Of a DNA stretch of 64,000 bases, positions 1 through 64,000 are shown piece by piece. The stretch lies in NCBI GenBank assembly GCA_903879335.1, contig CAIRLC010000044.1, positions 62,001 to 126,000 on the forward strand, given 5' to 3'. Each line of letters opens with the position of its first letter. Positions within the stretch are counted from its first letter, which is position 1. Under the pieces are notes generated by a model. It ran no database searches, had not been told where the DNA came from, and saw only the letters and a program-made list of their open reading frames with translations. A program made the position numbers and the translations under genes. Source of the stretch: an uncultured Pseudomonadota bacterium (lineage in GTDB: Bacteria > Pseudomonadota > Gammaproteobacteria > Steroidobacterales > Steroidobacteraceae).

Positions 1-103
1 CACGAGTCATGACTGCGCTGATCGCCCCCAAAAAGTGACCCGCATTCTCGCGCGACTGTCGCCGGCGCTCAAGTCGCGGATGACCGCAACAGGTGTTTGC
101 GCC

Positions 104-883
104 CTATAGCTCGGGTCGCCAAGACAGCAGCACCTCAACAATCGACGCCAAGACGCCGACCAAAGGCGCCGCGCGAGCGTCTGACCATTCCACGGAATCG
201 CTCTCTAGATAGGTTGACTGTCCGATTTCAAGCTGTACTGCATGGACCGGGCCCGCCGATTGGCCGTAATGGCGGGTGATAAATCCACCTTTAAATCGGC
301 CGTTCAATACCGCCGTAAATGGACCAGAACATGCTGCCGCATACACGGACTCGCCAAGGCTCGACCCGCAACTGCGTCCGTCGTTGGTTCCTACGTTGAG
401 ATCCGGCAGTCGTCCGTCAAATAATCGCGGCACTTCGCTTGCGATTGAATGGGCATCCAGCAGCACCGCATAGCCGTGACGCGCAATTGCAGCATCAAGT
501 AACTGCCGTAACCGGGTGTGATACGGCTGCCAATACAGCTCCCGGCGGCGATTCACCTCGTGAACATCGGGTGGCGCAACCGCGTATAGGGCTTCACCGT
601 CGAAGGTCGCCGCAGGGCAAAGTCCAGTGGATACCTGACCTGGATAGAGCGCCGCATCATCAGGCGGACGATTCAGATCCACGACATAGCGCGACAGCGT
701 CGGTTCAAGCCAGCTGACCTGACGGGCGCGCGCAAACTCATAGAGTTTTTCGACATGCCAATCGGTGTCTTCGACGGCACGCGCCCGCACCGTCATCCCG
801 GCGGCAATATCCGCCGGGATGACCGTCCCTACATGAGGGAAACTGATGATGAGGGGCGCTGATCCCTCGGTGGAATGAATCAT
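104..883 (-). CDS. hutG: N-formylglutamate deformylase
   Basis: Hydrolyses N-formylglutamate to glutamate and formate, the last step of the five-enzyme histidine degradation route. The 259-residue protein has the N-formylglutamate amidohydrolase layout: [10 protein letters not shown] near residue 14, [12 protein letters not shown] near 39, [12 protein letters not shown] near 65 and LLDAHS near 140, supplying His, Glu and Asp residues for the metal centre. The start overlaps the end of hutU by 4 bp, so the two are probably translationally coupled. The presence of hutF upstream fits this enzyme rather than formimidoylglutamase. Only 103 bases lie beyond the stop, and no complete gene can be read there; an ATG on the same strand at position 10 could begin a gene outside the window, perhaps hutH, but this cannot be tested here. 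Confidence 0.93.
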
Positions 884-2553
884 CGGCCAAGCATGGGCAG
901 ATCCAGGCCCTGCTCACGCGCACAGTCAATGGCCGAGGTGTAGCCCGCATCCGCATGGCGCATGACGCCCGTTCCCGGATCATTCCACAACACGCGACCG
1001 ATCCGACGTGACGCGGCTTCGGAGCCATCGCAAACAATCACAACACCCGAATGTTGCGAGAAGCCCATGCCCACGCCACCACCGTGATGCAGTGATACCC
1101 ATGTGGCGCCACCCGCCGTATTCAGCATGGCATTGAGCAACGGCCAATCAGAGACCGCATCCGAACCGTCTCGCATGGCCTCGGTTTCCCGATTTGGGCT
1201 CGCCACCGAACCGGAGTCCAAATGGTCGCGACCAATCACGATCGGCGCCTTCAGCTCGCCCTTGGCGACCATTTCATTGAAGGCAAGTCCAAGACGATGG
1301 CGCTGACCGAGTCCCACCCAGCAAATTCTTGCCGGCAGACCCTGGAACTTGATGCGCTGTCCCGCCATGTCGAGCCAACGATGCAAGTGCGCATCGTCGG
1401 GGATGAGCTCTTTGACCTTGGCATCGGTCTTGGCGATGTCTTCAGGGTCGCCCGAGAGCGCCACCCAGCGGAATGGACCAATACCGCGACAGAAGAGCGG
1501 ACGAATGTAGGCTGGCACGAAACCCGGGAAGGCGAAGGCGTCCTTGCAACCTTCCTCTAACGCGACTTGGCGGATGTTATTGCCGTAGTCCACCGTAGGT
1601 ATCCCCATGCGATGGAAGGCCAACAAAGCCTCTACGTGAGTTTTCATCGATGCGCGAGCAGCACGAGTGACCGAGTTTGGATCCGAGATCCGCTTCTCCT
1701 CCCACTGTTCTACTGTCCACCCGGCCGGCAAGTAGCCGTTCACAGGATCGTGAGCCGACGTCTGGTCGGTGACGGCGTCTGGCCGCACGCCACGACGCAG
1801 CAACTCAGGCAAGATCTCTGCAGCGTTACCGCATAGCGCGACGGAGAGTGCCCGCTTTTCCGACGTCGCCTTCGCGATGATTGCCAATGCGTCGTCGAGA
1901 TCTTTAGCTTCAACATCGATGTAACCCGTGCGCAGCCGCATCGCGATACGGCTTTGCTGGCACTCAATGGCCAGCATTGACGCACCAGCCATCGTCGCGG
2001 CCAAGGGTTGTGCACCACCCATACCACCAAGGCCAGCAGTCAGAATCCACTTACCGCTCAAGTCACCACCAAAATGCTGACGTCCCATTTCGGCAAAAGT
2101 TTCGTAAGTGCCTTGGACAATGCCCTGGCTGCCAATGTAGATCCAAGAGCCTGCCGTCATTTGGCCGTACATCATGAGCCCCTTACGGTCGAGCTCATTA
2201 AAGTGGTCCCAGTTCGCCCAATGCGGCACCAGATTCGAATTGGCAATCAGTACACGCGGAGCATCGGCGTGCGTCGGGAACACGCCGACAGGCTTACCGG
2301 ACTGAACGAGCAGCGTCTCGTCATCCCGGAGGCGCTTGAGCACTTCGACAATCTTGTCGAAACATTCCCAGTTGCGAGCGGCTCGGCCGATCCCACCGTA
2401 CACAACCAGTTCATCCGGGCGTTCTGCAACATCGGGGTCCAGATTATTGTGCAGCATGCGCAAGGCTGCTTCTGTGAGCCAAGAACGCGCTTCAAGCGTC
2501 GTGCCGGTGCGGGCCCGTAATACGCGGGATGGATCTTTGCGGCTGGAAGTCAT
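880..2553 (-). CDS. hutU: Urocanate hydratase
   Basis: Converts urocanate to 4-imidazolone-5-propionate using tightly bound NAD+ as electrophile; cytosolic. At 557 residues it is full length for urocanase. The N-terminal [11 protein letters not shown] (about 52-62), the NAD-binding glycine-rich stretch [10 protein letters not shown] (about 174-183) and the Cys-containing [14 protein letters not shown] near residue 410 are family hallmarks. A GGAG ribosome-binding sequence lies about 9 bases before the ATG. It follows hutC after a 42-base gap and overlaps hutG by 4 bp, so hutF-hutC-hutU-hutG read as one minus-strand operon. Probably HutC-repressed through the operator at 4686-4699. Confidence 0.97.
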
Positions 2554-2595
2554 ACGAAAAATCTCCGGGAGTGAACGGGAAAATTAGCAAATGTT

Positions 2596-3303
2596 TCAGA
2601 CGTCATAGACGCCGCGCAGTTCAAAGCGACTGCCGGCATGGTGTAAGCGTGCAAACGACGCGGGTTGCCCCTGAGTCCAGGTCGTGCGTTCGATCAATAG
2701 AACGGGAGCGGTAGACGCCATATCCAACCACTCGGCGATATCAGCGTCAGCGGCGACTGCGCGAACCACATGCTCGACCCTCTCCAGTGGAGCGACTTGC
2801 ATGAGGTGCTCGTGCGGGGTGACTCGGGTGAAATCAACATTGAGGTAATGAGGGGCGACCGTCGGATTCACCCAGCGATCTTCCACTTCAAGTGGTCGTT
2901 CATTTTCAAAATGAACGATGATGCTGTGAAAAAGTTTGAGCTCGGAAATACCTAAACCAAAATGTGCCGCGACCTCCGCAGGCGCCAGCGCTGCCTCCAC
3001 GCGCACGGGTACGGCGCGGTGAAAATGGCCACGATCGCGGATATCCGCAGCGACATTGCGAATTTCTAAAGGCTGAGCCGCTGCCGGCAAATCGGCCACA
3101 AACGTACCGAGCCCAGCGACGCGCGATAGCACGCCCGCGGTGACGAGTTCACGCAAGGCACGGTTTGCCGTCATTCGGGAGACCCCGAGCACTCGCACAA
3201 ATTCGTGCTCAGATAACACGCGCGCACCAGGCCGCCAAGCTCCAGACCGAATTCGGTCGGTGACGTACGATTTCACCTGTTCGTAGAGGGGCTGGGCGCT
3301 CAT
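2596..3303 (-). CDS. hutC: Histidine utilization repressor, GntR/HutC family
   Basis: Local transcriptional repressor of histidine degradation; HutC proteins typically respond to urocanate. The 235-residue protein has a GntR-type winged helix over residues 1-70 (SEHEFVRVLGVSRMTANRAL is the recognition region) followed by a UTRA ligand-binding domain to the C terminus. Its start overlaps the end of hutF by 4 bp, so repressor and target enzymes share a transcript and the circuit is likely autoregulated. The palindrome at 4686-4699 in front of the operon is the expected binding site. Confidence 0.94.
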   Translation of the reverse strand: MSAQPLYEQVKSYVTDRIRSGAWRPGARVLSEHEFVRVLGVSRMTANRALRELVTAGVLSRVAGLGTFVADLPAAAQPLEIRNVAADIRDRGHFHRAVPVRVEAALAPAEVAAHFGLGISELKLFHSIIVHFENERPLEVEDRWVNPTVAPHYLNVDFTRVTPHEHLMQVAPLERVEHVVRAVAADADIAEWLDMASTAPVLLIERTTWTQGQPASFARLHHAGSRFELRGVYDV

Positions 3304-4673
3304 GCCACGCCTTGTGCCCGGAGATACGCCAAACTCGAACGGTAGGCTGCCTCGATGGCGCTGCGTGCACGATGACGCCCGCCTTCGACCATGTGTTCAC
3401 CACCGACCCATACGTCGCTGATCATTCCGGGCCTTGGCGCAAAGATGAACGCGTCAACTAGCGCGTCGGGCTGCGTACCTGCAAACTCTGCACGGTCCGT
3501 ATCGACCCGAACAATATCAGCGGGTGCACCTACGGTCAGTCCAGCCCCAGAGTACCCAAGCGCCCTTGCGCCGCCAGCCACAGCGGTATTCCATAGGGCG
3601 GTGCCCACGTGCGGCATCCGGCCATCAGCGGCTAAGACTCGCCGCTGGCGCAGCATACGAATGCTGTATTCAGCGAGTCGCAACTCTTCGCGCGGATCGA
3701 CCGAGACGTGACTGTCGGATCCAATGCCCAGTGCGCCACCCAGCGCCAAGTAGTGATCGAGGGGGAATACGCCGTCACCTAAATTACCCTCCGTTGTCGA
3801 ACACAAACCAACAACGGCACCAGACTGAGCGATCCCTGCTAATTCGGCCGCATTGACATGGGTGGCGTGCACCAAACACCAACTTGCATCCACTCGCCCC
3901 GTTTCCAGTAACCATTCGACGGGCCGGCGCCCCGTCGCTGCAAGGCAATCGTCCACTTCACGCTGCTGCTCCGCGATATGGATGTGTACCGGCATCCATG
4001 TTGAGGAGTCACGAGCGAATTGCGTCACGGTCGCCAATGCATCGGCGGGTACAGCCCGCAAGCTATGCAGGGCCATGCCGGTACGATTGCGCCGATCGTC
4101 GTCTTGAGCCAGCGTTTCGATCAAACTCAAAAACTCACGAGTCTCGTGATGGAAACGCCGTTGCGCGGCGGCAAGAGGTCGACCGTCAAAATTCCCCTGC
4201 TGGTACAGCGTGGGGAGTATCAAATGCCGTATCGCTGTGCCACGGGCCGCGCTACGAACCGCTTGCGCCAAACGGGAGGGTGACGCATAGCGTCGACCAT
4301 CAGGGTCGTGGTGCAGATAGTGAAACTCAGCGACGGCGGTATATCCCGCCTCCAGCATTTCGGCGTAAAGAAAGGCCGCAATCGCTTCTACATCCTCCGG
4401 CCGCAAACTCGCGACGAAGCGATACATCACATCTCGCCAGCCCCAAAAAGAGCCTTCGGCACTCGCCTGAACTTCCGCCGAGCCTGCCATCGCCCGCTGG
4501 AATGCGTGGCTGTGCAGATTGGGCATTCCGGGCAATGCCAAACCATGCATGAGCGCTCCGTCGGTGGCTTGACCCGGCGCGACCGACAAGATCCGTCCAT
4601 CATCACCAATGACGATGGTGATGTCGTTGACGATTCCCTCAGGCAGCAAGGCACGCTCAAACCGCAACCGCAT
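3300..4673 (-). CDS. hutF: Formimidoylglutamate deiminase
   Basis: Deiminates N-formimino-L-glutamate to N-formyl-L-glutamate and ammonia; a metal-dependent amidohydrolase of the HutF branch. Visible metal and active-site motifs are NLHSHAFQRA near residue 55, HIHIAEQQREVDDC, LVHATHVN, LCSTTEGNLGDG and GIGSDSHVS, in the expected order. The ATG at 4673 is preferred over an in-frame GTG at 4679 because AGGAG lies 5 bases before it and overlaps the GTG. First gene of the minus-strand hut operon and divergent from hutI. HutF together with HutG defines the five-enzyme pathway known from Pseudomonas. Confidence 0.95.
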   Translation of the reverse strand: MRLRFERALLPEGIVNDITIVIGDDGRILSVAPGQATDGALMHGLALPGMPNLHSHAFQRAMAGSAEVQASAEGSFWGWRDVMYRFVASLRPEDVEAIAAFLYAEMLEAGYTAVAEFHYLHHDPDGRRYASPSRLAQAVRSAARGTAIRHLILPTLYQQGNFDGRPLAAAQRRFHHETREFLSLIETLAQDDDRRNRTGMALHSLRAVPADALATVTQFARDSSTWMPVHIHIAEQQREVDDCLAATGRRPVEWLLETGRVDASWCLVHATHVNAAELAGIAQSGAVVGLCSTTEGNLGDGVFPLDHYLALGGALGIGSDSHVSVDPREELRLAEYSIRMLRQRRVLAADGRMPHVGTALWNTAVAGGARALGYSGAGLTVGAPADIVRVDTDRAEFAGTQPDALVDAFIFAPRPGMISDVWVGGEHMVEGGRHRARSAIEAAYRSSLAYLRAQGVA

Positions 4674-4685
4674 GGGCACTCCTGA

Positions 4686-4699
4686 CCTGTATATACAGG
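4686..4699. promoter_or_regulatory. Probable HutC operator between hutF and hutI
   Basis: The 14 bases CCTGTATATACAGG form a perfect palindrome midway between the divergent hutF and hutI starts. The TGTATATACA core resembles HutC/GntR sites reported for hut promoters of other Proteobacteria. A CATAAT at 4711-4716 is a plausible -10 element for hutI, which would put the palindrome over its -35 region, a position suited to repression. The operator role is inferred from position, symmetry and the adjacent hutC gene. Confidence 0.75.
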
Positions 4700-4748
4700 C
4701 TTAATTGGCGCATAATACCGCCATCAGAATTCCTTGCAAGGGGGGCCC

Positions 4749-5978
4749 ATGTGGGACCAACTGCTGATCGATACGCAAGTAGCCACCGCCGAATCGGCGG
4801 CCGACGGTTTTGGACTCATTGAACATGGCGCCGTGGCCATCAATGGCGAGCACATCGCCTGGGTCGGGCCCGCTCGCGACTTGCCGCCAGATGCACAGCG
4901 GCTGACCGGAACCATCCATCACTGCGGGGGACGCACGCTGACTCCGGGTCTGGTGGATTGTCATACCCACCTCGTGTTTGGTGGAGAACGTTCTCTGGAA
5001 TTTGATCTACGTGCCCAAGGCGTCGATTACGCGACGATTGCCGCCCGTGGCGGCGGTATTCGCTCGACCGTGCGCCTGACACGAGAACTGACACCCGAGG
5101 CGCTGGCGTCCATTGCTTTGCCGCGGGCGCGCGCGCTGATGGCGGACGGTGTCACCACCATCGAAGTGAAGTCAGGTTATGGTCTCGATACAGCCTCTGA
5201 ATTAAAAATGCTTGAGGCCGCGCGACTGATCGGTGAACAACTCGATGTCAGCATCGAGCCCACGCTACTGGCCCTGCATGCGCTACCGAGCGAACGCAGC
5301 AATGACCGTAAATCCTACATTGATGAAGTGATCCAAGAGCTCCTGCCGGCTGCGGCCGAGCGCGGACTCGCCCGCGCCGTCGACGTCTTCTGCGAGAGCA
5401 TCGCGTTCACGCTCGAGGAGTGCAGGCGCGTCCTCACGGCAGCAAAGGCGCTCGGCCTCGGGGTTAAGGTGCATGCGGACCAACTCACCAACGGCGGTGG
5501 CGCGGCGCTGGCCGCCGAACTCGGCGCGCTCTCGGCCGATCACATCGAATACACCTCAGAGTCTGGCGTCAACGCGTTGGCCAAAAGTGGAACGGTCGGC
5601 GTGCTGTTACCAGGCGCGTTCCTGATGCTCGGCGAGACACAGCGACCGCCCATCGCTGCATTGCGTGAAGCAGGAGTCGCGATGGCCATCGCCACGGACC
5701 TGAATCCGGGTAGTTCTCCGTTGAATTCCTTAACCCTCGCAACCACGCTAGCCCGTGCTCAATTCGGCTTGACCGCGGCGGAAGGGTTTTTAGGCGTGAC
5801 CGCACATGCAGCAGCAGCACTCGGTCATACGGATCGCGGCCGCATTCGAGCGGGTATGCGGGCAGATCTTGCACTTTGGAATGTGGCACACCCCCGTGAA
5901 CTCGGCTACTGGCTCGGCAAACCGAACTGCCATGCGATTTGGCGCGGCGGACGGCAAGTTGCGCACCTGACAGCGTGA
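4749..5978 (+). CDS. hutI: Imidazolonepropionase
   Basis: Hydrolyses 4-imidazolone-5-propionate to N-formimino-L-glutamate, the third step of histidine degradation. The 409-residue amidohydrolase shows TPGLVDCHTHLVFGGERS (metal HxH), KSGYGLDTASELKM, VHADQLTNGGGA and ATDLNPGSSP, all typical of HutI. The ATG at 4749 has an AAGGGGGG purine stretch directly upstream and is preferred to a TTG 15 bases earlier. It is transcribed divergently from hutF across the palindromic operator. The next gene on this strand starts 40 bases after the stop and is not an obvious hut gene. Confidence 0.96.
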   Translation: MWDQLLIDTQVATAESAADGFGLIEHGAVAINGEHIAWVGPARDLPPDAQRLTGTIHHCGGRTLTPGLVDCHTHLVFGGERSLEFDLRAQGVDYATIAARGGGIRSTVRLTRELTPEALASIALPRARALMADGVTTIEVKSGYGLDTASELKMLEAARLIGEQLDVSIEPTLLALHALPSERSNDRKSYIDEVIQELLPAAAERGLARAVDVFCESIAFTLEECRRVLTAAKALGLGVKVHADQLTNGGGAALAAELGALSADHIEYTSESGVNALAKSGTVGVLLPGAFLMLGETQRPPIAALREAGVAMAIATDLNPGSSPLNSLTLATTLARAQFGLTAAEGFLGVTAHAAAALGHTDRGRIRAGMRADLALWNVAHPRELGYWLGKPNCHAIWRGGRQVAHLTA

Positions 5979-6018
5979 GCCTGCGCTAGCATCGCGAAAT
6001 CCATTGATGAGGTGACTG

Positions 6019-7071
6019 ATGAGCAGCCGCGAACTACGCAAGGACTTTTCTAGCGACAACATCGCCCGTATAGACCCGGCGATACTGGCTCAGATTAGTG
6101 CGGCCAATGAAGGCACCGTACACTCTTACGGTTCAGACCTGCACACCGAAACACTGGGTGAGCAGATGAATGGTCTGTTCGAGCGCACGGTGACGGTGCT
6201 TCCTGTTGCCACCGGCACGGCAGCGAATGCGATCGCCCTCTCCACCCTAGCGAAGCCTTATCAAGGCATTTATTGCCCAACCACGGGACACGTCAACACG
6301 GATGAGTGTGGCGCACCGGAGTTCTATAGCGGATCGAAGTTGCTGGGTTTACCCACGCCGGACGGCAAATTACGACCTGGGCAAGTCACCGAAGCGGTCG
6401 CATTCGCGCACTCGATGGGTGTTCATCACGTGGATCCGGCGGCTTTGACCATTTCCCAGGCGACTGAATGGGGCACCGTCTACACGCCGGCAGAGGTCCG
6501 CGCACTGGCCGATGAAGCCCATCAATTAGGCCTCAAACTCCACATGGACGGCGCCCGGTTCGCAAACGCTGTGGCTCACTTAGGGTGTACCGCTGCCGAA
6601 ATCACGTGGAAAGCCGGTGTCGATATTCTGTCCTTTGGTGCCACTAAAAACGGCGCACTGGCGGCTGAAGCGATCGTCGCTTTCGACACCAGCTTGGCGC
6701 GGGATCTCGAGTTTCGACGCAAGCGGGGTGGGCATCTCTGGTCGAAGATGCGATTCCTCAGCGCCCAGCTCTCCGCGTATATCACCGATCAACGGTGGCT
6801 CAACAATGCCCATGCCGCGAACCGAGTCGCCTCCCAACTGGCCGATGGATTGGCCTCTTTACCGGGCGTGACCGTGCTAATGGCCGTCCAAGCCAATGAG
6901 TTATTCGTCGCCATGCCGCCAGCCACTGCGGCTCGCCTGCGCAGCGCTGGCTATGAATTCTATGACTGGCCGGCCCCGACAGGGATCACTGAGCCGGTCG
7001 TCCGGCTCGTCGCGGCCTACGACATGCTGCCTGAAGACGCGACCGGCCTGCTGCAGGCCGCACGCGGATAA
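6019..7071 (+). CDS. ltaE: Low-specificity threonine aldolase, PLP-dependent
   Basis: Predicted PLP enzyme that splits L-threonine or allo-threonine into glycine and acetaldehyde. The 350-residue protein matches the threonine aldolase/beta-eliminating lyase fold: phosphate-contact ATGTAAN near 65, His91 that would stack on PLP, Asp177 and Arg180 in MDGAR, and Schiff-base Lys210 in FGATKNGA. GAGGTG precedes the ATG. It lies just downstream of hutI and could be co-transcribed, though a role in histidine use is not implied. Other beta-eliminating activities on related hydroxy amino acids cannot be excluded. Confidence 0.85.
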   Translation: MSSRELRKDFSSDNIARIDPAILAQISAANEGTVHSYGSDLHTETLGEQMNGLFERTVTVLPVATGTAANAIALSTLAKPYQGIYCPTTGHVNTDECGAPEFYSGSKLLGLPTPDGKLRPGQVTEAVAFAHSMGVHHVDPAALTISQATEWGTVYTPAEVRALADEAHQLGLKLHMDGARFANAVAHLGCTAAEITWKAGVDILSFGATKNGALAAEAIVAFDTSLARDLEFRRKRGGHLWSKMRFLSAQLSAYITDQRWLNNAHAANRVASQLADGLASLPGVTVLMAVQANELFVAMPPATAARLRSAGYEFYDWPAPTGITEPVVRLVAAYDMLPEDATGLLQAARG

Positions 7072-8217
7072 TCAGTGGCGCTGCACCAGTCGGCCATACT
7101 GCTTCAGTAAGTCCTGCAAGGCGGCGTGCGGGATAGCATTCGCAAAATGGCCGTTCTGACCTTTGAGGTCTTCAGCGGCAACCATCGCATTGATAATGGC
7201 CTCCTCGGTGGCTTCTACAGCGCCGAGAAAGATGGGGTCGAGGTCATCGTTACCGATGAAACGGGCGACGTTCTCCGTCACGCCCGTGACACCCTCGGCA
7301 TTGGCCGTTGAGAAGGCGACAAAAATATCGCCGGATCCATTGCCCGAATAGGAACCGTTGCGGGCCAGTCCAAGCGCTGCCCGTCGGGCCAAACGTTTTA
7401 ACTGATGAGGCAGTAGTGGCGCATCGGTGGCAACCACAATAATGATGGAACCCGTCTCGTCACGCGCGTCCTCAGAATAGACCCGATGCTCACGCAAGTG
7501 CTGACCCACCGGCACGCCAGCGATCCGCAAGGTATCACGCAGGCCATAGTTTGCCTGGACCAACACGCCCACGGTGTAGTGCTTGGCGCCCACGGCAATC
7601 GCACGTGATGCTGTGCCGGTGCCGCATTTGAACTCGTGACAAATCATGCCGGTACCGCCGCCGACATTGCCCTCCGCCACCGGGCCGCCGTGTGCTGATT
7701 CGAGTGCCGCGTCGACATGCTCAGGACGGACGTGAAAGCCGTTGATGTCGTTCAGGTAGCCGTCCCAAGTCTCCGCCACCACCGGCAGTGACCACCAATA
7801 TCCAGAATTATCGGAAGCCCCATGCTGTATCCGCCAGCCAATCGCCGCGTCGCGCACGACCCCAACGCTGTGTGTGTTCGTCAGCAAGATCGGGCCTTCC
7901 AACATCCCCGACTCTTCCAGCCAGGTCGTGCCAGTCATCTCCCCGTTTCCATTCAGCGTAAACCAGCCGGCAAAGCTCGGCAGGGCGTTGGTCTGAATGC
8001 CGCGCGGAAGCACAGCCGTGACGCCGGTGCGCACCATGTGTTTTGGGTCGGTTCCGCTGATGAGCGTGGTCTGTCCAACCGTGACACCTGCCACATCAGT
8101 GATCGCATTAAGTGGGCCAGGCTGGCCGTCAAACGGAATGCCTAGATCTCGAGCGCGTGGCCCTGCTGCTGCAATTGTCGACAGGAGCAAAGCGGATAGT
8201 ATCCAGCGCCGACTCAT
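7072..8217 (-). CDS. P1-family (DmpA-like) aminopeptidase, exported
   Basis: Member of the self-processing P1 peptidase family (L-aminopeptidase/D-esterase, beta-peptidyl aminopeptidase). A signal peptide of about 18 residues (RRWILSALLLSTIAAAG) suggests periplasmic location. The conserved blocks LLTNTHSVGVVRDA near 111-124 and NVGGGTGMICHEFKCGTGTA near 184-203 are present; Ser204 after GTGTA would become the N-terminal nucleophile after autocleavage. The length of 381 residues fits the family. GGAGGT lies 5 bases before the ATG. The 3' end abuts ltaE tail to tail with no spacer, and rluF lies upstream, 1 base away. The natural substrate is unknown. Confidence 0.88.
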   Translation of the reverse strand: MSRRWILSALLLSTIAAAGPRARDLGIPFDGQPGPLNAITDVAGVTVGQTTLISGTDPKHMVRTGVTAVLPRGIQTNALPSFAGWFTLNGNGEMTGTTWLEESGMLEGPILLTNTHSVGVVRDAAIGWRIQHGASDNSGYWWSLPVVAETWDGYLNDINGFHVRPEHVDAALESAHGGPVAEGNVGGGTGMICHEFKCGTGTASRAIAVGAKHYTVGVLVQANYGLRDTLRIAGVPVGQHLREHRVYSEDARDETGSIIIVVATDAPLLPHQLKRLARRAALGLARNGSYSGNGSGDIFVAFSTANAEGVTGVTENVARFIGNDDLDPIFLGAVEATEEAIINAMVAAEDLKGQNGHFANAIPHAALQDLLKQYGRLVQRH

Positions 8218-8218
8218 T

Positions 8219-8947
8219 TCACACCTCCGGTGTCGCTGCCACCGTATTTTTTGGAATCAAGCTATCCAGCTCGGCGCTTGTCAGGTTTCTCCAGCGGCCG
8301 TGCTCGAGGCCCTCAATCAGCACATTGCAGAAACGTACACGCACCAGCCGCCGAACGGTGTAACCAAACACATCGCACATGCGGCGAATCTGTCGATTGA
8401 GGCCCTGGGTGAGCACAATCCGAAACACATTCTTCGATACCCGTGAACAGACGCACGGTGCGGTTATGGTATCGAGGATCGCAACGCCACGACTCATCGC
8501 TTGAATAAATTCATCCGTGACCGGCCGATCCACCGTCACGACGTACTCTTTCTCGTGATGGTGTTCGCGACGCAGCAAAAGATTGACGATGTCGCCGTCG
8601 TTGGTCAGAAGGATCAGCCCCTCCGAGTCCTTATCTAGACGACCGATCGGAAAGACGCGTTCCTTATGGGCGACAAAATCAACAATATTGTGCTGCACTG
8701 AACGATTGGTCGTGCACTCAACGCCCACGGGCTTATGCAGCGCGATATAGACGTGACGTGTTGGCGCGCCAACCTCTTCCCCGTCGACGCACACACTATC
8801 GTCTGGCGCAATGCGCGTGCCCAAAGTGGCCACTTGACCATTGACCGTAATCCGACCCGCTTCGACCCATGCGTCAGCTTCACGACGCGAACAGAGTCCG
8901 CGCTCACTTAAATATTTATTAATTCGCATTAACGCTTCGGTATTCAA
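8219..8947 (-). CDS. rluF: 23S rRNA pseudouridine synthase, RluF-like
   Basis: Isomerises a uridine in 23S rRNA (U2604 in E. coli RluF). It has an N-terminal S4 RNA-binding domain (INKYLSERGLCSRREAD, residues 9-25) and an RsuA/RluF-type catalytic domain with IGRLDKDSEG, Asp105 being the expected catalytic residue; QGLNRQIRRM follows near 180. Residues such as NIVDFV and VFPIGRLDKDS match RluF better than RluB or RsuA. The coordinate given is a TTG overlapping the dnaB stop (TTGA); an in-frame ATG at 8929 is an alternative, and neither has a good ribosome-binding site. Confidence 0.88.
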   Translation of the reverse strand: MNTEALMRINKYLSERGLCSRREADAWVEAGRITVNGQVATLGTRIAPDDSVCVDGEEVGAPTRHVYIALHKPVGVECTTNRSVQHNIVDFVAHKERVFPIGRLDKDSEGLILLTNDGDIVNLLLRREHHHEKEYVVTVDRPVTDEFIQAMSRGVAILDTITAPCVCSRVSKNVFRIVLTQGLNRQIRRMCDVFGYTVRRLVRVRFCNVLIEGLEHGRWRNLTSAELDSLIPKNTVAATPEV

Positions 8948-10338
8948 CGAAATGGTCCATCGCCGTACGACTCGGCAACGTAGTTTTCAAATCGAGTGTA
9001 TTCACCCAAGAAGGTCAGCTGAATCTCACCCGTCGGGCCATTACGCTGTTTGGTAATGATGATGTCGGCGATACCTTTTCGAGGAGTGGAAGGCTCGTAG
9101 ACTTCCTCGCGATAAATCATGAGGATCAAATCTGCGTCCTGCTCAATAGCTCCAGATTCGCGCAAGTCCGACATCACGGGCTTCTTTTCAGTTCGCTGTT
9201 CAACACTACGATTGAGCTGCGAAAGTGCGATCACTGGACATTCCAACTCTTTGGCGAGCGCCTTCAATGAGCGAGAAATTTCAGAGATTTCCGTAGCGCG
9301 ATTTTCTTTACCGCCCGCCACCGTCATGAGCTGTAGGTAATCCACCACAATTAGGCCGACGCCATGCTCGCGCTTCAGGCGGCGCGCACGTGCCCTGACT
9401 TCAGTCGGGGTGAGTCCGCCCGATTCGTCGATATAGATTGGGGAATTCGACAGCACCTCGGTGGCACTGGTGATGCGCGGCCAGTCCTCGGTGGACAGCG
9501 TGCCCTTACGCAAGTTGCCTTGGCTAATCCGGCCGAGCGACGAGATCATGCGCATCGTCAGCTGCTCGGCAGACATTTCCATGGAGAAAATGGCTACTGG
9601 CACCTTTCGGTCGATCGCGGCGTTTTCCGCGATGTTCACGGCCAATGTCGTCTTACCCATCGACGGTCGGCCGGCGATGATCACGAGGTCGCCAGCCTGC
9701 AGACCAGTGGTCATCCTATCGAGCTCCGCGTAGCCCGTGGATACACCCGTGAATGCGCCTGGATTTTGATGCATGGCGTCGATGCGATCGATCGTTTGCG
9801 GGAGCACCTCGCGCACCGGGATGAACCCGTCCTTTGCACGCGCGCCGCGCTCAGCAATGGCGAACACTAATTGTTCTGCCTCACCCACCAAATCGATCGG
9901 CGCGCGACCCTGAGGGTTCAACGCACCTGACGCAATTTCACCGCCTGCATGGACCAAGGCCCGCAGCAAGGCGTTGTCCCGCACGATATTGGCGTAGGCC
10001 CGGACGTTTGCTGCACTGGGTGTGTCGCGAGTTAAGCGTGCGAGGTAAGCGAGACCCCCGACTTCATCAACCACGCCCTGATTCGAGAGAATCTCCGAAA
10101 CGGTGACTGCATCGCACGGCTTGCTATCGTGGACGAGACTCGCAATCGCTTCAAAAATCAGCTGATGATCGCGACGATAAAAGTCGGGTTCGGCAATGAG
10201 ATCAGCGACGCCATCCCAAGCCGAGGCGTCAAGCATGAGGCCGCCTAATACGGCCTGTTCGGCCTCCACGGAGTGGGGCGGAACACGCAATCCGTCCACT
10301 GCGTCCGAGGAACGGTATTCAGAATCCGAATAAGACAT
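8944..10338 (-). CDS. dnaB: Replicative DNA helicase
   Basis: Hexameric 5'-3' helicase that drives the replication fork. The 464-residue protein has the N-terminal DnaB domain (about 20-120), then the RecA-like motor with Walker A GRPSMGKTT at 223-231 and Walker B GLIVVDYLQLM near 335. The order rpsF-rpsR-rplI-dnaB is conserved in many gammaproteobacteria. A strong hairpin lies 20 bases upstream of the start, after rplI, and may separate ribosomal-protein transcription from dnaB. No intein is present. Confidence 0.98.
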   Translation of the reverse strand: MSYSDSEYRSSDAVDGLRVPPHSVEAEQAVLGGLMLDASAWDGVADLIAEPDFYRRDHQLIFEAIASLVHDSKPCDAVTVSEILSNQGVVDEVGGLAYLARLTRDTPSAANVRAYANIVRDNALLRALVHAGGEIASGALNPQGRAPIDLVGEAEQLVFAIAERGARAKDGFIPVREVLPQTIDRIDAMHQNPGAFTGVSTGYAELDRMTTGLQAGDLVIIAGRPSMGKTTLAVNIAENAAIDRKVPVAIFSMEMSAEQLTMRMISSLGRISQGNLRKGTLSTEDWPRITSATEVLSNSPIYIDESGGLTPTEVRARARRLKREHGVGLIVVDYLQLMTVAGGKENRATEISEISRSLKALAKELECPVIALSQLNRSVEQRTEKKPVMSDLRESGAIEQDADLILMIYREEVYEPSTPRKGIADIIITKQRNGPTGEIQLTFLGEYTRFENYVAESYGDGPFR

Positions 10339-10358
10339 CTACGACCTCGGGTCCGGCA

Positions 10359-10379
10359 AATCCCCCTGGAAGGGGGATT
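10359..10379 (-). terminator. Hairpin between rplI and dnaB
   Basis: Read on the minus strand, AATCCCCC, a 5-base loop and GGGGGATT make a perfect 8-bp stem. It sits after rplI and just before dnaB. A long U-tract is missing (TTGCC follows), so it may attenuate read-through or protect an mRNA end rather than terminate fully. Confidence 0.45.
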
Positions 10380-10439
10380 CTAACCCGGGTCGGGCACCCC
10401 GGTACGACCATCAGCGATCGCACCGGGATACCGACGGGA

Positions 10440-10889
10440 TCAATCTTCGGCAACCACCGTCACGACGACGTCGACGTTGATATCCGTGTGCAGATGGAGC
10501 ACGAGGGCGTGCTCACCGACGATACGGATTGGACCGTTCGGCATACGCACTTCAGCTCGGGCCACCGGATAACCGGCCGCCGTCAAAGCCTCAGCGATGT
10601 CGCTGGTACCGATCGAACCGAACAACTTGCCTTCGCTGCCCGCCTTGGCGGAGATCGAGAGCTTGTAGTCCTTCAGAACTGCCGCGCGGCCTTCCGCGTC
10701 CGACAGGTCCTGAGCGGCCTTGCGCTCAAGTTCAACGCGCATCGCCTCGAACTTAACGACGTTCTTCGGCGTGACGAGCGTTGCACGGCCCGTCGGGAGG
10801 AGATAGTTGCGGCCGTAGCCCGACTTAACGCTGACGCGATCGCCAATGTTGCCGAGGTTGGCCACCTTCTTGAGGAGGATCACTTCCAT
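10440..10889 (-). CDS. rplI: 50S ribosomal protein bL9
   Basis: Large-subunit protein that binds 23S rRNA near the L1 stalk and affects reading-frame maintenance. The N-terminal domain is intact (MEVILLKKVANLGNIGDRV, then GYGRNYLLPTGRA), followed by the connecting helix and the C-terminal domain; 149 residues is normal length. It follows rpsR after an unusually long spacer of 158 bases and precedes dnaB by 101 bases. Confidence 0.98.
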   Translation of the reverse strand: MEVILLKKVANLGNIGDRVSVKSGYGRNYLLPTGRATLVTPKNVVKFEAMRVELERKAAQDLSDAEGRAAVLKDYKLSISAKAGSEGKLFGSIGTSDIAEALTAAGYPVARAEVRMPNGPIRIVGEHALVLHLHTDINVDVVVTVVAED

Positions 10890-10932
10890 GGAAGCACCTT
10901 AATGTATTGAGTCTATGTAAGACTGAGTGGAC

Positions 10933-10984
10933 CCGGGTCGATCTCTCGGTCGTGACATCAGGTCCCGTCCATTCCCCGACCCGG
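10933..10984. repeat. Long-range inverted repeat in the rpsR-rplI spacer
   Basis: CCGGGTCG at 10933-10940 and CGACCCGG at 10977-10984 are perfect 8-base inverted arms separated by 36 bases, inside the 158-base gap between rpsR and rplI. The transcript could fold here. No ORF, PriB remnant or known RNA family is recognised in the gap. Confidence 0.4.
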
Positions 10985-11047
10985 AGGGATCGGACAGCGA
11001 CGGGATGAGTCGCTCACGAACCGCGCAGCTCGCGCCCCGGACGCCTA

Positions 11048-11272
11048 TCAGTGCTGATCCGTGTACGGCAGCAACGCGAGGAAGCGCGCGCGCTTTACAG
11101 CGGCGGCCAGCTGACGCTGGTAGAACGAACGCGTGCCGGTGATACGGCTCGGAACGATCTTGCCCGTCTCGGTGATGTAGTTCTTGAGGGTCGCGAGATC
11201 CTTGTAGTCGATCTGTTCGACTTCATCGGCCGTGAACTTGCAGAACTTCTTGCGGCGGAAATAACGTGCCAT
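11048..11272 (-). CDS. rpsR: 30S ribosomal protein bS18
   Basis: Small-subunit protein that pairs with S6 on the central domain of 16S rRNA. The 74-residue sequence has the typical [17 protein letters not shown] start and the basic [20 protein letters not shown] segment. It follows rpsF by 17 bases. No priB gene lies between rpsF and rpsR, unlike in E. coli. Confidence 0.98.
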
Positions 11273-11289
11273 AACGTGCTCCTTACCTT

Positions 11290-11694
11290 TTATTCGCCGC
11301 GCATCGGGCGGTCGTCGCGATCGTCGCGGTCATCACGATCATCACGATCGCCGCGGCCTTCATCGCTCTTCTCATCGCCGGCCTTCGCCATCGGCGAGGG
11401 TTCGGTCACGGCCGCGTCCATACGCGTCGTGAGGTGACGGATCACCGCGTCAGAGAAGCGGAACGAACCCTCGAGCTCAGCCAACGTCTTGCCGTCGGAC
11501 TCGATGTTCATCAGCACGTAGTGGGCTTTGTGCACCTTCGCGATTGGGAAGGTCAATTGACGACGACCCCAATCTTCCAAACGGTGTACCTGGCCGCCGC
11601 CCGCCGTGATCATGCCCTTGTAGCGCTCGATCATGGCCGGGACCTGCTCGCTCTGGTCCGGATGGACCAGAAAGACGATCTCGTAATGTCTCAT
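11290..11694 (-). CDS. rpsF: 30S ribosomal protein bS6 with acidic/basic repeat tail
   Basis: Small-subunit protein forming a heterodimer with S18. Residues 1-95 give the ferredoxin-like S6 fold ([29 protein letters not shown]). After this the protein carries a charged tail ending in about four RDD triplets and PMRGE. S6 tails vary among bacteria and in E. coli receive added glutamates by RimK; whether that occurs here is unknown. First gene of the operon, with a recognisable promoter at 11802-11830. Confidence 0.97.
11311..11355 (-). repeat. Five 9-bp tandem units encoding the RDD tail of S6
   Basis: Five adjacent 9-base units, beginning GTCGTCGCG, ATCGTCGCG, GTCATCACG, ATCATCACG and ATCGCCGCG on the plus strand, encode the repeating Arg-Asp-Asp tail of S6. 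Units differ mainly at synonymous positions, so the array looks old or selected at the protein level, but it could still vary in copy number between strains. Confidence 0.8.
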
Positions 11695-11795
11695 GGTGTC
11701 TCCCTATGGGTTTCAGCTGCCGGCCGAGACTGCCGATACAGCAGGAAAATCAATACGTTAAACAATACCTCGCGAACCCTTTCGGGCTGTGAGGG
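11695..11795 (-). promoter_or_regulatory. rpsF leader, candidate S6:S18 autoregulatory RNA
   Basis: About 100 bases separate the predicted start of transcription from the rpsF ATG. The minus-strand RNA contains nested pairing possibilities around CTGCTG, CGGCAG and CCGGCAGC (about 11715-11745) with exposed CCG triplets. Leaders of rpsF in many bacteria hold a conserved S6:S18-binding RNA with a CCG element. I could not confirm the exact fold by eye, so this is a positional suggestion. Confidence 0.35.
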
Positions 11796-11801
11796 CCGCG
11801 T

Positions 11802-11830
11802 AGTCTAGGGGCTTAACCCATACTTCGCAA
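11802..11830 (-). promoter_or_regulatory. Promoter of the rpsF-rpsR-rplI operon
   Basis: On the minus strand, TTGCGA (11830-11825) and TAGACT (11807-11802) are spaced by exactly 17 bases and resemble a sigma-70 promoter. It lies between the rlmB stop and rpsF, giving the ribosomal operon its own start site. Confidence 0.6.
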
Positions 11831-11855
11831 GTAAAAAACCATTCGCCTCAATCGC

Positions 11856-12599
11856 TTAAGTCGAACCGCGCTGGCGCAGGGCCTCGTAGAGCACGACGCC
11901 GGTGGCGACTGAAACGTTCAAGCTTTCCACCGCGCCGCGCATCGGCAAGCGAACCACGTGGTCACACTCCTCGCGAGTCAATCGGCGCATACCAGTCCCT
12001 TCAGCCCCTAGGACGAGCGCCAGCGGCCCACGCAGGTCAACCTCGTAATGCAGCTTATCGGCCTCACCGTCGGTACCCACGACCCACACGCCGGCCTCTT
12101 TGAGATCACGCAGGAATCGCGCCAAATTCGTGACCTGGACCAATGGCACAGTCTCTGCGGCGCCGGCGGCCACCTTGCGCACCACCGGCGTGAGCCCCGT
12201 CGCCCGATCGCGCGGCACCACCACCGCGTCCACGCCCACCGCATCGGCACTTCGCAGGCAAGCGCCGAGATTGTGGGGATCTTGCACGCCATCGAGCACC
12301 AAAATGAGCGGTGGCCGTTTCTCGACATCCAAAGAGGCGAGAAATTGATTCTCATCCATGGGTTTGGCGGGCTCCACGCGTGCGACCACCCCTTGATGGA
12401 CGAGACCGGGTAACAAGGCGTCAAGCTCGGTCACGGGGCGGGTCTCGACAAGCACATGGGCCGCGCGAGCAGACTCCACCAATTCCTGAACCCGACGGTC
12501 ACTGCGTCCGGCTTGCACCGTCAACTTTCGCACCGCGCCCGCTCGGCGCGCTAAAAGCGCCGCCACAGCATGGATGCCATACACCAAATCGTCGCTCAT
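11856..12599 (-). CDS. rlmB: 23S rRNA (guanosine-2'-O-)-methyltransferase
   Basis: SPOUT-class enzyme that methylates the ribose of G2251 in the peptidyl-transferase loop of 23S rRNA. The 247-residue protein has the N-terminal substrate-binding domain (LVYGIHAVAALL) and the knotted domain with VLDGVQDPHNLGACLRSAD near 105, VLGAEGTGMRRLTREECD near 200 and LNVSVATGVVLYE near 228. It overlaps the end of rnr by 4 bp; the rnr-rlmB pair is conserved in gammaproteobacteria. Confidence 0.95.
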   Translation of the reverse strand: MSDDLVYGIHAVAALLARRAGAVRKLTVQAGRSDRRVQELVESARAAHVLVETRPVTELDALLPGLVHQGVVARVEPAKPMDENQFLASLDVEKRPPLILVLDGVQDPHNLGACLRSADAVGVDAVVVPRDRATGLTPVVRKVAAGAAETVPLVQVTNLARFLRDLKEAGVWVVGTDGEADKLHYEVDLRGPLALVLGAEGTGMRRLTREECDHVVRLPMRGAVESLNVSVATGVVLYEALRQRGST

Positions 12600-15073
12600 C
12601 CGCGTCTCCCCCGACTTGGCTTCGGACCGGCCCGCCTTGTCGCTTTCTTTTTACCGCCCGCTGTCTTAGACGCCGGGGCTTTCGCTACCGGCGCTACTTT
12701 CGCCACCTTAGCGCGCTTGGTGCGCTTAACCGTTTTCTTCGCGCTCTTGCGCGCCGCCTTCAGCGCTTTAGGCCGCTCAACTTTGCCATGCGCATCGCGA
12801 ACTCGCCCTTTGACCGGGCGCCCGCGCGCCGCTTCCGCCGCCACCGGCGCTTCAGCTGGCTTGCGCCGAGGATGGTAGGCCGCCGCCACCCGTTCGACGA
12901 GGTCAAAATCGATCTTTCGTTCTGAGGGATCAACGCGGGTGACTCGCACCACCAATTGATCACCCAGCGTGAACCGCTCACCGGACCGCTCACCCACCAA
13001 GGTCTTGCGGTCCTCCTCGTAGCGGAAATAATCCCGGCCCAAATTAGCCACATGAATCAACCCGTCGACTTGTAATCCCGTCAACTGCACGAAAATTCCG
13101 AAGTCGGTGACGCCCGTAATCACGCCCGGGAAGGTATCGCCGACGCGGTCGCGCATAAATTCGCATTTCAGGAAGGCGGTCACGTCGCGCGAAGCTTCAT
13201 CAGCACGGCGCTCACGCTGCGAGGTCTCCTGACCCAGCACTTCCATCTCGGCGAGAGAATGCTCGAAATTGGCCGCGGTACCACCGCTCAATACGTGGCG
13301 TATCGCTCGGTGAACCAGGAGATCTGGATAACGCCGAATCGGTGAAGTGAAGTGGGCGTAGGCCTCGAGCGCAAGGCCAAAATGGCCGATATTTTCCGGC
13401 TGATAGACCGCCTGGGCAAGTGAGCGAATAATCATCGATTCAAGCAAGGCAGCATCGGGGCGGTCACGCACATCCCCAAGCAATTTTGCCAACGCCGCAG
13501 GATCAATTTCTCCGTCCGTTTCTAAAAGCAGGCCGCGCGTGCCCAAGAACCGCTTTAATTCGAGAATGCGATCCTCATCCGGACTGGCATGGACGCGATA
13601 CAGCGTCGGCATGCCGTTTTTCTTAAGGAACTTAGCCGCCTCCACGTTCGCCGCGATCATGCATTCCTCAATCAAGCGATGGGCATCATTGCGGGGGTAG
13701 GCTTTGAGATCGGCAACTCGACCGTCCTCGCCGACGACCACTCGCACCTCACCGGTTTCAAAATCCAACGCGCCGCGCACTTCACGCTGCCGTCGGAATG
13801 CTCGGTAAAGGTCATAGAGCGATTCCAGCGATCCGAGTACCGGGGCGCTCAAACCCCGTCGAATCACAGGATCTCGTTCAACGAGCGCAGACGCTGCAGC
13901 GTCATAGGTCAGGCGTGCATGTGAACGCATCACCCCCGAATAGAAGCGCGTCCGGGTGACGCGGCCTTCGCGCGAGACCGACATGTCGGCGACCATACAG
14001 GCGCGCTCAACATCGGGCATCAGTGAACACAAGTGGTTCGATAACTGCTCCGGCAACATCGGCAACACGCGGCTCGGAAAATAAACGCTGGTCGCTCGCT
14101 CACGGGCCTCGGCATCGAGTGCGGTTCCCGTACGGACGTATTGGCTCACATCGGCGATCGCGACCACCAAGCGCCAACCCGTGCGCGTAGGCTCGGCATA
14201 CACCGCATCGTCGAAATCCCGTGCATCGACCCCGTCGATCGTGATGAGCGGCAATGCGGTTAAATCCTCAAACACGCCGAGCTGGCTACGATCAACGTTG
14301 CGTCCGAATTTCCGAGCCTCTCGTACGACGGCGGGTGGAAACTCATGCGGCAACTGATGTGAAGCAATGGCCAAATCCACTGCGGTCTGCGCCACACCCT
14401 CCTCAGCTAAGACGCGGACGACACGGCCCACAGGATCGGCATGCCGATTCGGCGGCTCGACGATCGCGGCCACCACTAAGCCGCCATGTACCGCTCCGTT
14501 TGCATCGCGAGGTGGGATCACCACGCGATGGCTAATCCGTTTATTGTCGGCCTCAACAAAGCCGATGCCACGCTCTTGGTAATAACGACCGGCGACCTGC
14601 AGAGTTCGGCGCTCGAGGACCTCAACCACCTCACCCTGCTTGCGGCCACGGGCATCGACCCCGACGATCCGCACGGCGGCACGATCTCCATGCATCACCA
14701 CCCGCATTTGGTGGGGTGGGAGGAAAGCGTCTCCCGAAGCGTCATCCGGGATCAAGAACCCGAATCCGTCCCGATGACCGACGACGCGGCCGCTCTTCAA
14801 AGCGACGCGATCGAGCACCACGTATTCTTCGCGCCGATTACGTAGGATCTGGCCGTCACGGACCATGGCGGCGAGTCGCTTGTCGAGCGCAAAGCGCATG
14901 TTGTGATCTTTGAGCCGCAGCACGCGGGCGAGTGTTTCGACGTCCATCGGCGCATCGGCTTCGCGCAAAACGGTCATCAGGTACTCGCGGCTGGGTATCG
15001 GTTGCTCGTACCGCTCGGCTTCGCGCGCACGGTTCTTGTCCGCGTCCTGCCAGTTCTTTTGCTTATTTTTCAT
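12596..15073 (-). CDS. rnr: Ribonuclease R
   Basis: Processive 3'-5' exoribonuclease that degrades structured RNA and helps in rRNA quality control and trans-translation. The 825-residue protein has an N-terminal helix-turn-helix-like region, cold-shock domains, the RNB catalytic domain with the VDARDFDDAV acidic cluster near 280, an S1 domain (DTFPGVITGVTDFGIFVQ) and a Lys/Arg-rich tail of about 85 residues typical of RNase R rather than RNase II. An AGGAA sequence precedes the ATG. Translation is probably coupled to rlmB. Confidence 0.96.
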   Translation of the reverse strand: MKNKQKNWQDADKNRAREAERYEQPIPSREYLMTVLREADAPMDVETLARVLRLKDHNMRFALDKRLAAMVRDGQILRNRREEYVVLDRVALKSGRVVGHRDGFGFLIPDDASGDAFLPPHQMRVVMHGDRAAVRIVGVDARGRKQGEVVEVLERRTLQVAGRYYQERGIGFVEADNKRISHRVVIPPRDANGAVHGGLVVAAIVEPPNRHADPVGRVVRVLAEEGVAQTAVDLAIASHQLPHEFPPAVVREARKFGRNVDRSQLGVFEDLTALPLITIDGVDARDFDDAVYAEPTRTGWRLVVAIADVSQYVRTGTALDAEARERATSVYFPSRVLPMLPEQLSNHLCSLMPDVERACMVADMSVSREGRVTRTRFYSGVMRSHARLTYDAAASALVERDPVIRRGLSAPVLGSLESLYDLYRAFRRQREVRGALDFETGEVRVVVGEDGRVADLKAYPRNDAHRLIEECMIAANVEAAKFLKKNGMPTLYRVHASPDEDRILELKRFLGTRGLLLETDGEIDPAALAKLLGDVRDRPDAALLESMIIRSLAQAVYQPENIGHFGLALEAYAHFTSPIRRYPDLLVHRAIRHVLSGGTAANFEHSLAEMEVLGQETSQRERRADEASRDVTAFLKCEFMRDRVGDTFPGVITGVTDFGIFVQLTGLQVDGLIHVANLGRDYFRYEEDRKTLVGERSGERFTLGDQLVVRVTRVDPSERKIDFDLVERVAAAYHPRRKPAEAPVAAEAARGRPVKGRVRDAHGKVERPKALKAARKSAKKTVKRTKRAKVAKVAPVAKAPASKTAGGKKKATRRAGPKPSRGRRG

Positions 15074-15147
15074 TCATTTCCTTATCGGCCGCGTCTCAGC
15101 GCCGCCGTTGCTTGCCCCGGCGGTTTTGCCGCCAGCGACCTTTTCAA

Positions 15148-15176
15148 TTGACAGTGGCGGTGCCACTGCGTAAATT
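15148..15176 (+). promoter_or_regulatory. Strong promoter of tRNA-Leu
   Basis: A consensus -35 TTGACA (15148-15153), a 17-base spacer and TAAATT (15171-15176) form a strong sigma-70 promoter about 40 bases before the tRNA. The following CCCGCG discriminator is GC-rich, as in stringently controlled stable-RNA promoters. The spacer holds an inverted repeat listed separately. Confidence 0.8.
15152..15168. repeat. Inverted repeat filling the tRNA-Leu promoter spacer
   Basis: CAGTGGC, GGT, GCCACTG: two perfect 7-base arms around a 3-base centre, between the -35 and -10 elements of the tRNA-Leu promoter. The placement would suit a repressor site, but no cognate regulator is known to me. Confidence 0.6.
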
Positions 15177-15216
15177 CCCGCGCTTCGCCTCCCGGCACTT
15201 GTCGGGTCCGCGACGT

Positions 15217-15301
<85 letters not shown>

Positions 15302-15314
15302 TTTTTTTCCTAGC

Positions 15315-15330
15315 CAACGGTTGTCCGTTG
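15315..15330 (+). terminator. Small hairpin downstream of tRNA-Leu
   Basis: CAACGG, TTGT, CCGTTG is a perfect 6-bp stem 14 bases after the tRNA. The T-run at 15302-15308 lies before it rather than after, so it is not a classic intrinsic terminator; it may mark a 3' processing or pausing site before the next gene. Confidence 0.3.
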
Positions 15331-15405
15331 AGCTTTCCCGGTCGCCGTGTTCGGGGCCCCGTCCGCACGACTGACGACCAACACGCCGAAGTCAGGAGAG
15401 ACCTT

Positions 15406-15774
15406 ATGCGTAACGCCCTCATCGTCGTAGCGACAGCCTTGATCACTGCGGCGTGTGCCGACGCCCCCAGCTCGCCACCCGTTGCCTCTCAACCGACCGC
15501 GGCACCCATACCGGTGGCTGCGCCCGCGCTGACCTCCTCTGGCAGCGTTGTCAGTCCCGAATTGCGCAAGAAGGCCGCCGGCGTGGGCTACTTCCCCCGC
15601 ACCCGTAAGGGCGTGGCGGTATTCTGTCGCAAGGATGCTGACATCGGCACCCGCATCCCAACCGAAAAGTGCATCGGAGAAGACCAAGTGGCCGAACTCG
15701 TCGCACGCGCGGTCGAAGCCAAGGAAAACCTGCGTAAGGGCGAGATGTGCTCCTCGCCCACATGCAGCAACTGA
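15406..15774 (+). CDS. Small exported Cys-rich protein, possible lipoprotein, unknown function
   Basis: I do not recognise a family. The 122-residue product starts with a hydrophobic signal (MRNALIVVATALITAAC); the Cys at 17 could be a lipobox, although Thr at -3 is atypical. An Ala/Pro/Ser-rich linker (about 20-45) follows, then a compact C-terminal region with four cysteines: one in VFCRKD, one in EKCIGE and two in MCSSPTC. AGGAGAG sits 5 bases before the ATG. It lies between tRNA-Leu and the convergent purA. Four C-terminal cysteines in a likely envelope protein suggest disulfides. Confidence 0.7.
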   Translation: MRNALIVVATALITAACADAPSSPPVASQPTAAPIPVAAPALTSSGSVVSPELRKKAAGVGYFPRTRKGVAVFCRKDADIGTRIPTEKCIGEDQVAELVARAVEAKENLRKGEMCSSPTCSN

Positions 15775-15788
15775 GGCGATTTCCGTGC

Positions 15789-17303
<1,515 letters not shown>

Positions 17304-17307
<4 letters not shown>

Positions 17308-18173
17308 CGCGCAGCCGGATCTTTGAGGTACTTAAAGAACTGGCTGTCTGGCGAAATCACGAGAACGTCCCCGTCGCGTCCGAGCGTCTTCCGATAGGCT
17401 TTCAGGCTGCGGTAAAAAGCGAAGAATTCAGCATTTTTGCCCGCTGCCGCGGCATAAATCATTGCGGCCTTCGCATCCCCCTCGCCGCGCATCCTTTCCG
17501 CGTCACGGGCCGCCTCCGACAGGATTTGAGTGCGTTGGCGATCGGCTTCAGCACGGATCCTGATCGCCTGCTCCTCACCCTCGGAGCGCAACTGTGCGGC
17601 CTGGCGGGCAAAATCCTGCTCCATGCGTTTGAAGACGGAGTCGCTGACGTCATCAGGCAGATCGATCCGTTTGACCCGGACATCGACCAGCGCGATGCCC
17701 AACTGCTTAACACCAGTTGCGGCCGACGCCTGAACATCGCCAATCAATTCGCTGCGTTCAGCCGCCACGACTTGCTGAATCGTTCGGCGCGCAATCGTAC
17801 CCTTGAGACCGTCTTTCACAATCTCGGCTAAGCGGGCCGCAGCGACTTCTTCAAGTCCACCCGTCGCTCGATAGTATTGAGCAACATCCGCGATACGCCA
17901 CTTCACATAGAAGTCGACGTTGAGAATCTTGCCCTCACTGGTGAGGAACTGTTCCGACGGATAGTTTCGCGTCAACAAGCGGCGCTCGAACTTTTCAACC
18001 GACTGCACCAACGGGACCTTGAAATGTAGGCCCGGCACATAGTCGGAGCGAACCAGTTCTCGCAACTGCAAATTAATCGCGTAGTCCGTCTCTTTGACCA
18101 CAAAAACGCTTTGCGATACGAGCAGTAGAGTCACCGCGATCGCCGCTAAAACGAGAAGAATGCGCTTGTTCAT
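17304..18173 (-). CDS. hflC: HflC, membrane protease modulator (SPFH family)
   Basis: Forms with HflK a large periplasm-facing inner-membrane assembly around the FtsH protease and modulates it. The 289-residue protein has one N-terminal membrane helix (LLVLAAIAVTLLLVSQSVFV), the SPFH/band-7 domain and a charged coiled coil (about 190-250). Follows hflK with an overlapping stop/start. Confidence 0.95.
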
Positions 18174-19348
18174 CAGCGACTCCCTCGAGCCCGACCCCGG
18201 CCGTCAGCACCGTCACCGGATGCGGGTGTTGGCGTCTGCAACGGCGCTCCGGGCACCACCGTGACGTCCGGTAGCGTCGACTCCCGCTTCACCTCAGGAC
18301 TGCGTTTTTCCAACAATTTATCGAGCGGTAGGTAGAAGTTGCTGCCAGTGCCTTTCGAGTCGACAAACACCTTGCCGCCCCGCCCAAGCACCTCTTCGAC
18401 CGTCTCGAGATAGAGTCGTTGACGGGTCAGCGCAGGCGCCTTGTCATAGGCTTGCGCCAGCTGTGCGAAGCGTGAACCCTCGCCTTCAGCGTCAGCGACA
18501 ATCTGTTGACGATAGGCCTCCGCATCCAAGAGTTGCCGCTCCGCGGTTCCGCGGGCCTTCGGCAAGATATCGTTGCTGTACGTTTCAGCCTCGACGCGCA
18601 ACCGATCCTTATCCTCTCGCGCTTTAATCGCATCTTTTTGCGACGGAGCAACCTGCTCGGGCACCGAGACATCCTGCAAATTGACGCCGATGACTTCTAA
18701 ACCGGAACGATAGCTGTCGAGCGTATGCTGAATCAGAACGCGCGTCTTGAGGGCGATGTCCTGACGTCCTTGCTCAAGAACGAGGTCAAGACTCGTCTGG
18801 CCAATGATTTCGCGAATGGCACTTTCGGAGGCTTCCGCCAAGGTCGCTTGCGGGTCAACCACGTTGAAGACAAACGCTTGGGGATCGGCGCGTCGATACT
18901 GAACGGCAACGTTGATATCCACCAACGCTGCATCTTGGGTCAGCATTCGAGAACGGTCCGTGATACTCAGCACTTCTTGCGTGTTCACGACTTGCCGAGA
19001 TTCGATCGGCCAAGGCAACTGGTAATTCGGCCCCTCACCGGCGATGCGATCAAAGTGTCCAAAGCGGGTAATGACCGCTTTCTCCGCGGCGCCGACCAAA
19101 TAAAAGCCCGACGCCAGCCACAAAGCACCGAGGATGGCGGCGATAAGTCCGACCGACATTGCCTCGTGCCTCGGGGCATCCCCGCCCTCGTCATGGGATG
19201 AGGGGCGCTGGGGCCCGCGTGGGCCGAATAGTCGGCGTTTCAGACCTTTTAGGATGTCCATAAGATCCGGCGGACCGGCCTCAGGCTGGCGATCCCAGGG
19301 ATTACGGGAACCACCGTTTGGCGGTCCACCAGAGTCGTTGGAAGACAT
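18173..19348 (-). CDS. hflK: HflK, membrane protease modulator (SPFH family)
   Basis: Partner of HflC in the FtsH-regulating complex. The 391-residue protein starts with a Gly/Pro/Arg-rich cytosolic region (about 1-70), then a membrane helix (SVGLIAAILGALWLASGFYL), the band-7 domain and a coiled coil, ending in a Pro/Gly/Arg-rich tail. This N-terminal extension distinguishes HflK from HflC. Upstream neighbour is hflX, as in E. coli. Confidence 0.95.
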   Translation of the reverse strand: MSSNDSGGPPNGGSRNPWDRQPEAGPPDLMDILKGLKRRLFGPRGPQRPSSHDEGGDAPRHEAMSVGLIAAILGALWLASGFYLVGAAEKAVITRFGHFDRIAGEGPNYQLPWPIESRQVVNTQEVLSITDRSRMLTQDAALVDINVAVQYRRADPQAFVFNVVDPQATLAEASESAIREIIGQTSLDLVLEQGRQDIALKTRVLIQHTLDSYRSGLEVIGVNLQDVSVPEQVAPSQKDAIKAREDKDRLRVEAETYSNDILPKARGTAERQLLDAEAYRQQIVADAEGEGSRFAQLAQAYDKAPALTRQRLYLETVEEVLGRGGKVFVDSKGTGSNFYLPLDKLLEKRSPEVKRESTLPDVTVVPGAPLQTPTPASGDGADGRGRARGSR

Positions 19349-19404
19349 GGGCGGGATTTTTTCCGTGGAGTCCGCACCGGCGCGGCCCCCTATCGAGCGA
19401 GATT

Positions 19405-20706
19405 TTAATGGAATTCCTGCAGCTCAGCATGATCGGCCGCGAGGTTCGGCAACCCCTCTCGCCGACGGAACTCCTCCAGATCGCGTTCAGCCAACTCAAC
19501 CTCGATCCGCCAACCGCCCGCGTCGTCGATGGTTTCACCGAGCACCGCGCCCCGCCGGAATAACTCAGCGCGCGCACGACCATGCCGAGCCGATAGGTCA
19601 AGGGTGGTCCGTACGAGACGTGAGCCGAAGCGTTCAGACAAGGCATCCCGCAATAGATCAAGCCCAATACCAGTCGCTGCCGACAACCAGATGCGACAAA
19701 TCAGGCCGTCCTCGTCCCGTTCAATGCGAGGCGTTTCACCCAATAAGTCCACCTTATTGTAGATCTCGATCTGGGGAATATCGCCTGCACCGATACCGGT
19801 CAGAACTTCGTTAACGGTGGTGATTCGCTCTGCGCGCTCAGGGTCAGCTAGATCAATGACATGCAGATGCAAATGCGCTTCTCGCGCCTCAAGCAGCGTT
19901 GAGCGGAATGCCGCCACCAATTCGTGCGGCAAATCCTTCACAAAGCCGACGGTATCGGCCAGCACGATTTCCGGACAATGCGGCAATTTAAGCCGGCGGA
20001 CGGTCGGATCCAACGTTGCGAATAACTGATCGGCGGCATAACTGTCCGCGCCAGTGAGCACGTTGAATAGGGTTGACTTGCCAGCGTTGGTGTAACCCAC
20101 GATCGCGGCGCCCGGAATTGGCACTTCTTTACGGGTTTGTCGACCCGTATCCCGCTGCAGCGCCAACTTTTCCAGTCGACGGTTGAGGGTCCGAATGCGA
20201 TTGCTGAGCAGGCGTCGGTCGGTCTCCAGCTGCGTTTCACCGGGACCGCGCAGACCGATTCCGCCTTTCTGACGTTCTAAGTGCGTCCAACCACGCACCA
20301 AGCGCGTCGATAAATGCTTCAACTGCGCCAGTTCGACCTGCAACTTCCCCTCGTGACTACGCGCACGCTGAGCAAAGATGTCGAGAATCAGACCGCTGCG
20401 GTCCAATACCCGTCGGCCGGTGAGCTTTTCGAGGTTGCGCTCCTGGCTGGGTGACAAGGCGTGATCTACCAAGATCACTTCCGCGCCTAACTCCTCAGCC
20501 TGAGCCTTCAACTCGTCGGCCTTCCCGCTCCCGACGTAATACCGGGGATCCGGAATCGCACGGGAACCGGTCACGACGCCCACGGGTATAGCCCCTGCTG
20601 ATTCAGCCAAGGAACGGAATTCCTCGAGATCAGCAGGGCTCGGTTGGCTGCCGGCACCGATACGGCACAGCAGCGCACGCTCACCACTCTTCGGACGGTC
20701 GAACAA
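19405..20706 (-). CDS. hflX: Ribosome-associated GTPase HflX
   Basis: GTPase that splits stalled ribosomes, notably after heat shock. The 433-residue protein has the HflX N-terminal domain (SPSQERNLEKLTGRRVLDR), the RGPGETQLETDRR helix region and a G domain with GYTNAGKSTLFN near 205, DTVGFVKDLP near 250 and NKVD. The start appears to be TTG at 20706; an in-frame stop lies 12 bases upstream and no ATG or GTG is placed to start the conserved domain. No strong ribosome-binding site is visible. It follows hfq by 38 bases. Confidence 0.93.
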   Translation of the reverse strand: MFDRPKSGERALLCRIGAGSQPSPADLEEFRSLAESAGAIPVGVVTGSRAIPDPRYYVGSGKADELKAQAEELGAEVILVDHALSPSQERNLEKLTGRRVLDRSGLILDIFAQRARSHEGKLQVELAQLKHLSTRLVRGWTHLERQKGGIGLRGPGETQLETDRRLLSNRIRTLNRRLEKLALQRDTGRQTRKEVPIPGAAIVGYTNAGKSTLFNVLTGADSYAADQLFATLDPTVRRLKLPHCPEIVLADTVGFVKDLPHELVAAFRSTLLEAREAHLHLHVIDLADPERAERITTVNEVLTGIGAGDIPQIEIYNKVDLLGETPRIERDEDGLICRIWLSAATGIGLDLLRDALSERFGSRLVRTTLDLSARHGRARAELFRRGAVLGETIDDAGGWRIEVELAERDLEEFRRREGLPNLAADHAELQEFH

Positions 20707-20744
20707 CAGGGAGACCTATAGCCCGTTCAACCGAAGATCGTCGG

Positions 20745-21002
20745 TCATTCGACGATCGGGTCCGCAGTCAGTTCGCCGGAATCGCCCGTGGTGAGGCGGA
20801 CATTACGTGCCGGCACGATCGTCGAAATGGCATGTTTGTAGACCATCTGACTGACGTTGTTGCGCAGCAGCACGACAAATTGATCGAAAGAATCGATATT
20901 GCCCTGCAACTTGATGCCGTTGACGAGGTAGATCGAGACTGGGACACGCTCTTTACGAAGTGCGTTCAGGAATGGATCCTGCAGGGACTGGCCTTTGGCC
21001 AT
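20745..21002 (-). CDS. hfq: RNA chaperone Hfq
   Basis: Hexameric Sm-like protein that mediates base pairing between small RNAs and mRNAs. The [20 protein letters not shown] start, the Sm1 segment and the Sm2 motif [10 protein letters not shown] are almost identical to other gammaproteobacterial Hfq proteins. AGGAG lies 8 bases before the ATG at 21002; a second ATG directly before it (21005) is possible. With 85 residues the disordered C-terminal tail is shorter than in E. coli. Order miaA-hfq-hflX is conserved. Confidence 0.97.
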
Positions 21003-21130
21003 CATTTTATCTCCTTGAATTCTTTGAACTTCCAGCCTGCGCCGCAACGTCGTCCCTGAAGCGCGCGCGTGGTCCGAAAGCATCTACTCCCTCTATGGGG
21101 ATCAAGAGGCCATAATTCTAGCATGACGGG

Positions 21131-22072
21131 TCATTTTCCCCCGCGTTGAACGCTCCAATCGCGGATAACTTCACACAACTTATCGGTTGAACGAGATTCC
21201 ATTGGGGACACCCACAGCGCTCCGGGCTCTGAGCGCAACCAAGTGTATTGGCGTTTAGCCAACTGCCGAGTGGCGATCACCGCGAGGTCGCGAGCGGCTG
21301 TGAGGTCGCACTGGCCCTGGAGATGCATCCACAGCTGCCGGTACCCCACTGACCGCAGGGCGGGAAGGTCCGCATTGAGGTCGCCGCGGGCATGTAAGCG
21401 CTGAACCTCGTCGAACAGGCCGGCGTCCAACATGGCATCGAACCGGGCGGCTAACCGACGATCGAGGGCGCTTTTCTCCGGTGGCGCTAAGACCAAACGG
21501 AGGTAATCCTGCGGCTGCGCCGTCTTGAGGTGCTGACGCTGCAATTGGCTGAGCGGCATACCGGTCAATCGAAAAACCTCTAGGGCGCGCTGAATGCGCT
21601 GGGCATCTTGCGGGGCTATGCGCGACGCCGCTTCAGGATCGACACGTGCCAGTTCAGCATGCAGCTGGGCCCACCCAAATTCGACGGCACGGGCCGCGAT
21701 TTGAGTGCGCAGTTCAGCGTCGGCCGACGGCAGCGTTGCGAGTCCCGCCTGCAAGGCACGGAAGTAGAGCATGGTGCCCCCGACCAGCAAGGGCAATCGG
21801 CCACGCCCTCGAATCTCAGCCATCAGTGGCACCACATCGCGCAAAAATTCGCCCGCCGAGTAGCGCTCGATCGGGTCACAAATGTCGATGAGATGATGCG
21901 TTGCTTGGGCCAACACCTCGGCCGATGGCTTCGCGCTGCCGATGTCTAGACCGCGATACACCATCGCCGAATCGACGCTGACGATCTCCACTGGAAGGCG
22001 CGTTGCGATCTCGATGGCGGCATCCGTCTTACCCGCTCCGGTCGGACCCATGAGCAATATCGCCGGACCCAT
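21131..22072 (-). CDS. miaA: tRNA dimethylallyltransferase
   Basis: Adds a dimethylallyl group to N6 of A37 in tRNAs reading U-starting codons. The P-loop GPTGAGKTDAAIEIA near 9 and DSAMVYRGLDIGSAKPS near 34 are visible; DAQRIQRALEVFRLTG and a C-terminal RQLAKRQYTWLR complete the family in 313 residues. Starts 2 bases after the mutL stop, so mutL-miaA are co-transcribed. Confidence 0.97.
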   Translation of the reverse strand: MGPAILLMGPTGAGKTDAAIEIATRLPVEIVSVDSAMVYRGLDIGSAKPSAEVLAQATHHLIDICDPIERYSAGEFLRDVVPLMAEIRGRGRLPLLVGGTMLYFRALQAGLATLPSADAELRTQIAARAVEFGWAQLHAELARVDPEAASRIAPQDAQRIQRALEVFRLTGMPLSQLQRQHLKTAQPQDYLRLVLAPPEKSALDRRLAARFDAMLDAGLFDEVQRLHARGDLNADLPALRSVGYRQLWMHLQGQCDLTAARDLAVIATRQLAKRQYTWLRSEPGALWVSPMESRSTDKLCEVIRDWSVQRGGK

Positions 22073-22074
22073 CG

Positions 22075-23886
22075 TCAGCGACCACGCAGGAACAAGCGAT
22101 CTAATTCCTCAAGCGTCAACCGCACCCAAGTTGGCCGACCGTGGTTACATTGATCGGCACGATCCGTACATTCCATCTCACGCAATAAGGCATTCATCTC
22201 GGGCAAGCTAAGACGCCGATGCGCGCGCACGGCGGCATGACAGGCCATCGTGGCGAGCGCGCGCTCCCGGAAGGTCTCCATGGCCAGCGTCGAGCCCAAT
22301 TCGGATAACTCACTAATGGCATCGCGGACGAGTCCGCCAACGTCCCGACTACCCAAGGCCACGGGCATTTCTCGTACCGCGATCCGGTTAGGTCCAATTC
22401 GATCAATCACGACGCCCAACTGCGCCAATGAGTCAGCCTGTTCTGCCGCCTGATCCGCTTCTGATTCAGACAATTCGATCACTTGAGGGACAAGCAGCGT
22501 TTGACGCGCGGGACCGTCACCACTCAGTTCCTGCTTCATCTGCTCGTAAATCACGCGCTCATGCGCGGCATGCATATCCACCAGCGCGAGCCCTTCCGCC
22601 GTCTCAGCCACGATATAAATGCCGTGCAATTGACCGACGGCATAACCCAGTGGCGGGATCGCCGGCGGCTCCGAGCTGGATTCCGAATCCTGATCAGCCG
22701 CAGTCACCACCGACGACTCGACGGCAGGCCGCGCGAGATCAGTCCAATTGACTCGGCCCCCGATCTGATCACTCGCACTCAATGCCATGGGCGATTGATA
22801 ACGAAGGCTGGGTGATGACCCATAGGACGGCATCGAGACGGGGCCCGCCAGCGCGGAGGGTGCTATGGGACCTGGAACGGATGCTGAGGGCTTGGTATCC
22901 GCGAGCGCCGCCTCGACGGTACGACGAACAAAGTCGTGCACGGTTCTGGAGTCGCGAAAACGAACCTCCAATTTTTGCGGGTGTGCGTTCGCATCAACGC
23001 GTGACGGGTCCAGATCGAGCGACAACACATAGGCCGGGTGGCGGCCGTGGAAAAGGACGTCTCGATAACCCTGGCGGATTGCGCTAGCGAGAAAACGATC
23101 GCGCACCGATCGTCCGTTAACGACGACGTACTGTTCATCGGGCTGCGCACGATTATAGGTTGGCAGACCGATCCAACCGCGCAGCGACAAGCCGATGGCC
23201 TGATGCTCAACATGAACTGCGCTGGCGACAAATTCTTGACCCAGCAGCGCGGCGAGGCGTCTCTCCTGCCCCGCTCGATCACTGGCCGCTTCAACCGCAA
23301 AAGAGCGGCGCCCATTGTGAGTCAGCAGGAACGCAACACTGGGTCGCGCGAGCGCGATACGGACGAGCGCGCGCTCTAAATGCTGAAATTCGGTCGCCGG
23401 ACTGCGTAGAAACTTACGGCGCGCTGGAACGTTATAGAACAGATCCCGAACTTCAACCGATGTCCCGGACGGATGCGGCGCGGGCCGCGCGGGTCCAATA
23501 TGGCCGCCATCCACCGTAATCTCAATTGCGTGGGTCGCCTGCCCATGACGCGACGCGATCCTTAACCGCGCCACGGAGGCGATTGAGGGCAATGCTTCAC
23601 CGCGAAAACCCAAGCTGACCACGTGCTCAAGATCCTCAAGGCTCGCAATCTTGCTCGTGGCATGGCGCTCCAGGGCGAGCGGCAATTCCTCCGGCGGAAT
23701 ACCCGCGCCGTCGTCACGCACAGCAACTAACGCGATACCGCCCTCTTCCACCGTGACTTCGATCCGTCGAGCGCCGGCATCGAGCGCGTTTTCGACCAGC
23801 TCCTTGGCCAAGGAGGCAGGGCGCTCAATCACCTCGCCGGCAGCGATTTGATTGACGAGATGAGAGGGGAGTAGACGGATCGGCAC
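22075..23886 (-). CDS. mutL: DNA mismatch repair protein MutL
   Basis: Couples MutS mismatch recognition to strand incision. The GHKL ATPase motifs are clear: ENALDAGARRIEV near 32, DDGAGIPPEEL near 58, RHATSKI and GFRGEALPSI. The 603-residue protein also has C-terminal DMHAAHERVIYEQ, ACHAAVRAH and CNHGRP, which match the endonuclease-site pattern (DQHA-x2-E-x4-E, ACR, CPHGRP) with Met in place of Gln and Asn in place of Pro. An intrinsic nicking activity, absent from E. coli MutL, is therefore plausible. The start codon is GTG. Confidence 0.96.
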   Translation of the reverse strand: MPIRLLPSHLVNQIAAGEVIERPASLAKELVENALDAGARRIEVTVEEGGIALVAVRDDGAGIPPEELPLALERHATSKIASLEDLEHVVSLGFRGEALPSIASVARLRIASRHGQATHAIEITVDGGHIGPARPAPHPSGTSVEVRDLFYNVPARRKFLRSPATEFQHLERALVRIALARPSVAFLLTHNGRRSFAVEAASDRAGQERRLAALLGQEFVASAVHVEHQAIGLSLRGWIGLPTYNRAQPDEQYVVVNGRSVRDRFLASAIRQGYRDVLFHGRHPAYVLSLDLDPSRVDANAHPQKLEVRFRDSRTVHDFVRRTVEAALADTKPSASVPGPIAPSALAGPVSMPSYGSSPSLRYQSPMALSASDQIGGRVNWTDLARPAVESSVVTAADQDSESSSEPPAIPPLGYAVGQLHGIYIVAETAEGLALVDMHAAHERVIYEQMKQELSGDGPARQTLLVPQVIELSESEADQAAEQADSLAQLGVVIDRIGPNRIAVREMPVALGSRDVGGLVRDAISELSELGSTLAMETFRERALATMACHAAVRAHRRLSLPEMNALLREMECTDRADQCNHGRPTWVRLTLEELDRLFLRGR

Positions 23887-23931
23887 GCGGTCACCTTACA
23901 GTTCCGCCGCAGTGTATCAGCCGATGCCTGA

Positions 23932-25275
23932 TCAGCGCGTGCCCGACACACCCGGGCGATCAGAGTCGAGTGAGGCGAGCCGAGTCCCCGGTAGCGGGGA
24001 GTCGCGGAAGTAGCCGCGTATCCCTGACAAAATGGCGCTGGCCAATTTTTGCTGATACCGCTCGTCACGCAAGCGTTTCTCTTCACCGGGATTCGTGATG
24101 TAGGCGGTTTCGATCAACATTGAGGGGATATCAGGCGATTTAAGCACCACGAAACCGGCCTGTTGCACGTGCGCCTTACGGACATCGCCAACGGTATTCA
24201 GCTCGTTCAAGACTTTCTCTGCAGCCACCATGCTCGCGCTCATCGCGGCTGACTGCGACAGATCGAGCAGGACGGAGGCCAGCACATTGTCTTTGTCATC
24301 TAGGGACACACCGCCGATCAAATCCGCCGAGTTTTCCCGGTCGGCTAGCCACTTTGCCGCCTCGTTAGTCGCCCCTCGAGCGGATAAGACATACACCGAA
24401 GCCCCGGACACGCTGCGATCCGGAACGGCGTCTGCATGAACCGAAACGAACAAATCAGCCTGTGCGCGGCGGGCACGATTGATCCTTTCACGCAACGGCA
24501 CAAAACGATCGTCTGGGCGGGTCAGTACAGCGCGCATACCAGGCTCAGCATTGACGCGAGCCGCCAACTCGCGCGCGATGGCGAGGGTGACATCTTTTTC
24601 GTGGGTGCCGTCTGGACCCGATGCGCCTGGGTCCTCTCCGCCGTGACCGGCATCCACGGCGATCGTGAGCACTCGTCCACGCGGACCTGCAGCGGTAGTC
24701 TGCGACCGTACGGGCGCAAGCTTTGCGGCAGGTGCGGATTCAGCCACCGCCATTTCCTTGACCGGCAAAGACGTCACGGGGGCGGTGTCCGCAGGTGCAG
24801 GTGCTTGAGCCGCCGCCACCGTTGACTCCGCTCTCGCCGAGTTCGTGCGCGCTGGCGCTGACGCTGCGGCCGGCGTCAACGCAACCAGCAAGTGACCTGA
24901 CGGCGCATCGACACGGCGAACGTTCGTTTGCGGGTCCACTTCAAAAACGACGCGAAGCCCGCCGCCTTCCCGAGGCCCAGTTCGGACGCGGTGTACGAGC
25001 CCAAGACCCGCCGGAAGTTTGAACGAGCGAGGGGCTAGCGTTGCGGCATCCAGATCGAGCACAACGCGATCAGGATTGCTCAACCTGAAGAGATTTGACG
25101 GCGCTACACCATCAATCAGGACATCCGCTTGGGTTCCACCGGCAATCTCAGTCAACCGCACTTGCTTAACGGTCGCGCCATGCGGCTTAGAGGCCATTGC
25201 AGCACCCGCAAAAGCCCACGTCGCGCACAGCGCGACGGGCAACCCGAGTCGAAATGCATGAGGCAGCCGGTCCAT
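23932..25275 (-). CDS. amiC: N-acetylmuramoyl-L-alanine amidase, AmiC-type
   Basis: Periplasmic zinc amidase that cleaves the stem peptide from peptidoglycan during daughter-cell separation. An N-terminal export signal (RLGLPVALCATWAFAGAAMA) is followed by an AMIN domain (about 35-130), an Ala/Pro-rich linker and the Amidase_3 domain with zinc ligands in DAGHGGEDPGA, HEKDVTLAIARE, SVHADA and a late Glu in SMLIETAYIT. 447 residues fit AmiB/AmiC. Neighbour to tsaE and mutL as in many gammaproteobacteria. Confidence 0.93.
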   Translation of the reverse strand: MDRLPHAFRLGLPVALCATWAFAGAAMASKPHGATVKQVRLTEIAGGTQADVLIDGVAPSNLFRLSNPDRVVLDLDAATLAPRSFKLPAGLGLVHRVRTGPREGGGLRVVFEVDPQTNVRRVDAPSGHLLVALTPAAASAPARTNSARAESTVAAAQAPAPADTAPVTSLPVKEMAVAESAPAAKLAPVRSQTTAAGPRGRVLTIAVDAGHGGEDPGASGPDGTHEKDVTLAIARELAARVNAEPGMRAVLTRPDDRFVPLRERINRARRAQADLFVSVHADAVPDRSVSGASVYVLSARGATNEAAKWLADRENSADLIGGVSLDDKDNVLASVLLDLSQSAAMSASMVAAEKVLNELNTVGDVRKAHVQQAGFVVLKSPDIPSMLIETAYITNPGEEKRLRDERYQQKLASAILSGIRGYFRDSPLPGTRLASLDSDRPGVSGTR

Positions 25276-25337
25276 GATCCAACCGTACCCCCGCGCACCG
25301 AAAAAATCAATCCTCTTAGAGACCTACGTAATAAACT

Positions 25338-25802
25338 TCATCCAATCTCGGTCATCCATAACCGCAATAGGTCAGCACCGACCACCGTATCCGCCGCGGC
25401 ACTGAGCGACCGGCCGTCCCCCTCATAGCTGAGTGCCACCGACAAATCCGACCGTGCAGCCACTATCGGAATCCGTTCGGGCCACTCCACCAGGACGGAA
25501 TTCCCTGGCGCTAACAGATCGCGAAAACCGATGCTGTCGAGTTCGTCATCGCTCGCGAGTCGATACCAATCCAAGTGGTGAATCAGACCCGCGCTAAGGC
25601 TATAGGTCTCGATCAAGGTATAGGTAGGGCTGCGCACCGGGCCGGCGTGGCCTAAGGCACGCAACGCTGAACGCACTAAGGTGGTCTTACCCGCGCCTAG
25701 ATCGCCCGCAAGGGTAATGAATCCGTGCTGTTGGGTCATTGCGCGTCCTAAAGCGGCGCCCACAAGCATCGTCGCAGCTTCATCGGGGAGGAAGCATTTC
25801 AT
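25338..25802 (-). CDS. tsaE: tRNA threonylcarbamoyladenosine biosynthesis ATPase TsaE
   Basis: ATPase required with TsaB, TsaC and TsaD for t6A37 formation on ANN-decoding tRNAs. The 154-residue protein has a P-loop GDLGAGKTTLVRS near 33 and the family motifs SPTYTLIETY and HLDWYRL. It overlaps the bifunctional nnr gene by 4 bp, an arrangement also seen in E. coli (yjeF-tsaE). Confidence 0.95.
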   Translation of the reverse strand: MKCFLPDEAATMLVGAALGRAMTQQHGFITLAGDLGAGKTTLVRSALRALGHAGPVRSPTYTLIETYSLSAGLIHHLDWYRLASDDELDSIGFRDLLAPGNSVLVEWPERIPIVAARSDLSVALSYEGDGRSLSAAADTVVGADLLRLWMTEIG

Positions 25803-27298
25803 GGATTCACCACCGATCGCAGCGCCAATAAAACGTCGCTGGCCAAGAGCCCTCGCTCTTTGGCATATGCCTTAGCATAGGCCGAATAATCTCCAGCCAT
25901 TCCATGCACTTGCACAGCAGCCGCAACGACCTCTGCGATGGATTGCAGCGGCGCCTGCTGCGCCAATAATGCGGCAATGACGCCGGTCAGTACGTCCCCC
26001 ATTCCGGCAGCAGCCATCCCCGGATTGCCGGCGCGACAGACCCAAGGAAGCTCGAGTTCAGGGGCGCCGACCAAGGTCCGAGCGCCTTTCAATACCACCG
26101 TAGCGCAGTAGCGTTCGACCAAGGAGCTCAGCGCGGCACGGCGGTCCATTTGGATATCCCGGTTGGAACAACCGAGCAGTCGGCCCGCCTCCCCCGGATG
26201 CGGCGTCAACACCCAATTCGTACGCCGTTGCCGCGATTCAGCGAGCAGGTTGAGTGCGTCAGCGTCAACCACTAAGGGTTGAGGGCAGTCGAAGGCCGCC
26301 TGAAATAAATCGCGGGCCCAAGCCGTACGCCCGAGACCCGGGCCGATGGCGACGATGTCTGCTGACTCGAAAACCGCCCGTACCGAACCACCCCCATCGA
26401 GCCCAAGACAAATCAATTCCGGCCGCGACGTCGCGATGGCTGCTGCGTGCCCGGGATGGGTGACGACGGTCACGAGCCCAGCACCTGAGCGCAGAGCCGC
26501 TTCCCCAGCCAACAGCGCCGCACCCGGCATACCGGGGCCGCCAGCCACGATCACTACTCGGCCATGGGAACCTTTATGGGCCGTGCGTCGCCGGCGCGGC
26601 AAGGTCTTCGCCACGAGTTCCTGGCCGATCGGCCGTAATGCCGGCGGCTCACCGTCGTAAGCCGCTCGGGGTATGCCGAGGCGATCAACTTGGACTAATC
26701 CGACGAAATCAGGACCCTCGCCCAGATGAAACCCGACTTTTTCCGCAACGAAAGTCAGCGTCTGCGTCGCCAAGACTGCCTCTGGCTGTGGCTGGCCCGT
26801 ATCCGTATTGAGCCCCGAAGGGGTATCCACCGCCAGTATTGGGCAAGCCGATGCGTTCATCGCGCGAACAGCCGCCAAGGCTACGCCTTCGATCGAGCGA
26901 GTCAGCCCGGTCCCGAGCAGCGCATCGATGATCAATTGGGCGGTCCCTGCGTTCACCATTTCCGCAAGTTCGACGGTGCCGCCGCTCTCGGTGTAGGCGA
27001 GGTATGCCGCATGGGCATCGCCCACGTGCGGCAGCCCTAAAGGAGCCGCAACCCGCACCTGAAGGCCCCTTCGGCGCAAAAGACGCGCCACGATGTAGCC
27101 GTCGCCACCGTTATTGCCGCGACCAGCCACCACGAGGACGGATCGCAAGTGCGGCCAGTTCACGACCACCGCATCCGCAACGGCCTGACCTGCACGGGCC
27201 ATGAGCTCAAGGCCGGAAAGACCGAATTCAGCGATCGCCCGCGCATCTACGGCGCGCGCGCCCGCAGTCGTTAAGATCGGAAATGCATTTAAGTTCAT
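25799..27298 (-). CDS. nnr: Bifunctional NAD(P)HX epimerase / ADP-dependent dehydratase
   Basis: Repairs hydrated NADH and NADPH. The N-terminal half (about 1-215, with VVAGRGNNGGDGYIVARLL) is the NnrE epimerase. The C-terminal half (about 220-499, with HKGSHGRVVIVAGG, VVDADALNLLAE, LTPHPGEAGRLL and AGMGDVLTGVIAALL) is the NnrD ribokinase-like dehydratase. The 499-residue fused form is normal in gammaproteobacteria. It diverges from queG over a 42-base gap and overlaps tsaE downstream. Confidence 0.95.
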   Translation of the reverse strand: MNLNAFPILTTAGARAVDARAIAEFGLSGLELMARAGQAVADAVVVNWPHLRSVLVVAGRGNNGGDGYIVARLLRRRGLQVRVAAPLGLPHVGDAHAAYLAYTESGGTVELAEMVNAGTAQLIIDALLGTGLTRSIEGVALAAVRAMNASACPILAVDTPSGLNTDTGQPQPEAVLATQTLTFVAEKVGFHLGEGPDFVGLVQVDRLGIPRAAYDGEPPALRPIGQELVAKTLPRRRRTAHKGSHGRVVIVAGGPGMPGAALLAGEAALRSGAGLVTVVTHPGHAAAIATSRPELICLGLDGGGSVRAVFESADIVAIGPGLGRTAWARDLFQAAFDCPQPLVVDADALNLLAESRQRRTNWVLTPHPGEAGRLLGCSNRDIQMDRRAALSSLVERYCATVVLKGARTLVGAPELELPWVCRAGNPGMAAAGMGDVLTGVIAALLAQQAPLQSIAEVVAAAVQVHGMAGDYSAYAKAYAKERGLLASDVLLALRSVVNP

Positions 27299-27340
27299 CC
27301 AACGATTATCGCGCAGGTTGGCACCTTATACTGCGCCGCC

Positions 27341-28423
27341 ATGGAACTCTCAGCCGCGCATTTGGAAACACTGGCCGCCGAAATTCGGCAATTGGCCCTC
27401 GATCTGGGATTTGATGCGGCAGGGATCGCGGCCATTGAGTTGCCCGACGATGAAGAGAGACTGGCGGCCTGGCTCGACGCGGGCTATGCCGGCGACATGC
27501 ACTTTATGGCGCGTTTTGGCCGCCGACGAGCCCGGCCGGCCGAGATCAAACCAGGCACGCTGCGAGTGATTTCCGTTCGGAGCGATTACTGGCCAACCCA
27601 AGCTCGAGATGCCGACGAAACCCTAGCCGATTCTGAAAGCGCCTACGTATCCCGCTACGCGTTGGGCCGTGATTACCATCGTTTGATGCGTAATCGGCTA
27701 CAAGCGCTAGCTGACGCCATCACTGAGCGGATTGGACCTTTTGGCCACCGCGTGTTCGTGGATTCGGGCCCAGTCATGGAGAAGCCCCTCGCTCGCAATG
27801 CTGGACTCGGCTGGATTGGCAAACATACGAATCTGATTCATCCCAAGGCGGGCTCGTTTTTCTTTTTAGGCGAGCTTTTCGTTGCACTGCCCCTGCCTAC
27901 CGACCGTCGTACTGGCGAACACTGTGGCAGTTGCTCGGCCTGCATCCCCGCCTGCCCGACCGGAGCCATCGTCGCGCCGTATCAACTCGACGCGCGTCGC
28001 TGCATTTCCTATCTCACGATTGAGCTTGAGGGCAGTATTCCGGAAGACTTGCGACCGGCCATCGGTAACCGGATCTATGGCTGTGACGACTGCCAACTGG
28101 CGTGTCCGTGGAATAAGTTCGCCCGATTACCGTCCTCCGATGTCTTTGAACCCCGGAATGGCCTCGACAGCAGCAGTTTGCTTGAGCTTTTCGCTTGGAC
28201 GGCTCAGGAATTCGATGAACGCTTGCGCGGCTCAGCCATACGCCGGATCGGCCACGATCGATGGCTGAGAAATATCGCCGTCGCCTTAGGGAATGCGCCC
28301 TCCTCCGAGGCTGTGACCGCAGCACTCCTCAAGCAGAAGGACCATCCGTCTGCCTTGGTCAGAGAACATGTGCAGTGGGCCCTAGAGCGCCATCAAACGA
28401 GCATCAACCCCGGAAGGGATTGA
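27341..28423 (+). CDS. queG: Epoxyqueuosine reductase
   Basis: Cobalamin and 4Fe-4S enzyme that reduces epoxyqueuosine to queuosine in tRNA. The 360-residue protein has the ferredoxin-like clusters CGSCSACIPACPTGAI near 194 and CDDCQLACPW near 247, plus VDSGPVMEKPLARNAGLGW and the C-terminal HEAT-like region. It is on the plus strand, divergent from nnr, and its last 20 bases overlap the convergent deoxynucleoside kinase gene. Confidence 0.96.
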   Translation: MELSAAHLETLAAEIRQLALDLGFDAAGIAAIELPDDEERLAAWLDAGYAGDMHFMARFGRRRARPAEIKPGTLRVISVRSDYWPTQARDADETLADSESAYVSRYALGRDYHRLMRNRLQALADAITERIGPFGHRVFVDSGPVMEKPLARNAGLGWIGKHTNLIHPKAGSFFFLGELFVALPLPTDRRTGEHCGSCSACIPACPTGAIVAPYQLDARRCISYLTIELEGSIPEDLRPAIGNRIYGCDDCQLACPWNKFARLPSSDVFEPRNGLDSSSLLELFAWTAQEFDERLRGSAIRRIGHDRWLRNIAVALGNAPSSEAVTAALLKQKDHPSALVREHVQWALERHQTSINPGRD

Positions 28424-29066
28424 AATAATGCCGGCCACGCCGTGGCTTCTTCACCTCGGCCTCTAACTGCGCGAAATGTTGCTCGTTCGCCAGAAAATCG
28501 ACGTCCGCGGCGTTCACGATCAAAAGTGGCGAATCCACGTATTGATGGAAAAACCGCGTGTAGGCATCAACCAGTCGCTCTAAATACGCACGTTCCATAG
28601 CCTGTTCGTAACGAATTCCCCGTCGCGCGATGCGATCCATGAGGACATCGACAGGAGCTTGCAAGTAAACGACTAGATCCGGTTTTGGCGAGTCGATCGC
28701 GAGACGCTCATACACCTGTTCGTAGAGTGAATATTCCTCATCGTCGAGCGTGACCCGCGCGAACAGCCGGTCCTTCTCCAATAGAAAATCAGAAACCCGG
28801 ACCGGCGCGAATAAATCGCTCTGCCGCAATTGCTGAAGTTGCCGTGAACGTTGGAACAGGAAGAACAATTGAGCCGGCAACGCCCCCGTCCGAGGGCTGC
28901 GATAGAACCGTTCAAGAAAGGGATTATCCTCGGCGTGCTCAAGCACTAGATCGGCGCCCATCAATGGCGCCAGTTTTTGCGCAAGACTCGTCTTGCCAAC
29001 GCCAATAGGCCCCTCAATCACGACGTAGCGATAAGCCGCGGAGGGCGTGGACGACGGCGCGCTCAT
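28404..29066 (-). CDS. Deoxynucleoside kinase (dGK/dCK family)
   Basis: Predicted to phosphorylate deoxynucleosides for salvage. The 220-residue protein has P-loop GPIGVGKTSLAQ near 19, LEHAEDNPFLERFY near 42, the DFLLEKDRLFAR lid-associated segment and RIARRGIRYEQAMERAYL near 150, all of the deoxyadenosine/deoxyguanosine/deoxycytidine kinase family. The preferred base cannot be read by eye. It overlaps folK by 4 bp and follows pcnB-folK, so it is probably the last gene of that operon. Confidence 0.88.
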   Translation of the reverse strand: MSAPSSTPSAAYRYVVIEGPIGVGKTSLAQKLAPLMGADLVLEHAEDNPFLERFYRSPRTGALPAQLFFLFQRSRQLQQLRQSDLFAPVRVSDFLLEKDRLFARVTLDDEEYSLYEQVYERLAIDSPKPDLVVYLQAPVDVLMDRIARRGIRYEQAMERAYLERLVDAYTRFFHQYVDSPLLIVNAADVDFLANEQHFAQLEAEVKKPRRGRHYFNPFRG

Positions 29067-29611
29067 AGCGTTGCTCGATCTCCTGAAAGTACCGTCTCGG
29101 ACCCGTCCATGGCCGCCGCCAGATCTAGAACCCGGCCACGGCCCGGAATCCAGTCGCCCGGGGCAATGTCCCGTAGAGGATACAGAACGAAGGCGCGTTC
29201 GTGCAGACGGGGGTGGGGCAACGTCAACTCGGGGGTGTCCAGCACGACCTCGCCGTAGGTGAGCAAGTCCAAATCGATGGACCGCGGACCGAAGCGCTCC
29301 ACTGGAGGCACCTTGCCCAATTGACGCTCAAGGTTGAGCAGCGCTCTCAGAAGCCCATTGGGCGACAACTGCGTTTCCAAAATCGCAGCGGTATTCATGT
29401 ATACAGGCTGCCCTGGTGGACCCCAAGGCGCTGACCAATAGTTGGGGGCCACCGCGATCAAACGGCAGCCCTCAAGATGTTTCAGCGCAGCGACAGCCGC
29501 CGCAATTTGCGCCGGAGGGTCGTCCAGATTGCTACCTAGCGCAATTAACGCTCGGCACCAATCCAGCGATTGTTCAGCCACCGTCGGTCGAACCACCGTG
29601 ACCACCACCAT
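29063..29611 (-). CDS. folK: 2-amino-4-hydroxy-6-hydroxymethyldihydropteridine pyrophosphokinase
   Basis: Transfers pyrophosphate from ATP to the pterin in folate synthesis. Family motifs are ALIALGSNLDDP, VAPNYWSAPWGPPGQPVYMN, RFGPRSIDLDLLTYG and LPHPRLHERAFVLYPL. The start is uncertain: ATG at 29611 lies inside the last codons of pcnB, and GTG at 29581, also inside, overlaps the pcnB stop more tightly. Conserved sequence begins only after both. Neither has a clear ribosome-binding site, and translation is likely coupled to pcnB. Confidence 0.93.
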   Translation of the reverse strand: MVVVTVVRPTVAEQSLDWCRALIALGSNLDDPPAQIAAAVAALKHLEGCRLIAVAPNYWSAPWGPPGQPVYMNTAAILETQLSPNGLLRALLNLERQLGKVPPVERFGPRSIDLDLLTYGEVVLDTPELTLPHPRLHERAFVLYPLRDIAPGDWIPGRGRVLDLAAAMDGSETVLSGDRATL

Positions 29612-30983
29612 CGCGACCACGCCGACGACGGCGCCGGCGTCGTGGACGATCCTCACCGTCCGTGACCTCAACTTCACCCTCTTCGCCCGGCGACTTTGCG
29701 AGGCGAGGCACCGCGGCAACCATCGCCACACGGCCCTCGTGATCGAGCGTTTGAATCTCAGTCCACCAGTCAGCAATCTCACCGGAAACAAGTCCGGCGT
29801 CCGCGCGCAGCAACATAAAATCATAGGCCGCACGGAATCTCGGATGGGCCAGTAATGCGAGTGCACGGCGTCCGTCGCGACGATCAAATCGCGGCTGCAA
29901 GAGGAGCATTTCCTTGAGCGGCAGCGTGAACCGCTTCGGCACCGCTACGCGACGCATCAGCGCCTGCACTACGTCATCAATCGCATCTGAGAGTGAAAAA
30001 GACTCAGGAACCCCAGTTTCCATGCGAGATGCGGTCGCACGCAGGATCGGCCCGTAGAGCAGGACCGCATAAAGAAAAGTTGGCGTGACTGACTTATCCG
30101 CCCGCACACGAGCGTCAGTACCCTCAAGACCCAGATGCAACAAGCGCGCGGCCGCGCCGTCTGGTTCACGGCGCAGCTCATTGGCGGTCGCCGGTAGCAA
30201 GTGCGGGAGCAGACCAAATGCGACTAGGCGGTCGAGTGATGCCGAACCGTGCCCGCTGAGGAATAACTTCGAACACTCGTCAAACAACCGCGCCGCAGGC
30301 ACACCGGCCAAAAGATCGGCAAGTTCCCGCATCGGGTGCAATGTGTCGTCGTGTACGGTGAATCCGAGTTTGGCTGCGAATCGCGCGGCACGCAGCATAC
30401 GGACTGGATCTTCGCGATACCGCTGCTCCGGGTCACCAATGAGACGCAAGACTCGAGCGTGTACGTCGGCGGCTCCCCCGGTGTAGTCCCACACACTGAA
30501 ATCAGCAATGTTGTAATAGAGCGAATTGGCCGTGAAATCACGACGCCACACGTCTCCCGTGATATCTCCGTAGACGTTGTCCCGCAGCAAACGCCCGCTG
30601 TCGTCCTGTACGCGGTTGTCATCGATTTCGCGGTGGTCTTCGTCGTCTACTTCATCGGGCGCAGCCGAAGCACGGAAAGTGGCGACTTCAATAATTTCAT
30701 CGCCGTAATGCACGTGAGCTAAACGGAATCGACGACCGATCAAACGGCAGTTACGAAAGACCCGACGCACCTCTTCAGGCAAGGCGTTCGTCGCGATATC
30801 AAAGTCTTTCGGATGGTTACCGAGCAACAAGTCGCGGACTGCGCCACCGACTAAAAAAGCTTGGTAGCCGGCTTCTTTCAACCGGTAAAGAACTTTGAGG
30901 GCCGCAGGTGAGATATCCGCACGGGAAATGTTGTGCTGAGCCCGGGAAATGATTACCGGGCGACCATCTGTAGAGTAGGTCAT
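29574..30983 (-). CDS. pcnB: Poly(A) polymerase I
   Basis: Adds poly(A) tails to RNA 3' ends, promoting decay. Catalytic signature: LVGGAVRDLLLGNHPKDFDI near 40 with the DxD pair, then RRFRLAHVHYGDEIIEVATF near 80, an RRDFTANSLYYN motif near 150 and DPVRMLRAARFAAKLGF. The longer layout with the RRDFT context fits PAP rather than a CCA-adding enzyme. The tail is unusual: after TDGEDRP come eight consecutive arginines and a Gly/His/Asp-rich end, probably an RNA-binding or disordered tail. The last 38 bases also lie in the possible folK frame. Confidence 0.94.
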   Translation of the reverse strand: MTYSTDGRPVIISRAQHNISRADISPAALKVLYRLKEAGYQAFLVGGAVRDLLLGNHPKDFDIATNALPEEVRRVFRNCRLIGRRFRLAHVHYGDEIIEVATFRASAAPDEVDDEDHREIDDNRVQDDSGRLLRDNVYGDITGDVWRRDFTANSLYYNIADFSVWDYTGGAADVHARVLRLIGDPEQRYREDPVRMLRAARFAAKLGFTVHDDTLHPMRELADLLAGVPAARLFDECSKLFLSGHGSASLDRLVAFGLLPHLLPATANELRREPDGAAARLLHLGLEGTDARVRADKSVTPTFLYAVLLYGPILRATASRMETGVPESFSLSDAIDDVVQALMRRVAVPKRFTLPLKEMLLLQPRFDRRDGRRALALLAHPRFRAAYDFMLLRADAGLVSGEIADWWTEIQTLDHEGRVAMVAAVPRLAKSPGEEGEVEVTDGEDRPRRRRRRRRGRDGGGHGGSTDGG

Positions 30984-31021
30984 AGCAGTTCTAGGGTCAT
31001 GGGTGCTCAGGGCAGCGTCTC

Positions 31022-31049
31022 TTGTCGTTTTCGAGTTGTGTCGTATAAT
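31022..31049 (+). promoter_or_regulatory. Promoter of tRNA-Glu
   Basis: TTGTCG (31022-31027), a 16-base spacer and a perfect TATAAT (31044-31049) lie about 40 bases before the tRNA. It points away from pcnB. Confidence 0.75.
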
Positions 31050-31090
31050 AGCAGGCTAACGTGACGACGCCTCATCGTCCCGTTTCGGTT

Positions 31091-31166
31091 GCTCCCATCG
31101 TCTAGAGGCCCAGGACACAGCCCTCTCAAGGCTGGTACGAGGGTTCGAATCCCTCTGGGAGCGCCA
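31091..31166 (+). tRNA. tRNA-Glu (anticodon CTC)
   Basis: 76 bases including an encoded CCA. Acceptor GCTCCCA pairs with TGGGAGC; anticodon stem CAGCC/GGCTG encloses CTCTCAA with anticodon CTC; the T arm is GAGGGTTCGAATCCCTC. The D arm TCGTCTAGAGGCCCAGGAC is typical of tRNA-Glu. It would read GAG only, so a UUC isoacceptor must be encoded elsewhere. Confidence 0.96.
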
Positions 31167-31291
31167 TCAAATCCGTGATCTCTATGAAACCATCTGATCC
31201 GAGCACATTTGGCCGGAAAAGCATACGTTCAGAGAGAATTTAGCACGAGATTGTCTGCTTCGCGCAGCGCTGAAACGCCGTCTCAACAGAC

Positions 31292-33055
31292 TTACCAGCC
31301 AACCGCCTGCCCATCTTTTCGATGATCAGACGCTCCGCGATAAACACGTGGAATTTTTTGATCCTTGCCAGGGCCATCAAGTTTGGACGGGGTCGTCGGC
31401 AGCAGGCCAACCGCTTGGTATCCGCCCATGTCGTCGCCGTTATCAGGCGAAACCCGATGACCAAGACGGCTCAATGCGGGACCAACCTGAGCAAATAGCG
31501 CCGTTTCTAATCGCAACAGATTGGTGCCTTGTGCATGGGTAAATCGGGCTAAATCTGAAGCCGCTTGCGGGTTCAAGCCGAGATCGATCATGTCGATCAA
31601 GACTTGCGCGTGGCCTTGAGCCTGTTGACTGCCTCCCATCAACCCAAAAGCCAACAGAGGCTCGCCGTCCTTCATCAAAAATCCCGGCAAAAGCGTATGA
31701 AACGGTCGCTTACCCGGGGCAATCACATTTGGGCTGGACGGATCGAGGCTAAATAACGCACCACGGTTATTCAGTACGAATCCAAACCCAGGTATGCCGA
31801 TACCGGATCCGAAGGTGTCATAGATGCTGTAAATGAACGACACCATGTTGCCCTCGGCATCGGCGGTCGCTAAGTAGACAGTCCCTCCAACCGGGTCACC
31901 TTTGGGCTGTGGCGTACTTGCGTGACGCAAGCTGATCTTCGAGCACAGCGTCGCTGCATAATCTTTAGAAATCAGTCTTGCTACCGGAACGTCAACCGCA
32001 CCGGGATCCGCGTTAAAGGCGTACAAATCCGTGTAGGCCAGTTTTTTAGCCTCCACTAGGAGATGCCAATAAGAGGGAGAAGACGGGCCAGCCTTCGCCA
32101 AGTTAATGCCCAATTTCGGAGCACACACCTCAAGAATATTGAGCATCTCTAGGGTCGCAAAACCCTGCGTATTGGGCGGCATTTCATACACATCGTAGCC
32201 ATGGTAGCTCGTCGTGATGGGATCGACCCAGTTTGCATGCGTCGCCAACAGATCGGCCGCAGTCATTGTGCCGCCGAGAGCCCTCGACTTAGTCAATATT
32301 GCGTTCGCGATATCGCCTTCATAAAACGCCGACCGCCCTTGTGCTCCGATCATCCTCAAAGCGCGTGCAAGATCCGGGTTTCGAAAAACAGAGCCAGTCT
32401 TTGGGATCGTTCCATTCGGCAGATAGACTGAACTGGCATCAGCGTCACCTGCCAACACTTCAGCGCCATAGACCCAATCATGGGCAATGCGCTCACTGAC
32501 GGCATATCCTTCCTCTGCGATCACCGCAGCGGGCTCCAACAAAGCCGCTAAGTCACGGGTACCGTAGCGGCGAAGGATCGTATCCCAAGCATCAACAGCG
32601 CCCGGAACAGTGACAGCTTCAATCCGGTGCTGCGGCATCTGATCGGCAAATCCGTGTTTGGCTAACCAGGCTGCCGTCGCACCTTCAGGCGCACGGCCAC
32701 TGCCGTTGAGCGCAACCAACCGGTGTTCCTTGGCAACCCAGGCAATCATGAACACGTCGCCGCCTATCCCTGCACTACCAGGTTCGACGACGTTTAAGAC
32801 AGCTGCGGTAGCAATCGCCGCATCAAATGCGTTCCCGCCGCTTTTGAGCACGTCCAAGCCAGCGTTCGCGGCTAAAGGTTGGCTTGTGGCCACAAGACCG
32901 TGACGAGCAAACAACTCCGAGCGCGTCTGACTTAACCAACCACTCGCCCGGTCACCACGAACGGCAGGCAGGGGTGTGGAAAATGATGCGTACGAAACAA
33001 CAGCGAGCAGCAGCGTCACAGTAATCTGCTCGCGGTGGCGACTTAAACGGCGCAT
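31292..33055 (-). CDS. Gamma-glutamyltransferase-family protein, exported
   Basis: An Ntn-hydrolase of the gamma-glutamyltranspeptidase family, probably periplasmic: a signal-like segment (ITVTLLLAVVSYASF) opens the 587-residue protein. GGNAFDAAIATAAVLNVVEP and GIGGDVFMI are family motifs. Thr392 in GGTVYLATADAEG is the expected autocleavage residue and nucleophile. The usual TTH that starts the mature small subunit is T-V-Y here, and LNNRGALFSLDP with APGKRPFHTL resembles the YwrD-like branch, whose substrates are poorly known. It starts 6 bases after the rubredoxin stop, so it is the last gene of a four-gene operon with the desaturase-like enzyme. Confidence 0.88.
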   Translation of the reverse strand: MRRLSRHREQITVTLLLAVVSYASFSTPLPAVRGDRASGWLSQTRSELFARHGLVATSQPLAANAGLDVLKSGGNAFDAAIATAAVLNVVEPGSAGIGGDVFMIAWVAKEHRLVALNGSGRAPEGATAAWLAKHGFADQMPQHRIEAVTVPGAVDAWDTILRRYGTRDLAALLEPAAVIAEEGYAVSERIAHDWVYGAEVLAGDADASSVYLPNGTIPKTGSVFRNPDLARALRMIGAQGRSAFYEGDIANAILTKSRALGGTMTAADLLATHANWVDPITTSYHGYDVYEMPPNTQGFATLEMLNILEVCAPKLGINLAKAGPSSPSYWHLLVEAKKLAYTDLYAFNADPGAVDVPVARLISKDYAATLCSKISLRHASTPQPKGDPVGGTVYLATADAEGNMVSFIYSIYDTFGSGIGIPGFGFVLNNRGALFSLDPSSPNVIAPGKRPFHTLLPGFLMKDGEPLLAFGLMGGSQQAQGHAQVLIDMIDLGLNPQAASDLARFTHAQGTNLLRLETALFAQVGPALSRLGHRVSPDNGDDMGGYQAVGLLPTTPSKLDGPGKDQKIPRVYRGASDHRKDGQAVGW

Positions 33056-33061
33056 CGGCTC

Positions 33062-33238
33062 TTATTCCTCAAGCAGTGCGAAATCGGCCTTGGTGACGCA
33101 GCAGTCCGGGCAATACCAATCATCCGGAACATCTGCCCAACGTGTGCCTGGCGCGAGCCCGTGGTCTGGATCGCCTAATTTTTCATCGTAAATATAGCCG
33201 CAGAACTGGCAGGCATACTTGTGGAAGGAATCATCCAT
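33062..33238 (-). CDS. Rubredoxin
   Basis: Small one-iron electron carrier, 58 residues. It starts MDDSFHKYACQFCGYIYDE and contains GDPDHGLAPGTRW, PDDWYCPDC and ADFALLEE. The four iron ligands are Cys10, Cys13, Cys43 and Cys46. The residue after the last ligand is Cys47 where rubredoxins almost always have Gly, which is odd. The ATG overlaps the stop of the TIM-barrel gene by 8 bp and the stop lies 6 bases before the GGT-like gene. Rubredoxins of this type usually feed electrons to membrane di-iron enzymes such as AlkB, and such an enzyme lies two genes upstream. Confidence 0.93.
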   Translation of the reverse strand: MDDSFHKYACQFCGYIYDEKLGDPDHGLAPGTRWADVPDDWYCPDCCVTKADFALLEE

Positions 33239-34100
33239 GCGCGGTAACCTGCGCTGCGTCTTCCCGGTCCAAATCGGCCCAGATTTCTCGAATCCAGTCC
33301 CGCATTTGCAACGCTTCTTGCCATCGATCTGACAGCTCTAAACGCTGACCATCGGTAATAGCATAAGGCGGCGGGCCGAGTTCACAGAGGAAAACACAGG
33401 TCGCATTTTCGTGATTTCGAGAGCGCCAGCTGCGCAACCCATCTCGCCACAACTCCTTGAAGAGGGCGACCCACGGCGCATGTTGCGGAAAATCGAGTTG
33501 GATCTGAATCTGCTCTCGCGAGGCCACCCGCCCTTGGAAGCAGTCACTGCGATCATGAATCCGCTGTAAATAGCCTCGGTCTCGAGGGCATAAGGGCAAC
33601 TGAAATTCACGCTCGAGCACAAAATGCGAAAGATCAGCGGTCAGTAGCAACTCAGGAATCGCGTCCAAGACTTCCAACGTGTAATAGAGGTCATTCAGCA
33701 GGCTGTCCCGATGGGTTTCAAAGAGCAGATCAAATCCCATTGCGGCGGCCTGATCCATCCAGCGGTATATCAGCGGAATGGCGCCGGCTACGCTGACGGG
33801 CATGACTTGACCGATGATGTTGACCTTCGCCGCGTTAACCCGTTTCGAAAAATCCAACAATGGCTTCATATCCCGACTTTGTCGGGGGAACAAATTAACC
33901 ATACTTTTAAGGCCGTGTTTTTCGAAATAGGGCAACGTTGCCTCGTATTTCGGCAAGTCGCTCACCGCAGGGTCGACACAGACCCCGTCGTAGCCTGCCT
34001 CGGCAATGATTTCGAAATTCCGCTCATGTCCACGCTCCTGCACAGCCGGATTCCGGAAGTCCATCGCCCAGAGTGACTGGAATATTTCTAACTTCTGCAC
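33231..34100 (-). CDS. Xylose-isomerase-like TIM-barrel protein, function unknown
   Basis: A 289-residue protein of the sugar phosphate isomerase/AP endonuclease family 2 type. The likely metal ligands are spaced as expected for this fold: Glu128 in FETHRD, Asp156 and His159 in ADLSHF, His182 in RIHDRSD, and Glu240 in CELGPPP. Members isomerise sugars, dehydrate (for example dehydroshikimate) or cleave, so substrate cannot be deduced. The start is GTG with AAGGAG 6 bases upstream. It lies 13 bases after the desaturase-like gene and overlaps rubredoxin, so all act from one mRNA. Confidence 0.8.
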   Translation of the reverse strand: MQKLEIFQSLWAMDFRNPAVQERGHERNFEIIAEAGYDGVCVDPAVSDLPKYEATLPYFEKHGLKSMVNLFPRQSRDMKPLLDFSKRVNAAKVNIIGQVMPVSVAGAIPLIYRWMDQAAAMGFDLLFETHRDSLLNDLYYTLEVLDAIPELLLTADLSHFVLEREFQLPLCPRDRGYLQRIHDRSDCFQGRVASREQIQIQLDFPQHAPWVALFKELWRDGLRSWRSRNHENATCVFLCELGPPPYAITDGQRLELSDRWQEALQMRDWIREIWADLDREDAAQVTAHG

Positions 34101-34113
34101 GAACGACTCCTTC

Positions 34114-35127
34114 CTAGAACGAGGTCAAGAACGAGACGGCGTTACCACCGCTAACATTACCGACGCGGGCCAGTGCCAGATACGCTTCACCCTCCTGACT
34201 CGTCGACTCTCCGACCACCCGGGAGACTCGATAGCGATGAAAACTCTTGAAGGATGCCCAAAAGAGAATAACGCGGCTATCGTCATCACCAAAGAGTTCG
34301 CGATGCAATGCCGGCAAGCGAAACCATGGCGTCGTTGGTTTAGCGTGATGAGCGTTGTGATATCCAAAATTCAGTACTAGAACGTTAATCCAAGGATGCC
34401 GGAGAGACAGCGGATTACTGAAGGTATGTGCTTGCTCGTACACACGGTCGCCTCGATGCGGCATTTTGACGTTCTCAAACAACACTGGCGTACCGCCGTA
34501 ATCGTGTTGCAAGGCATCCATGAATCGTAGAACCGTCATCATCAGCAAATAGGCGATAAAATAACCAACGGCCGCGCTCGGGAAAGCCCAAGCCAATAAG
34601 AAGAAAAGCGAGCCTCGCACTAGGATAACGATTGAGTTTCTTATGCGCTGATCCCGACGTGCCGGAATGATGAAAGATCCGAAGATCATAATGAAATGCA
34701 TGACCATGTCATGCGCGGGAAAATAAAACCATTCTAAAAATTGGACGATCCGAGCGGCGATGGGGTGAGTATTGAACCACTGACGAGACTCGAACCACAT
34801 AACATCTGCACTATCCACATGATGGCGAAAATGCTTCACCCGGATATCTTCATAGGTGCCATAGGAACTACCCGTGACCCAAGTCAGGATTGAACCTAGG
34901 TGCGCGTTACCCTTGTTCTGACTGAAAATCGCGTTGTGTCCACATTCATGGAGCAGATAGGCCGCAATAATCATGGCGTGGGCAAGCCAAAGGGCACCGA
35001 GAACACTGGGCCAGATTCCGCCGTGCATTAACGCGTACAGACCAAGGCTATACCCGGTCCCTACATATAACAGTGCAGCACCGTTGTACACGGCGCCCTC
35101 GCGATCTTTGAATCCTAAAAAACTCAT
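34114..35127 (-). CDS. Fatty-acid-desaturase-family membrane di-iron enzyme
   Basis: Integral membrane protein of 338 residues with the three histidine boxes of membrane desaturases/hydroxylases: HECGH at 60-64, HFRHH at 99-103 and HNAHH at 257-261. Several hydrophobic segments surround them (LGALWLAHAMIIAAYLL; LVRGSLFFLLAWAF; AVGYFIAYLLMM). An additional LQHDYGG motif lies between boxes two and three. The ATG at 35127 is preferred to an upstream one because sequence before it is not membrane-like and GGAGAGG precedes it. The adjacent rubredoxin suggests a rubredoxin-fed oxygen-dependent reaction. Substrate unknown: acyl desaturation, hydroxylation or decarboxylative chemistry are all possible. 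Confidence 0.85.
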   Translation of the reverse strand: MSFLGFKDREGAVYNGAALLYVGTGYSLGLYALMHGGIWPSVLGALWLAHAMIIAAYLLHECGHNAIFSQNKGNAHLGSILTWVTGSSYGTYEDIRVKHFRHHVDSADVMWFESRQWFNTHPIAARIVQFLEWFYFPAHDMVMHFIMIFGSFIIPARRDQRIRNSIVILVRGSLFFLLAWAFPSAAVGYFIAYLLMMTVLRFMDALQHDYGGTPVLFENVKMPHRGDRVYEQAHTFSNPLSLRHPWINVLVLNFGYHNAHHAKPTTPWFRLPALHRELFGDDDSRVILFWASFKSFHRYRVSRVVGESTSQEGEAYLALARVGNVSGGNAVSFLTSF

Positions 35128-35328
35128 AGCTCTCGTCGCCTCTCCATCATCAAATACCGCGCCCACAAGATGCCTTGCCTGGCGACAGCCGACCCCAAAG
35201 AAAGACATTCTTCCACATTCGAACAGCCAGGTCGCCGCCGCTGATCATGCATTGACCGTCATTGGTCGGATTGTCCAGACTTGCCCATGACCAGTGTCAA
35301 TGACTGGACCGGATGTGAGGAGCTTAGG
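35128..35328. promoter_or_regulatory. Divergent control region between desaturase and ligase genes
   Basis: This 201-base region separates divergent starts and must hold both promoters. CCAGT-N7-ACTGG at 35291-35307 and GACC-N6-GGTC at 35254-35267 are inverted repeats that could bind a regulator; TTGACC at 35252-35257 resembles a -35 element toward the ligase, though no good -10 follows. No regulator gene is adjacent. Confidence 0.4.
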
Positions 35329-36873
35329 ATGGCCGTCGAGGACCCTTATCGCTGGATTGAATCGGTGGCGCAATCGGCCGGACACAGCCTATGCCTTGAG
35401 GACGACCTTGGCCGGCGAATGAGCTATGCGGAGGTCCACCAGTCTGTAGGCCGGTACGGCGCCGTATTGCTCGATTTGGGGGTGCATGTGGGCGACCGGG
35501 TCGCGCTCCTGGTTGAGAAATCCCTAGAGGCTGTGCTGGTCTACCTCGCCTGCTTACGGGTCGGGGCGGCCGTGGTTCCCCTCAATACGGCCTATACCGC
35601 GGCTGAGCTACGCCACTTTATTTCAGACAGCCAACCTCAAGTACTTATTGTCGATCCGGCCAAGACTGAGGCCGCCGTGGAAATCGCAGCGGCGAACGGG
35701 TGCCCTACCGTCGAAACGCTGGGTGCACGCGGTAACGGCTCAATCGCCAACCGGGTTGAGATGCAATCAGTCGGCTCACCTGTCATCTCGATTGCGGCCG
35801 ACACCCTCGCCGCTTTGCTCTATACCTCTGGAACGACCGGCAGGTCGAAGGGGGCCATGATTACTCGCGGCAATTTGGTCGCCAACGCTCAGTGCCTCGC
35901 GAGTAGCTGGCAAATGACCCGTGAGGATCTGTTGGTCCACGTGCTGCCTTTATTCCACGTCCACGGCCTATTTCTTAGTCTGAATACCATGTTCGCCGTC
36001 GGTGCCGCGGTACGAATCCATCGGATATTTGATCCTCGGCTGACAATTGAATCTCTCTCAAACGGCTCCGTATTTATGGGAGTGCCGACTCACTACACGC
36101 GTCTGCTCGCCTGCCCCGAACTCACTCCGGAGGCGGTGAGCGGAGTACGGCTCTTCATCTCTGGATCTGCCCCTCTGCTCAGCGAAACTCATCGAGAATT
36201 TGAGGTTAGAACTAGAAAAGTAATCCTCGAGCGGTACGGCATGACAGAAACGCTCGTGAATACCTCTAATCCTTACACCGGTGTTCGTAAACCCGGATCC
36301 GTAGGGCTGCCGCTACCCGGTGTAGAGCTTCGCATCACCGACCAACGCACCGACGGCGATGGGCCGAACGTCGGGATGATCGAAATTCGTGGACCAAATG
36401 TGTGCGCCGGTTATTGGCGTGCACCCGATCAGACTGCCGCGGATCGGACTGTTGACGGCTATTTCAGATCTGGCGACCTGGGCTTTATCGACTCAGATGG
36501 GTACCTGCATATCTCCGGACGGGCAAAAGATCTCGTGATTACCGGCGGATACAACGTTTATCCCAAAGAAATTGAGTTAGAGCTCGACCGTCTTGACCAG
36601 ATATCTGAAAGCGCCGTTTTTGGGGTGCCTCACCGAGATTTCGGCGAAGCAGTCACAGCAGCCGTCATCCTCAAGCCGAGTGCGGCAATGCACGAAGCGA
36701 CTGTGATTGAGTTGATGCGTAATCGCTTGGCTAGATACAAAGTCCCGAAGCGCGTGATTGTCGTTGACGAGTTACCCAAGAACACGATGGGTAAGATCCA
36801 AAAGAACAAATTGCGAGAGCGCTTTGCCCATCTTTACCTGGATACGTTGGCTAAGCCGAATGGCATACGGTAG
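35329..36873 (+). CDS. AMP-dependent acyl-CoA ligase, malonyl-CoA synthetase (MatB)-like
   Basis: Activates a carboxylic acid with ATP and CoA. The 514-residue protein has the AMP-binding motif LLYTSGTTGRSKGA, LPLFHVHGLF, MGVPTHYTRLL, RLFISGSAPLL, ERYGMTETLVNTSNPYTG and the C-terminal KDLVITGGYNVYPKEIE plus PKNTMGKIQKN with the catalytic lysine. The HVHGLF, MGVPTHYTRLL and NTSNPY segments are characteristic of malonate/methylmalonate ligases of the MatB type, so a short dicarboxylate is the likely substrate. The ATG at 35329 follows AGGAG by 6 bases; an upstream in-frame ATG has no such site. No malonyl-CoA decarboxylase is nearby. Confidence 0.87.
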   Translation: MAVEDPYRWIESVAQSAGHSLCLEDDLGRRMSYAEVHQSVGRYGAVLLDLGVHVGDRVALLVEKSLEAVLVYLACLRVGAAVVPLNTAYTAAELRHFISDSQPQVLIVDPAKTEAAVEIAAANGCPTVETLGARGNGSIANRVEMQSVGSPVISIAADTLAALLYTSGTTGRSKGAMITRGNLVANAQCLASSWQMTREDLLVHVLPLFHVHGLFLSLNTMFAVGAAVRIHRIFDPRLTIESLSNGSVFMGVPTHYTRLLACPELTPEAVSGVRLFISGSAPLLSETHREFEVRTRKVILERYGMTETLVNTSNPYTGVRKPGSVGLPLPGVELRITDQRTDGDGPNVGMIEIRGPNVCAGYWRAPDQTAADRTVDGYFRSGDLGFIDSDGYLHISGRAKDLVITGGYNVYPKEIELELDRLDQISESAVFGVPHRDFGEAVTAAVILKPSAAMHEATVIELMRNRLARYKVPKRVIVVDELPKNTMGKIQKNKLRERFAHLYLDTLAKPNGIR

Positions 36874-36976
36874 TGGATACCGTACCGACCAAGCATCGCC
36901 CTAAATCAGACATGGTTACGTTTCACGCCATCTAAACTACAGTGTAACGTCCAGAATTACGCGGAGAATCTTCAGC

Positions 36977-37858
36977 ATGCTGACTCAATGGCTCTTGTAC
37001 GGAATGGTAGCGCTAGCTCACCTGATCGCCGTCACTGCGTGGGTACGTGCGACCCGCCGGAACAAGCCATCCTCGAAACTAGGCCTCGGGGACGTGATCA
37101 TCGGCATCGTCGTCAACTTCTTGGACACATTAGGCATTGGCTCCTATGCGCAAATTACCTCGCTTTTTAAACTCCGAGGCCGCCCGACGGACGATTTGAT
37201 CCCTGGCACCATGAATGTCGGCAGCGCCATTCCCTCTTTTTTCGGGGCGTTTCTGTTCATCGTCTCTATAAAAGTTGATCCGCTACTGCTTTTTGCAATG
37301 ATCGGCAGCTCCGGTCTTGGTGCTTGGTTTGGCGCCGGACTCGTAAGTCGCATGTCCAAACGTCATATCCAGACGGTGATGGGCTGCGCTTTGTTGGTGG
37401 CGGCCGGATTCCTGGTGATGGGATTACTGGGCTTGATCCCGAACTCCGGGACTGAAATGACGCTCACGGGTTGGCGATTCCTACTCGCCGTAGGGTCAAA
37501 TTTCATTCTGGGCGCGTTGATGTGCATCGGAATCGGTAATTACGCGCCAAGTATGGTTCTGCTATCGATGCTTGGCATGCACCCGATTGCTGCGTATCCC
37601 ATCATGATCGGAAGTGACGGATTGATTATTCCGGTGGCCAGCATTGGCTTTATCCGCTCCGGCCGCTTTGATCATTCCGTCGCGGTGGGGTTAGTGATTG
37701 GTGGGGTCTTGGGAACTTTTGCCGCTTTCCCGTTGGTCACCGCCATCAGTGGCCACTTAAACGCGATGCGCGGTCTCGTGATTCTTGTCGTCCTATATGC
37801 TGCTGTTTCTATGCTGATGGCTGCGAAGCACAACAAAGCACAGGACGCTGGGGCCTGA
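36977..37858 (+). CDS. TSUP (TauE/SafE) family permease
   Basis: A 293-residue polytopic membrane protein with about eight hydrophobic segments. DVIIGIVVNFLDTLGIGSYA near the N terminus and its counterpart GALMCIGIGNYAPSM in the second half are the duplicated signature of TSUP permeases. These export or import sulfite, sulfonates or small organic anions. It follows the MatB-like gene by 103 bases on the same strand, which allows but does not prove a joint role, for example transport of the ligase substrate. GGAGA lies 9 bases before the ATG. Confidence 0.85.
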   Translation: MLTQWLLYGMVALAHLIAVTAWVRATRRNKPSSKLGLGDVIIGIVVNFLDTLGIGSYAQITSLFKLRGRPTDDLIPGTMNVGSAIPSFFGAFLFIVSIKVDPLLLFAMIGSSGLGAWFGAGLVSRMSKRHIQTVMGCALLVAAGFLVMGLLGLIPNSGTEMTLTGWRFLLAVGSNFILGALMCIGIGNYAPSMVLLSMLGMHPIAAYPIMIGSDGLIIPVASIGFIRSGRFDHSVAVGLVIGGVLGTFAAFPLVTAISGHLNAMRGLVILVVLYAAVSMLMAAKHNKAQDAGA

Positions 37859-37938
37859 GCGGGGGGGCCTACGGTTAACATCAGCCTGTCAAAAACCCGT
37901 GGTATAAGCACTAAGTTTCCAAGTTTTAAGAGTGATGC

Positions 37939-38637
37939 ATGAGCGCTTTGCCTTCAAATTTCGAACGTGCTCGGTTAAGACGCGCACTCATTCAACTGGC
38001 GAGTCTGTTAGTCCTTACCTTGCTAGCCAGCGGACTGGTGAGTCTGTTTTCGTTGTGGTCTATGGAGCGGATGCAAGCAAGGATGCTAGAGCGTCAGTCG
38101 GCGCTCCTGAGCGCCGTTGATCATGCCCGCAGCGCACAGGTTTCGTTCAAGATTCAGGTGCAAAGCTGGAAGAATTTATTGCTCCGTGGCGAATCTCGTA
38201 CCAACTACGAGACGGCCATGCACGAATTTGAAGTCAGCGAACGACGAACCGATGCAAACTTACAAAGCGTAATCGACTGGGCGGAGACAACAAAAGACAA
38301 CGAAGCGCGAGAGAGCGCGATAGCCCTACGAGCGGAACATGCGAAAGTTGGAACGGGCTATCGCTTGAATTTACCAACGTCGGAGCAAGTTCCGAAGCTC
38401 CGCGATCAAGCCGACATGGCCGTACGCGGTATCGACCGACCGTTAAATTCGGGTCTCGATGAACTGGTGACGGCGATGCTCGTGGGCGAACGCAAGACCG
38501 AGGGCTTAGATCGCGCCACGGCGATCGACCGTTTTGCGACCTTATCGCGCATCATCTGGATCTCCATTGGTCTCTCGCTACTGCTGGTGTTGAGCATGCT
38601 TGCTCGAACTCTGCGTGATCCGGCATTAAAGACATGA
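37939..38637 (+). CDS. Orphan two-helix membrane sensor-like protein
   Basis: A 232-residue protein with a membrane helix at about 20-45 (LIQLASLLVLTLLASGLVSL), a helical extracytoplasmic region of about 150 residues and a second membrane helix at about 197-222. Layout and motifs such as QVSFKIQVQSWKNLLLRG resemble four-helix-bundle or PilJ-like sensor domains of chemoreceptors and histidine kinases, but it ends directly after the second helix with no HAMP or output domain. Its stop overlaps the start of the Na/Pi cotransporter gene (ATGA), implying the two proteins work together. Confidence 0.7.
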   Translation: MSALPSNFERARLRRALIQLASLLVLTLLASGLVSLFSLWSMERMQARMLERQSALLSAVDHARSAQVSFKIQVQSWKNLLLRGESRTNYETAMHEFEVSERRTDANLQSVIDWAETTKDNEARESAIALRAEHAKVGTGYRLNLPTSEQVPKLRDQADMAVRGIDRPLNSGLDELVTAMLVGERKTEGLDRATAIDRFATLSRIIWISIGLSLLLVLSMLARTLRDPALKT

Positions 38638-40280
38638 ATGCATCGGCGACCGCCTGCGCCGGACTTGGCGTTTTCTTCATTGGGATGCGCCTGGTGTCAT
38701 CCCACCTACGAGAATTGGCATCAGGCAGTATTCGGAAACTGCTGGCCAAAACCTTAGGCCGGCCAGGCGTTGCCTCATTCGCAGGTTTATGCGCTGGAGC
38801 GCTGACGCAGTCCACTAGCGCAGTGACCTTCATCGCGACGGGTCTAGTCGCCGCAGGCGCGTTGACACTGACTGTTGCTGTTGCCATGTTGGCTTGGGCA
38901 AACGCAGGAACGGCGGCACTCGTCCTTCTGGCTTCGCTGAATGTACATGCCCTCGCTCTTTATCTACTGGGCATCATCGGTTTGGCCTTTTTTAACGGAC
39001 TAGATCAGCAAGCGCGCTTCAGGCACGCCGTGTATGCGTTATTCGGACTAGGACTACTTTTACTCGGCCTGACGCTGGTCAAACAGGCCGTTGCTGAGGT
39101 TCGTGACGATTACTGGGTGCGCGACTTTATCGAATTCACTGCGTCCGGCGCCGGCATCTCTCTGCTTGCCGGGTTTGTTCTCGCGACAGCGTTACAGTCG
39201 TCGTCTGTCGTGGCCGCGCTGGCTCTTCCATTAGCCGCTGCGGGGCTATTAAACCTGCACGGAATGACCTTGCTCATTTTAGGTGCCTGCGCAGGCTCAG
39301 GTGCCGCGGTTGTCCTCGTATCCTCAAGCCTAGAAGGACCAGCACGACAACTTGCGATGACGCAAGGCATCATCCGTAGCCTAGCCTCATTGCTATTGCT
39401 ACCCCTCGTGCTTGCGGAAGGCCACGGCTACCCCATAGGGTTAGCGACCGCCGCCGAGGCCGTGACTCTGGATTTACCGGCCCAAGTGGGACAAGTGTTC
39501 TTATACGTGCAACTTGTAGGAATCGTGATCGCCTGGACGTTGAAACGCCCCGTATTGAGTTTGGCGGCTTGGGCTGCGCCGTCCGGGCCGGGCGACACGC
39601 TGTCGAAACCGGCTTACTTATATGACGATGCGGTCGGGGACCCTGGGACTGCGCTCGAATTAGTCCGACTTGAGCACGTCCGTCTGATTAATGCATTACC
39701 TGACTATCTGGAAGACTTACGCGACGATGGCGAGCGCAATCCGAATGCACCGCCGCTATCCCTTCGCGCTTCGGCGAGCGACACTGTGGCCGTTCAGATG
39801 GAAGATTTCCTCACCGAACTGATCCGAGAAAACCCGGAGATGTCGACCGAGCATATTTTCGACGCCCGCCGCCGCATTGGTGACCTGACAGCGTTGCAGA
39901 AGTCATTGGCAAAGTTCGTCAGCGAACTCAGCGCAATCCCGGCCGTCGAGCGCCCTGCCTTCGTACGCTCCCTCGTGGAAGGCCTGCACGCCTTACTCAT
40001 GGTGGTCGCTGAAGCCTGCGACCAAAAATCCCATGACGCACGAGATTTACTGCACGAATTAACCGCTGAGCGCGGCGCGCTTGTAAATCGAGTCCGACAG
40101 GAATTATTGGCCGGGACTGCCGGCTTGGTTCATCGAGAGTCTTTATTGTCTTCCGTATTATTACTAGAACGGGTGTTGTGGATCTTGCGGGAACGGTCGC
40201 CGCTACCCTTCCACCAAGAAGAGAAATCCACTGGCGACGCGACATCCGCTGCCGCTGCGAGCGGTGTTACTCTGGGATGA
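38634..40280 (+). CDS. Na+/phosphate cotransporter family protein with PhoU-like tail
   Basis: A 548-residue protein of the NptA/PNaS family. It has two inverted transport repeats, each with the QS-S motif: LTQSTSAVTFIATGL near 60 and LQSSSVVAALALPL near 187, with intervening hydrophobic helices to about 315. The C-terminal 230 residues are helical and charged, like PhoU. Such proteins import or balance phosphate; the PhoU-like part may sense it. Translationally coupled to the preceding sensor-like gene. Confidence 0.88.
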   Translation: MNASATACAGLGVFFIGMRLVSSHLRELASGSIRKLLAKTLGRPGVASFAGLCAGALTQSTSAVTFIATGLVAAGALTLTVAVAMLAWANAGTAALVLLASLNVHALALYLLGIIGLAFFNGLDQQARFRHAVYALFGLGLLLLGLTLVKQAVAEVRDDYWVRDFIEFTASGAGISLLAGFVLATALQSSSVVAALALPLAAAGLLNLHGMTLLILGACAGSGAAVVLVSSSLEGPARQLAMTQGIIRSLASLLLLPLVLAEGHGYPIGLATAAEAVTLDLPAQVGQVFLYVQLVGIVIAWTLKRPVLSLAAWAAPSGPGDTLSKPAYLYDDAVGDPGTALELVRLEHVRLINALPDYLEDLRDDGERNPNAPPLSLRASASDTVAVQMEDFLTELIRENPEMSTEHIFDARRRIGDLTALQKSLAKFVSELSAIPAVERPAFVRSLVEGLHALLMVVAEACDQKSHDARDLLHELTAERGALVNRVRQELLAGTAGLVHRESLLSSVLLLERVLWILRERSPLPFHQEEKSTGDATSAAAASGVTLG

Positions 40281-40304
40281 CTTGAACCTATTGGAGACAC
40301 TACC

Positions 40305-42026
40305 GTGCACATCAGACGCCAGATAGCCGCTTTAATGTTGGCATTTGTCGCGACAGCCAATGCTGGCCAACGTCCATATGACGTTCTGATCAAAAACGGT
40401 CATGTGATTGACGGCTCGGGCTCGCCTTGGTATGCCGCTGACGTTGGGATTCTGGATGGTCACATTGTTGCCATTGGCAAGCTTGAAGAGAAAAATGCCG
40501 CTCAAGTCATTGATGCGCATGATCAAATTGTGGCGCCGGGCTTTGTTGACATGCTCGGCCAATCAGAATTCTCAATTCTCGTAGATCCCCGGCTTCCATC
40601 CAAGATTTATCAGGGCATTACCACTGAAATCACCGGCGAGGGTGGCTCAGCAGCACCTGCGACAGGGACCGCCGCTACCGACTTGCGGGTTGATCTGTCG
40701 CATTACGGCCTTGACCTTAATTGGACCGATTTCGCCAGCTACTTCGCCCGGCTTGAACAGCAGGGTATCGGTATCAACCTCGGGTCGTATGTGGGCGCAA
40801 CGACGCTGCGAAAGGCGGTGATTGGTAATGACAATCGTACGGCCACCGCTGATGAGCTGCTACGGATGAGAAGCCTTGTGCGTACCGCCATGCAGCAAGG
40901 GGCACGAGGAGTTTCAACATCTCTGGAGTACGCCCCTGCCCCGTATGCGAGCACCGAGGAACTGATCGCTCTGGCTCAAGAAGCATCCATCGCCGGCGGC
41001 ATCTATGCAACACATATGCGCTCGGAGGGTGACGGTATTGACACTGCGCTCGATGAGACTTTCCGTATTGCTCGCGAGGCGAAAATTCCAGTCGAAATCT
41101 GGCACCTGAAAACCGGCGGTAAGTCGAATTGGGGCCATATGTCGACGGTCGTCGGAAAAATCAATGCCGCGCGGTCCGAAGGACTCGATATCGCAGCAGA
41201 CACCTACGCCTACACGGCTTGGTTTAATGATATGTCAGCCTTCGTACCGCCTTGGGCCCACGACGGCGGCAAAGAAAAACTATTGGATCGCTTAAGAGAC
41301 CCAGTCGCTCGTGCCCGGATCAAGGCCGATATGCTTCGATCTAGCGCTGAGTGGGATAACGAGTGGCAAGAAGTTGCCGGTCCAGAGGGTATCCTAGTGG
41401 GAGTTGTGCACAATCCTGCCCTGAAGCCGTTGCAAGGGCGAACGATCAAAGAAATTGCAGACGAACGTCGCGCAGACCCGATGGATGTCTTACTGGATAT
41501 CCTCGCTGACGATCAAGCCTCGTCGGAATGCGCAGTTTTTGGCATGAATGAAGCAGACGTCTCCCTCGCACTCATCCAGCCTTGGACCTCTGTCAATAAC
41601 GACAGTTCTGGGGCGTCTATCGAAGGCATTTTGGGTTCGTTCCATCCGCATCCTCGTGCATTTGGGACTTTCCCAAGAATCCTGCGCAAGTATGTACGCG
41701 ACGAACACAAGTTGTCTCTCGAGGATGCGATACGAAAATTCACTTCGTTACCTGCTTCCCGAATGCGGCTCGCAGATCGTGGGATGCTGAAAATCGGCTT
41801 ATGGGCCGACGTGGTCATTTTCGACCCTGAGACAATTTCCGATCACGCCACCTTTGCTGAACCGAACCAACTCTCAACAGGAATGGACTGGGTCCTCGTG
41901 AATGGGCAGCCAGTCATTGCCCACGGTCAAATGACCGGAGCCCGCCCAGGCCACGTGCTCCGGGGGCCGGGATATCTGGCTCCGAGTACAAATCTAAAGA
42001 ACAAACAGAAAAAGGACCTATCATGA
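40305..42026 (+). CDS. Exported amidohydrolase, D-aminoacylase-like, altered metal site
   Basis: A 573-residue amidohydrolase with a signal peptide (RQIAALMLAFVATANA). YDVLIKNGHVIDGSGSPWY and the later YATHMRSEGDGI, IWHLKTGGK and LPASRMRLADRG follow N-acyl-D-amino-acid deacylases. Where these have PGFIDxHxHxD, this protein reads PGFVDMLGQSEFS (78-90), losing both histidines, and the GNCG loop is GEGG (111-114). A changed metal site or a distinct subfamily with a different reaction is likely. The start is GTG with GGAG upstream. It overlaps the MAPEG gene by 4 bp. Confidence 0.8.
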   Translation: MHIRRQIAALMLAFVATANAGQRPYDVLIKNGHVIDGSGSPWYAADVGILDGHIVAIGKLEEKNAAQVIDAHDQIVAPGFVDMLGQSEFSILVDPRLPSKIYQGITTEITGEGGSAAPATGTAATDLRVDLSHYGLDLNWTDFASYFARLEQQGIGINLGSYVGATTLRKAVIGNDNRTATADELLRMRSLVRTAMQQGARGVSTSLEYAPAPYASTEELIALAQEASIAGGIYATHMRSEGDGIDTALDETFRIAREAKIPVEIWHLKTGGKSNWGHMSTVVGKINAARSEGLDIAADTYAYTAWFNDMSAFVPPWAHDGGKEKLLDRLRDPVARARIKADMLRSSAEWDNEWQEVAGPEGILVGVVHNPALKPLQGRTIKEIADERRADPMDVLLDILADDQASSECAVFGMNEADVSLALIQPWTSVNNDSSGASIEGILGSFHPHPRAFGTFPRILRKYVRDEHKLSLEDAIRKFTSLPASRMRLADRGMLKIGLWADVVIFDPETISDHATFAEPNQLSTGMDWVLVNGQPVIAHGQMTGARPGHVLRGPGYLAPSTNLKNKQKKDLS

Positions 42027-42391
42027 CCATCGCTTATTGGTGCATTTTGATTGCCGGGCTGTTGCCGTACCTTGCAACCGGCATCGCGAAGTCAGGCGGC
42101 GGCTATGACAACCGCAATCCGCGGGATTGGCTCGCCAAGCAAACCGGCCAACGAGCCCGCGCTAATGCGGCACAAAAAAATTCATTCGAAGCCTTTCCAT
42201 TTTTTGCCGCGGCCGTGTTGGTTGCGCACGCTGCGCACGGCCCGCAGGCCCGGGTAGATACTTACGCGGAACTCTTCATCGCTGCCCGTGTCTTGTATGT
42301 GGTTGCCTATATTTACGATTACGCCCTGATGCGCTCATTGTTTTGGGTCGTAGGTATCGGCTCGGTAATCGCGATTTTTTCAGCCGCGTAA
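42023..42391 (+). CDS. MAPEG family membrane protein
   Basis: A 122-residue protein with about four membrane helices and the MAPEG pattern (NPRDWLAKQTGQRARANAAQ, then NSFEAFPFFAAAVLVAHAA, and a terminal LFWVVGIGSVIAIF). Eukaryotic members use glutathione; bacterial ones are mostly uncharacterised. AAGGA lies 6 bases before the ATG, which overlaps the amidohydrolase stop (ATGA), so the pair is co-translated. Confidence 0.88.
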   Translation: MTIAYWCILIAGLLPYLATGIAKSGGGYDNRNPRDWLAKQTGQRARANAAQKNSFEAFPFFAAAVLVAHAAHGPQARVDTYAELFIAARVLYVVAYIYDYALMRSLFWVVGIGSVIAIFSAA

Positions 42392-42415
42392 GCGGCTAAG
42401 TTCTTAGGAGAAGTT

Positions 42416-42874
42416 ATGTCCCGTCAGCTCTTAGCTTTATCAGCACTCGTTATATGCGGCATCGGTCTTGCCTTTGCCCACGATTCCCATACGAAAGCGG
42501 AACAGGCGAATGATTACCGACATGGGCTTTACGGAGCTATTGCCTGGAATTTTGCGCCGCTCGGCGCCATGGCGCAGGGTAAGGCCCCGTTTGATAAATC
42601 CGAGGCTACAACCCGCGCAGCACGCGTTGCTGCCCTAGCCGAAATGCTTCCTGAGGCGTTCCCAGAGGGTTCAGCGATCAAAGGGAAGACGGAAGCCAAG
42701 GCCGCGATTTGGGAACACCGTCCTGAATTTGACGCGCTGCTGAAGAAATTCATCAGCAAAACGGAAGCGCTGAGTGAGGGCGCTAAAACAGCCGATGCCG
42801 AGAAACTTAAGACATTAGTACTCGACACCCGAGCCGTTTGTAAGGAATGTCACGAGAAGTACAAGGAAGATTGA
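42416..42874 (+). CDS. Cytochrome c', class II
   Basis: A 152-residue periplasmic c-type cytochrome. The signal peptide (LLALSALVICGIGLAFA) is followed by a four-helix-bundle-like sequence, and the haem site CKECH lies at 142-146 close to the C terminus, as in cytochrome c' and cytochrome c556. These bind NO or transfer electrons. AGGAG precedes the ATG. Its stop directly abuts the stop of the convergent cytochrome b561 gene. Confidence 0.9.
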   Translation: MSRQLLALSALVICGIGLAFAHDSHTKAEQANDYRHGLYGAIAWNFAPLGAMAQGKAPFDKSEATTRAARVAALAEMLPEAFPEGSAIKGKTEAKAAIWEHRPEFDALLKKFISKTEALSEGAKTADAEKLKTLVLDTRAVCKECHEKYKED

Positions 42875-43570
42875 CTACATCAGAACGCTCGGAAGTGGCG
42901 GCGCGATGCGAATCAACCACACCAATAGCGCGGCGCAGACGACCAATATGACGATTGCGAGTCCGAGTCGGTGACTGCTGATCGCAGCCGACTCGGGCAC
43001 GCCGTGCCGGCGCCCCGTCAGGAGCGCCCGCACGAGATCCTCCTTGAGGACCACCTTGTAGAAAATGACTGCGATGACGTGCAGAGCGATCGCCACCATT
43101 AAGCAATCAGCCACCAATTCGTGCAGACCAGATAGCTTATTGCTGGTCGAATGACTGACCCAAGCGTAGAACGGTCCGGCGCTATCCGTCTCATCGTTGG
43201 AGAAGAGTCCTAATGAGGCCTGCGCCCCTACTAAGAGGAGGAGCAGCAGGATCATCCAGCCACCTGTAGGCGTATGGCCACTGATCGGCGGCGATTCCCG
43301 CTGAAAGACGGCGCGCAGATAGCTAAAGGTTGCCTTCGGGCCACGTAAAAAATCGGAAAACCGGGCATGTGCCGGGCCTACAAAACCCCAAAATAGGCGA
43401 AAGGCAATCAGCACCAGTGCCGTGGCACCACAAATTTCATGCGCAAGAAAAGGAATGTATTGGTAAAACCAAGCCGACAGGAAGGCGCCGCTGACGCACA
43501 GAAATAAAACCCAGTGAAATAGGCGCGTCGGGATATCCCAAATCAATGTCCCACTTGTTTGAGGCTTCAT
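42875..43570 (-). CDS. Cytochrome b561 family membrane protein
   Basis: A 231-residue di-haem membrane cytochrome of the bacterial b561/Ni-Fe-hydrogenase b-subunit type. Helices carry candidate haem histidines in RLFHWVLFLC near 18, FLAHEICGATALVL near 43, LHELVADCL near 148 and ALHVIAVIFYKVV near 162. The ATG at 43570 follows GGGAG by 6 bases. Such proteins often accompany cytochrome c', which faces it here tail to tail, suggesting an electron transfer pair between membrane and periplasm. Confidence 0.88.
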   Translation of the reverse strand: MKPQTSGTLIWDIPTRLFHWVLFLCVSGAFLSAWFYQYIPFLAHEICGATALVLIAFRLFWGFVGPAHARFSDFLRGPKATFSYLRAVFQRESPPISGHTPTGGWMILLLLLLVGAQASLGLFSNDETDSAGPFYAWVSHSTSNKLSGLHELVADCLMVAIALHVIAVIFYKVVLKEDLVRALLTGRRHGVPESAAISSHRLGLAIVILVVCAALLVWLIRIAPPLPSVLM

Positions 43571-43675
43571 CGCACACTCCCTCAGCACTTCTAGGCATTG
43601 CTATGATTACATGAGCCGGATCGCCTGTGCAGGTTCGGTATTCCGAAATTCTGGTTAGCCGTGCGGACTACTGCC

Positions 43676-44605
43676 ATGATCAACTTTGCACAGGTTTCAA
43701 AGCGTTACGGGCGAATTATCGCCCTGACGGACCTGAGCTTTCACATCAAGGAAGGCATTACCGGTTTGCTCGGACCGAATGGCGCAGGCAAGTCTACGGC
43801 ACTGCGCTTGATTGCTGGCTATTTCGGCCCAACGAGCGGCACCGTACGGGTCTTAGGCGGCGATCCCACAGATCGCGACACCCGTCGAACGATCGGTTAC
43901 CTACCAGAGGGCGCGCCGTTATCGCACGACGCGACCGTGCTGGAGATTCTTGATTTCGCCGCCTCGACGCGCGGCATCAAACGGCGAGCGCGCACGAGGG
44001 CAATCAGAAGTCTGTGTGAGCGCCTCAACCTCGGTCCATTGGCCCACCGTTTCGCCGATACCCTGTCCAAAGGACAACGACGTCGAGTCGCCCTAGCGAT
44101 TGCACTCGTGGGCGATCCGACCATCCTGATACTGGATGAACCCACAGACGGGCTCGACCCGAATCAACGTGATGAAGTCCACCATTTGATTAATGAATTA
44201 GCCCCGGGCCGAATGATCCTGATCTCCACGCATATGCTCGATGAGGCTGAGCGGGTGTGCGATCGGGCGCTGATCATGTCAGACGGTCAACTCCTAGCTG
44301 ACGGCGCACCACACCAAATCGCAGCAGGGTCGCGCCATCATAATGCGGTCAGTATCGAACTCGAACTCGCCGATGAACTCCCAGAGGTCGCGCGGCAAAT
44401 CAGCGCTCTACCCTCGGTGAGTGAAATTGAGGTAGACGCCGAGCATCGACGGCTGACCGCATTGCCTCAGACCGGTTCAATGCCGTTCGCGGACATCGCA
44501 GCTCTAGCCGCCTCCGCGAAATGGCGGATGATTGGAATACATCGCGAAAGCGGTCGCCTCGAAGATGTCTTTCGCAAGCTCACCAATCGGGAGGCAAGGG
44601 AATGA
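43676..44605 (+). CDS. ABC transporter ATP-binding protein (GldA/ABC-2 type)
   Basis: A 309-residue ATPase with Walker A GPNGAGKST at 33-41, signature LSKGQRRRVALA near 136, Walker B LILDEPTDGLDP near 156 and H-loop STHMLDEAE near 188, plus a C-terminal regulatory region. The start is uncertain: ATG at 43676 begins the domain naturally, and a GTG at 43661 is possible, both with poor ribosome-binding sites. It overlaps the permease gene (ATGA). Confidence 0.9.
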   Translation: MINFAQVSKRYGRIIALTDLSFHIKEGITGLLGPNGAGKSTALRLIAGYFGPTSGTVRVLGGDPTDRDTRRTIGYLPEGAPLSHDATVLEILDFAASTRGIKRRARTRAIRSLCERLNLGPLAHRFADTLSKGQRRRVALAIALVGDPTILILDEPTDGLDPNQRDEVHHLINELAPGRMILISTHMLDEAERVCDRALIMSDGQLLADGAPHQIAAGSRHHNAVSIELELADELPEVARQISALPSVSEIEVDAEHRRLTALPQTGSMPFADIAALAASAKWRMIGIHRESGRLEDVFRKLTNREARE

Positions 44606-47154
44606 TCGGATTCTTCGCCATCCTGAGACGAGAGCTACAAGGTGCGTTTACATCACCGCTGGCTTATCTGTTCATTGCCACTTACGCGGTCTTGACGACC
44701 ATTGGGACTTTCGAAATCGGGGATTTATTGGCAGGCGGCCAGGCCGATCTAAGCAACTGTTTCACGATTCAGATTGGGCTACTCGTGTGGCTGACCCCCG
44801 CCTTAACCATGCGCCTGTGGGCAGAAGAGCGTCGGCAAGGCACGATTGAGCTGTTACTCACCCGCCCCATAAACCTCAGCACCATCGTAGTTGCGAAGTG
44901 GACGGCTGCAGTCGTTCTATTGATCGTTGCTTTACTGACTACATTCCCGTTATGGGCAACCGTGTCATTTTTGGGCCACCCTGACCATGGCGCAATCGTC
45001 TCTGCTTACATCGGCACTCTACTTCTCGGCGCGGCGCTACTGAGCATAGGCTCGGCATTATCGGCTGCGAGTCGGAATCAAGTCAGCGCATACGTTGCAA
45101 CCGCTTGTAGCGGAACCGTCGTGCTGCTCGCGGGTCATCCGATCATGGCTGAATTCGCTCGCGACCGGATTCCGACGGTTCTGATTGAGACAATCGCCGA
45201 TCTTGGGGCCCTCTCGCACCATCATGCGCTCGCAAGGGGCGTGATTGGATTGGATGACGTAATCTATTTTCTGGTCTTGTCGATGGCCGGTCTTTTTGCG
45301 ACCGCCGTGGTTCTGAACCAGATTCGCGATTTACCCTTAGTCCTATTTAAGCGTCGCGTTCATCCGGGGCTGACTGCAGTTGGAATACTGATCGCAGTAC
45401 TCTTGGCTTCAATAGGCGCCCCGCGCCTGTTGGGCAGCGCCAGATTCGATTTAACGGAGGAGAGTCTGTATACGCTTGCGCCAGCGACGCAACGTTTACT
45501 CAATAACATCGAACACCCGCTTACGCTCACGCTATATGCATCATCACGCACACTCACAGCGGCGCCCGGTTACGGCACCCAAGCGCGAAGAATTAGAGAA
45601 CTATTGGCCGATATATCCGCCCGAGCGCGTGACAAGATTCATTTTTCGGTGATCGATCCGACGCCTTTTTCCGACGATGAAGACCATGCCTCCGAAATCG
45701 GCTTGCGTTCTATTCCCGTGGGTGAAGCCGGCGACAGCCTCTGGCTTGGACTGGTGGCCGAATCGGACATCGGCCATGCCTCAATCGACTTGTTTGAGCC
45801 ATCCCAAGCGGCATTTCTCGAATACCGTATTGCGCGCCTTATTCGACAGGTCGCCCGACCACATCGCGCCACGGTCGGATTAATATCGACCTTACCCACG
45901 GGTGCAATCATTGGCAGTTCGGCGATACCCGGACACCCTGCTTGGGCGATCGACGACGAACTGCGCGAACAATATGAAGTGCGGGATATCCTATCGAGTG
46001 ACATCGCGCTCCCGAAGGATCTCGATGCGCTGCTCATCTTGCATCCGAAAGGAATTTCTTCGCAACTCTTAACGGCAATCGATCAGTTCATCGCCAATGG
46101 CGGACATGCCTTTGTCGCTGTGGATCCTGATGCGCAGTTCGATAATGAGCAGGATGATCCAAGCGTCGGCACTGACCACGCCTCGACTTTGGAACCCTTA
46201 CTGCGCACTTGGGGGCTGAACTTCGACCCAACGGTAGCCGTCGGCGATCTAGACAATGCACTACTGATTGGCAGCGGTCGTGGCGATCGCCCGGTCCGAC
46301 ATCTCGGGTTTTCAGGATTCGGTTCCGAAAATCTGGCCGCAAACGATCCGCTGACGAGTGGGTTGCATCGATTAGATTTTGCGACGCCGGGGTTTTTAAG
46401 CGTTCATGTTCCGACAGGTGTTTCTGCAACGACGCTCATTGAAACGAGTGTCTCCAGTGCACCGATTAAAGTTGCGGATCTGGCATTTGGCGCTTCACCA
46501 GAAACCCTTCGGCATGGATTCCATCCGACGGGTCAACGTTACATCATCGCCACGCATCTTCGTGGACCGCTACCCTCTGCGTTTTCGGCGAGCGCCGCAA
46601 ATCAGAAAAAGTCTGCCGATGTCATTGTCATCGCCGACACGGACTGGTTAGCAGACCTCTTATGGATTAGAGACCAAGAGATCAATGGCACGCGCTACCG
46701 AGAACCATGGGCTAATAACGGGGATTTTCTATTGAATGCGGTAGACGAATTGACGGGAGGCGAAGATCTCATCGGACTCCGTGGACGGGAGCCTAGAGCC
46801 CGCCCGTTCATTCGACTGGATGACATTCGCAATCGCGCCGACCGGAGACTGTCTGCCCAGTCGGAGGCGCTCGAGCAGAAGCTGGCAGAAGCCAACCGTC
46901 ACATTGCAGATCTCACTGGAAATGTGACTGGCGGCACCGCCACCAACCCACAGCAACGTGGCGAACTGGCTGCCGCTGAGCTTGAGCGGCGTCGTATCGT
47001 CAGGGCGCTTCGTGGTGTTCGCCACGACTTAGACCGCGAGGCCGCGAGGCTGGGTCATTGGATTTACGCCATTGACCTGCTTCTCGCACCGGCAACCCTA
47101 CTCCTGACGGCCCTCATCGTACTCGGTCGTCGACAGCGACGCGCCGGCACGTGA
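44602..47154 (+). CDS. Fused GldF-GldG-like ABC permease and substrate-binding-like protein
   Basis: An 850-residue protein. Residues 1-260 are an ABC-2 type permease with about six helices (AILRRELQGAFTSPLAYLF; WLTPALTMRLWAEERRQGTI). A further helix near 265 leads into an extracytoplasmic region of about 530 residues matching GldG/ABC_transp_aux proteins (RFDLTEESLYTLAPATQRLL; IATHLRGPLPSA), then a coiled coil near 755-820 and a terminal membrane helix. In gliding Bacteroidetes GldF and GldG are separate. The substrate is unknown; gliding is not implied. Confidence 0.85.
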   Translation: MIGFFAILRRELQGAFTSPLAYLFIATYAVLTTIGTFEIGDLLAGGQADLSNCFTIQIGLLVWLTPALTMRLWAEERRQGTIELLLTRPINLSTIVVAKWTAAVVLLIVALLTTFPLWATVSFLGHPDHGAIVSAYIGTLLLGAALLSIGSALSAASRNQVSAYVATACSGTVVLLAGHPIMAEFARDRIPTVLIETIADLGALSHHHALARGVIGLDDVIYFLVLSMAGLFATAVVLNQIRDLPLVLFKRRVHPGLTAVGILIAVLLASIGAPRLLGSARFDLTEESLYTLAPATQRLLNNIEHPLTLTLYASSRTLTAAPGYGTQARRIRELLADISARARDKIHFSVIDPTPFSDDEDHASEIGLRSIPVGEAGDSLWLGLVAESDIGHASIDLFEPSQAAFLEYRIARLIRQVARPHRATVGLISTLPTGAIIGSSAIPGHPAWAIDDELREQYEVRDILSSDIALPKDLDALLILHPKGISSQLLTAIDQFIANGGHAFVAVDPDAQFDNEQDDPSVGTDHASTLEPLLRTWGLNFDPTVAVGDLDNALLIGSGRGDRPVRHLGFSGFGSENLAANDPLTSGLHRLDFATPGFLSVHVPTGVSATTLIETSVSSAPIKVADLAFGASPETLRHGFHPTGQRYIIATHLRGPLPSAFSASAANQKKSADVIVIADTDWLADLLWIRDQEINGTRYREPWANNGDFLLNAVDELTGGEDLIGLRGREPRARPFIRLDDIRNRADRRLSAQSEALEQKLAEANRHIADLTGNVTGGTATNPQQRGELAAAELERRRIVRALRGVRHDLDREAARLGHWIYAIDLLLAPATLLLTALIVLGRRQRRAGT

Positions 47155-47160
47155 CCTATT

Positions 47161-47691
47161 ATGTCTTTTGATCGAGGATACTCAACAGTGATGACGCCTC
47201 CACAGCAATCGGTACCATCTGGCAGCCTGAGACAAATTGGCGCTGCGATTTACGATGGCTTGCTGATCTTAGCGGTGTTTATGGTGGTCACTTTTATACC
47301 CGTGGCACTCACCGGCCATGATCTATCAGCTGCCCAAATCGGGTCTGCGCTGCATCTATTGCACCAACTCACCCTACTGTCCGCGCTTGGGCTGTATTAC
47401 GGCTATGCCTGGACGCGCCGAGGCCAGACTTTAGGTATGAAAGCTTGGAAAATCCGCATTACCGATAAAAATCACGGCTCACTGAATTGGCGGCAGGCGC
47501 TACTCCGGCTCGCGATAGCGGGTCTCTTTTGGATTGTCGCTATTATTGGCGTATTGGACTACATGCATCGCCACGACCGGCAATCGCTGTTGGCCCTGAT
47601 CCCGCTATTGGCCAACTATTTCACAGCAAACCTAGGTATTCAGGCCACGATCACCGACCGCCTCAGCCAAACCCGCATCCTTCGTGACTGA
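47161..47691 (+). CDS. RDD family membrane protein
   Basis: A 176-residue protein with three to four membrane helices and RDD-domain features: IGAAIYDGLLILAVFMVV, RRGQTLGMKAWKIRI and QALLRLAIAGLFWIVAI. Function unknown; RDD genes often sit next to lptG/lptF in gammaproteobacteria. The start is uncertain: ATG 47161 has no ribosome-binding site, whereas GTG 47188 or ATG 47191 follow a GAGGA. It converges with lptG, with 5 bases between stops. Confidence 0.85.
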   Translation: MSFDRGYSTVMTPPQQSVPSGSLRQIGAAIYDGLLILAVFMVVTFIPVALTGHDLSAAQIGSALHLLHQLTLLSALGLYYGYAWTRRGQTLGMKAWKIRITDKNHGSLNWRQALLRLAIAGLFWIVAIIGVLDYMHRHDRQSLLALIPLLANYFTANLGIQATITDRLSQTRILRD

Positions 47692-47696
47692 TTTTG

Positions 47697-48776
47697 TCAC
47701 CGGGTCCGAGCAATGGCGATTGATGTCACCGCAGCAAGTAGCCCGAAAGGGGCCCACGCAACGAGCAATGGTGACAGGCCATAGACGTCACCGCTATTTT
47801 CGAGCATCCGATTAATCAGAACGTAGACGATGCCGATACCAATACCGATTGCCATCCTTGATCCTGCACCGGACGAGCGTAAGGGACCAAAGACGAAGGG
47901 CACCGCCAACATGCACATCACAATCGTTGATAGCATGCGCGCGATACGCGACCAATAGGCTATTTCCCAGATCCGTGACTCCAGTCCGTTTGCTTTGAGA
48001 TGGCCCACAAAGCGGTACAGGCCGCGTACGGATAAAACGTCGGGATCTTGTACGGCAGCCCCGAGCAGGTCAGCGTTAATTTCCGTCGCAAAACGATGCA
48101 TCGGTTCGCGCATCGCCTGCGCGCCGGTCTCACTCAGCGTCGTGGATTCATAATCCGCCAAAGACCACTCATGTTCGGCGGCTAGACTGGCATGCGAGGC
48201 CCGAGTGACGGCGGCTAAGCGTTGATGTCCATCGGCATCGGTTTCTAAATCGAAAATATAGACACCGCCGTAAATGCTATCGGCGCCCTGTTCTTGGACA
48301 CTCACGATCCGCGACTTGTCTTTCAGCCATATCCCGGCTTTGCCAGCGAAGCTGAAATTTGCGTACTTACCAAACGTCCTTACTTCGTTTGCGTAGGCAT
48401 CAAGTGGAGGGGCAACGTATTCAGCAATCAATACACCAAGCGCAAATAGAAGCGTTCCGGCCGCTGCTACCGCCATAGCCATCCGCACCACTGAAACGCC
48501 AGCCGCGCGAATGACGATCAATTCGCTGCCCCGGGCGAGATTCCCCAATCCGAGAAGGGCTCCGATCAATGTCGCGATGGGGAGCAATTGACCCGCTTGC
48601 TTGGGCATTTTAAGTGCAGTCACGGCGAGCGCATCGACCATGCTAAAGGTGCCGACGCCCACATCCGACTGCTGTTCGATAAAAGAAAACAGCCCCCCCA
48701 AGGTGATCAGCACTACGGTCACCAGCAGCGTGAACCATATGACCTGACGAGCGATGTAACGATCGAGGATATTCAT
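47697..48776 (-). CDS. lptG: LPS export permease LptG
   Basis: Inner-membrane half of the LptB2FG extractor that passes lipopolysaccharide to LptC. The 359-residue protein starts MNILDRYIARQVIWFTLLV, has six membrane helices and a periplasmic beta-jellyroll between the third and fourth. The ATG overlaps the lptF stop (ATGA), so a longer upstream frame is rejected. Confidence 0.95.
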   Translation of the reverse strand: MNILDRYIARQVIWFTLLVTVVLITLGGLFSFIEQQSDVGVGTFSMVDALAVTALKMPKQAGQLLPIATLIGALLGLGNLARGSELIVIRAAGVSVVRMAMAVAAAGTLLFALGVLIAEYVAPPLDAYANEVRTFGKYANFSFAGKAGIWLKDKSRIVSVQEQGADSIYGGVYIFDLETDADGHQRLAAVTRASHASLAAEHEWSLADYESTTLSETGAQAMREPMHRFATEINADLLGAAVQDPDVLSVRGLYRFVGHLKANGLESRIWEIAYWSRIARMLSTIVMCMLAVPFVFGPLRSSGAGSRMAIGIGIGIVYVLINRMLENSGDVYGLSPLLVAWAPFGLLAAVTSIAIARTR

Positions 48777-49846
48777 CGGTTCGCCCACGCAGGCGGAGAA
48801 CGACGCCACCACAAGACGGCCGCGATCAATACAGCGATCAGATGAGGCCACCACATGCCAATCGTCGGCGACACGGTGCCTTTCTCCAGCCAGGTCCGCG
48901 CGGCTGATAAGAGATTCGAGTAGATAAAGAAGGTCAAGATAACAAAGCCGACCCGGGCATAACGCCCTTGACGTGGCTCAAGCTCGGACAATGGAATCGC
49001 CAATAGCGCGAGCACCAACACCATGAGCGGTAGAGAAATTCGCCATTGGTACTCCGCAGTAGCCTCAGGCGAGTTGTCGCTCCGGAGGTCCACCGTTGTC
49101 CGTGCCTCAACGCGGGTTTTGCCACCAACTGCCGCATCTATTCGAACGGGAATGCCGTGCTCGGCAAAGCGGACTCGACGCATGGCTGGATTGCCAGGAC
49201 TTCCGTCAAATCGCTCGCCGTCATACAAAATTAGCGTGTGAACACTGCCATCAGGTGAAATGGTCTGACGTGCCCGATCGGCCAACATGACCTCCAAATG
49301 GTCATCCGCCCGCCTTTCGACAAATACTTTCTTGAGTGACCCACTCTCATCGGTGGATTCGGCATAAAAAACAGCTGTGCCATGCGCAAACGAATGGAAC
49401 TTCCCAGGTTCTAGCAACCCAAATTCAGCCGCTTGAATGGCCGCCTTCTGAAGCGCTTGCGCCTGCGCAAACGCATTAGGAGCGAGATCGAGCACAGCCC
49501 ATGCACACAGAATAGTCACGAACCCGGCCAGCAGTCCGACCGGCCACAATAACCGCAGCGGACCTACGCCGCAGGCACGCAGGGCGGCCATTTCCGACTC
49601 GTGATACAAACGACCAAGTGCCAGAGCGATGCCCAGCAAAACACCCACCGGCAGCAAGAGGGTGCCGTTTTGCAACGACATCAAGCCAATTAGGCTCAAA
49701 ATGATCTCTTTCGGGTAGCCGCGCTCAGCCGCCTGGCCTAATACCTGAGCCAGCTGTTGGCTCAGCAGCACCGCGTACAGAACGCCAGTGACAGCAAGCC
49801 AAGAAAGCGTCACTTCCCGAAGGACGTACCGGTCGATCGTCCGCAC
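48773..49846 (-). CDS. lptF: LPS export permease LptF
   Basis: Partner of LptG in the LPS export ABC complex. The 357-residue protein shows MRTIDRYVLREVTLSWLAV, ESEMAALRACGVGPLRLLWP and a central periplasmic domain. The start is GTG at 49846 with AGGTG upstream. It is divergent from pepA, as in most gammaproteobacteria. Confidence 0.95.
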   Translation of the reverse strand: MRTIDRYVLREVTLSWLAVTGVLYAVLLSQQLAQVLGQAAERGYPKEIILSLIGLMSLQNGTLLLPVGVLLGIALALGRLYHESEMAALRACGVGPLRLLWPVGLLAGFVTILCAWAVLDLAPNAFAQAQALQKAAIQAAEFGLLEPGKFHSFAHGTAVFYAESTDESGSLKKVFVERRADDHLEVMLADRARQTISPDGSVHTLILYDGERFDGSPGNPAMRRVRFAEHGIPVRIDAAVGGKTRVEARTTVDLRSDNSPEATAEYQWRISLPLMVLVLALLAIPLSELEPRQGRYARVGFVILTFFIYSNLLSAARTWLEKGTVSPTIGMWWPHLIAVLIAAVLWWRRSPPAWANR

Positions 49847-49970
49847 CCGAATTTCACCTGTTGCAAGCCGCGGCTATCGCCAGCAAGCCCTTGAAAGTAC
49901 ACTCTCCATCTGGACGAGCGACGACCTTCCGGCCGTGCCTCGTAAGGTAAACCCAAAGCTGCGCGCATAG

Positions 49971-49986
49971 AAGGGCATCCGCCCTT
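49971..49986 (+). repeat. Hairpin in the pepA leader
   Basis: AAGGGC, ATCC, GCCCTT: a perfect 6-bp stem with a 4-base loop, 40 bases before the pepA ATG. It could influence mRNA stability; no role is known. Confidence 0.4.
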
Positions 49987-50026
49987 AATCGGTATCCGGT
50001 GTCAGCGCGTGCTGGAGAGAGAGATA

Positions 50027-51514
50027 ATGGAATTCAAGGCTGAATCAGGCGCAGCGCGCCGTACCCGTACCGATTGCGTCGTCATCGGAGTGCACGACGA
50101 TGGAGTGGCCGCTGGTAGCGGAGCTGCCATCGACGCCCTACTTTCCGCGAGAATCGCCCGTATAACCGCTGCCGGCGACTTTACTGGCAGGCTCGGTGAA
50201 ACGCTCATGCTACCGGACCTTGGCAAGGGGCCCGCCGCTCGAGCCCTGCTCGTCGGCCTTGGCGGAGCTAAGACTTGGTCGCGGCGTAGTTACCGCAAGG
50301 CACTGACTTCGGCCGCCAACGCGGCGCTTAAGGCACCAGTCAGCGACGTCGTCGTAGCCTTTGCCGACGCCGAGACCCCTGACACGGATGCTTACTACCG
50401 CGCCCGATTTGTGGCAGAGCAGTTCACCCACGCGGCCTATCGGGTGCCCGCCATCCGGTCGGCGAAAAAAGCGAAAGCCCCCCAACTGAAGACGGTTCGG
50501 GTGATCGGGTCGGCAGCAGAATTGGGGGACACTCGCCGCGGTCTGCGGGATGGATCCGCGATCGGCGCTGGCGCGTCGCTCACCCGCGACCTCGCCAACC
50601 TCCCGGGCAACGTGTGCACCCCGACCTACCTCGCTCGGGAAGCTGAGCGCATGGCGCGTGAACATAGCTCAGTCCACTGCAAGGTCTTGGGCGAACGTGA
50701 AATGCGCCGTCTGGGCATGGGATCGCTGATGTCGGTCACCGCGGGCTCGGCTCAACCTCCGAAATTAATCGTGTTGGAGTATCGCGGCCGAGGGGCTAAG
50801 GCGGATCCTATTGCACTGGTTGGCAAAGGCGTCACGTTTGACACCGGCGGCATCTCCTTAAAAGACCCAGGCGGCATGGACGAAATGAAATTCGACATGA
50901 CGGGCGCAGCATCGGTATTCGGAGCCATCAAAACCATGGCTTTACTCAACGCACCGATTCGCGTGGTGGGCATTATTCCCGCGGTTGAAAATATGCCATC
51001 GGGGACAGCGACCAAGCCTGGGGATATCGTCACCTCAATGTCCGGGCAAACAATTGAGGTTCTGAATACCGACGCTGAAGGTCGCCTGATCCTTTGTGAT
51101 GCTCTGACTTATAGCCGTCGTTTCAAGCCGCGCGAGGTCGTCGACATTGCGACGTTGACCGGCGCTTGCGTCATTGCACTGGGTGCGCACAATAGCGCGC
51201 TGATGAGTAATGACGATGGCGTCGCTGAAAGTCTGTTAGCAGCCGGCCAGCGCTCTTCAGACACCTGCTGGCGCATGCCGCTGGCGGAGGAATATCAGGA
51301 ACAGCTCAAGAGTAATTTCGCCGATTTCGCCAACGTGGCGGGTCGTGATGGCGGAGCCATTACTGCGGCTTGCTTCTTGTGGAAGTTCACGGTGGGCCTC
51401 AAGTGGGCACACCTCGATATCGCGGGCACAGCCTACGTGACCGGCGCCGCGAAAGGGGCGACGGGTCGACCCGTGCCGCTGCTGGTCGATTACTTGCTTG
51501 CGAAGCTCGGATGA
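50027..51514 (+). CDS. pepA: Cytosol (leucyl) aminopeptidase
   Basis: Two-metal M17 aminopeptidase, also a DNA-binding protein in E. coli. The 495-residue protein has VGKGVTFDTGGISLK near 265, DMTGAASVFGAIK and NTDAEGRLILCDALTY near 345, supplying the Lys, Asp and Glu ligands. The ATG at 50027 follows GGAGAG by 7 bases; an in-frame GTG 18 bases upstream lies before that site. It overlaps holC (ATGA). Confidence 0.96.
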   Translation: MEFKAESGAARRTRTDCVVIGVHDDGVAAGSGAAIDALLSARIARITAAGDFTGRLGETLMLPDLGKGPAARALLVGLGGAKTWSRRSYRKALTSAANAALKAPVSDVVVAFADAETPDTDAYYRARFVAEQFTHAAYRVPAIRSAKKAKAPQLKTVRVIGSAAELGDTRRGLRDGSAIGAGASLTRDLANLPGNVCTPTYLAREAERMAREHSSVHCKVLGEREMRRLGMGSLMSVTAGSAQPPKLIVLEYRGRGAKADPIALVGKGVTFDTGGISLKDPGGMDEMKFDMTGAASVFGAIKTMALLNAPIRVVGIIPAVENMPSGTATKPGDIVTSMSGQTIEVLNTDAEGRLILCDALTYSRRFKPREVVDIATLTGACVIALGAHNSALMSNDDGVAESLLAAGQRSSDTCWRMPLAEEYQEQLKSNFADFANVAGRDGGAITAACFLWKFTVGLKWAHLDIAGTAYVTGAAKGATGRPVPLLVDYLLAKLG

Positions 51515-51954
51515 CCACGTCGGTTGAATTTCAAATTCTAGAGGGCTCCGACCTACGGGCCCTAGAGGTCTATGCCTGCACCCAAATAGCCCAATGGGTG
51601 GCAGACGGAAAGACCATATGCGCCGTGACTGAATCGCTCGAGTCGGCCGAACGCCTAGACGCTCTACTCTGGACCTTCAACGACCAAAGCTTTGTCGCCC
51701 ATGAAGTCGCCGGAGCGACTGATGCAAAAGTCGGTCAGCCGCCTCTACCGCCGGTTTTGATCGCCGTCGGGCGAACCATTGCGGCTGATATTCTCGTGAA
51801 CCTGGCATCCACTGTACCCATTGGATTTGAAACTTTTAACCGCGTCGCCGAATTCGTCGACGCAGACCCCGCCCGCCGCGATGCTGGACGACGCAGGTTC
51901 GTCGCCTATCGCGATCGAGGCTTTCCCCCTGAAACACATAAAGTCGGCAGTTGA
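51511..51954 (+). CDS. holC: DNA polymerase III subunit chi
   Basis: Clamp-loader accessory subunit that contacts single-stranded DNA-binding protein. The 147-residue protein has the HolC pattern: an early ALEVYACTQIAQWVADGKTI, DALLWTFNDQSFVAHEV and a C-terminal RFVAYRDRGFPPETHKV. The start overlaps the pepA stop and valS follows 3 bases later. The pepA-holC-valS order is conserved in gammaproteobacteria and supports the call. Confidence 0.9.
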   Translation: MTTSVEFQILEGSDLRALEVYACTQIAQWVADGKTICAVTESLESAERLDALLWTFNDQSFVAHEVAGATDAKVGQPPLPPVLIAVGRTIAADILVNLASTVPIGFETFNRVAEFVDADPARRDAGRRRFVAYRDRGFPPETHKVGS

Positions 51955-51957
51955 CCC

Positions 51958-54717
51958 ATGGAAAAGACCTACGCACCCGGTGATATCGAAACACGCCTTT
52001 ACCAGCGATGGGAGGCCGAGGGCCGATTCAAGGCCAGCGGAACCGGGACGCCCTATGCCATCGTGATTCCGCCGCCGAATGTCACCGGCACCCTACATAT
52101 GGGACATGCCTTTCAAGACACCATTATGGACGCCCTCACGCGGTACCACCGCATGCGTGGCGATGACACGCTTTGGCAGCCCGGCACTGATCATGCCGGC
52201 ATTGCAACCCAAATGGTCGTCGAGCGGCAATTGAATGCAGCCGGACAAACACGCCACGATTTAGGCCGGGAAGCATTCGTAGAACGGGTCTGGCAATGGA
52301 AAGAAGAGTCCGGCGGCACAATCGCGCGCCAAATGCGGCGGCTTGGTGCGAGTGTGGATTGGTCACGCGACCGATTTACGATGGACGAGGGGCTCTCTAA
52401 AGCGGTCACCGAAACCTTCGTGAAACTCTTTGATGAAGGCTTGATTTACCGCGGCAAGCGCCTGGTGAATTGGGATCCGGTCCTCCACACCGCGTTGTCT
52501 GATCTAGAAGTCTTATCCACCGAAGAACAGGGTAGCCTTTGGCATCTGCGCTACCCGCTCGCCGATGGCACGGGGCACCTGATCGTTGCCACCACCCGGC
52601 CAGAAACGCTCCTCGGAGACACGGCAGTCGCTGTGCATCCGGAGGATGAGCGCTACGCTCATTTGGTCGGCAAGACCATTCGACTGCCACTCACCGATCG
52701 TGAAATACCGATCGTTGCTGATACGTATGTGGAACGCGAGTTTGGTACTGGCTGTGTAAAGATCACTCCAGCCCATGACTTCAATGATTATGAACTCGGT
52801 CTGCGGCACAATTTGCCGCTGATCAATATTTTTGATCGTAACGCGGCGCTGAACGATGCGGTGCCCGCGCGTTATCAAGGACTAGATCGATTTGAGGCTC
52901 GTAAGCAGATCGTTGCCGATCTTGAAGGTCTCGACCTGATCGAAAAAATAGACCCTCACACGCTGATGACGCCGCGCGGCGACCGCTCGAATGCCGTCAT
53001 TGAACCGTGGCTCACGGACCAGTGGTATGTCCGCATCGAGCCTCTCGCAAAACCGGCTATTGAAGCCGTCGAATCGGGACGCATTCGGTTTGTGCCCGAG
53101 AATTGGGACCGAACCTATTTCGAATGGATGCGGAACATTAAAGATTGGTGCATCAGCCGCCAACTCTGGTGGGGACACCGCGTACCTGCATGGTATGGCC
53201 CAGATGGCGCTATCTATGTCGGCCGCAATGAGACTGATGCACGACAGCGCCATAACATCCCGAATGACGTGGTCTTGACTCAGGACGAAGACGTCCTCGA
53301 TACGTGGTATTCGTCAGCACTCTGGCCATTCTCGACGATGGGATGGCCGGATGACACCGCCGAAGTGAAGAAGTACTACCCCACATCCGTGTTGGTTACG
53401 GGCTTCGACATCATCTTTTTCTGGGTTGCCCGAATGATCATGTTCGGGCTTAAGTTCATGGACGACGTGCCGTTCCGCGAAGTCTACGTGCACGGTCTCA
53501 TCCGTGATAACGAAGGCCAGAAGATGTCGAAGTCGAAGGGTAATGTCCTCGACCCGATTGACCTGATCGATGGCATTGATCTGGAGTCGCTGGTCAAAAA
53601 ACGGACCTCTGGACTCATGCAGCCGCATTTAGCGGCCGGTATCGAGAAATCGACTCGGAAGCAGTTCCCCGACGGAATTTCATCTTACGGTACCGACGCG
53701 CTACGGTTCACCTTCGCGTCGTTGGCAACTTTGTCGCGCGACATTCGATTCGATGTGGGCAGAATCGAAGGTTATCGGAACTTCTGCAATAAGCTGTGGA
53801 ACGCCGCACGCTACGTCTCAATGAGTGTCGAAGGCCAAGATCTCGGCGATGGCTCTGAACCTCAAAGTCTCGCCGACCGCTGGATTCGCTCGCGCCTAGC
53901 CGCGATGATCAGCGCGCTTGATCAATCCTTTGAAACGTATCGATTTGATCTCGCGAGCCAAGCGCTCTATGAATTCACCTGGTATGAATTCTGCGACTGG
54001 TATTTAGAACTGAGTAAGGCTGTACTGCAGTCAGACACGGCATCTGAGAGCGACAAGCGCGCGGCTCGCAGAACCCTGATCGAAACACTGGAAACGATTT
54101 TGCGGGCCTTGCATCCGCTCATGCCATTTATCACCGAGGAGATTTGGCAGCGAGTCGGTCCAATCGCGGGCCGCGTCGGCCCAACCATCATGTCCCAACC
54201 GTGGCCGACCACAGCTGGGCGAGATGCTGAGGTTGAAGCTGAAATGGGTTGGACCCAAAGCGTCATTTTGGGCGTCCGCCAGATTCGAGGCGAGATGGAC
54301 ATTGCTCCTTCCAAGCGATTCGAAGTGTTACTTGAAAACGCGAGCGAAGCGGACCTGATCCGCCTGACACGCACCCGTCACTTTATCGAGCGTTTGGCGA
54401 ATCTGTCCGGTCTAAGAGCCCTGACGGCCGGAGAATCTGCGCCAGAGTCCGCGGTCGCATTGGTCGGCGAGCTACGCATTTTGGTGCCAATGGCTGGGTT
54501 AATTGACGTGGCGGCCGAAGTCTCCCGTTTGGAAAAGCGGATCGCCAAGATCCGTCAGGATCTCAGCAAGACGGAAGCGAAACTATCCAACGCGAACTTC
54601 GTCGCAAATGCGCCGGCCGCCGTCGTGGATCAAGAGCGTGGACGAATCGCCGATTTCACCCGTGAAGTGTCTAGCCTTGAGGCGCAACTCGAACGGGTCA
54701 AGGCGCTCGGCGGCTGA
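51958..54717 (+). CDS. valS: Valyl-tRNA synthetase
   Basis: Class I synthetase charging tRNA-Val. The 919-residue protein has the HIGH-type motif [12 protein letters not shown] near 40-51, a CP1 editing domain with [14 protein letters not shown] near 219, KMSKSKGN at 522-529, an anticodon-binding domain and a C-terminal coiled coil ([20 protein letters not shown]). Nothing unusual apart from slightly shorter length than E. coli ValS. Confidence 0.98.
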
Positions 54718-54718
54718 C

Positions 54719-55501
54719 ATGTGGGCCTTCGCGATTGTGCTCGCGCTTGCGGCTAGCACGATTGCTGCGATCGTGCTGCCGTCGTTCCTACGTGAACGAC
54801 GGCGGCGTGTTTTGCGCACGCCAGGCAATGACCTATTACGGGCTCGTCTGGCCCGGACTCGGGCTTGGAAAAGGTTACCGGTTGAGCTGCGCAGCCGATT
54901 AGAGGAGCGCGTTCGCGTCTTTCTGGGTGAGCGTGAGTTCATTGGGTGCGGTGGTCTGAAGATCTCTGAACCGATCCGCGTAACCATCGCCGCGGAAGCC
55001 TGTTTATTGCTGTTAGGGCACGACAGACACGTGTACGACGAGCTACAAGCTATTCTCGTTTACCCAGACGAATTCGTTGTTTCAGACTTGTCAGAAGAGT
55101 ACGGCATCGTCACGGAAGAATCCCGCCCGCTGTCTGGTCAAAGTTGGGACACGTCGAGGGTCATTTTATCGTGGCAAGATGTGACTGAAGCGGGGCCCGG
55201 CTATAACGTCGTGATCCACGAGTTTGCTCACTATCACGATTACGCCGCCGGTTTTACGGCCGGCTTGGGCGGAAGCCGTTGGACAAGTGTGGTGAAAGCG
55301 GCATTCGACACGCTCGAAGCGGCTGAAGCGGAGGAGCGTCCCTGCGTGTTAGATCCGTATAGCCTAGAAAGCGACGCGGAATTTTTTGCCGTAGCAACCG
55401 AAGCCTTCATCGAAGAACCGGATTCCTTACAAGAAGATTTTCCAGACGTTTATGACGAATTAGCCCGCCTGTATGAGATTGATCCCCGGCTTTGGTCTTG
55501 A
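54719..55501 (+). CDS. mtfA: Zinc-dependent peptidase MtfA family (M90)
   Basis: A 260-residue protein with an N-terminal hydrophobic segment (FAIVLALAASTIAAIVL) and the zinc motif HEFAH at 167-171 followed by YHD. In E. coli MtfA binds the repressor Mlc and affects glucose transport; no phosphotransferase genes are visible here, so its role may differ. The ATG begins 2 bases after the valS stop. Confidence 0.88.
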   Translation: MWAFAIVLALAASTIAAIVLPSFLRERRRRVLRTPGNDLLRARLARTRAWKRLPVELRSRLEERVRVFLGEREFIGCGGLKISEPIRVTIAAEACLLLLGHDRHVYDELQAILVYPDEFVVSDLSEEYGIVTEESRPLSGQSWDTSRVILSWQDVTEAGPGYNVVIHEFAHYHDYAAGFTAGLGGSRWTSVVKAAFDTLEAAEAEERPCVLDPYSLESDAEFFAVATEAFIEEPDSLQEDFPDVYDELARLYEIDPRLWS

Positions 55502-55629
55502 CCACTCTAACGTTGAACGCCGCTCCTCGGCCTTAATCCAGCACGCCTACGGAGCCGAGACGTCACATCATCGATAACCGGCGCCGTGCTCGGAATGATC
55601 TTCTGAACGCTCAGGATCGAGGTAGTGCC

Positions 55630-57231
55630 TCAGGGCGCAATTGCCAGATGCTCGCGTGTTTCCCTGAACGTGATTCCTGGCCACCGCTCAATCGTCAACT
55701 CGAGGTTGACCCGGCCAGGTGCCAGATAAACCAGTTCGCCGGCATGATCGAGCGCCAAATATTCGTAACATCGCTCACGGAACTCGGCGAGCATTTTGGC
55801 GTCTTCGCAGTGGATCCAACGCGCTGTTGCAACCGAAATACCTTCAAAGACGCACTGAACAGAATATTCATCCTGCAGACGAAACGCGACAACTTCGAAT
55901 TGGAGTTGACCGACAGCACCTAGAATGGAGTCGTTGTTTCGCAACGGTCTGAATAGCTGGGTGGCGCCCTCTTCACATAACTGGGCCAGCCCCTTCTGTA
56001 GTGCCTTGGCCTTCAGGGGATCTTTGAGAACGGCTCTGCGAAAAAGTTCAGGCGCGAAATTGGGAATGCCGGTAAATGTAATCTTTTCGCCTTCCGTGAA
56101 GGTATCACCGATATTAATCGTGCCGTGGTTATGAAGACCGATGATGTCCCCAGCGAAGGCCTCCTCCGCCGTTTGCCGATCGGCAGCCATGAAGGTGAGT
56201 GCATCGGCGATACGGACTTCTTTACCCAACCGGACGTGACGAAGGCGCATACCGCGAAGATAGCGGCCTGAACAAATTCTCAAAAAGGCAATTCGGTCAC
56301 GATGGGATGGATCCATATTGGCTTGGATCTTAAAAACGAAGCCCGAAAATTTTTCCTCCGCCGCTTCAACCAAACGACCGGTCGTGGCTCGAGGTCGCGG
56401 GCCCGGGGCGTGCGTCACGAATGATGCAAGCAACTCTTCGACACCAAAGTTATTGATCGCCGAACCGAAGAACACCGGCGTCTGTTTAGCGTTGAGGTAG
56501 GCGTCGATCTCAAACTCCGCCGTGGCCCCGCGCACCAATTCAACTTCATCAAAGTAGGCATCTCTGTCGTCGCCTAAAAAGGCGGCAGCCTCATCCGACA
56601 TCAAGCCGTCAATCACCAGATTCGTACCTGCCCGGCCACCAGCCGCCGCCTCATAGGCGTAAATCTTGTCTTCAACGAGATGGTAGATGCCCTTTAAGGC
56701 GCGTCCCATGCCGATGGGCCACGTCACTGGCGAACACTTGAGCCCTAATACGCGCTCGATTTCATCGAGCAATTCAATCGGCTCGCGCCCTTCCCGATCG
56801 AGCTTATTGACGAACGTCATGATCGGCGTGTCTCGAAGACGGCAGACCTCCATCAACTTAATCGTTCGCTCTTCGACGCCTTTCGCACAATCGATCACCA
56901 TGAGCGCGGAATCGACGGCGGTCAAAGTTCGGTAGGTGTCCTCAGAGAAGTCCTCGTGGCCAGGGGTATCGAGCAAGTTGACGATCTGGTCACGATAGGG
57001 GAACTGCATGACCGACGAGGTCACTGAAATTCCTCTCTGTTGCTCTAAGCGCATCCAGTCGGAGGTGGCATGTCGTGCCGCCTTCCGCCCTTTCACGGTA
57101 CCCGCCATCTGAATAGCGCCGCCGAATAGCAATAGCTTCTCGGTCAACGTCGTCTTACCGGCGTCCGGGTGGGAAATGATGGCAAAGGTTCTGCGCCGAC
57201 CAATTTCGGCGGCGATAGCATTCTCGGTCAT
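55630..57231 (-). CDS. prfC: Peptide chain release factor 3
   Basis: GTPase that recycles RF1 and RF2 after peptide release. The 533-residue protein has the G1 motif [18 protein letters not shown] near 18, [33 protein letters not shown] near 90 and [11 protein letters not shown] near 140, which separate RF3 from EF-G. It converges with mtfA; the 128-base gap between the stops shows no convincing terminator. Confidence 0.97.
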
Positions 57232-57404
57232 GGGGAACTGGAGCCTCGAGGGGCCGCCATGGTAGCCGTTTGGCGCTCCGCGCGCACGGGCAGGCAGCCG
57301 ACGATGGCTTTTCCGGAGGGAGTCGGCACAAACCCCAACTGGCCAGCGTTACAGCCACCATGCGAAAATAGTGGTCTTTTCGGACTCGAAATCAGCAAAA
57401 AGTC

Positions 57405-58223
57405 GTGGTTATGCCTAATTCCAAGCCACTTTTACACACAGCGTTCTACAAATTCTCGCCGCTGGAGAATGTAGACGAGATGATTGATCAGATCCGGGGT
57501 CTCACGGAAAACCTGCAAGGCAGCATTTTGCTGGCCCCGGAAGGGATCAACGGCATGGTGGCTGGTGACATTGAGGCAATCGATGCATTTGAGACTGGCT
57601 TGCAAGCGATTCCGGCCTTCGTAGGCATCACTTTCAAGCGCAGCGAATGTAAAACCGTCCCCTTCAAGAAAATGAAGATCCGCCGCAAGCCTGAGATCGT
57701 TCCGCTGGGCATTGAAGGAGTGGATGTCACGGCGGGCATGGGCATTAATGTCAGCCCTGCTGAGTGGCGCGAACTCATAGATCAGGATGATGTGGTCCTG
57801 CTAGACAATAGAAATAGTTTTGAATACCGACTCGGACGATTCCGAAATGCCATTGATCCCGGCGTTGCAAATTTTAGAGACTTCCCTGAATACGTCAAAG
57901 CACATGTTGCCGAATGGAAGTCGGAAGGCAAACGAGTCGCGATGTACTGCACGGGCGGGATTCGCTGCGAAAAGACGAGCGCTTGGATGCGTGAATTCGA
58001 TGTACCTGTCTATCAGCTCGAGGGTGGCATCCTGAATTATTTTCTACAGATGCCAGATGCTGAAAAAGACTGGGACGGCGAATGCTTTGTTTTCGATAAC
58101 CGAATTGCCCTAGACACCCACATGCAAGAAACCGATACGACGCTGGAAGACGTCTACGAGGGCGAACCGGACGGCGAATGGCGATTGCACCGAGCACGCC
58201 GACTTCAGGGCGACGATACGTGA
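57405..58223 (+). CDS. trhO: tRNA uridine(34) 5-hydroxylase TrhO (rhodanese domain)
   Basis: Oxygen-dependent hydroxylase producing ho5U34 on tRNA. The 272-residue protein has the N-terminal YceA domain (GSILLAPEGINGMVAG; KRSECKTVPFKKMKIRRKPE) and a rhodanese domain with active loop YCTGGIRCEK: Cys182 is the expected catalytic residue and Cys188 follows. The start is GTG 57405 or ATG 57411. It overlaps the next gene by 4 bp (GTGA). Confidence 0.93.
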   Translation: MVMPNSKPLLHTAFYKFSPLENVDEMIDQIRGLTENLQGSILLAPEGINGMVAGDIEAIDAFETGLQAIPAFVGITFKRSECKTVPFKKMKIRRKPEIVPLGIEGVDVTAGMGINVSPAEWRELIDQDDVVLLDNRNSFEYRLGRFRNAIDPGVANFRDFPEYVKAHVAEWKSEGKRVAMYCTGGIRCEKTSAWMREFDVPVYQLEGGILNYFLQMPDAEKDWDGECFVFDNRIALDTHMQETDTTLEDVYEGEPDGEWRLHRARRLQGDDT

Positions 58224-59152
58224 TTAATGATCGCGCGACACGCCGGTCGCGCCGGGAAGGGGTCGCGCCTAGTCGAATCGTGCTCCCGCCAGGGAATTGG
58301 AATTTAATCCTCGACTTTCTTGCTGAGCGGTTTACGACGATTCCGAGGTCCGAGATTGAAGCTCGAATGGGCCGCGGTGACGTGACTGATAGCCAAGGAT
58401 CTCCGATTGCGCCCAGCCGACATTACAGCCCTCACTTAGAAATTTATTATTACCGCACGATTGAAGCTGAACCTCGCATTCCATTTGACGAAGTCATTCT
58501 CTTTAGAGACGAGCACCTGATTGCCGTCGACAAGCCCCACTTTCTTCCAGTAACGCCCAGTGGGCATTACTTACAAGAGACACTGCTGATTCGTTTGATT
58601 CGAGCTTTAGACATCGACACTTTGGCACCGATGCACCGCATTGATCGCGAGACCGCTGGTGTCGTGTTGTTCACGATCGAACCAAGAGTACGTGGACAGT
58701 ATCAGCAACTTTTCGCGCAACGAGCTGTCCTTAAGCATTACGAAGCCATCGCCCCTTATCGGCCAGACCTGCAAATGCCGTACAGGCGGCGAAGTCGCTT
58801 GGTCACCGGGGAACCCTTCATGCGCATGCAAGAAGACGGCACGGCCAGAGATGCAGAGCACAACGCCGATACTCAGATCGAATTACTGGAAGTGTTCCCC
58901 GGCGAAACTCTGGCTCGTTATCGCCTGACGCCGTCCACAGGGAAAAAGCACCAATTACGCGTACACATGGCGTCGCTCGGAATTCCGATTCTGAATGATT
59001 CACTCTATCCGGAGGTGCATTCACAGAGCCAGCTGGATGCCAATGGTTACGCAGCACCGTTGAAACTCTTGGCACGAGACATTGCCTTTAAGGACCCGAT
59101 CAACGGCGCTGAACGTTGCTTTCAGAGCCGTTTCACACTCAGCGTGGATTGA
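58220..59152 (+). CDS. RluA-family pseudouridine synthase
   Basis: Predicted RNA pseudouridine synthase of 310 residues. The catalytic Asp142 lies in MHRIDRETAGVVLF; AVDKPHFLPVTPSG, GKKHQLRVHMASLG and PILNDSLYP are typical of the RluA/TruC branch. It begins with a basic segment rather than an S4 domain. GTG at 58220 overlaps the trhO stop, suggesting coupled production of two RNA-modifying enzymes. The target RNA cannot be inferred. Confidence 0.88.
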   Translation: MINDRATRRSRREGVAPSRIVLPPGNWNLILDFLAERFTTIPRSEIEARMGRGDVTDSQGSPIAPSRHYSPHLEIYYYRTIEAEPRIPFDEVILFRDEHLIAVDKPHFLPVTPSGHYLQETLLIRLIRALDIDTLAPMHRIDRETAGVVLFTIEPRVRGQYQQLFAQRAVLKHYEAIAPYRPDLQMPYRRRSRLVTGEPFMRMQEDGTARDAEHNADTQIELLEVFPGETLARYRLTPSTGKKHQLRVHMASLGIPILNDSLYPEVHSQSQLDANGYAAPLKLLARDIAFKDPINGAERCFQSRFTLSVD

Positions 59153-59225
59153 CGATCAAACCAGATGGGGTCGAGGCGTGCATCTCAGGCGCGGAAACTC
59201 CCGATCGGACTGTGAGTCATCGAGG

Positions 59226-59753
59226 TCAGGATTTCCGCCGTCGGTCGTTGGCCCGGTGTGAGGGCCTGCCGATTAACCAATCATTCAGATCCAGACGATG
59301 CACGAGCGCATCCTCGCGACCCCCAATCGCTTGGTAGTAGCCACGGCGTATGCCCACTTGTGTGAAGCCGAGCGACTGATACAACAGCAGAGCCGGACGG
59401 TTAGAGGGGCGGACTTCAAGAAAAATCCAAGAGTTTCCGGTCCCGCGGGCTTCGTCGAGTAACCATTCCATCAGGCCGCGGCCAGCACTGAGTCCGCGCT
59501 GATCTGCGCGGACACAGACATTGAGAACGTGGGCTTCACCGGCACCCGTCGCCATGATGCCGTAACCAACAATTTCGCCGTCTCTGTCGAGCACCCGACA
59601 GCAATATCCGGCACGAATGCATTCGCGAAATACGCCTGCATTCCAAGGAAACATATAAGACTCGGCCTCGACCGCCGCAACATCCACTAGATCATCCTCA
59701 GTCATTCGACGATTGATGATCGCAGCGGATTGAGTCTCAAGTGCGGCGGACAC
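59226..59753 (-). CDS. rimI: Ribosomal-protein-alanine N-acetyltransferase RimI
   Basis: GNAT enzyme that acetylates the N-terminal Ala of ribosomal protein S18. The 175-residue protein contains EAESYMFPWNAGVFREC, VCVRADQRGLSAGRGLMEWL (acetyl-CoA loop) and EVRPSNRPALLLYQSLGF. GTG at 59753 is preferred: GGAGG lies 6 bases upstream and a longer frame has none. It overlaps the end of the uracil-DNA glycosylase gene. Confidence 0.9.
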   Translation of the reverse strand: MSAALETQSAAIINRRMTEDDLVDVAAVEAESYMFPWNAGVFRECIRAGYCCRVLDRDGEIVGYGIMATGAGEAHVLNVCVRADQRGLSAGRGLMEWLLDEARGTGNSWIFLEVRPSNRPALLLYQSLGFTQVGIRRGYYQAIGGREDALVHRLDLNDWLIGRPSHRANDRRRKS

Positions 59754-60573
59754 GAGCCACCTCCAGTGCAAATTTTAAATCCATCCAAGCCTTGCGCTTT
59801 TCGCCGGGCGATCGCAGCAAATAGGCCGGATGGTAGGTCACGATGACAGGAGTTTGGCGACTGCCCAACGGGTGCACTTTGCCGCGCAGTTGTGCCAATG
59901 GCGTGTCGACGCCCAGAAGATTTTGCGCAGCCACTCGGCCTACACAAACAATTAAATCGGGCGCGACCAGATCAATCTGTCTCTGCAAATTGGGCAAGCA
60001 CTGTCGGACTTCCTCAACGGAGGGGTCTCTATTGGCGGGCGGGCGACACTTCAGCACATTGGCGATATACACAGAGGCGCGGGGCTGGCCGGCAGCGTTC
60101 AGCATGGCATTCAACAACTGCCCTGCGCGCCCAACAAATGGTTCACCGGCGCGATCTTCGTCAGCGCCTGGGGCCTCGCCCACAATCAGCCAGCGCGCGC
60201 TGAGGTCCCCCACCCCGAAAACGGTCTGGGTTCTGGTTTCACACAACCCGCAGCGCCGACAGGCTTCGACGGCTGCCCGCAGCCCAGACCAATCGAGCCC
60301 GGAAGTATCAGGCGCCGGCATCACTGGGGCAGAGACCGGGTCGACAGCCGTCGGCTTGGTCGCCACAGGTGTAGGTCTTGTCGCCCGCGCGAACACGGGC
60401 GCAGGCGGCGATTGGGTGGCGATCTTGATGTCCGGTACTAGTGCTGGAACTGGCTCGTGAGCGATGACCACGGACTCCACGGCCTCAGCCACCAAGTCCG
60501 CGGGTCCTCCACGAAGGACATAGCGCTGGACGCCCATGGCGTCCAGTAGAGCCGCGCGACGCGGATCCATCAC
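59737..60573 (-). CDS. Uracil-DNA glycosylase, type 4 (4Fe-4S)
   Basis: Removes uracil from DNA. The 278-residue protein has an N-terminal Ala/Pro/Val-rich region of about 95 residues, then CRRCGLC near 106-112, motif GEAPGADEDRAGEPFVG near 132, the Cys in VLKCRPPANRDP, a Cys in VRQCLPN, and C-terminal VTYHPAYLLRSP. Four Cys fit an iron-sulfur cluster. The low-complexity N-terminal extension is probably disordered. Its start overlaps the pssA stop. Confidence 0.9.
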   Translation of the reverse strand: MMDPRRAALLDAMGVQRYVLRGGPADLVAEAVESVVIAHEPVPALVPDIKIATQSPPAPVFARATRPTPVATKPTAVDPVSAPVMPAPDTSGLDWSGLRAAVEACRRCGLCETRTQTVFGVGDLSARWLIVGEAPGADEDRAGEPFVGRAGQLLNAMLNAAGQPRASVYIANVLKCRPPANRDPSVEEVRQCLPNLQRQIDLVAPDLIVCVGRVAAQNLLGVDTPLAQLRGKVHPLGSRQTPVIVTYHPAYLLRSPGEKRKAWMDLKFALEVARVRRT

Positions 60574-61349
60574 GGTGCCCCTGCGCCCTCGAGCGGCCGG
60601 CGCCTCAACTTACGCCAAATGCCCACGATCGGCGCTGAGAGCGCAAAGCTCCCGGATAGCGCGAGCAAAACTAGTTGCGGATGCAGTGCGATGACGACGA
60701 AAAATAGTGGCACCAAAATGGCGTATGTAGCCTTAACGCGACCGGTCAACTGCACGCTCTTAAAGCTGGAGTAGTAGAAACGGCTCGTCATAAAGACAGC
60801 CACGAGGGCGGTAACGACGAAAGCCGCGACCAGGGCGCCGAGACCACTGAATGAGAATTCGTGCGCACACCAAATAAAAGACGCAACCACCGCGGCTCCC
60901 GATGGCGACGGTAAACCTTCGAAAAACCGCTTATCGACGACGGAGGTACGCGTATTGAACCGCGCGAGACGGAAAGCGGTCGATGCCGCATAGAAAAACG
61001 TGACTAGCCACCCGATTCGGCCCCAGACGAGGTTGTACTCCAATAATTTGGCGACACCCCACTGGTAGACGACGAGCGCTGGCGCGACGCCGAAAGCCAC
61101 CAAATCGGACAGACTGTCGTACTCCTTGCCAAAGGCAGACTCCGTGTGGGTCCATCGGGCGACGCGTCCATCGAGGCCATCGAAGATCATCGCGATGAAA
61201 ATAGCGATAGGAGCGCGCTCAAAATTCCCATCGATCGCGGCCACGATCGCATAAAACCCCGAGAACAAAGTTCCAGTGGTCAGGAGGTTGGGCAGCAGGA
61301 AGACACCCCGGCGGACCGGGCGGGCGGATTTTGGATTCTGGTTAGACAT
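60570..61349 (-). CDS. pssA: CDP-diacylglycerol-serine O-phosphatidyltransferase
   Basis: Makes phosphatidylserine, precursor of phosphatidylethanolamine, in the inner membrane. The 259-residue protein has the CDP-alcohol phosphatidyltransferase motif DGLDGRVARWTHTESAFGKE followed by YDSLSD, and about seven membrane helices; this is the CDP-OH type rather than the E. coli phospholipase-D-like enzyme. The ATG at 61349 is preferred. It is divergent from proS. Confidence 0.92.
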   Translation of the reverse strand: MSNQNPKSARPVRRGVFLLPNLLTTGTLFSGFYAIVAAIDGNFERAPIAIFIAMIFDGLDGRVARWTHTESAFGKEYDSLSDLVAFGVAPALVVYQWGVAKLLEYNLVWGRIGWLVTFFYAASTAFRLARFNTRTSVVDKRFFEGLPSPSGAAVVASFIWCAHEFSFSGLGALVAAFVVTALVAVFMTSRFYYSSFKSVQLTGRVKATYAILVPLFFVVIALHPQLVLLALSGSFALSAPIVGIWRKLRRRPLEGAGAP

Positions 61350-61367
61350 ACCGTGATCATAGGGCTC

Positions 61368-61382
61368 GTTGGGCGCCCCAAC
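61368..61382. repeat. Inverted repeat between pssA and proS
   Basis: GTTGGG, CGC, CCCAAC: perfect 6-base arms in the divergent pssA/proS promoter region. It could be an operator for either gene; none is known. Confidence 0.4.
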
Positions 61383-61458
61383 AACCGCCAAGAGCGGCGG
61401 CATCGGCTCCTGTTAATATGTACACCGTTCCCAAATGCTCCTCCCGAGGCCCCGCTCC

Positions 61459-63168
61459 ATGCGCTTGTCCACCTATCCGCTGCCGAACATGAAGGAAGTT
61501 CCCGCCGAGGCGGAGGTCATCAGCCATCAATTGATGCTCCGTGCCGGGCTCATCCGTCGCGTCGCAGCCGGCCTGTACACCTGGTTACCCATCGGTTTGC
61601 GGGTGTTACGCAAGGTCGAAACCATCATCCGGGAGGAAATGGACCGAGCTGGCGCCCTTGAGCTCCTCATGCCAACGATCCAGCCAGCCGAACTTTGGCA
61701 AGAATCAGGGCGCTGGGAGCAATTCGGACCGGAACTCCTTCGCCTCAAGGACCGCCATGACCGCGGGTTCGTCTACGGGCCAACCCACGAAGAGGTTATT
61801 ACCGACCTCGCCCGCCGCGAGCTCAAGAGCTACCGGCAGTTGCCGGTCAATTTCTACCAAATTCAGCTCAAATTTCGAGATGAGATCCGCCCCCGATTTG
61901 GCGTCATGCGCGCTCGTGAGTTTTTGATGAAGGATGCTTACAGCTTCCACATGGACTCAGCCTCTCTCGATGAAGGCTACAAGCTCATGTATGACGCATA
62001 TACGCGTATTTTCACGCGTATGGGGCTGAAATTCCGTGCCGTGCTAGCCGACCCAGGCGCGATCGGCGGGACAGGCTCGCAGGAGTTCCATGTGCTGGCC
62101 GCATCGGGTGAAGACGCGATTGCCTTCTCTGATGGTGACGATTACGCCGCCAACATTGAGAAAGCTGAAGCCTTGGCGCCGACCGCACCGCGATCCGCGC
62201 CTGCCGAGGTGATGAAATCAGTGCCGACGCCGGGCGCGAAGACCATCGCTGACCTCACTGCGGCCTTAGGCATCAACGCTGCACAGACGGTTAAGACACT
62301 GGTTGTGGATGGCGAAGACGGCGGAGTGGTGGCCTTGGTGATCCGTGGTGATCACGAACTCAATGCAATCAAGGCCCAAAACCTGCCGTCCGTAGCAAGC
62401 CCTCTTCGCTTGGCCACCGCCGAAAAGATCGTGGAAGTCTTGGGTTCCGAGATCGGCTACATCGGACCCGTCAATCTAGGCTGCAAAATCATTGCCGACC
62501 GCTCGGCAGTGGCGCTTGCCGATTTTGTCTGCGGCGCCAATGCGCGTGATGCGCATTTGGTCGGCGTCAATTGGGGACGAGACCTCCCGGAGCCAGAAGT
62601 CGCCGATTTACGGAACGTTGTCGAGGGCGATCCGAGCCCGTCAGGTCAAGGGACCTTGTCGATCGCTCGGGGTATCGAAGTCGGTCACGTCTTCAAACTC
62701 GGCCGCAAATACAGCGAAGCCCTAGGCGCCACCGTTCTTGATACGGGCGGCCAAAGCGTAGCCATGCTCATGGGCTGTTATGGCATCGGCGTGACTCGAG
62801 TCGTTGCAGCTGCCATTGAACAAAATCACGACGAACGCGGCATTACTTGGCCCGAGCCGCTCGCCCCGTTCAACGTCGTCTTGGTCCCTATGAATTATCA
62901 GAGGTCGGAGCGCGTTCGTGAAACCACCGACGCCCTCTACGCCCAACTCACGGCGGCCGGGATTGATGTCCTTTTAGACGACCGCGACGCACGTCCCGGA
63001 GTTAAATTCGCCGACGCTGAACTGTATGGAATTCCGCACCGTATCGTGATTGGAGATCGGGGCTTAGATGCAGGCACGCTGGAATATCGACACCGGCGGG
63101 CGGATGCAAACGAGGATATGCCGCTTGCCGAAGCGGTAGCCTTCTTGAAGAGCCGAATCCAAGCCTGA
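61459..63168 (+). CDS. proS: Prolyl-tRNA synthetase, bacterial type
   Basis: Class II synthetase charging tRNA-Pro. The 569-residue protein begins [20 protein letters not shown], contains [33 protein letters not shown], the inserted YbaK-like editing domain (about 220-400) and an anticodon-binding domain. The ATG at 61459 is preferred to one 24 bases earlier. Confidence 0.97.
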
Positions 63169-63178
63169 GGAACTGCCC

Positions 63179-63778
63179 ATGGCCACCGTGCTTGTTCTTT
63201 ACTACTCACGCAACGGAGCAACGCTTGAGTTGGCGCGGCACGTCTGTCGTGGCGTGGAGAGCGTGGCGGGTGTCACCGCGATCTTACGGACAGTGCCGGC
63301 GGTGACGACAGTGGTACAACCGCCCACTTCGGCGATCCCTGCGGAAGGCCCTCCCTACGTCACGGCTGCAGAGTGGAGCACAGCGGACGGCATCGCCCTC
63401 GGCAGCCCGACTCGGTTTGGCAACATGGCCGCGCCAATGAAATATTTTTTGGACGGGACTAGCGCCGCTTGGGCCAGTGGTGCCTTAGTTGGCAAACCGG
63501 CCGGCGTGTTCACCTCAACCAGCACACCCCATGGCGGTCATGAAGCGACGCTTCTTTCGATGATGCTGCCACTGCTGCACCACGGGATGCTCTTAGTCGG
63601 AATCCCGTTCACTGAAGCTGCGCTCTCTCGGGCACGGGGAGGCTCTCCGTATGGCGCCGGTACCGTCACAAGCGCCAACAATAACGGCCTAGGCGACGAT
63701 GAGCGTCATCTGGCACAAACGTTAGGCCGTCGCATTGCTACCGCTGCGTTACGACTCCACGGAGAGCCTCGGGTATGA
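63179..63778 (+). CDS. wrbA: NAD(P)H:quinone oxidoreductase WrbA
   Basis: Flavodoxin-like FMN enzyme giving two-electron quinone reduction. The 199-residue protein shows VLVLYYSRNGATLELARHV (FMN phosphate loop), GSPTRFGNMAAPMKYFLDG near 81 and FTSTSTPHGGHEATLLSM. GAGGAAC precedes the ATG. It follows proS by 10 bases and overlaps the next gene (ATGA). Confidence 0.94.
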   Translation: MATVLVLYYSRNGATLELARHVCRGVESVAGVTAILRTVPAVTTVVQPPTSAIPAEGPPYVTAAEWSTADGIALGSPTRFGNMAAPMKYFLDGTSAAWASGALVGKPAGVFTSTSTPHGGHEATLLSMMLPLLHHGMLLVGIPFTEAALSRARGGSPYGAGTVTSANNNGLGDDERHLAQTLGRRIATAALRLHGEPRV

Positions 63779-64000
63779 GTCGCTCAGCACGCGTTTTGGC
63801 GATCACAACGGTTCTATTGCTTGCGGAACTCGCGACTTGGGTGTTCTTGCGCTACCGCCCAGGAACAGCAGCTCTGTTATTTGGAGTTGGCGCAGTACCA
63901 TGGCTACTGCTGTTGCCACGCCTTGCACGGGGTGATCGGCGCGCGGCCCTCTGGGCGGTATTACTGACATCACCCTATTTGGCCTATGGACTCATGGAAA
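63775..64000 (+). CDS. DUF2069 domain membrane protein, 5' part
   Basis: The first 75 codons of a gene cut off by the window edge. It encodes hydrophobic segments (LAITTVLLLAELATWVFL; LLFGVGAVPWLLLLPRLARG) ending in PYLAYGLME, as in the DUF2069 proteins found after wrbA in many gammaproteobacteria. Function unknown. Confidence 0.8.
   Translation, partial: MSRSARVLAITTVLLLAELATWVFLRYRPGTAALLFGVGAVPWLLLLPRLARGDRRAALWAVLLTSPYLAYGLME

Follow-up and report, generated by a model that had tools for sequence, protein, structure and literature searches.

A conserved pair of desaturase-like and TIM-barrel genes that probably oxidises a nitrogen-rich compound

A gene for a membrane di-iron desaturase/hydroxylase-like enzyme (DES) and a gene for a xylose-isomerase-like TIM-barrel protein (TIM) form a conserved unit, and the operon core to which they belong probably oxidises a nitrogen-rich compound, the substrate being predicted. 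In the literature searches made, no described pathway matched an oxidative module of DES, TIM and rubredoxin.

Results

In the window, i.e. the whole stretch of 64,000 nucleotides that was analysed, DES, TIM, a rubredoxin and a GGT-like protein are encoded in this order on the minus strand, and a MatB-like ligase gene diverges from them over about 200 bases (Table 1). This order, the families and the spacings (a gap of 13 bases between DES and TIM, an overlap of 8 bases between TIM and rubredoxin and a gap of 6 bases between rubredoxin and GGT) had been put forward by a sequence-only reading and hold throughout. Rubredoxin scores 74.4 bits against PF00301 (cut-off 23) and is the sole match to this family in the genome. 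The GGT-like protein lies above the cut-off of the equivalog model TIGR00066 (376.7 versus 357.85 bits) and also matches PF01019, and the ligase exceeds the cut-off of NF005702 (668 versus 558 bits), making it by this model a malonyl-CoA synthetase with a predicted substrate.

Table 1. Genes of the operon and the divergent ligase gene (positions in the window).
Gene	Position	Strand	Assignment	Models	Remarks
DES	34114..35208	-	Membrane di-iron desaturase/hydroxylase-like enzyme		Start likely ATG at 35127
TIM	33231..34100	-	Xylose-isomerase-like TIM barrel		Conserved partner of DES
Rubredoxin	33062..33238	-	Rubredoxin	PF00301	Likely electron donor of DES
GGT	31292..33055	-	GGT-like protein	PF01019, TIGR00066	N-terminus signal-like; probably accessory, not conserved with DES-TIM
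MatB-like	35281..36873	+	MatB-like malonyl-CoA synthetase (predicted)	NF005702	Divergent; neighbour rather than part; start likely 35329

Around the best 80 of 300 TIM relatives, a set that lacks the window genome and in which L114 and L115 stand for the contigs of L032 and L033, DES lies within 4 kb of TIM at 40 loci, which belong to several gammaproteobacterial groups including Pseudomonas. One culturable bacterium that carries both genes is Pseudomonas turukhanskensis VKM B-2935 (L123). Within the same 4 kb rubredoxin was detected at 3 of the 80 loci (a divergent rubredoxin could escape the threshold of 35 bits), GGT at 2, in one of them with its C-terminal part alone, and the MatB-like gene at 1. 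Pairs were counted by tblastn because ORF picking overlooked TIM or DES in several loci. The thresholds were 100 bits for DES and GGT and 250 bits for MatB; L116, where DES is cut by the contig end (80 bits), was scored as lacking it, and AMP-ligase matches in L123 and L124 (26-27% identity) were excluded from the MatB count. Being near TIM at so few loci, rubredoxin is not a fixed partner, and rubredoxin, GGT and MatB-like neighbours occur only at loci with a TIM of 71-84% identity to that of the window. The sequence-only reading had joined all five genes in a single pathway and had itself named rare co-occurrence of their homologues as grounds for dropping it. The homologues do seldom co-occur, which rules out the five genes as a conserved unit, and the DES-TIM core stands.

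Among 196 genomes of the window's order, both genes are present in 31, TIM only in 6, DES only in 9 and neither in 150, counted raw and regardless of kinship, with matches below 150 bits for TIM or 300 bits for DES left out; in 20 of the 31 genomes with both, DES and TIM are on separate contigs. Weak TIM matches at 13 loci of the Pseudomonas family (L237-L249, 44-64 bits) have no DES in their 16-kb loci and were disregarded, being taken for different TIM-barrel proteins.

DES scores 122.8 bits against PF00487 (cut-off 29.7), its sole match in Pfam. The histidines of its HECGH, KHFRHH, QHD and HNAHH motifs are invariant in an alignment of 16 sequences, and likewise in 13 sequences drawn from the window-type and the riboswitch group described below; these clusters form a predicted two-iron site. 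The structure model of DES has an AlkB/desaturase fold, and Foldseek returned three desaturase/AlkB-type chains with E-values up to 0.063, the remainder being noise. A search of PDB chains with the sequence gave no match at E-values up to 1, despite the AlkB structure being solved.

TIM from the window reaches 15.7 bits against PF01261 (cut-off 31.1) and its counterpart in L253 40.7 bits, above the cut-off; the structure model of the window protein is a TIM barrel with a xylose-isomerase-like fold. Residues E128, D156, Q189 and E240, which we take to be candidate metal ligands (Glu, Asp, His/Gln, Glu), are invariant in an alignment of 19 sequences, and the Gln position is occupied by His in L221, L223 and five aligned TIM proteins of the riboswitch group. 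TIM proteins of this group share 19-22% identity with the window TIM (five compared). Searching the PDB with the TIM sequence yielded chance matches alone, including AsbF at E 0.12. D-tagatose/D-allulose 3-epimerase and IolE-type barrels differ from TIM in sequence (about 10-15% identity in alignments) and in context, as the operon partner of TIM is a putative oxygenase and not a set of sugar genes.

A search at class level gave 11 DES genes of at least 300 bits, of which those of the window and of genome G006 are window-type and the other nine, together with five later additions, make up a riboswitch group of 14 loci; G395 (116 bits, at a contig end) was left out. These related DES genes show 36-47% identity (nine compared), and the window clade is nested among them in a tree computed without L274. 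At 9 of the 14 loci a Guanidine-I or Guanidine-II riboswitch precedes DES directly or after one transporter gene: Guanidine-II lies 8-16 nt upstream of DES in L250, L251 and L253, Guanidine-I 116 nt upstream in L258, and in L259, L260, L268, L269 and L270 the order is Guanidine-I, NMT1-type binding protein, DES. The other five carry no guanidine riboswitch, also upon rescanning of L266-L267 as 18-kb loci (L271-L272) and of L252, L257 and L261 at a loose threshold. A TIM relative is near DES at 7 of the 14 loci and is not near it at the other 7. L253 additionally encodes UAAP1, UAAP2, a urea-carboxylase-like protein, a type III glutamine synthetase and a creatininase-like protein.

No guanidine riboswitch was detected in the window at gathering threshold, near the operon at E-values up to 10, or at any of 20 window-type loci including the window's own. 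In the window genome the Guanidine-I model gave nothing above its cut-off of 63 bits and one sub-threshold match of 22.9 bits, and no UAAP1 was found there.

The neighbourhoods of window-type loci point to one-carbon metabolism. An MTHFR-like gene sits between DES and TIM in L138, and L186 has one upstream, together with genes for MttB-like and FAD amine-oxidoreductase proteins. In Woeseiaceae, TIM is the last gene of an operon encoding a GcvT-like protein closest to the C-terminus of TMAO demethylase. On contig C17 the window genome has, in unchanged order and with 44-62% identity, counterparts of this operon's genes for the aminotransferase, the two CrtO-like oxidoreductases and the GcvT-like protein. 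Corrinoid, MttB-like and GcvT-domain dehydrogenase genes lie around these counterparts, and a gene for a PuuC-like aldehyde dehydrogenase and ABC genes of putrescine type adjoin the operon that they form. The window genome has a THF-linked methylated-amine island.

Discussion

The reading that we prefer, although tentatively, is that DES is a rubredoxin-fed di-iron oxygenase hydroxylating an N-alkyl guanidine or amine, that TIM cleaves the resulting hemiaminal, and that both GGT and the MatB-like ligase have accessory roles. Electrons would pass from NADH via a reductase and rubredoxin to the di-iron centre of DES, which with O2 would hydroxylate the carbon adjoining nitrogen in an N-alkyl (probably N-methyl) compound. 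The metal-type TIM would split the hemiaminal into the dealkylated nitrogen compound and an aldehyde (formaldehyde in the case of a methyl group), which tetrahydrofolate enzymes encoded elsewhere in the genome could capture. From the oxidative route of the sequence-only reading, this retains the membrane di-iron-type enzyme, the electron carrier and the metal-type TIM barrel, and abandons both the GGT step and the activation of a short diacid with CoA.

N-dealkylation is suggested by the guanidine riboswitches that precede DES relatives, the one-carbon neighbours, the DES-TIM pairing, the electron-donor genes of L223 described below and the precedent of MgdH/MgdL, the methylguanidine demethylase of Vreelandella boliviensis, in which an oxygenase and a hemiaminal lyase are encoded in a guanidine-riboswitch operon (PMC12508155). 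As far as the available text describes them, MgdH is a 2-oxoglutarate/Fe(II) dioxygenase and MgdL is modelled as a beta-barrel. Both systems have an oxygenase and partner gene pair under guanidine riboswitches beside guanidine-carboxylase-type genes, as in L253, and both would hydroxylate and then cleave a hemiaminal; yet DES is of the membrane di-iron type and matches PF00487 alone, TIM models as a TIM barrel, and the window has no riboswitch. By these descriptions DES-TIM is set apart from MgdH/MgdL and may, by analogy, work like it without being a member. N-dealkylation is weakened by the missing guanidine riboswitch in the window and UAAP1 in the genome, by the seven riboswitch-group loci with TIM apart from DES, by the low identity of TIM proteins of that group to the window TIM, by the rarity of rubredoxin near TIM, by acyl-CoA neighbours in Woeseiaceae and by the fold relatives of TIM. 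To our knowledge, these are isomerases, epimerases and dehydratases, with no hemiaminal lyases among them.

Somewhat less probable is the broader proposal that DES-TIM is an unrecognised O2-dependent N-dealkylase acting on guanidines with methyl or other alkyl groups and on related amines. It would be a counterpart of MgdH/MgdL without homology to it, and TIM would be a dedicated metal-dependent hemiaminal lyase. One group would be controlled by Guanidine-I/II riboswitches and the other would occur in organisms that, like that of the window, degrade methylamines in a THF-linked manner. Electron donors would be interchangeable, i.e. rubredoxin or, in a parallel branch, a Rieske ferredoxin: in L223, from a second TIM branch, genes for a desaturase-like protein, a Rieske ferredoxin, a ferredoxin reductase and TIM are consecutive.

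We consider it unlikely that DES is instead a true lipid desaturase or hydroxylase acting on a fatty acid or alkyl chain, with TIM acting on a sugar-like or polar product and the riboswitches of related genes either recruited later or reflecting an adaptation of the membrane to guanidine. Membership in PF00487 and the modelled AlkB/desaturase fold are in line with this, and a lipid role fits the many Woeseiaceae loci in which DES precedes LuxR-type, acyl-CoA dehydrogenase, carboxyltransferase, MaoC and enoyl-CoA-hydratase-like genes; however, it explains neither the pairing with an isomerase-type barrel nor the binding-protein, UAAP and creatininase neighbours at riboswitch-type loci nor the THF-enzyme neighbours in the window clade. 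Hydroxylation could also occur beside the guanidino nitrogen of a longer compound (arginine-like, agmatine-like or a guanidino acid), releasing guanidine and a semialdehyde, with TIM handling the carbon product. Release of guanidine by hydroxylation is established for the 2-oxoglutarate enzymes EFE and homoarginine-6-hydroxylase, according to the available parts of PMC12186494 and PMC11018352, and the riboswitches and the putrescine-type ABC and PuuC-like genes on C17 would agree; but the one-carbon enzymes would be left over and the substrate is purely predicted, and we regard this as quite improbable.

Highly improbable is one pathway in which di-iron oxidation and a TIM step are joined by a GGT step and by a MatB-like ligase that activates a short diacid with CoA. 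The tight packing in the window argues for it, as do the ligase, DES, TIM, rubredoxin and GGT part found together in a same-genus genome (L032/L114) and GGT immediately upstream of DES in L117; the scarcity of GGT and MatB-like genes near TIM argues against it, the GGT match of G152 (L003) spans residues 416-587 alone, and G190, another genome of the same genus, carries DES, TIM and rubredoxin, with no GGT or MatB-like gene found in its 18-kb locus L033.

If N-dealkylation by DES-TIM is correct, desaturase-like and sugar-isomerase-like genes would be re-read as an oxidation system for nitrogen compounds, extending the small set of enzymes that release guanidine or demethylate methylguanidine and tying them to the degradation of methylated amines. 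As the riboswitch link provides a ligand class, the substrate question of the DES family can be tested with few guanidines. In the available text of PMC12186494, PMC11410670 and PMC11018352, the desaturase mentioned is NapI, and the riboswitch-linked desaturase in that of PMC2211319 is under B12. The words "desaturase" and "isomerase" are absent from the searched text of PMC7736828 and PMC9788692; tables of the original guanidine-I/-II papers may list such a desaturase.

Among known membrane di-iron systems, AlkB alkane monooxygenase with its rubredoxin AlkG differs from DES in sequence, which gave no similarity on which to assign DES to AlkB, and in the TIM partner of DES; no alkane genes were recognised near DES. 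The fatty-acid decarboxylase UndB is, like DES, a desaturase-like membrane di-iron protein. No single spacing places its residues E85, R112, R121, D137, E139 and R246, as printed in the available text of PMC12746148, on the same residues of DES, a weak test that uses the printed numbers only. A desaturase domain also occurs together with a fatty-acid hydroxylase domain and an unknown protein in the QscR operon PA1895-1897 of Pseudomonas aeruginosa, as described in the available part of PMC6113619.

DES and TIM are the recurring unit

An alignment of the xylose-isomerase-like TIM barrel protein (TIM) was scanned against titled genome records and the best 80 of 300 relatives were kept, which by record title belong to Woeseiaceae, Lysobacterales, Chromatiales, Hellea, proteobacterial MAGs and Pseudomonas. 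In 40 of these 80 loci the desaturase-like protein (DES) is encoded no more than 4 kb from TIM, as compared to three for rubredoxin, two for the GGT-like protein and one for the MatB-like ligase. In same-genus genomes the GGT match spans only residues 416-587 (G152), or neither GGT nor ligase was found when looked for in an 18-kb locus (L033 of G190). Thus, the recurring unit is DES-TIM, which rubredoxin joins in the window's close relatives, and the five families that the sequence-only reading had combined into one pathway do not travel as a conserved set. The MatB-like gene and the TauE/SafE-type permease gene that follows it possibly form their own unit.

Strong TIM matches are present in 37 and strong DES matches in 40 of 196 genomes of the order, i.e. 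both in 31 (nine genera), TIM only in 6, DES only in 9 and neither in 150 (Fisher p 4e-22, not corrected for kinship). As the two genes are on separate contigs in 20 of the 31 genomes with both, and ~820 kb apart in the single-contig genome G065, their link is more than gene neighbourhood. Another desaturase-type protein is encoded directly before TIM in two of the six genomes with TIM only (G097, G179); in G097 it is a PF00487 member. Nine small genomes of the order (1.1-1.6 Mb) share a different TIM neighbourhood (see table), six of them with DES elsewhere.

Nine of 14 related DES loci carry guanidine riboswitches

A search of sampled genomes (369 of the class, 398 of the phylum) yielded a group of 14 related DES loci, nine of which have a guanidine riboswitch (Rfam) just upstream on the same strand; L252, L257, L261, L271 and L272 have none. 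DES proteins of this group are 36-47% identical to that of the window (nine compared) and have in common with it the di-iron histidines as well as a C-terminal SFL motif. Of the Guanidine-II elements, those of L251 and L253 show two GGGACGACC loops and that of L250 shows one exact loop. Seven of the 14 loci (L250-L253, L257, L271, L272) also have a TIM relative close by, at 37-54 bits; the five aligned have 19-22% overall identity to the window TIM and share its FETHR, D-x-SH and E-[LF]-G motifs. L253 also encodes UAAP1 and UAAP2, both over cut-off, a urea-carboxylase-like protein, a type III glutamine synthetase and a creatininase-like protein, and creatininase-family genes are found in L252 and L273, too. 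In L273, L274 and L275, probably from the Pseudomonas family, Guanidine-I heads binding protein and DES genes, followed by an SDR (L274) or creatininase- and isochorismatase-family proteins (L273); a TIM search of these three loci gave no match.

When the DES tree is rooted on the divergent branch, the window clade (100/100) falls inside a set of 13 riboswitch-group genes. Judging from this topology, the guanidine link may be ancestral, and the window's clade may have lost or altered it. None of 20 window-type loci scanned has a guanidine riboswitch, nor have long window-type loci. We found no published link of the DES family to guanidine riboswitches in a search that left the original riboswitch papers outside.

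A proposed two-step N-dealkylation

The oxygenase MgdH of Vreelandella boliviensis makes long-lived N-(hydroxymethyl)guanidine, its splitting is sped up by a second protein, MgdL, and the mgdH/mgdL operon carries Guanidine-I and Guanidine-II riboswitches (PMC12508155). DES and TIM resemble this pair, as described there, in their two-part logic, whereas the protein families differ. Based on this likeness we propose that DES and TIM may catalyze an oxidative N-dealkylation, with TIM as the putative lyase. The substrate of the riboswitch group would likely be an alkylguanidine; alternatively, a longer guanidino compound could be the source from which guanidine is released. A lipid role of DES is possible as well, since acyl-CoA-type genes adjoin it in many Woeseiaceae loci. 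In the window clade no guanidine riboswitch was found at the operon, and the window's genome has no UAAP1; if DES and TIM do act in N-dealkylation, their substrate there might be a methylated amine or a methylated polyamine.

A second TIM type (256-268 bits) occurs, besides Pseudomonas turukhanskensis, in 7 of 148 genomes of its family. Six of the seven loci have a DES-like match ~1.5-1.7 kb upstream that is very divergent (19-25 bits), the seventh being near a contig end. Between the two genes, L223 encodes a Rieske ferredoxin (PF00355) and an HcaD-like ferredoxin reductase, the latter scoring below the model's cut-off. Oxygenase-type protein, electron chain and TIM barrel are a recurrent set whose donor differs in this second branch, which supports rubredoxin as probable electron donor of DES in the window.

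One-carbon and methylated-amine context

Among Lysobacterales and related MAGs, L138, L139, L142 and L174 have an MTHFR-like gene separating DES and TIM; in L186 such a gene lies upstream, accompanied by genes for an MttB-like protein and an FAD amine oxidoreductase. TIM is, in many Woeseiaceae loci, the last gene of an operon that also encodes a class III aminotransferase, two CrtO-like oxidoreductases, a GcvT-like protein (nearest to the TMAO demethylase C-terminus) and an NDP-forming-type CoA ligase, adjoined by a BetI-type regulator. Contig C17 of the window's genome carries counterparts of the aminotransferase, of both oxidoreductases and of the GcvT-like protein, likewise in this order (61, 62, 44 and 50% identity) and adjoined by putrescine-type ABC genes. 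C17 holds eight of the genome's 17 GcvT-like matches, and the 100 kb examined encode MttB-like proteins, a corrinoid-activator-like protein, a methyl-THF:corrinoid methyltransferase and an MTHFR-like protein. By its gene content, the window organism looks specialised in THF-linked demethylation.

Locations of riboswitches, gene sets and neighbouring features
Feature	Location	Remark
Guanidine-II	L250, L251, L253	8-16 nt before DES start
Guanidine-I	L258	116 nt before DES
Guanidine-I, NMT1-type binding protein, DES	L259, L260, L268, L269, L270	in this order
GST-like, TIM, APH-family kinase, class III aminotransferase	L052, L055-L057, L059-L061, L064, L067	small genomes
Methylated-amine gene island	G000:C17:112001-212000 (L280-L284)	window's genome; also GcvT-domain dehydrogenase-like, Rieske GbcA-like and putrescine-type ABC genes
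PYLIS_3 match	L186:2965-3064	stop-free mttB-like gene; 47.6 bits (gathering 38); model of a pyrrolysine insertion element
MatB-like and permease genes	window 35281-37858	
Same pair	L032:4525-7108	same-genus genome
tRNA gene	window 31091-31163	between pcnB and GGT end of operon; also adjoins pcnB in same-genus L032, L073
c-di-GMP-I riboswitch	L121:14229-14313	~3 kb past DES-TIM-rubredoxin genes of a close relative
Inverse autotransporter, many Ig-like repeats	L122:11279-16504	Pseudomonas viridiflava, directly downstream of DES-TIM pair
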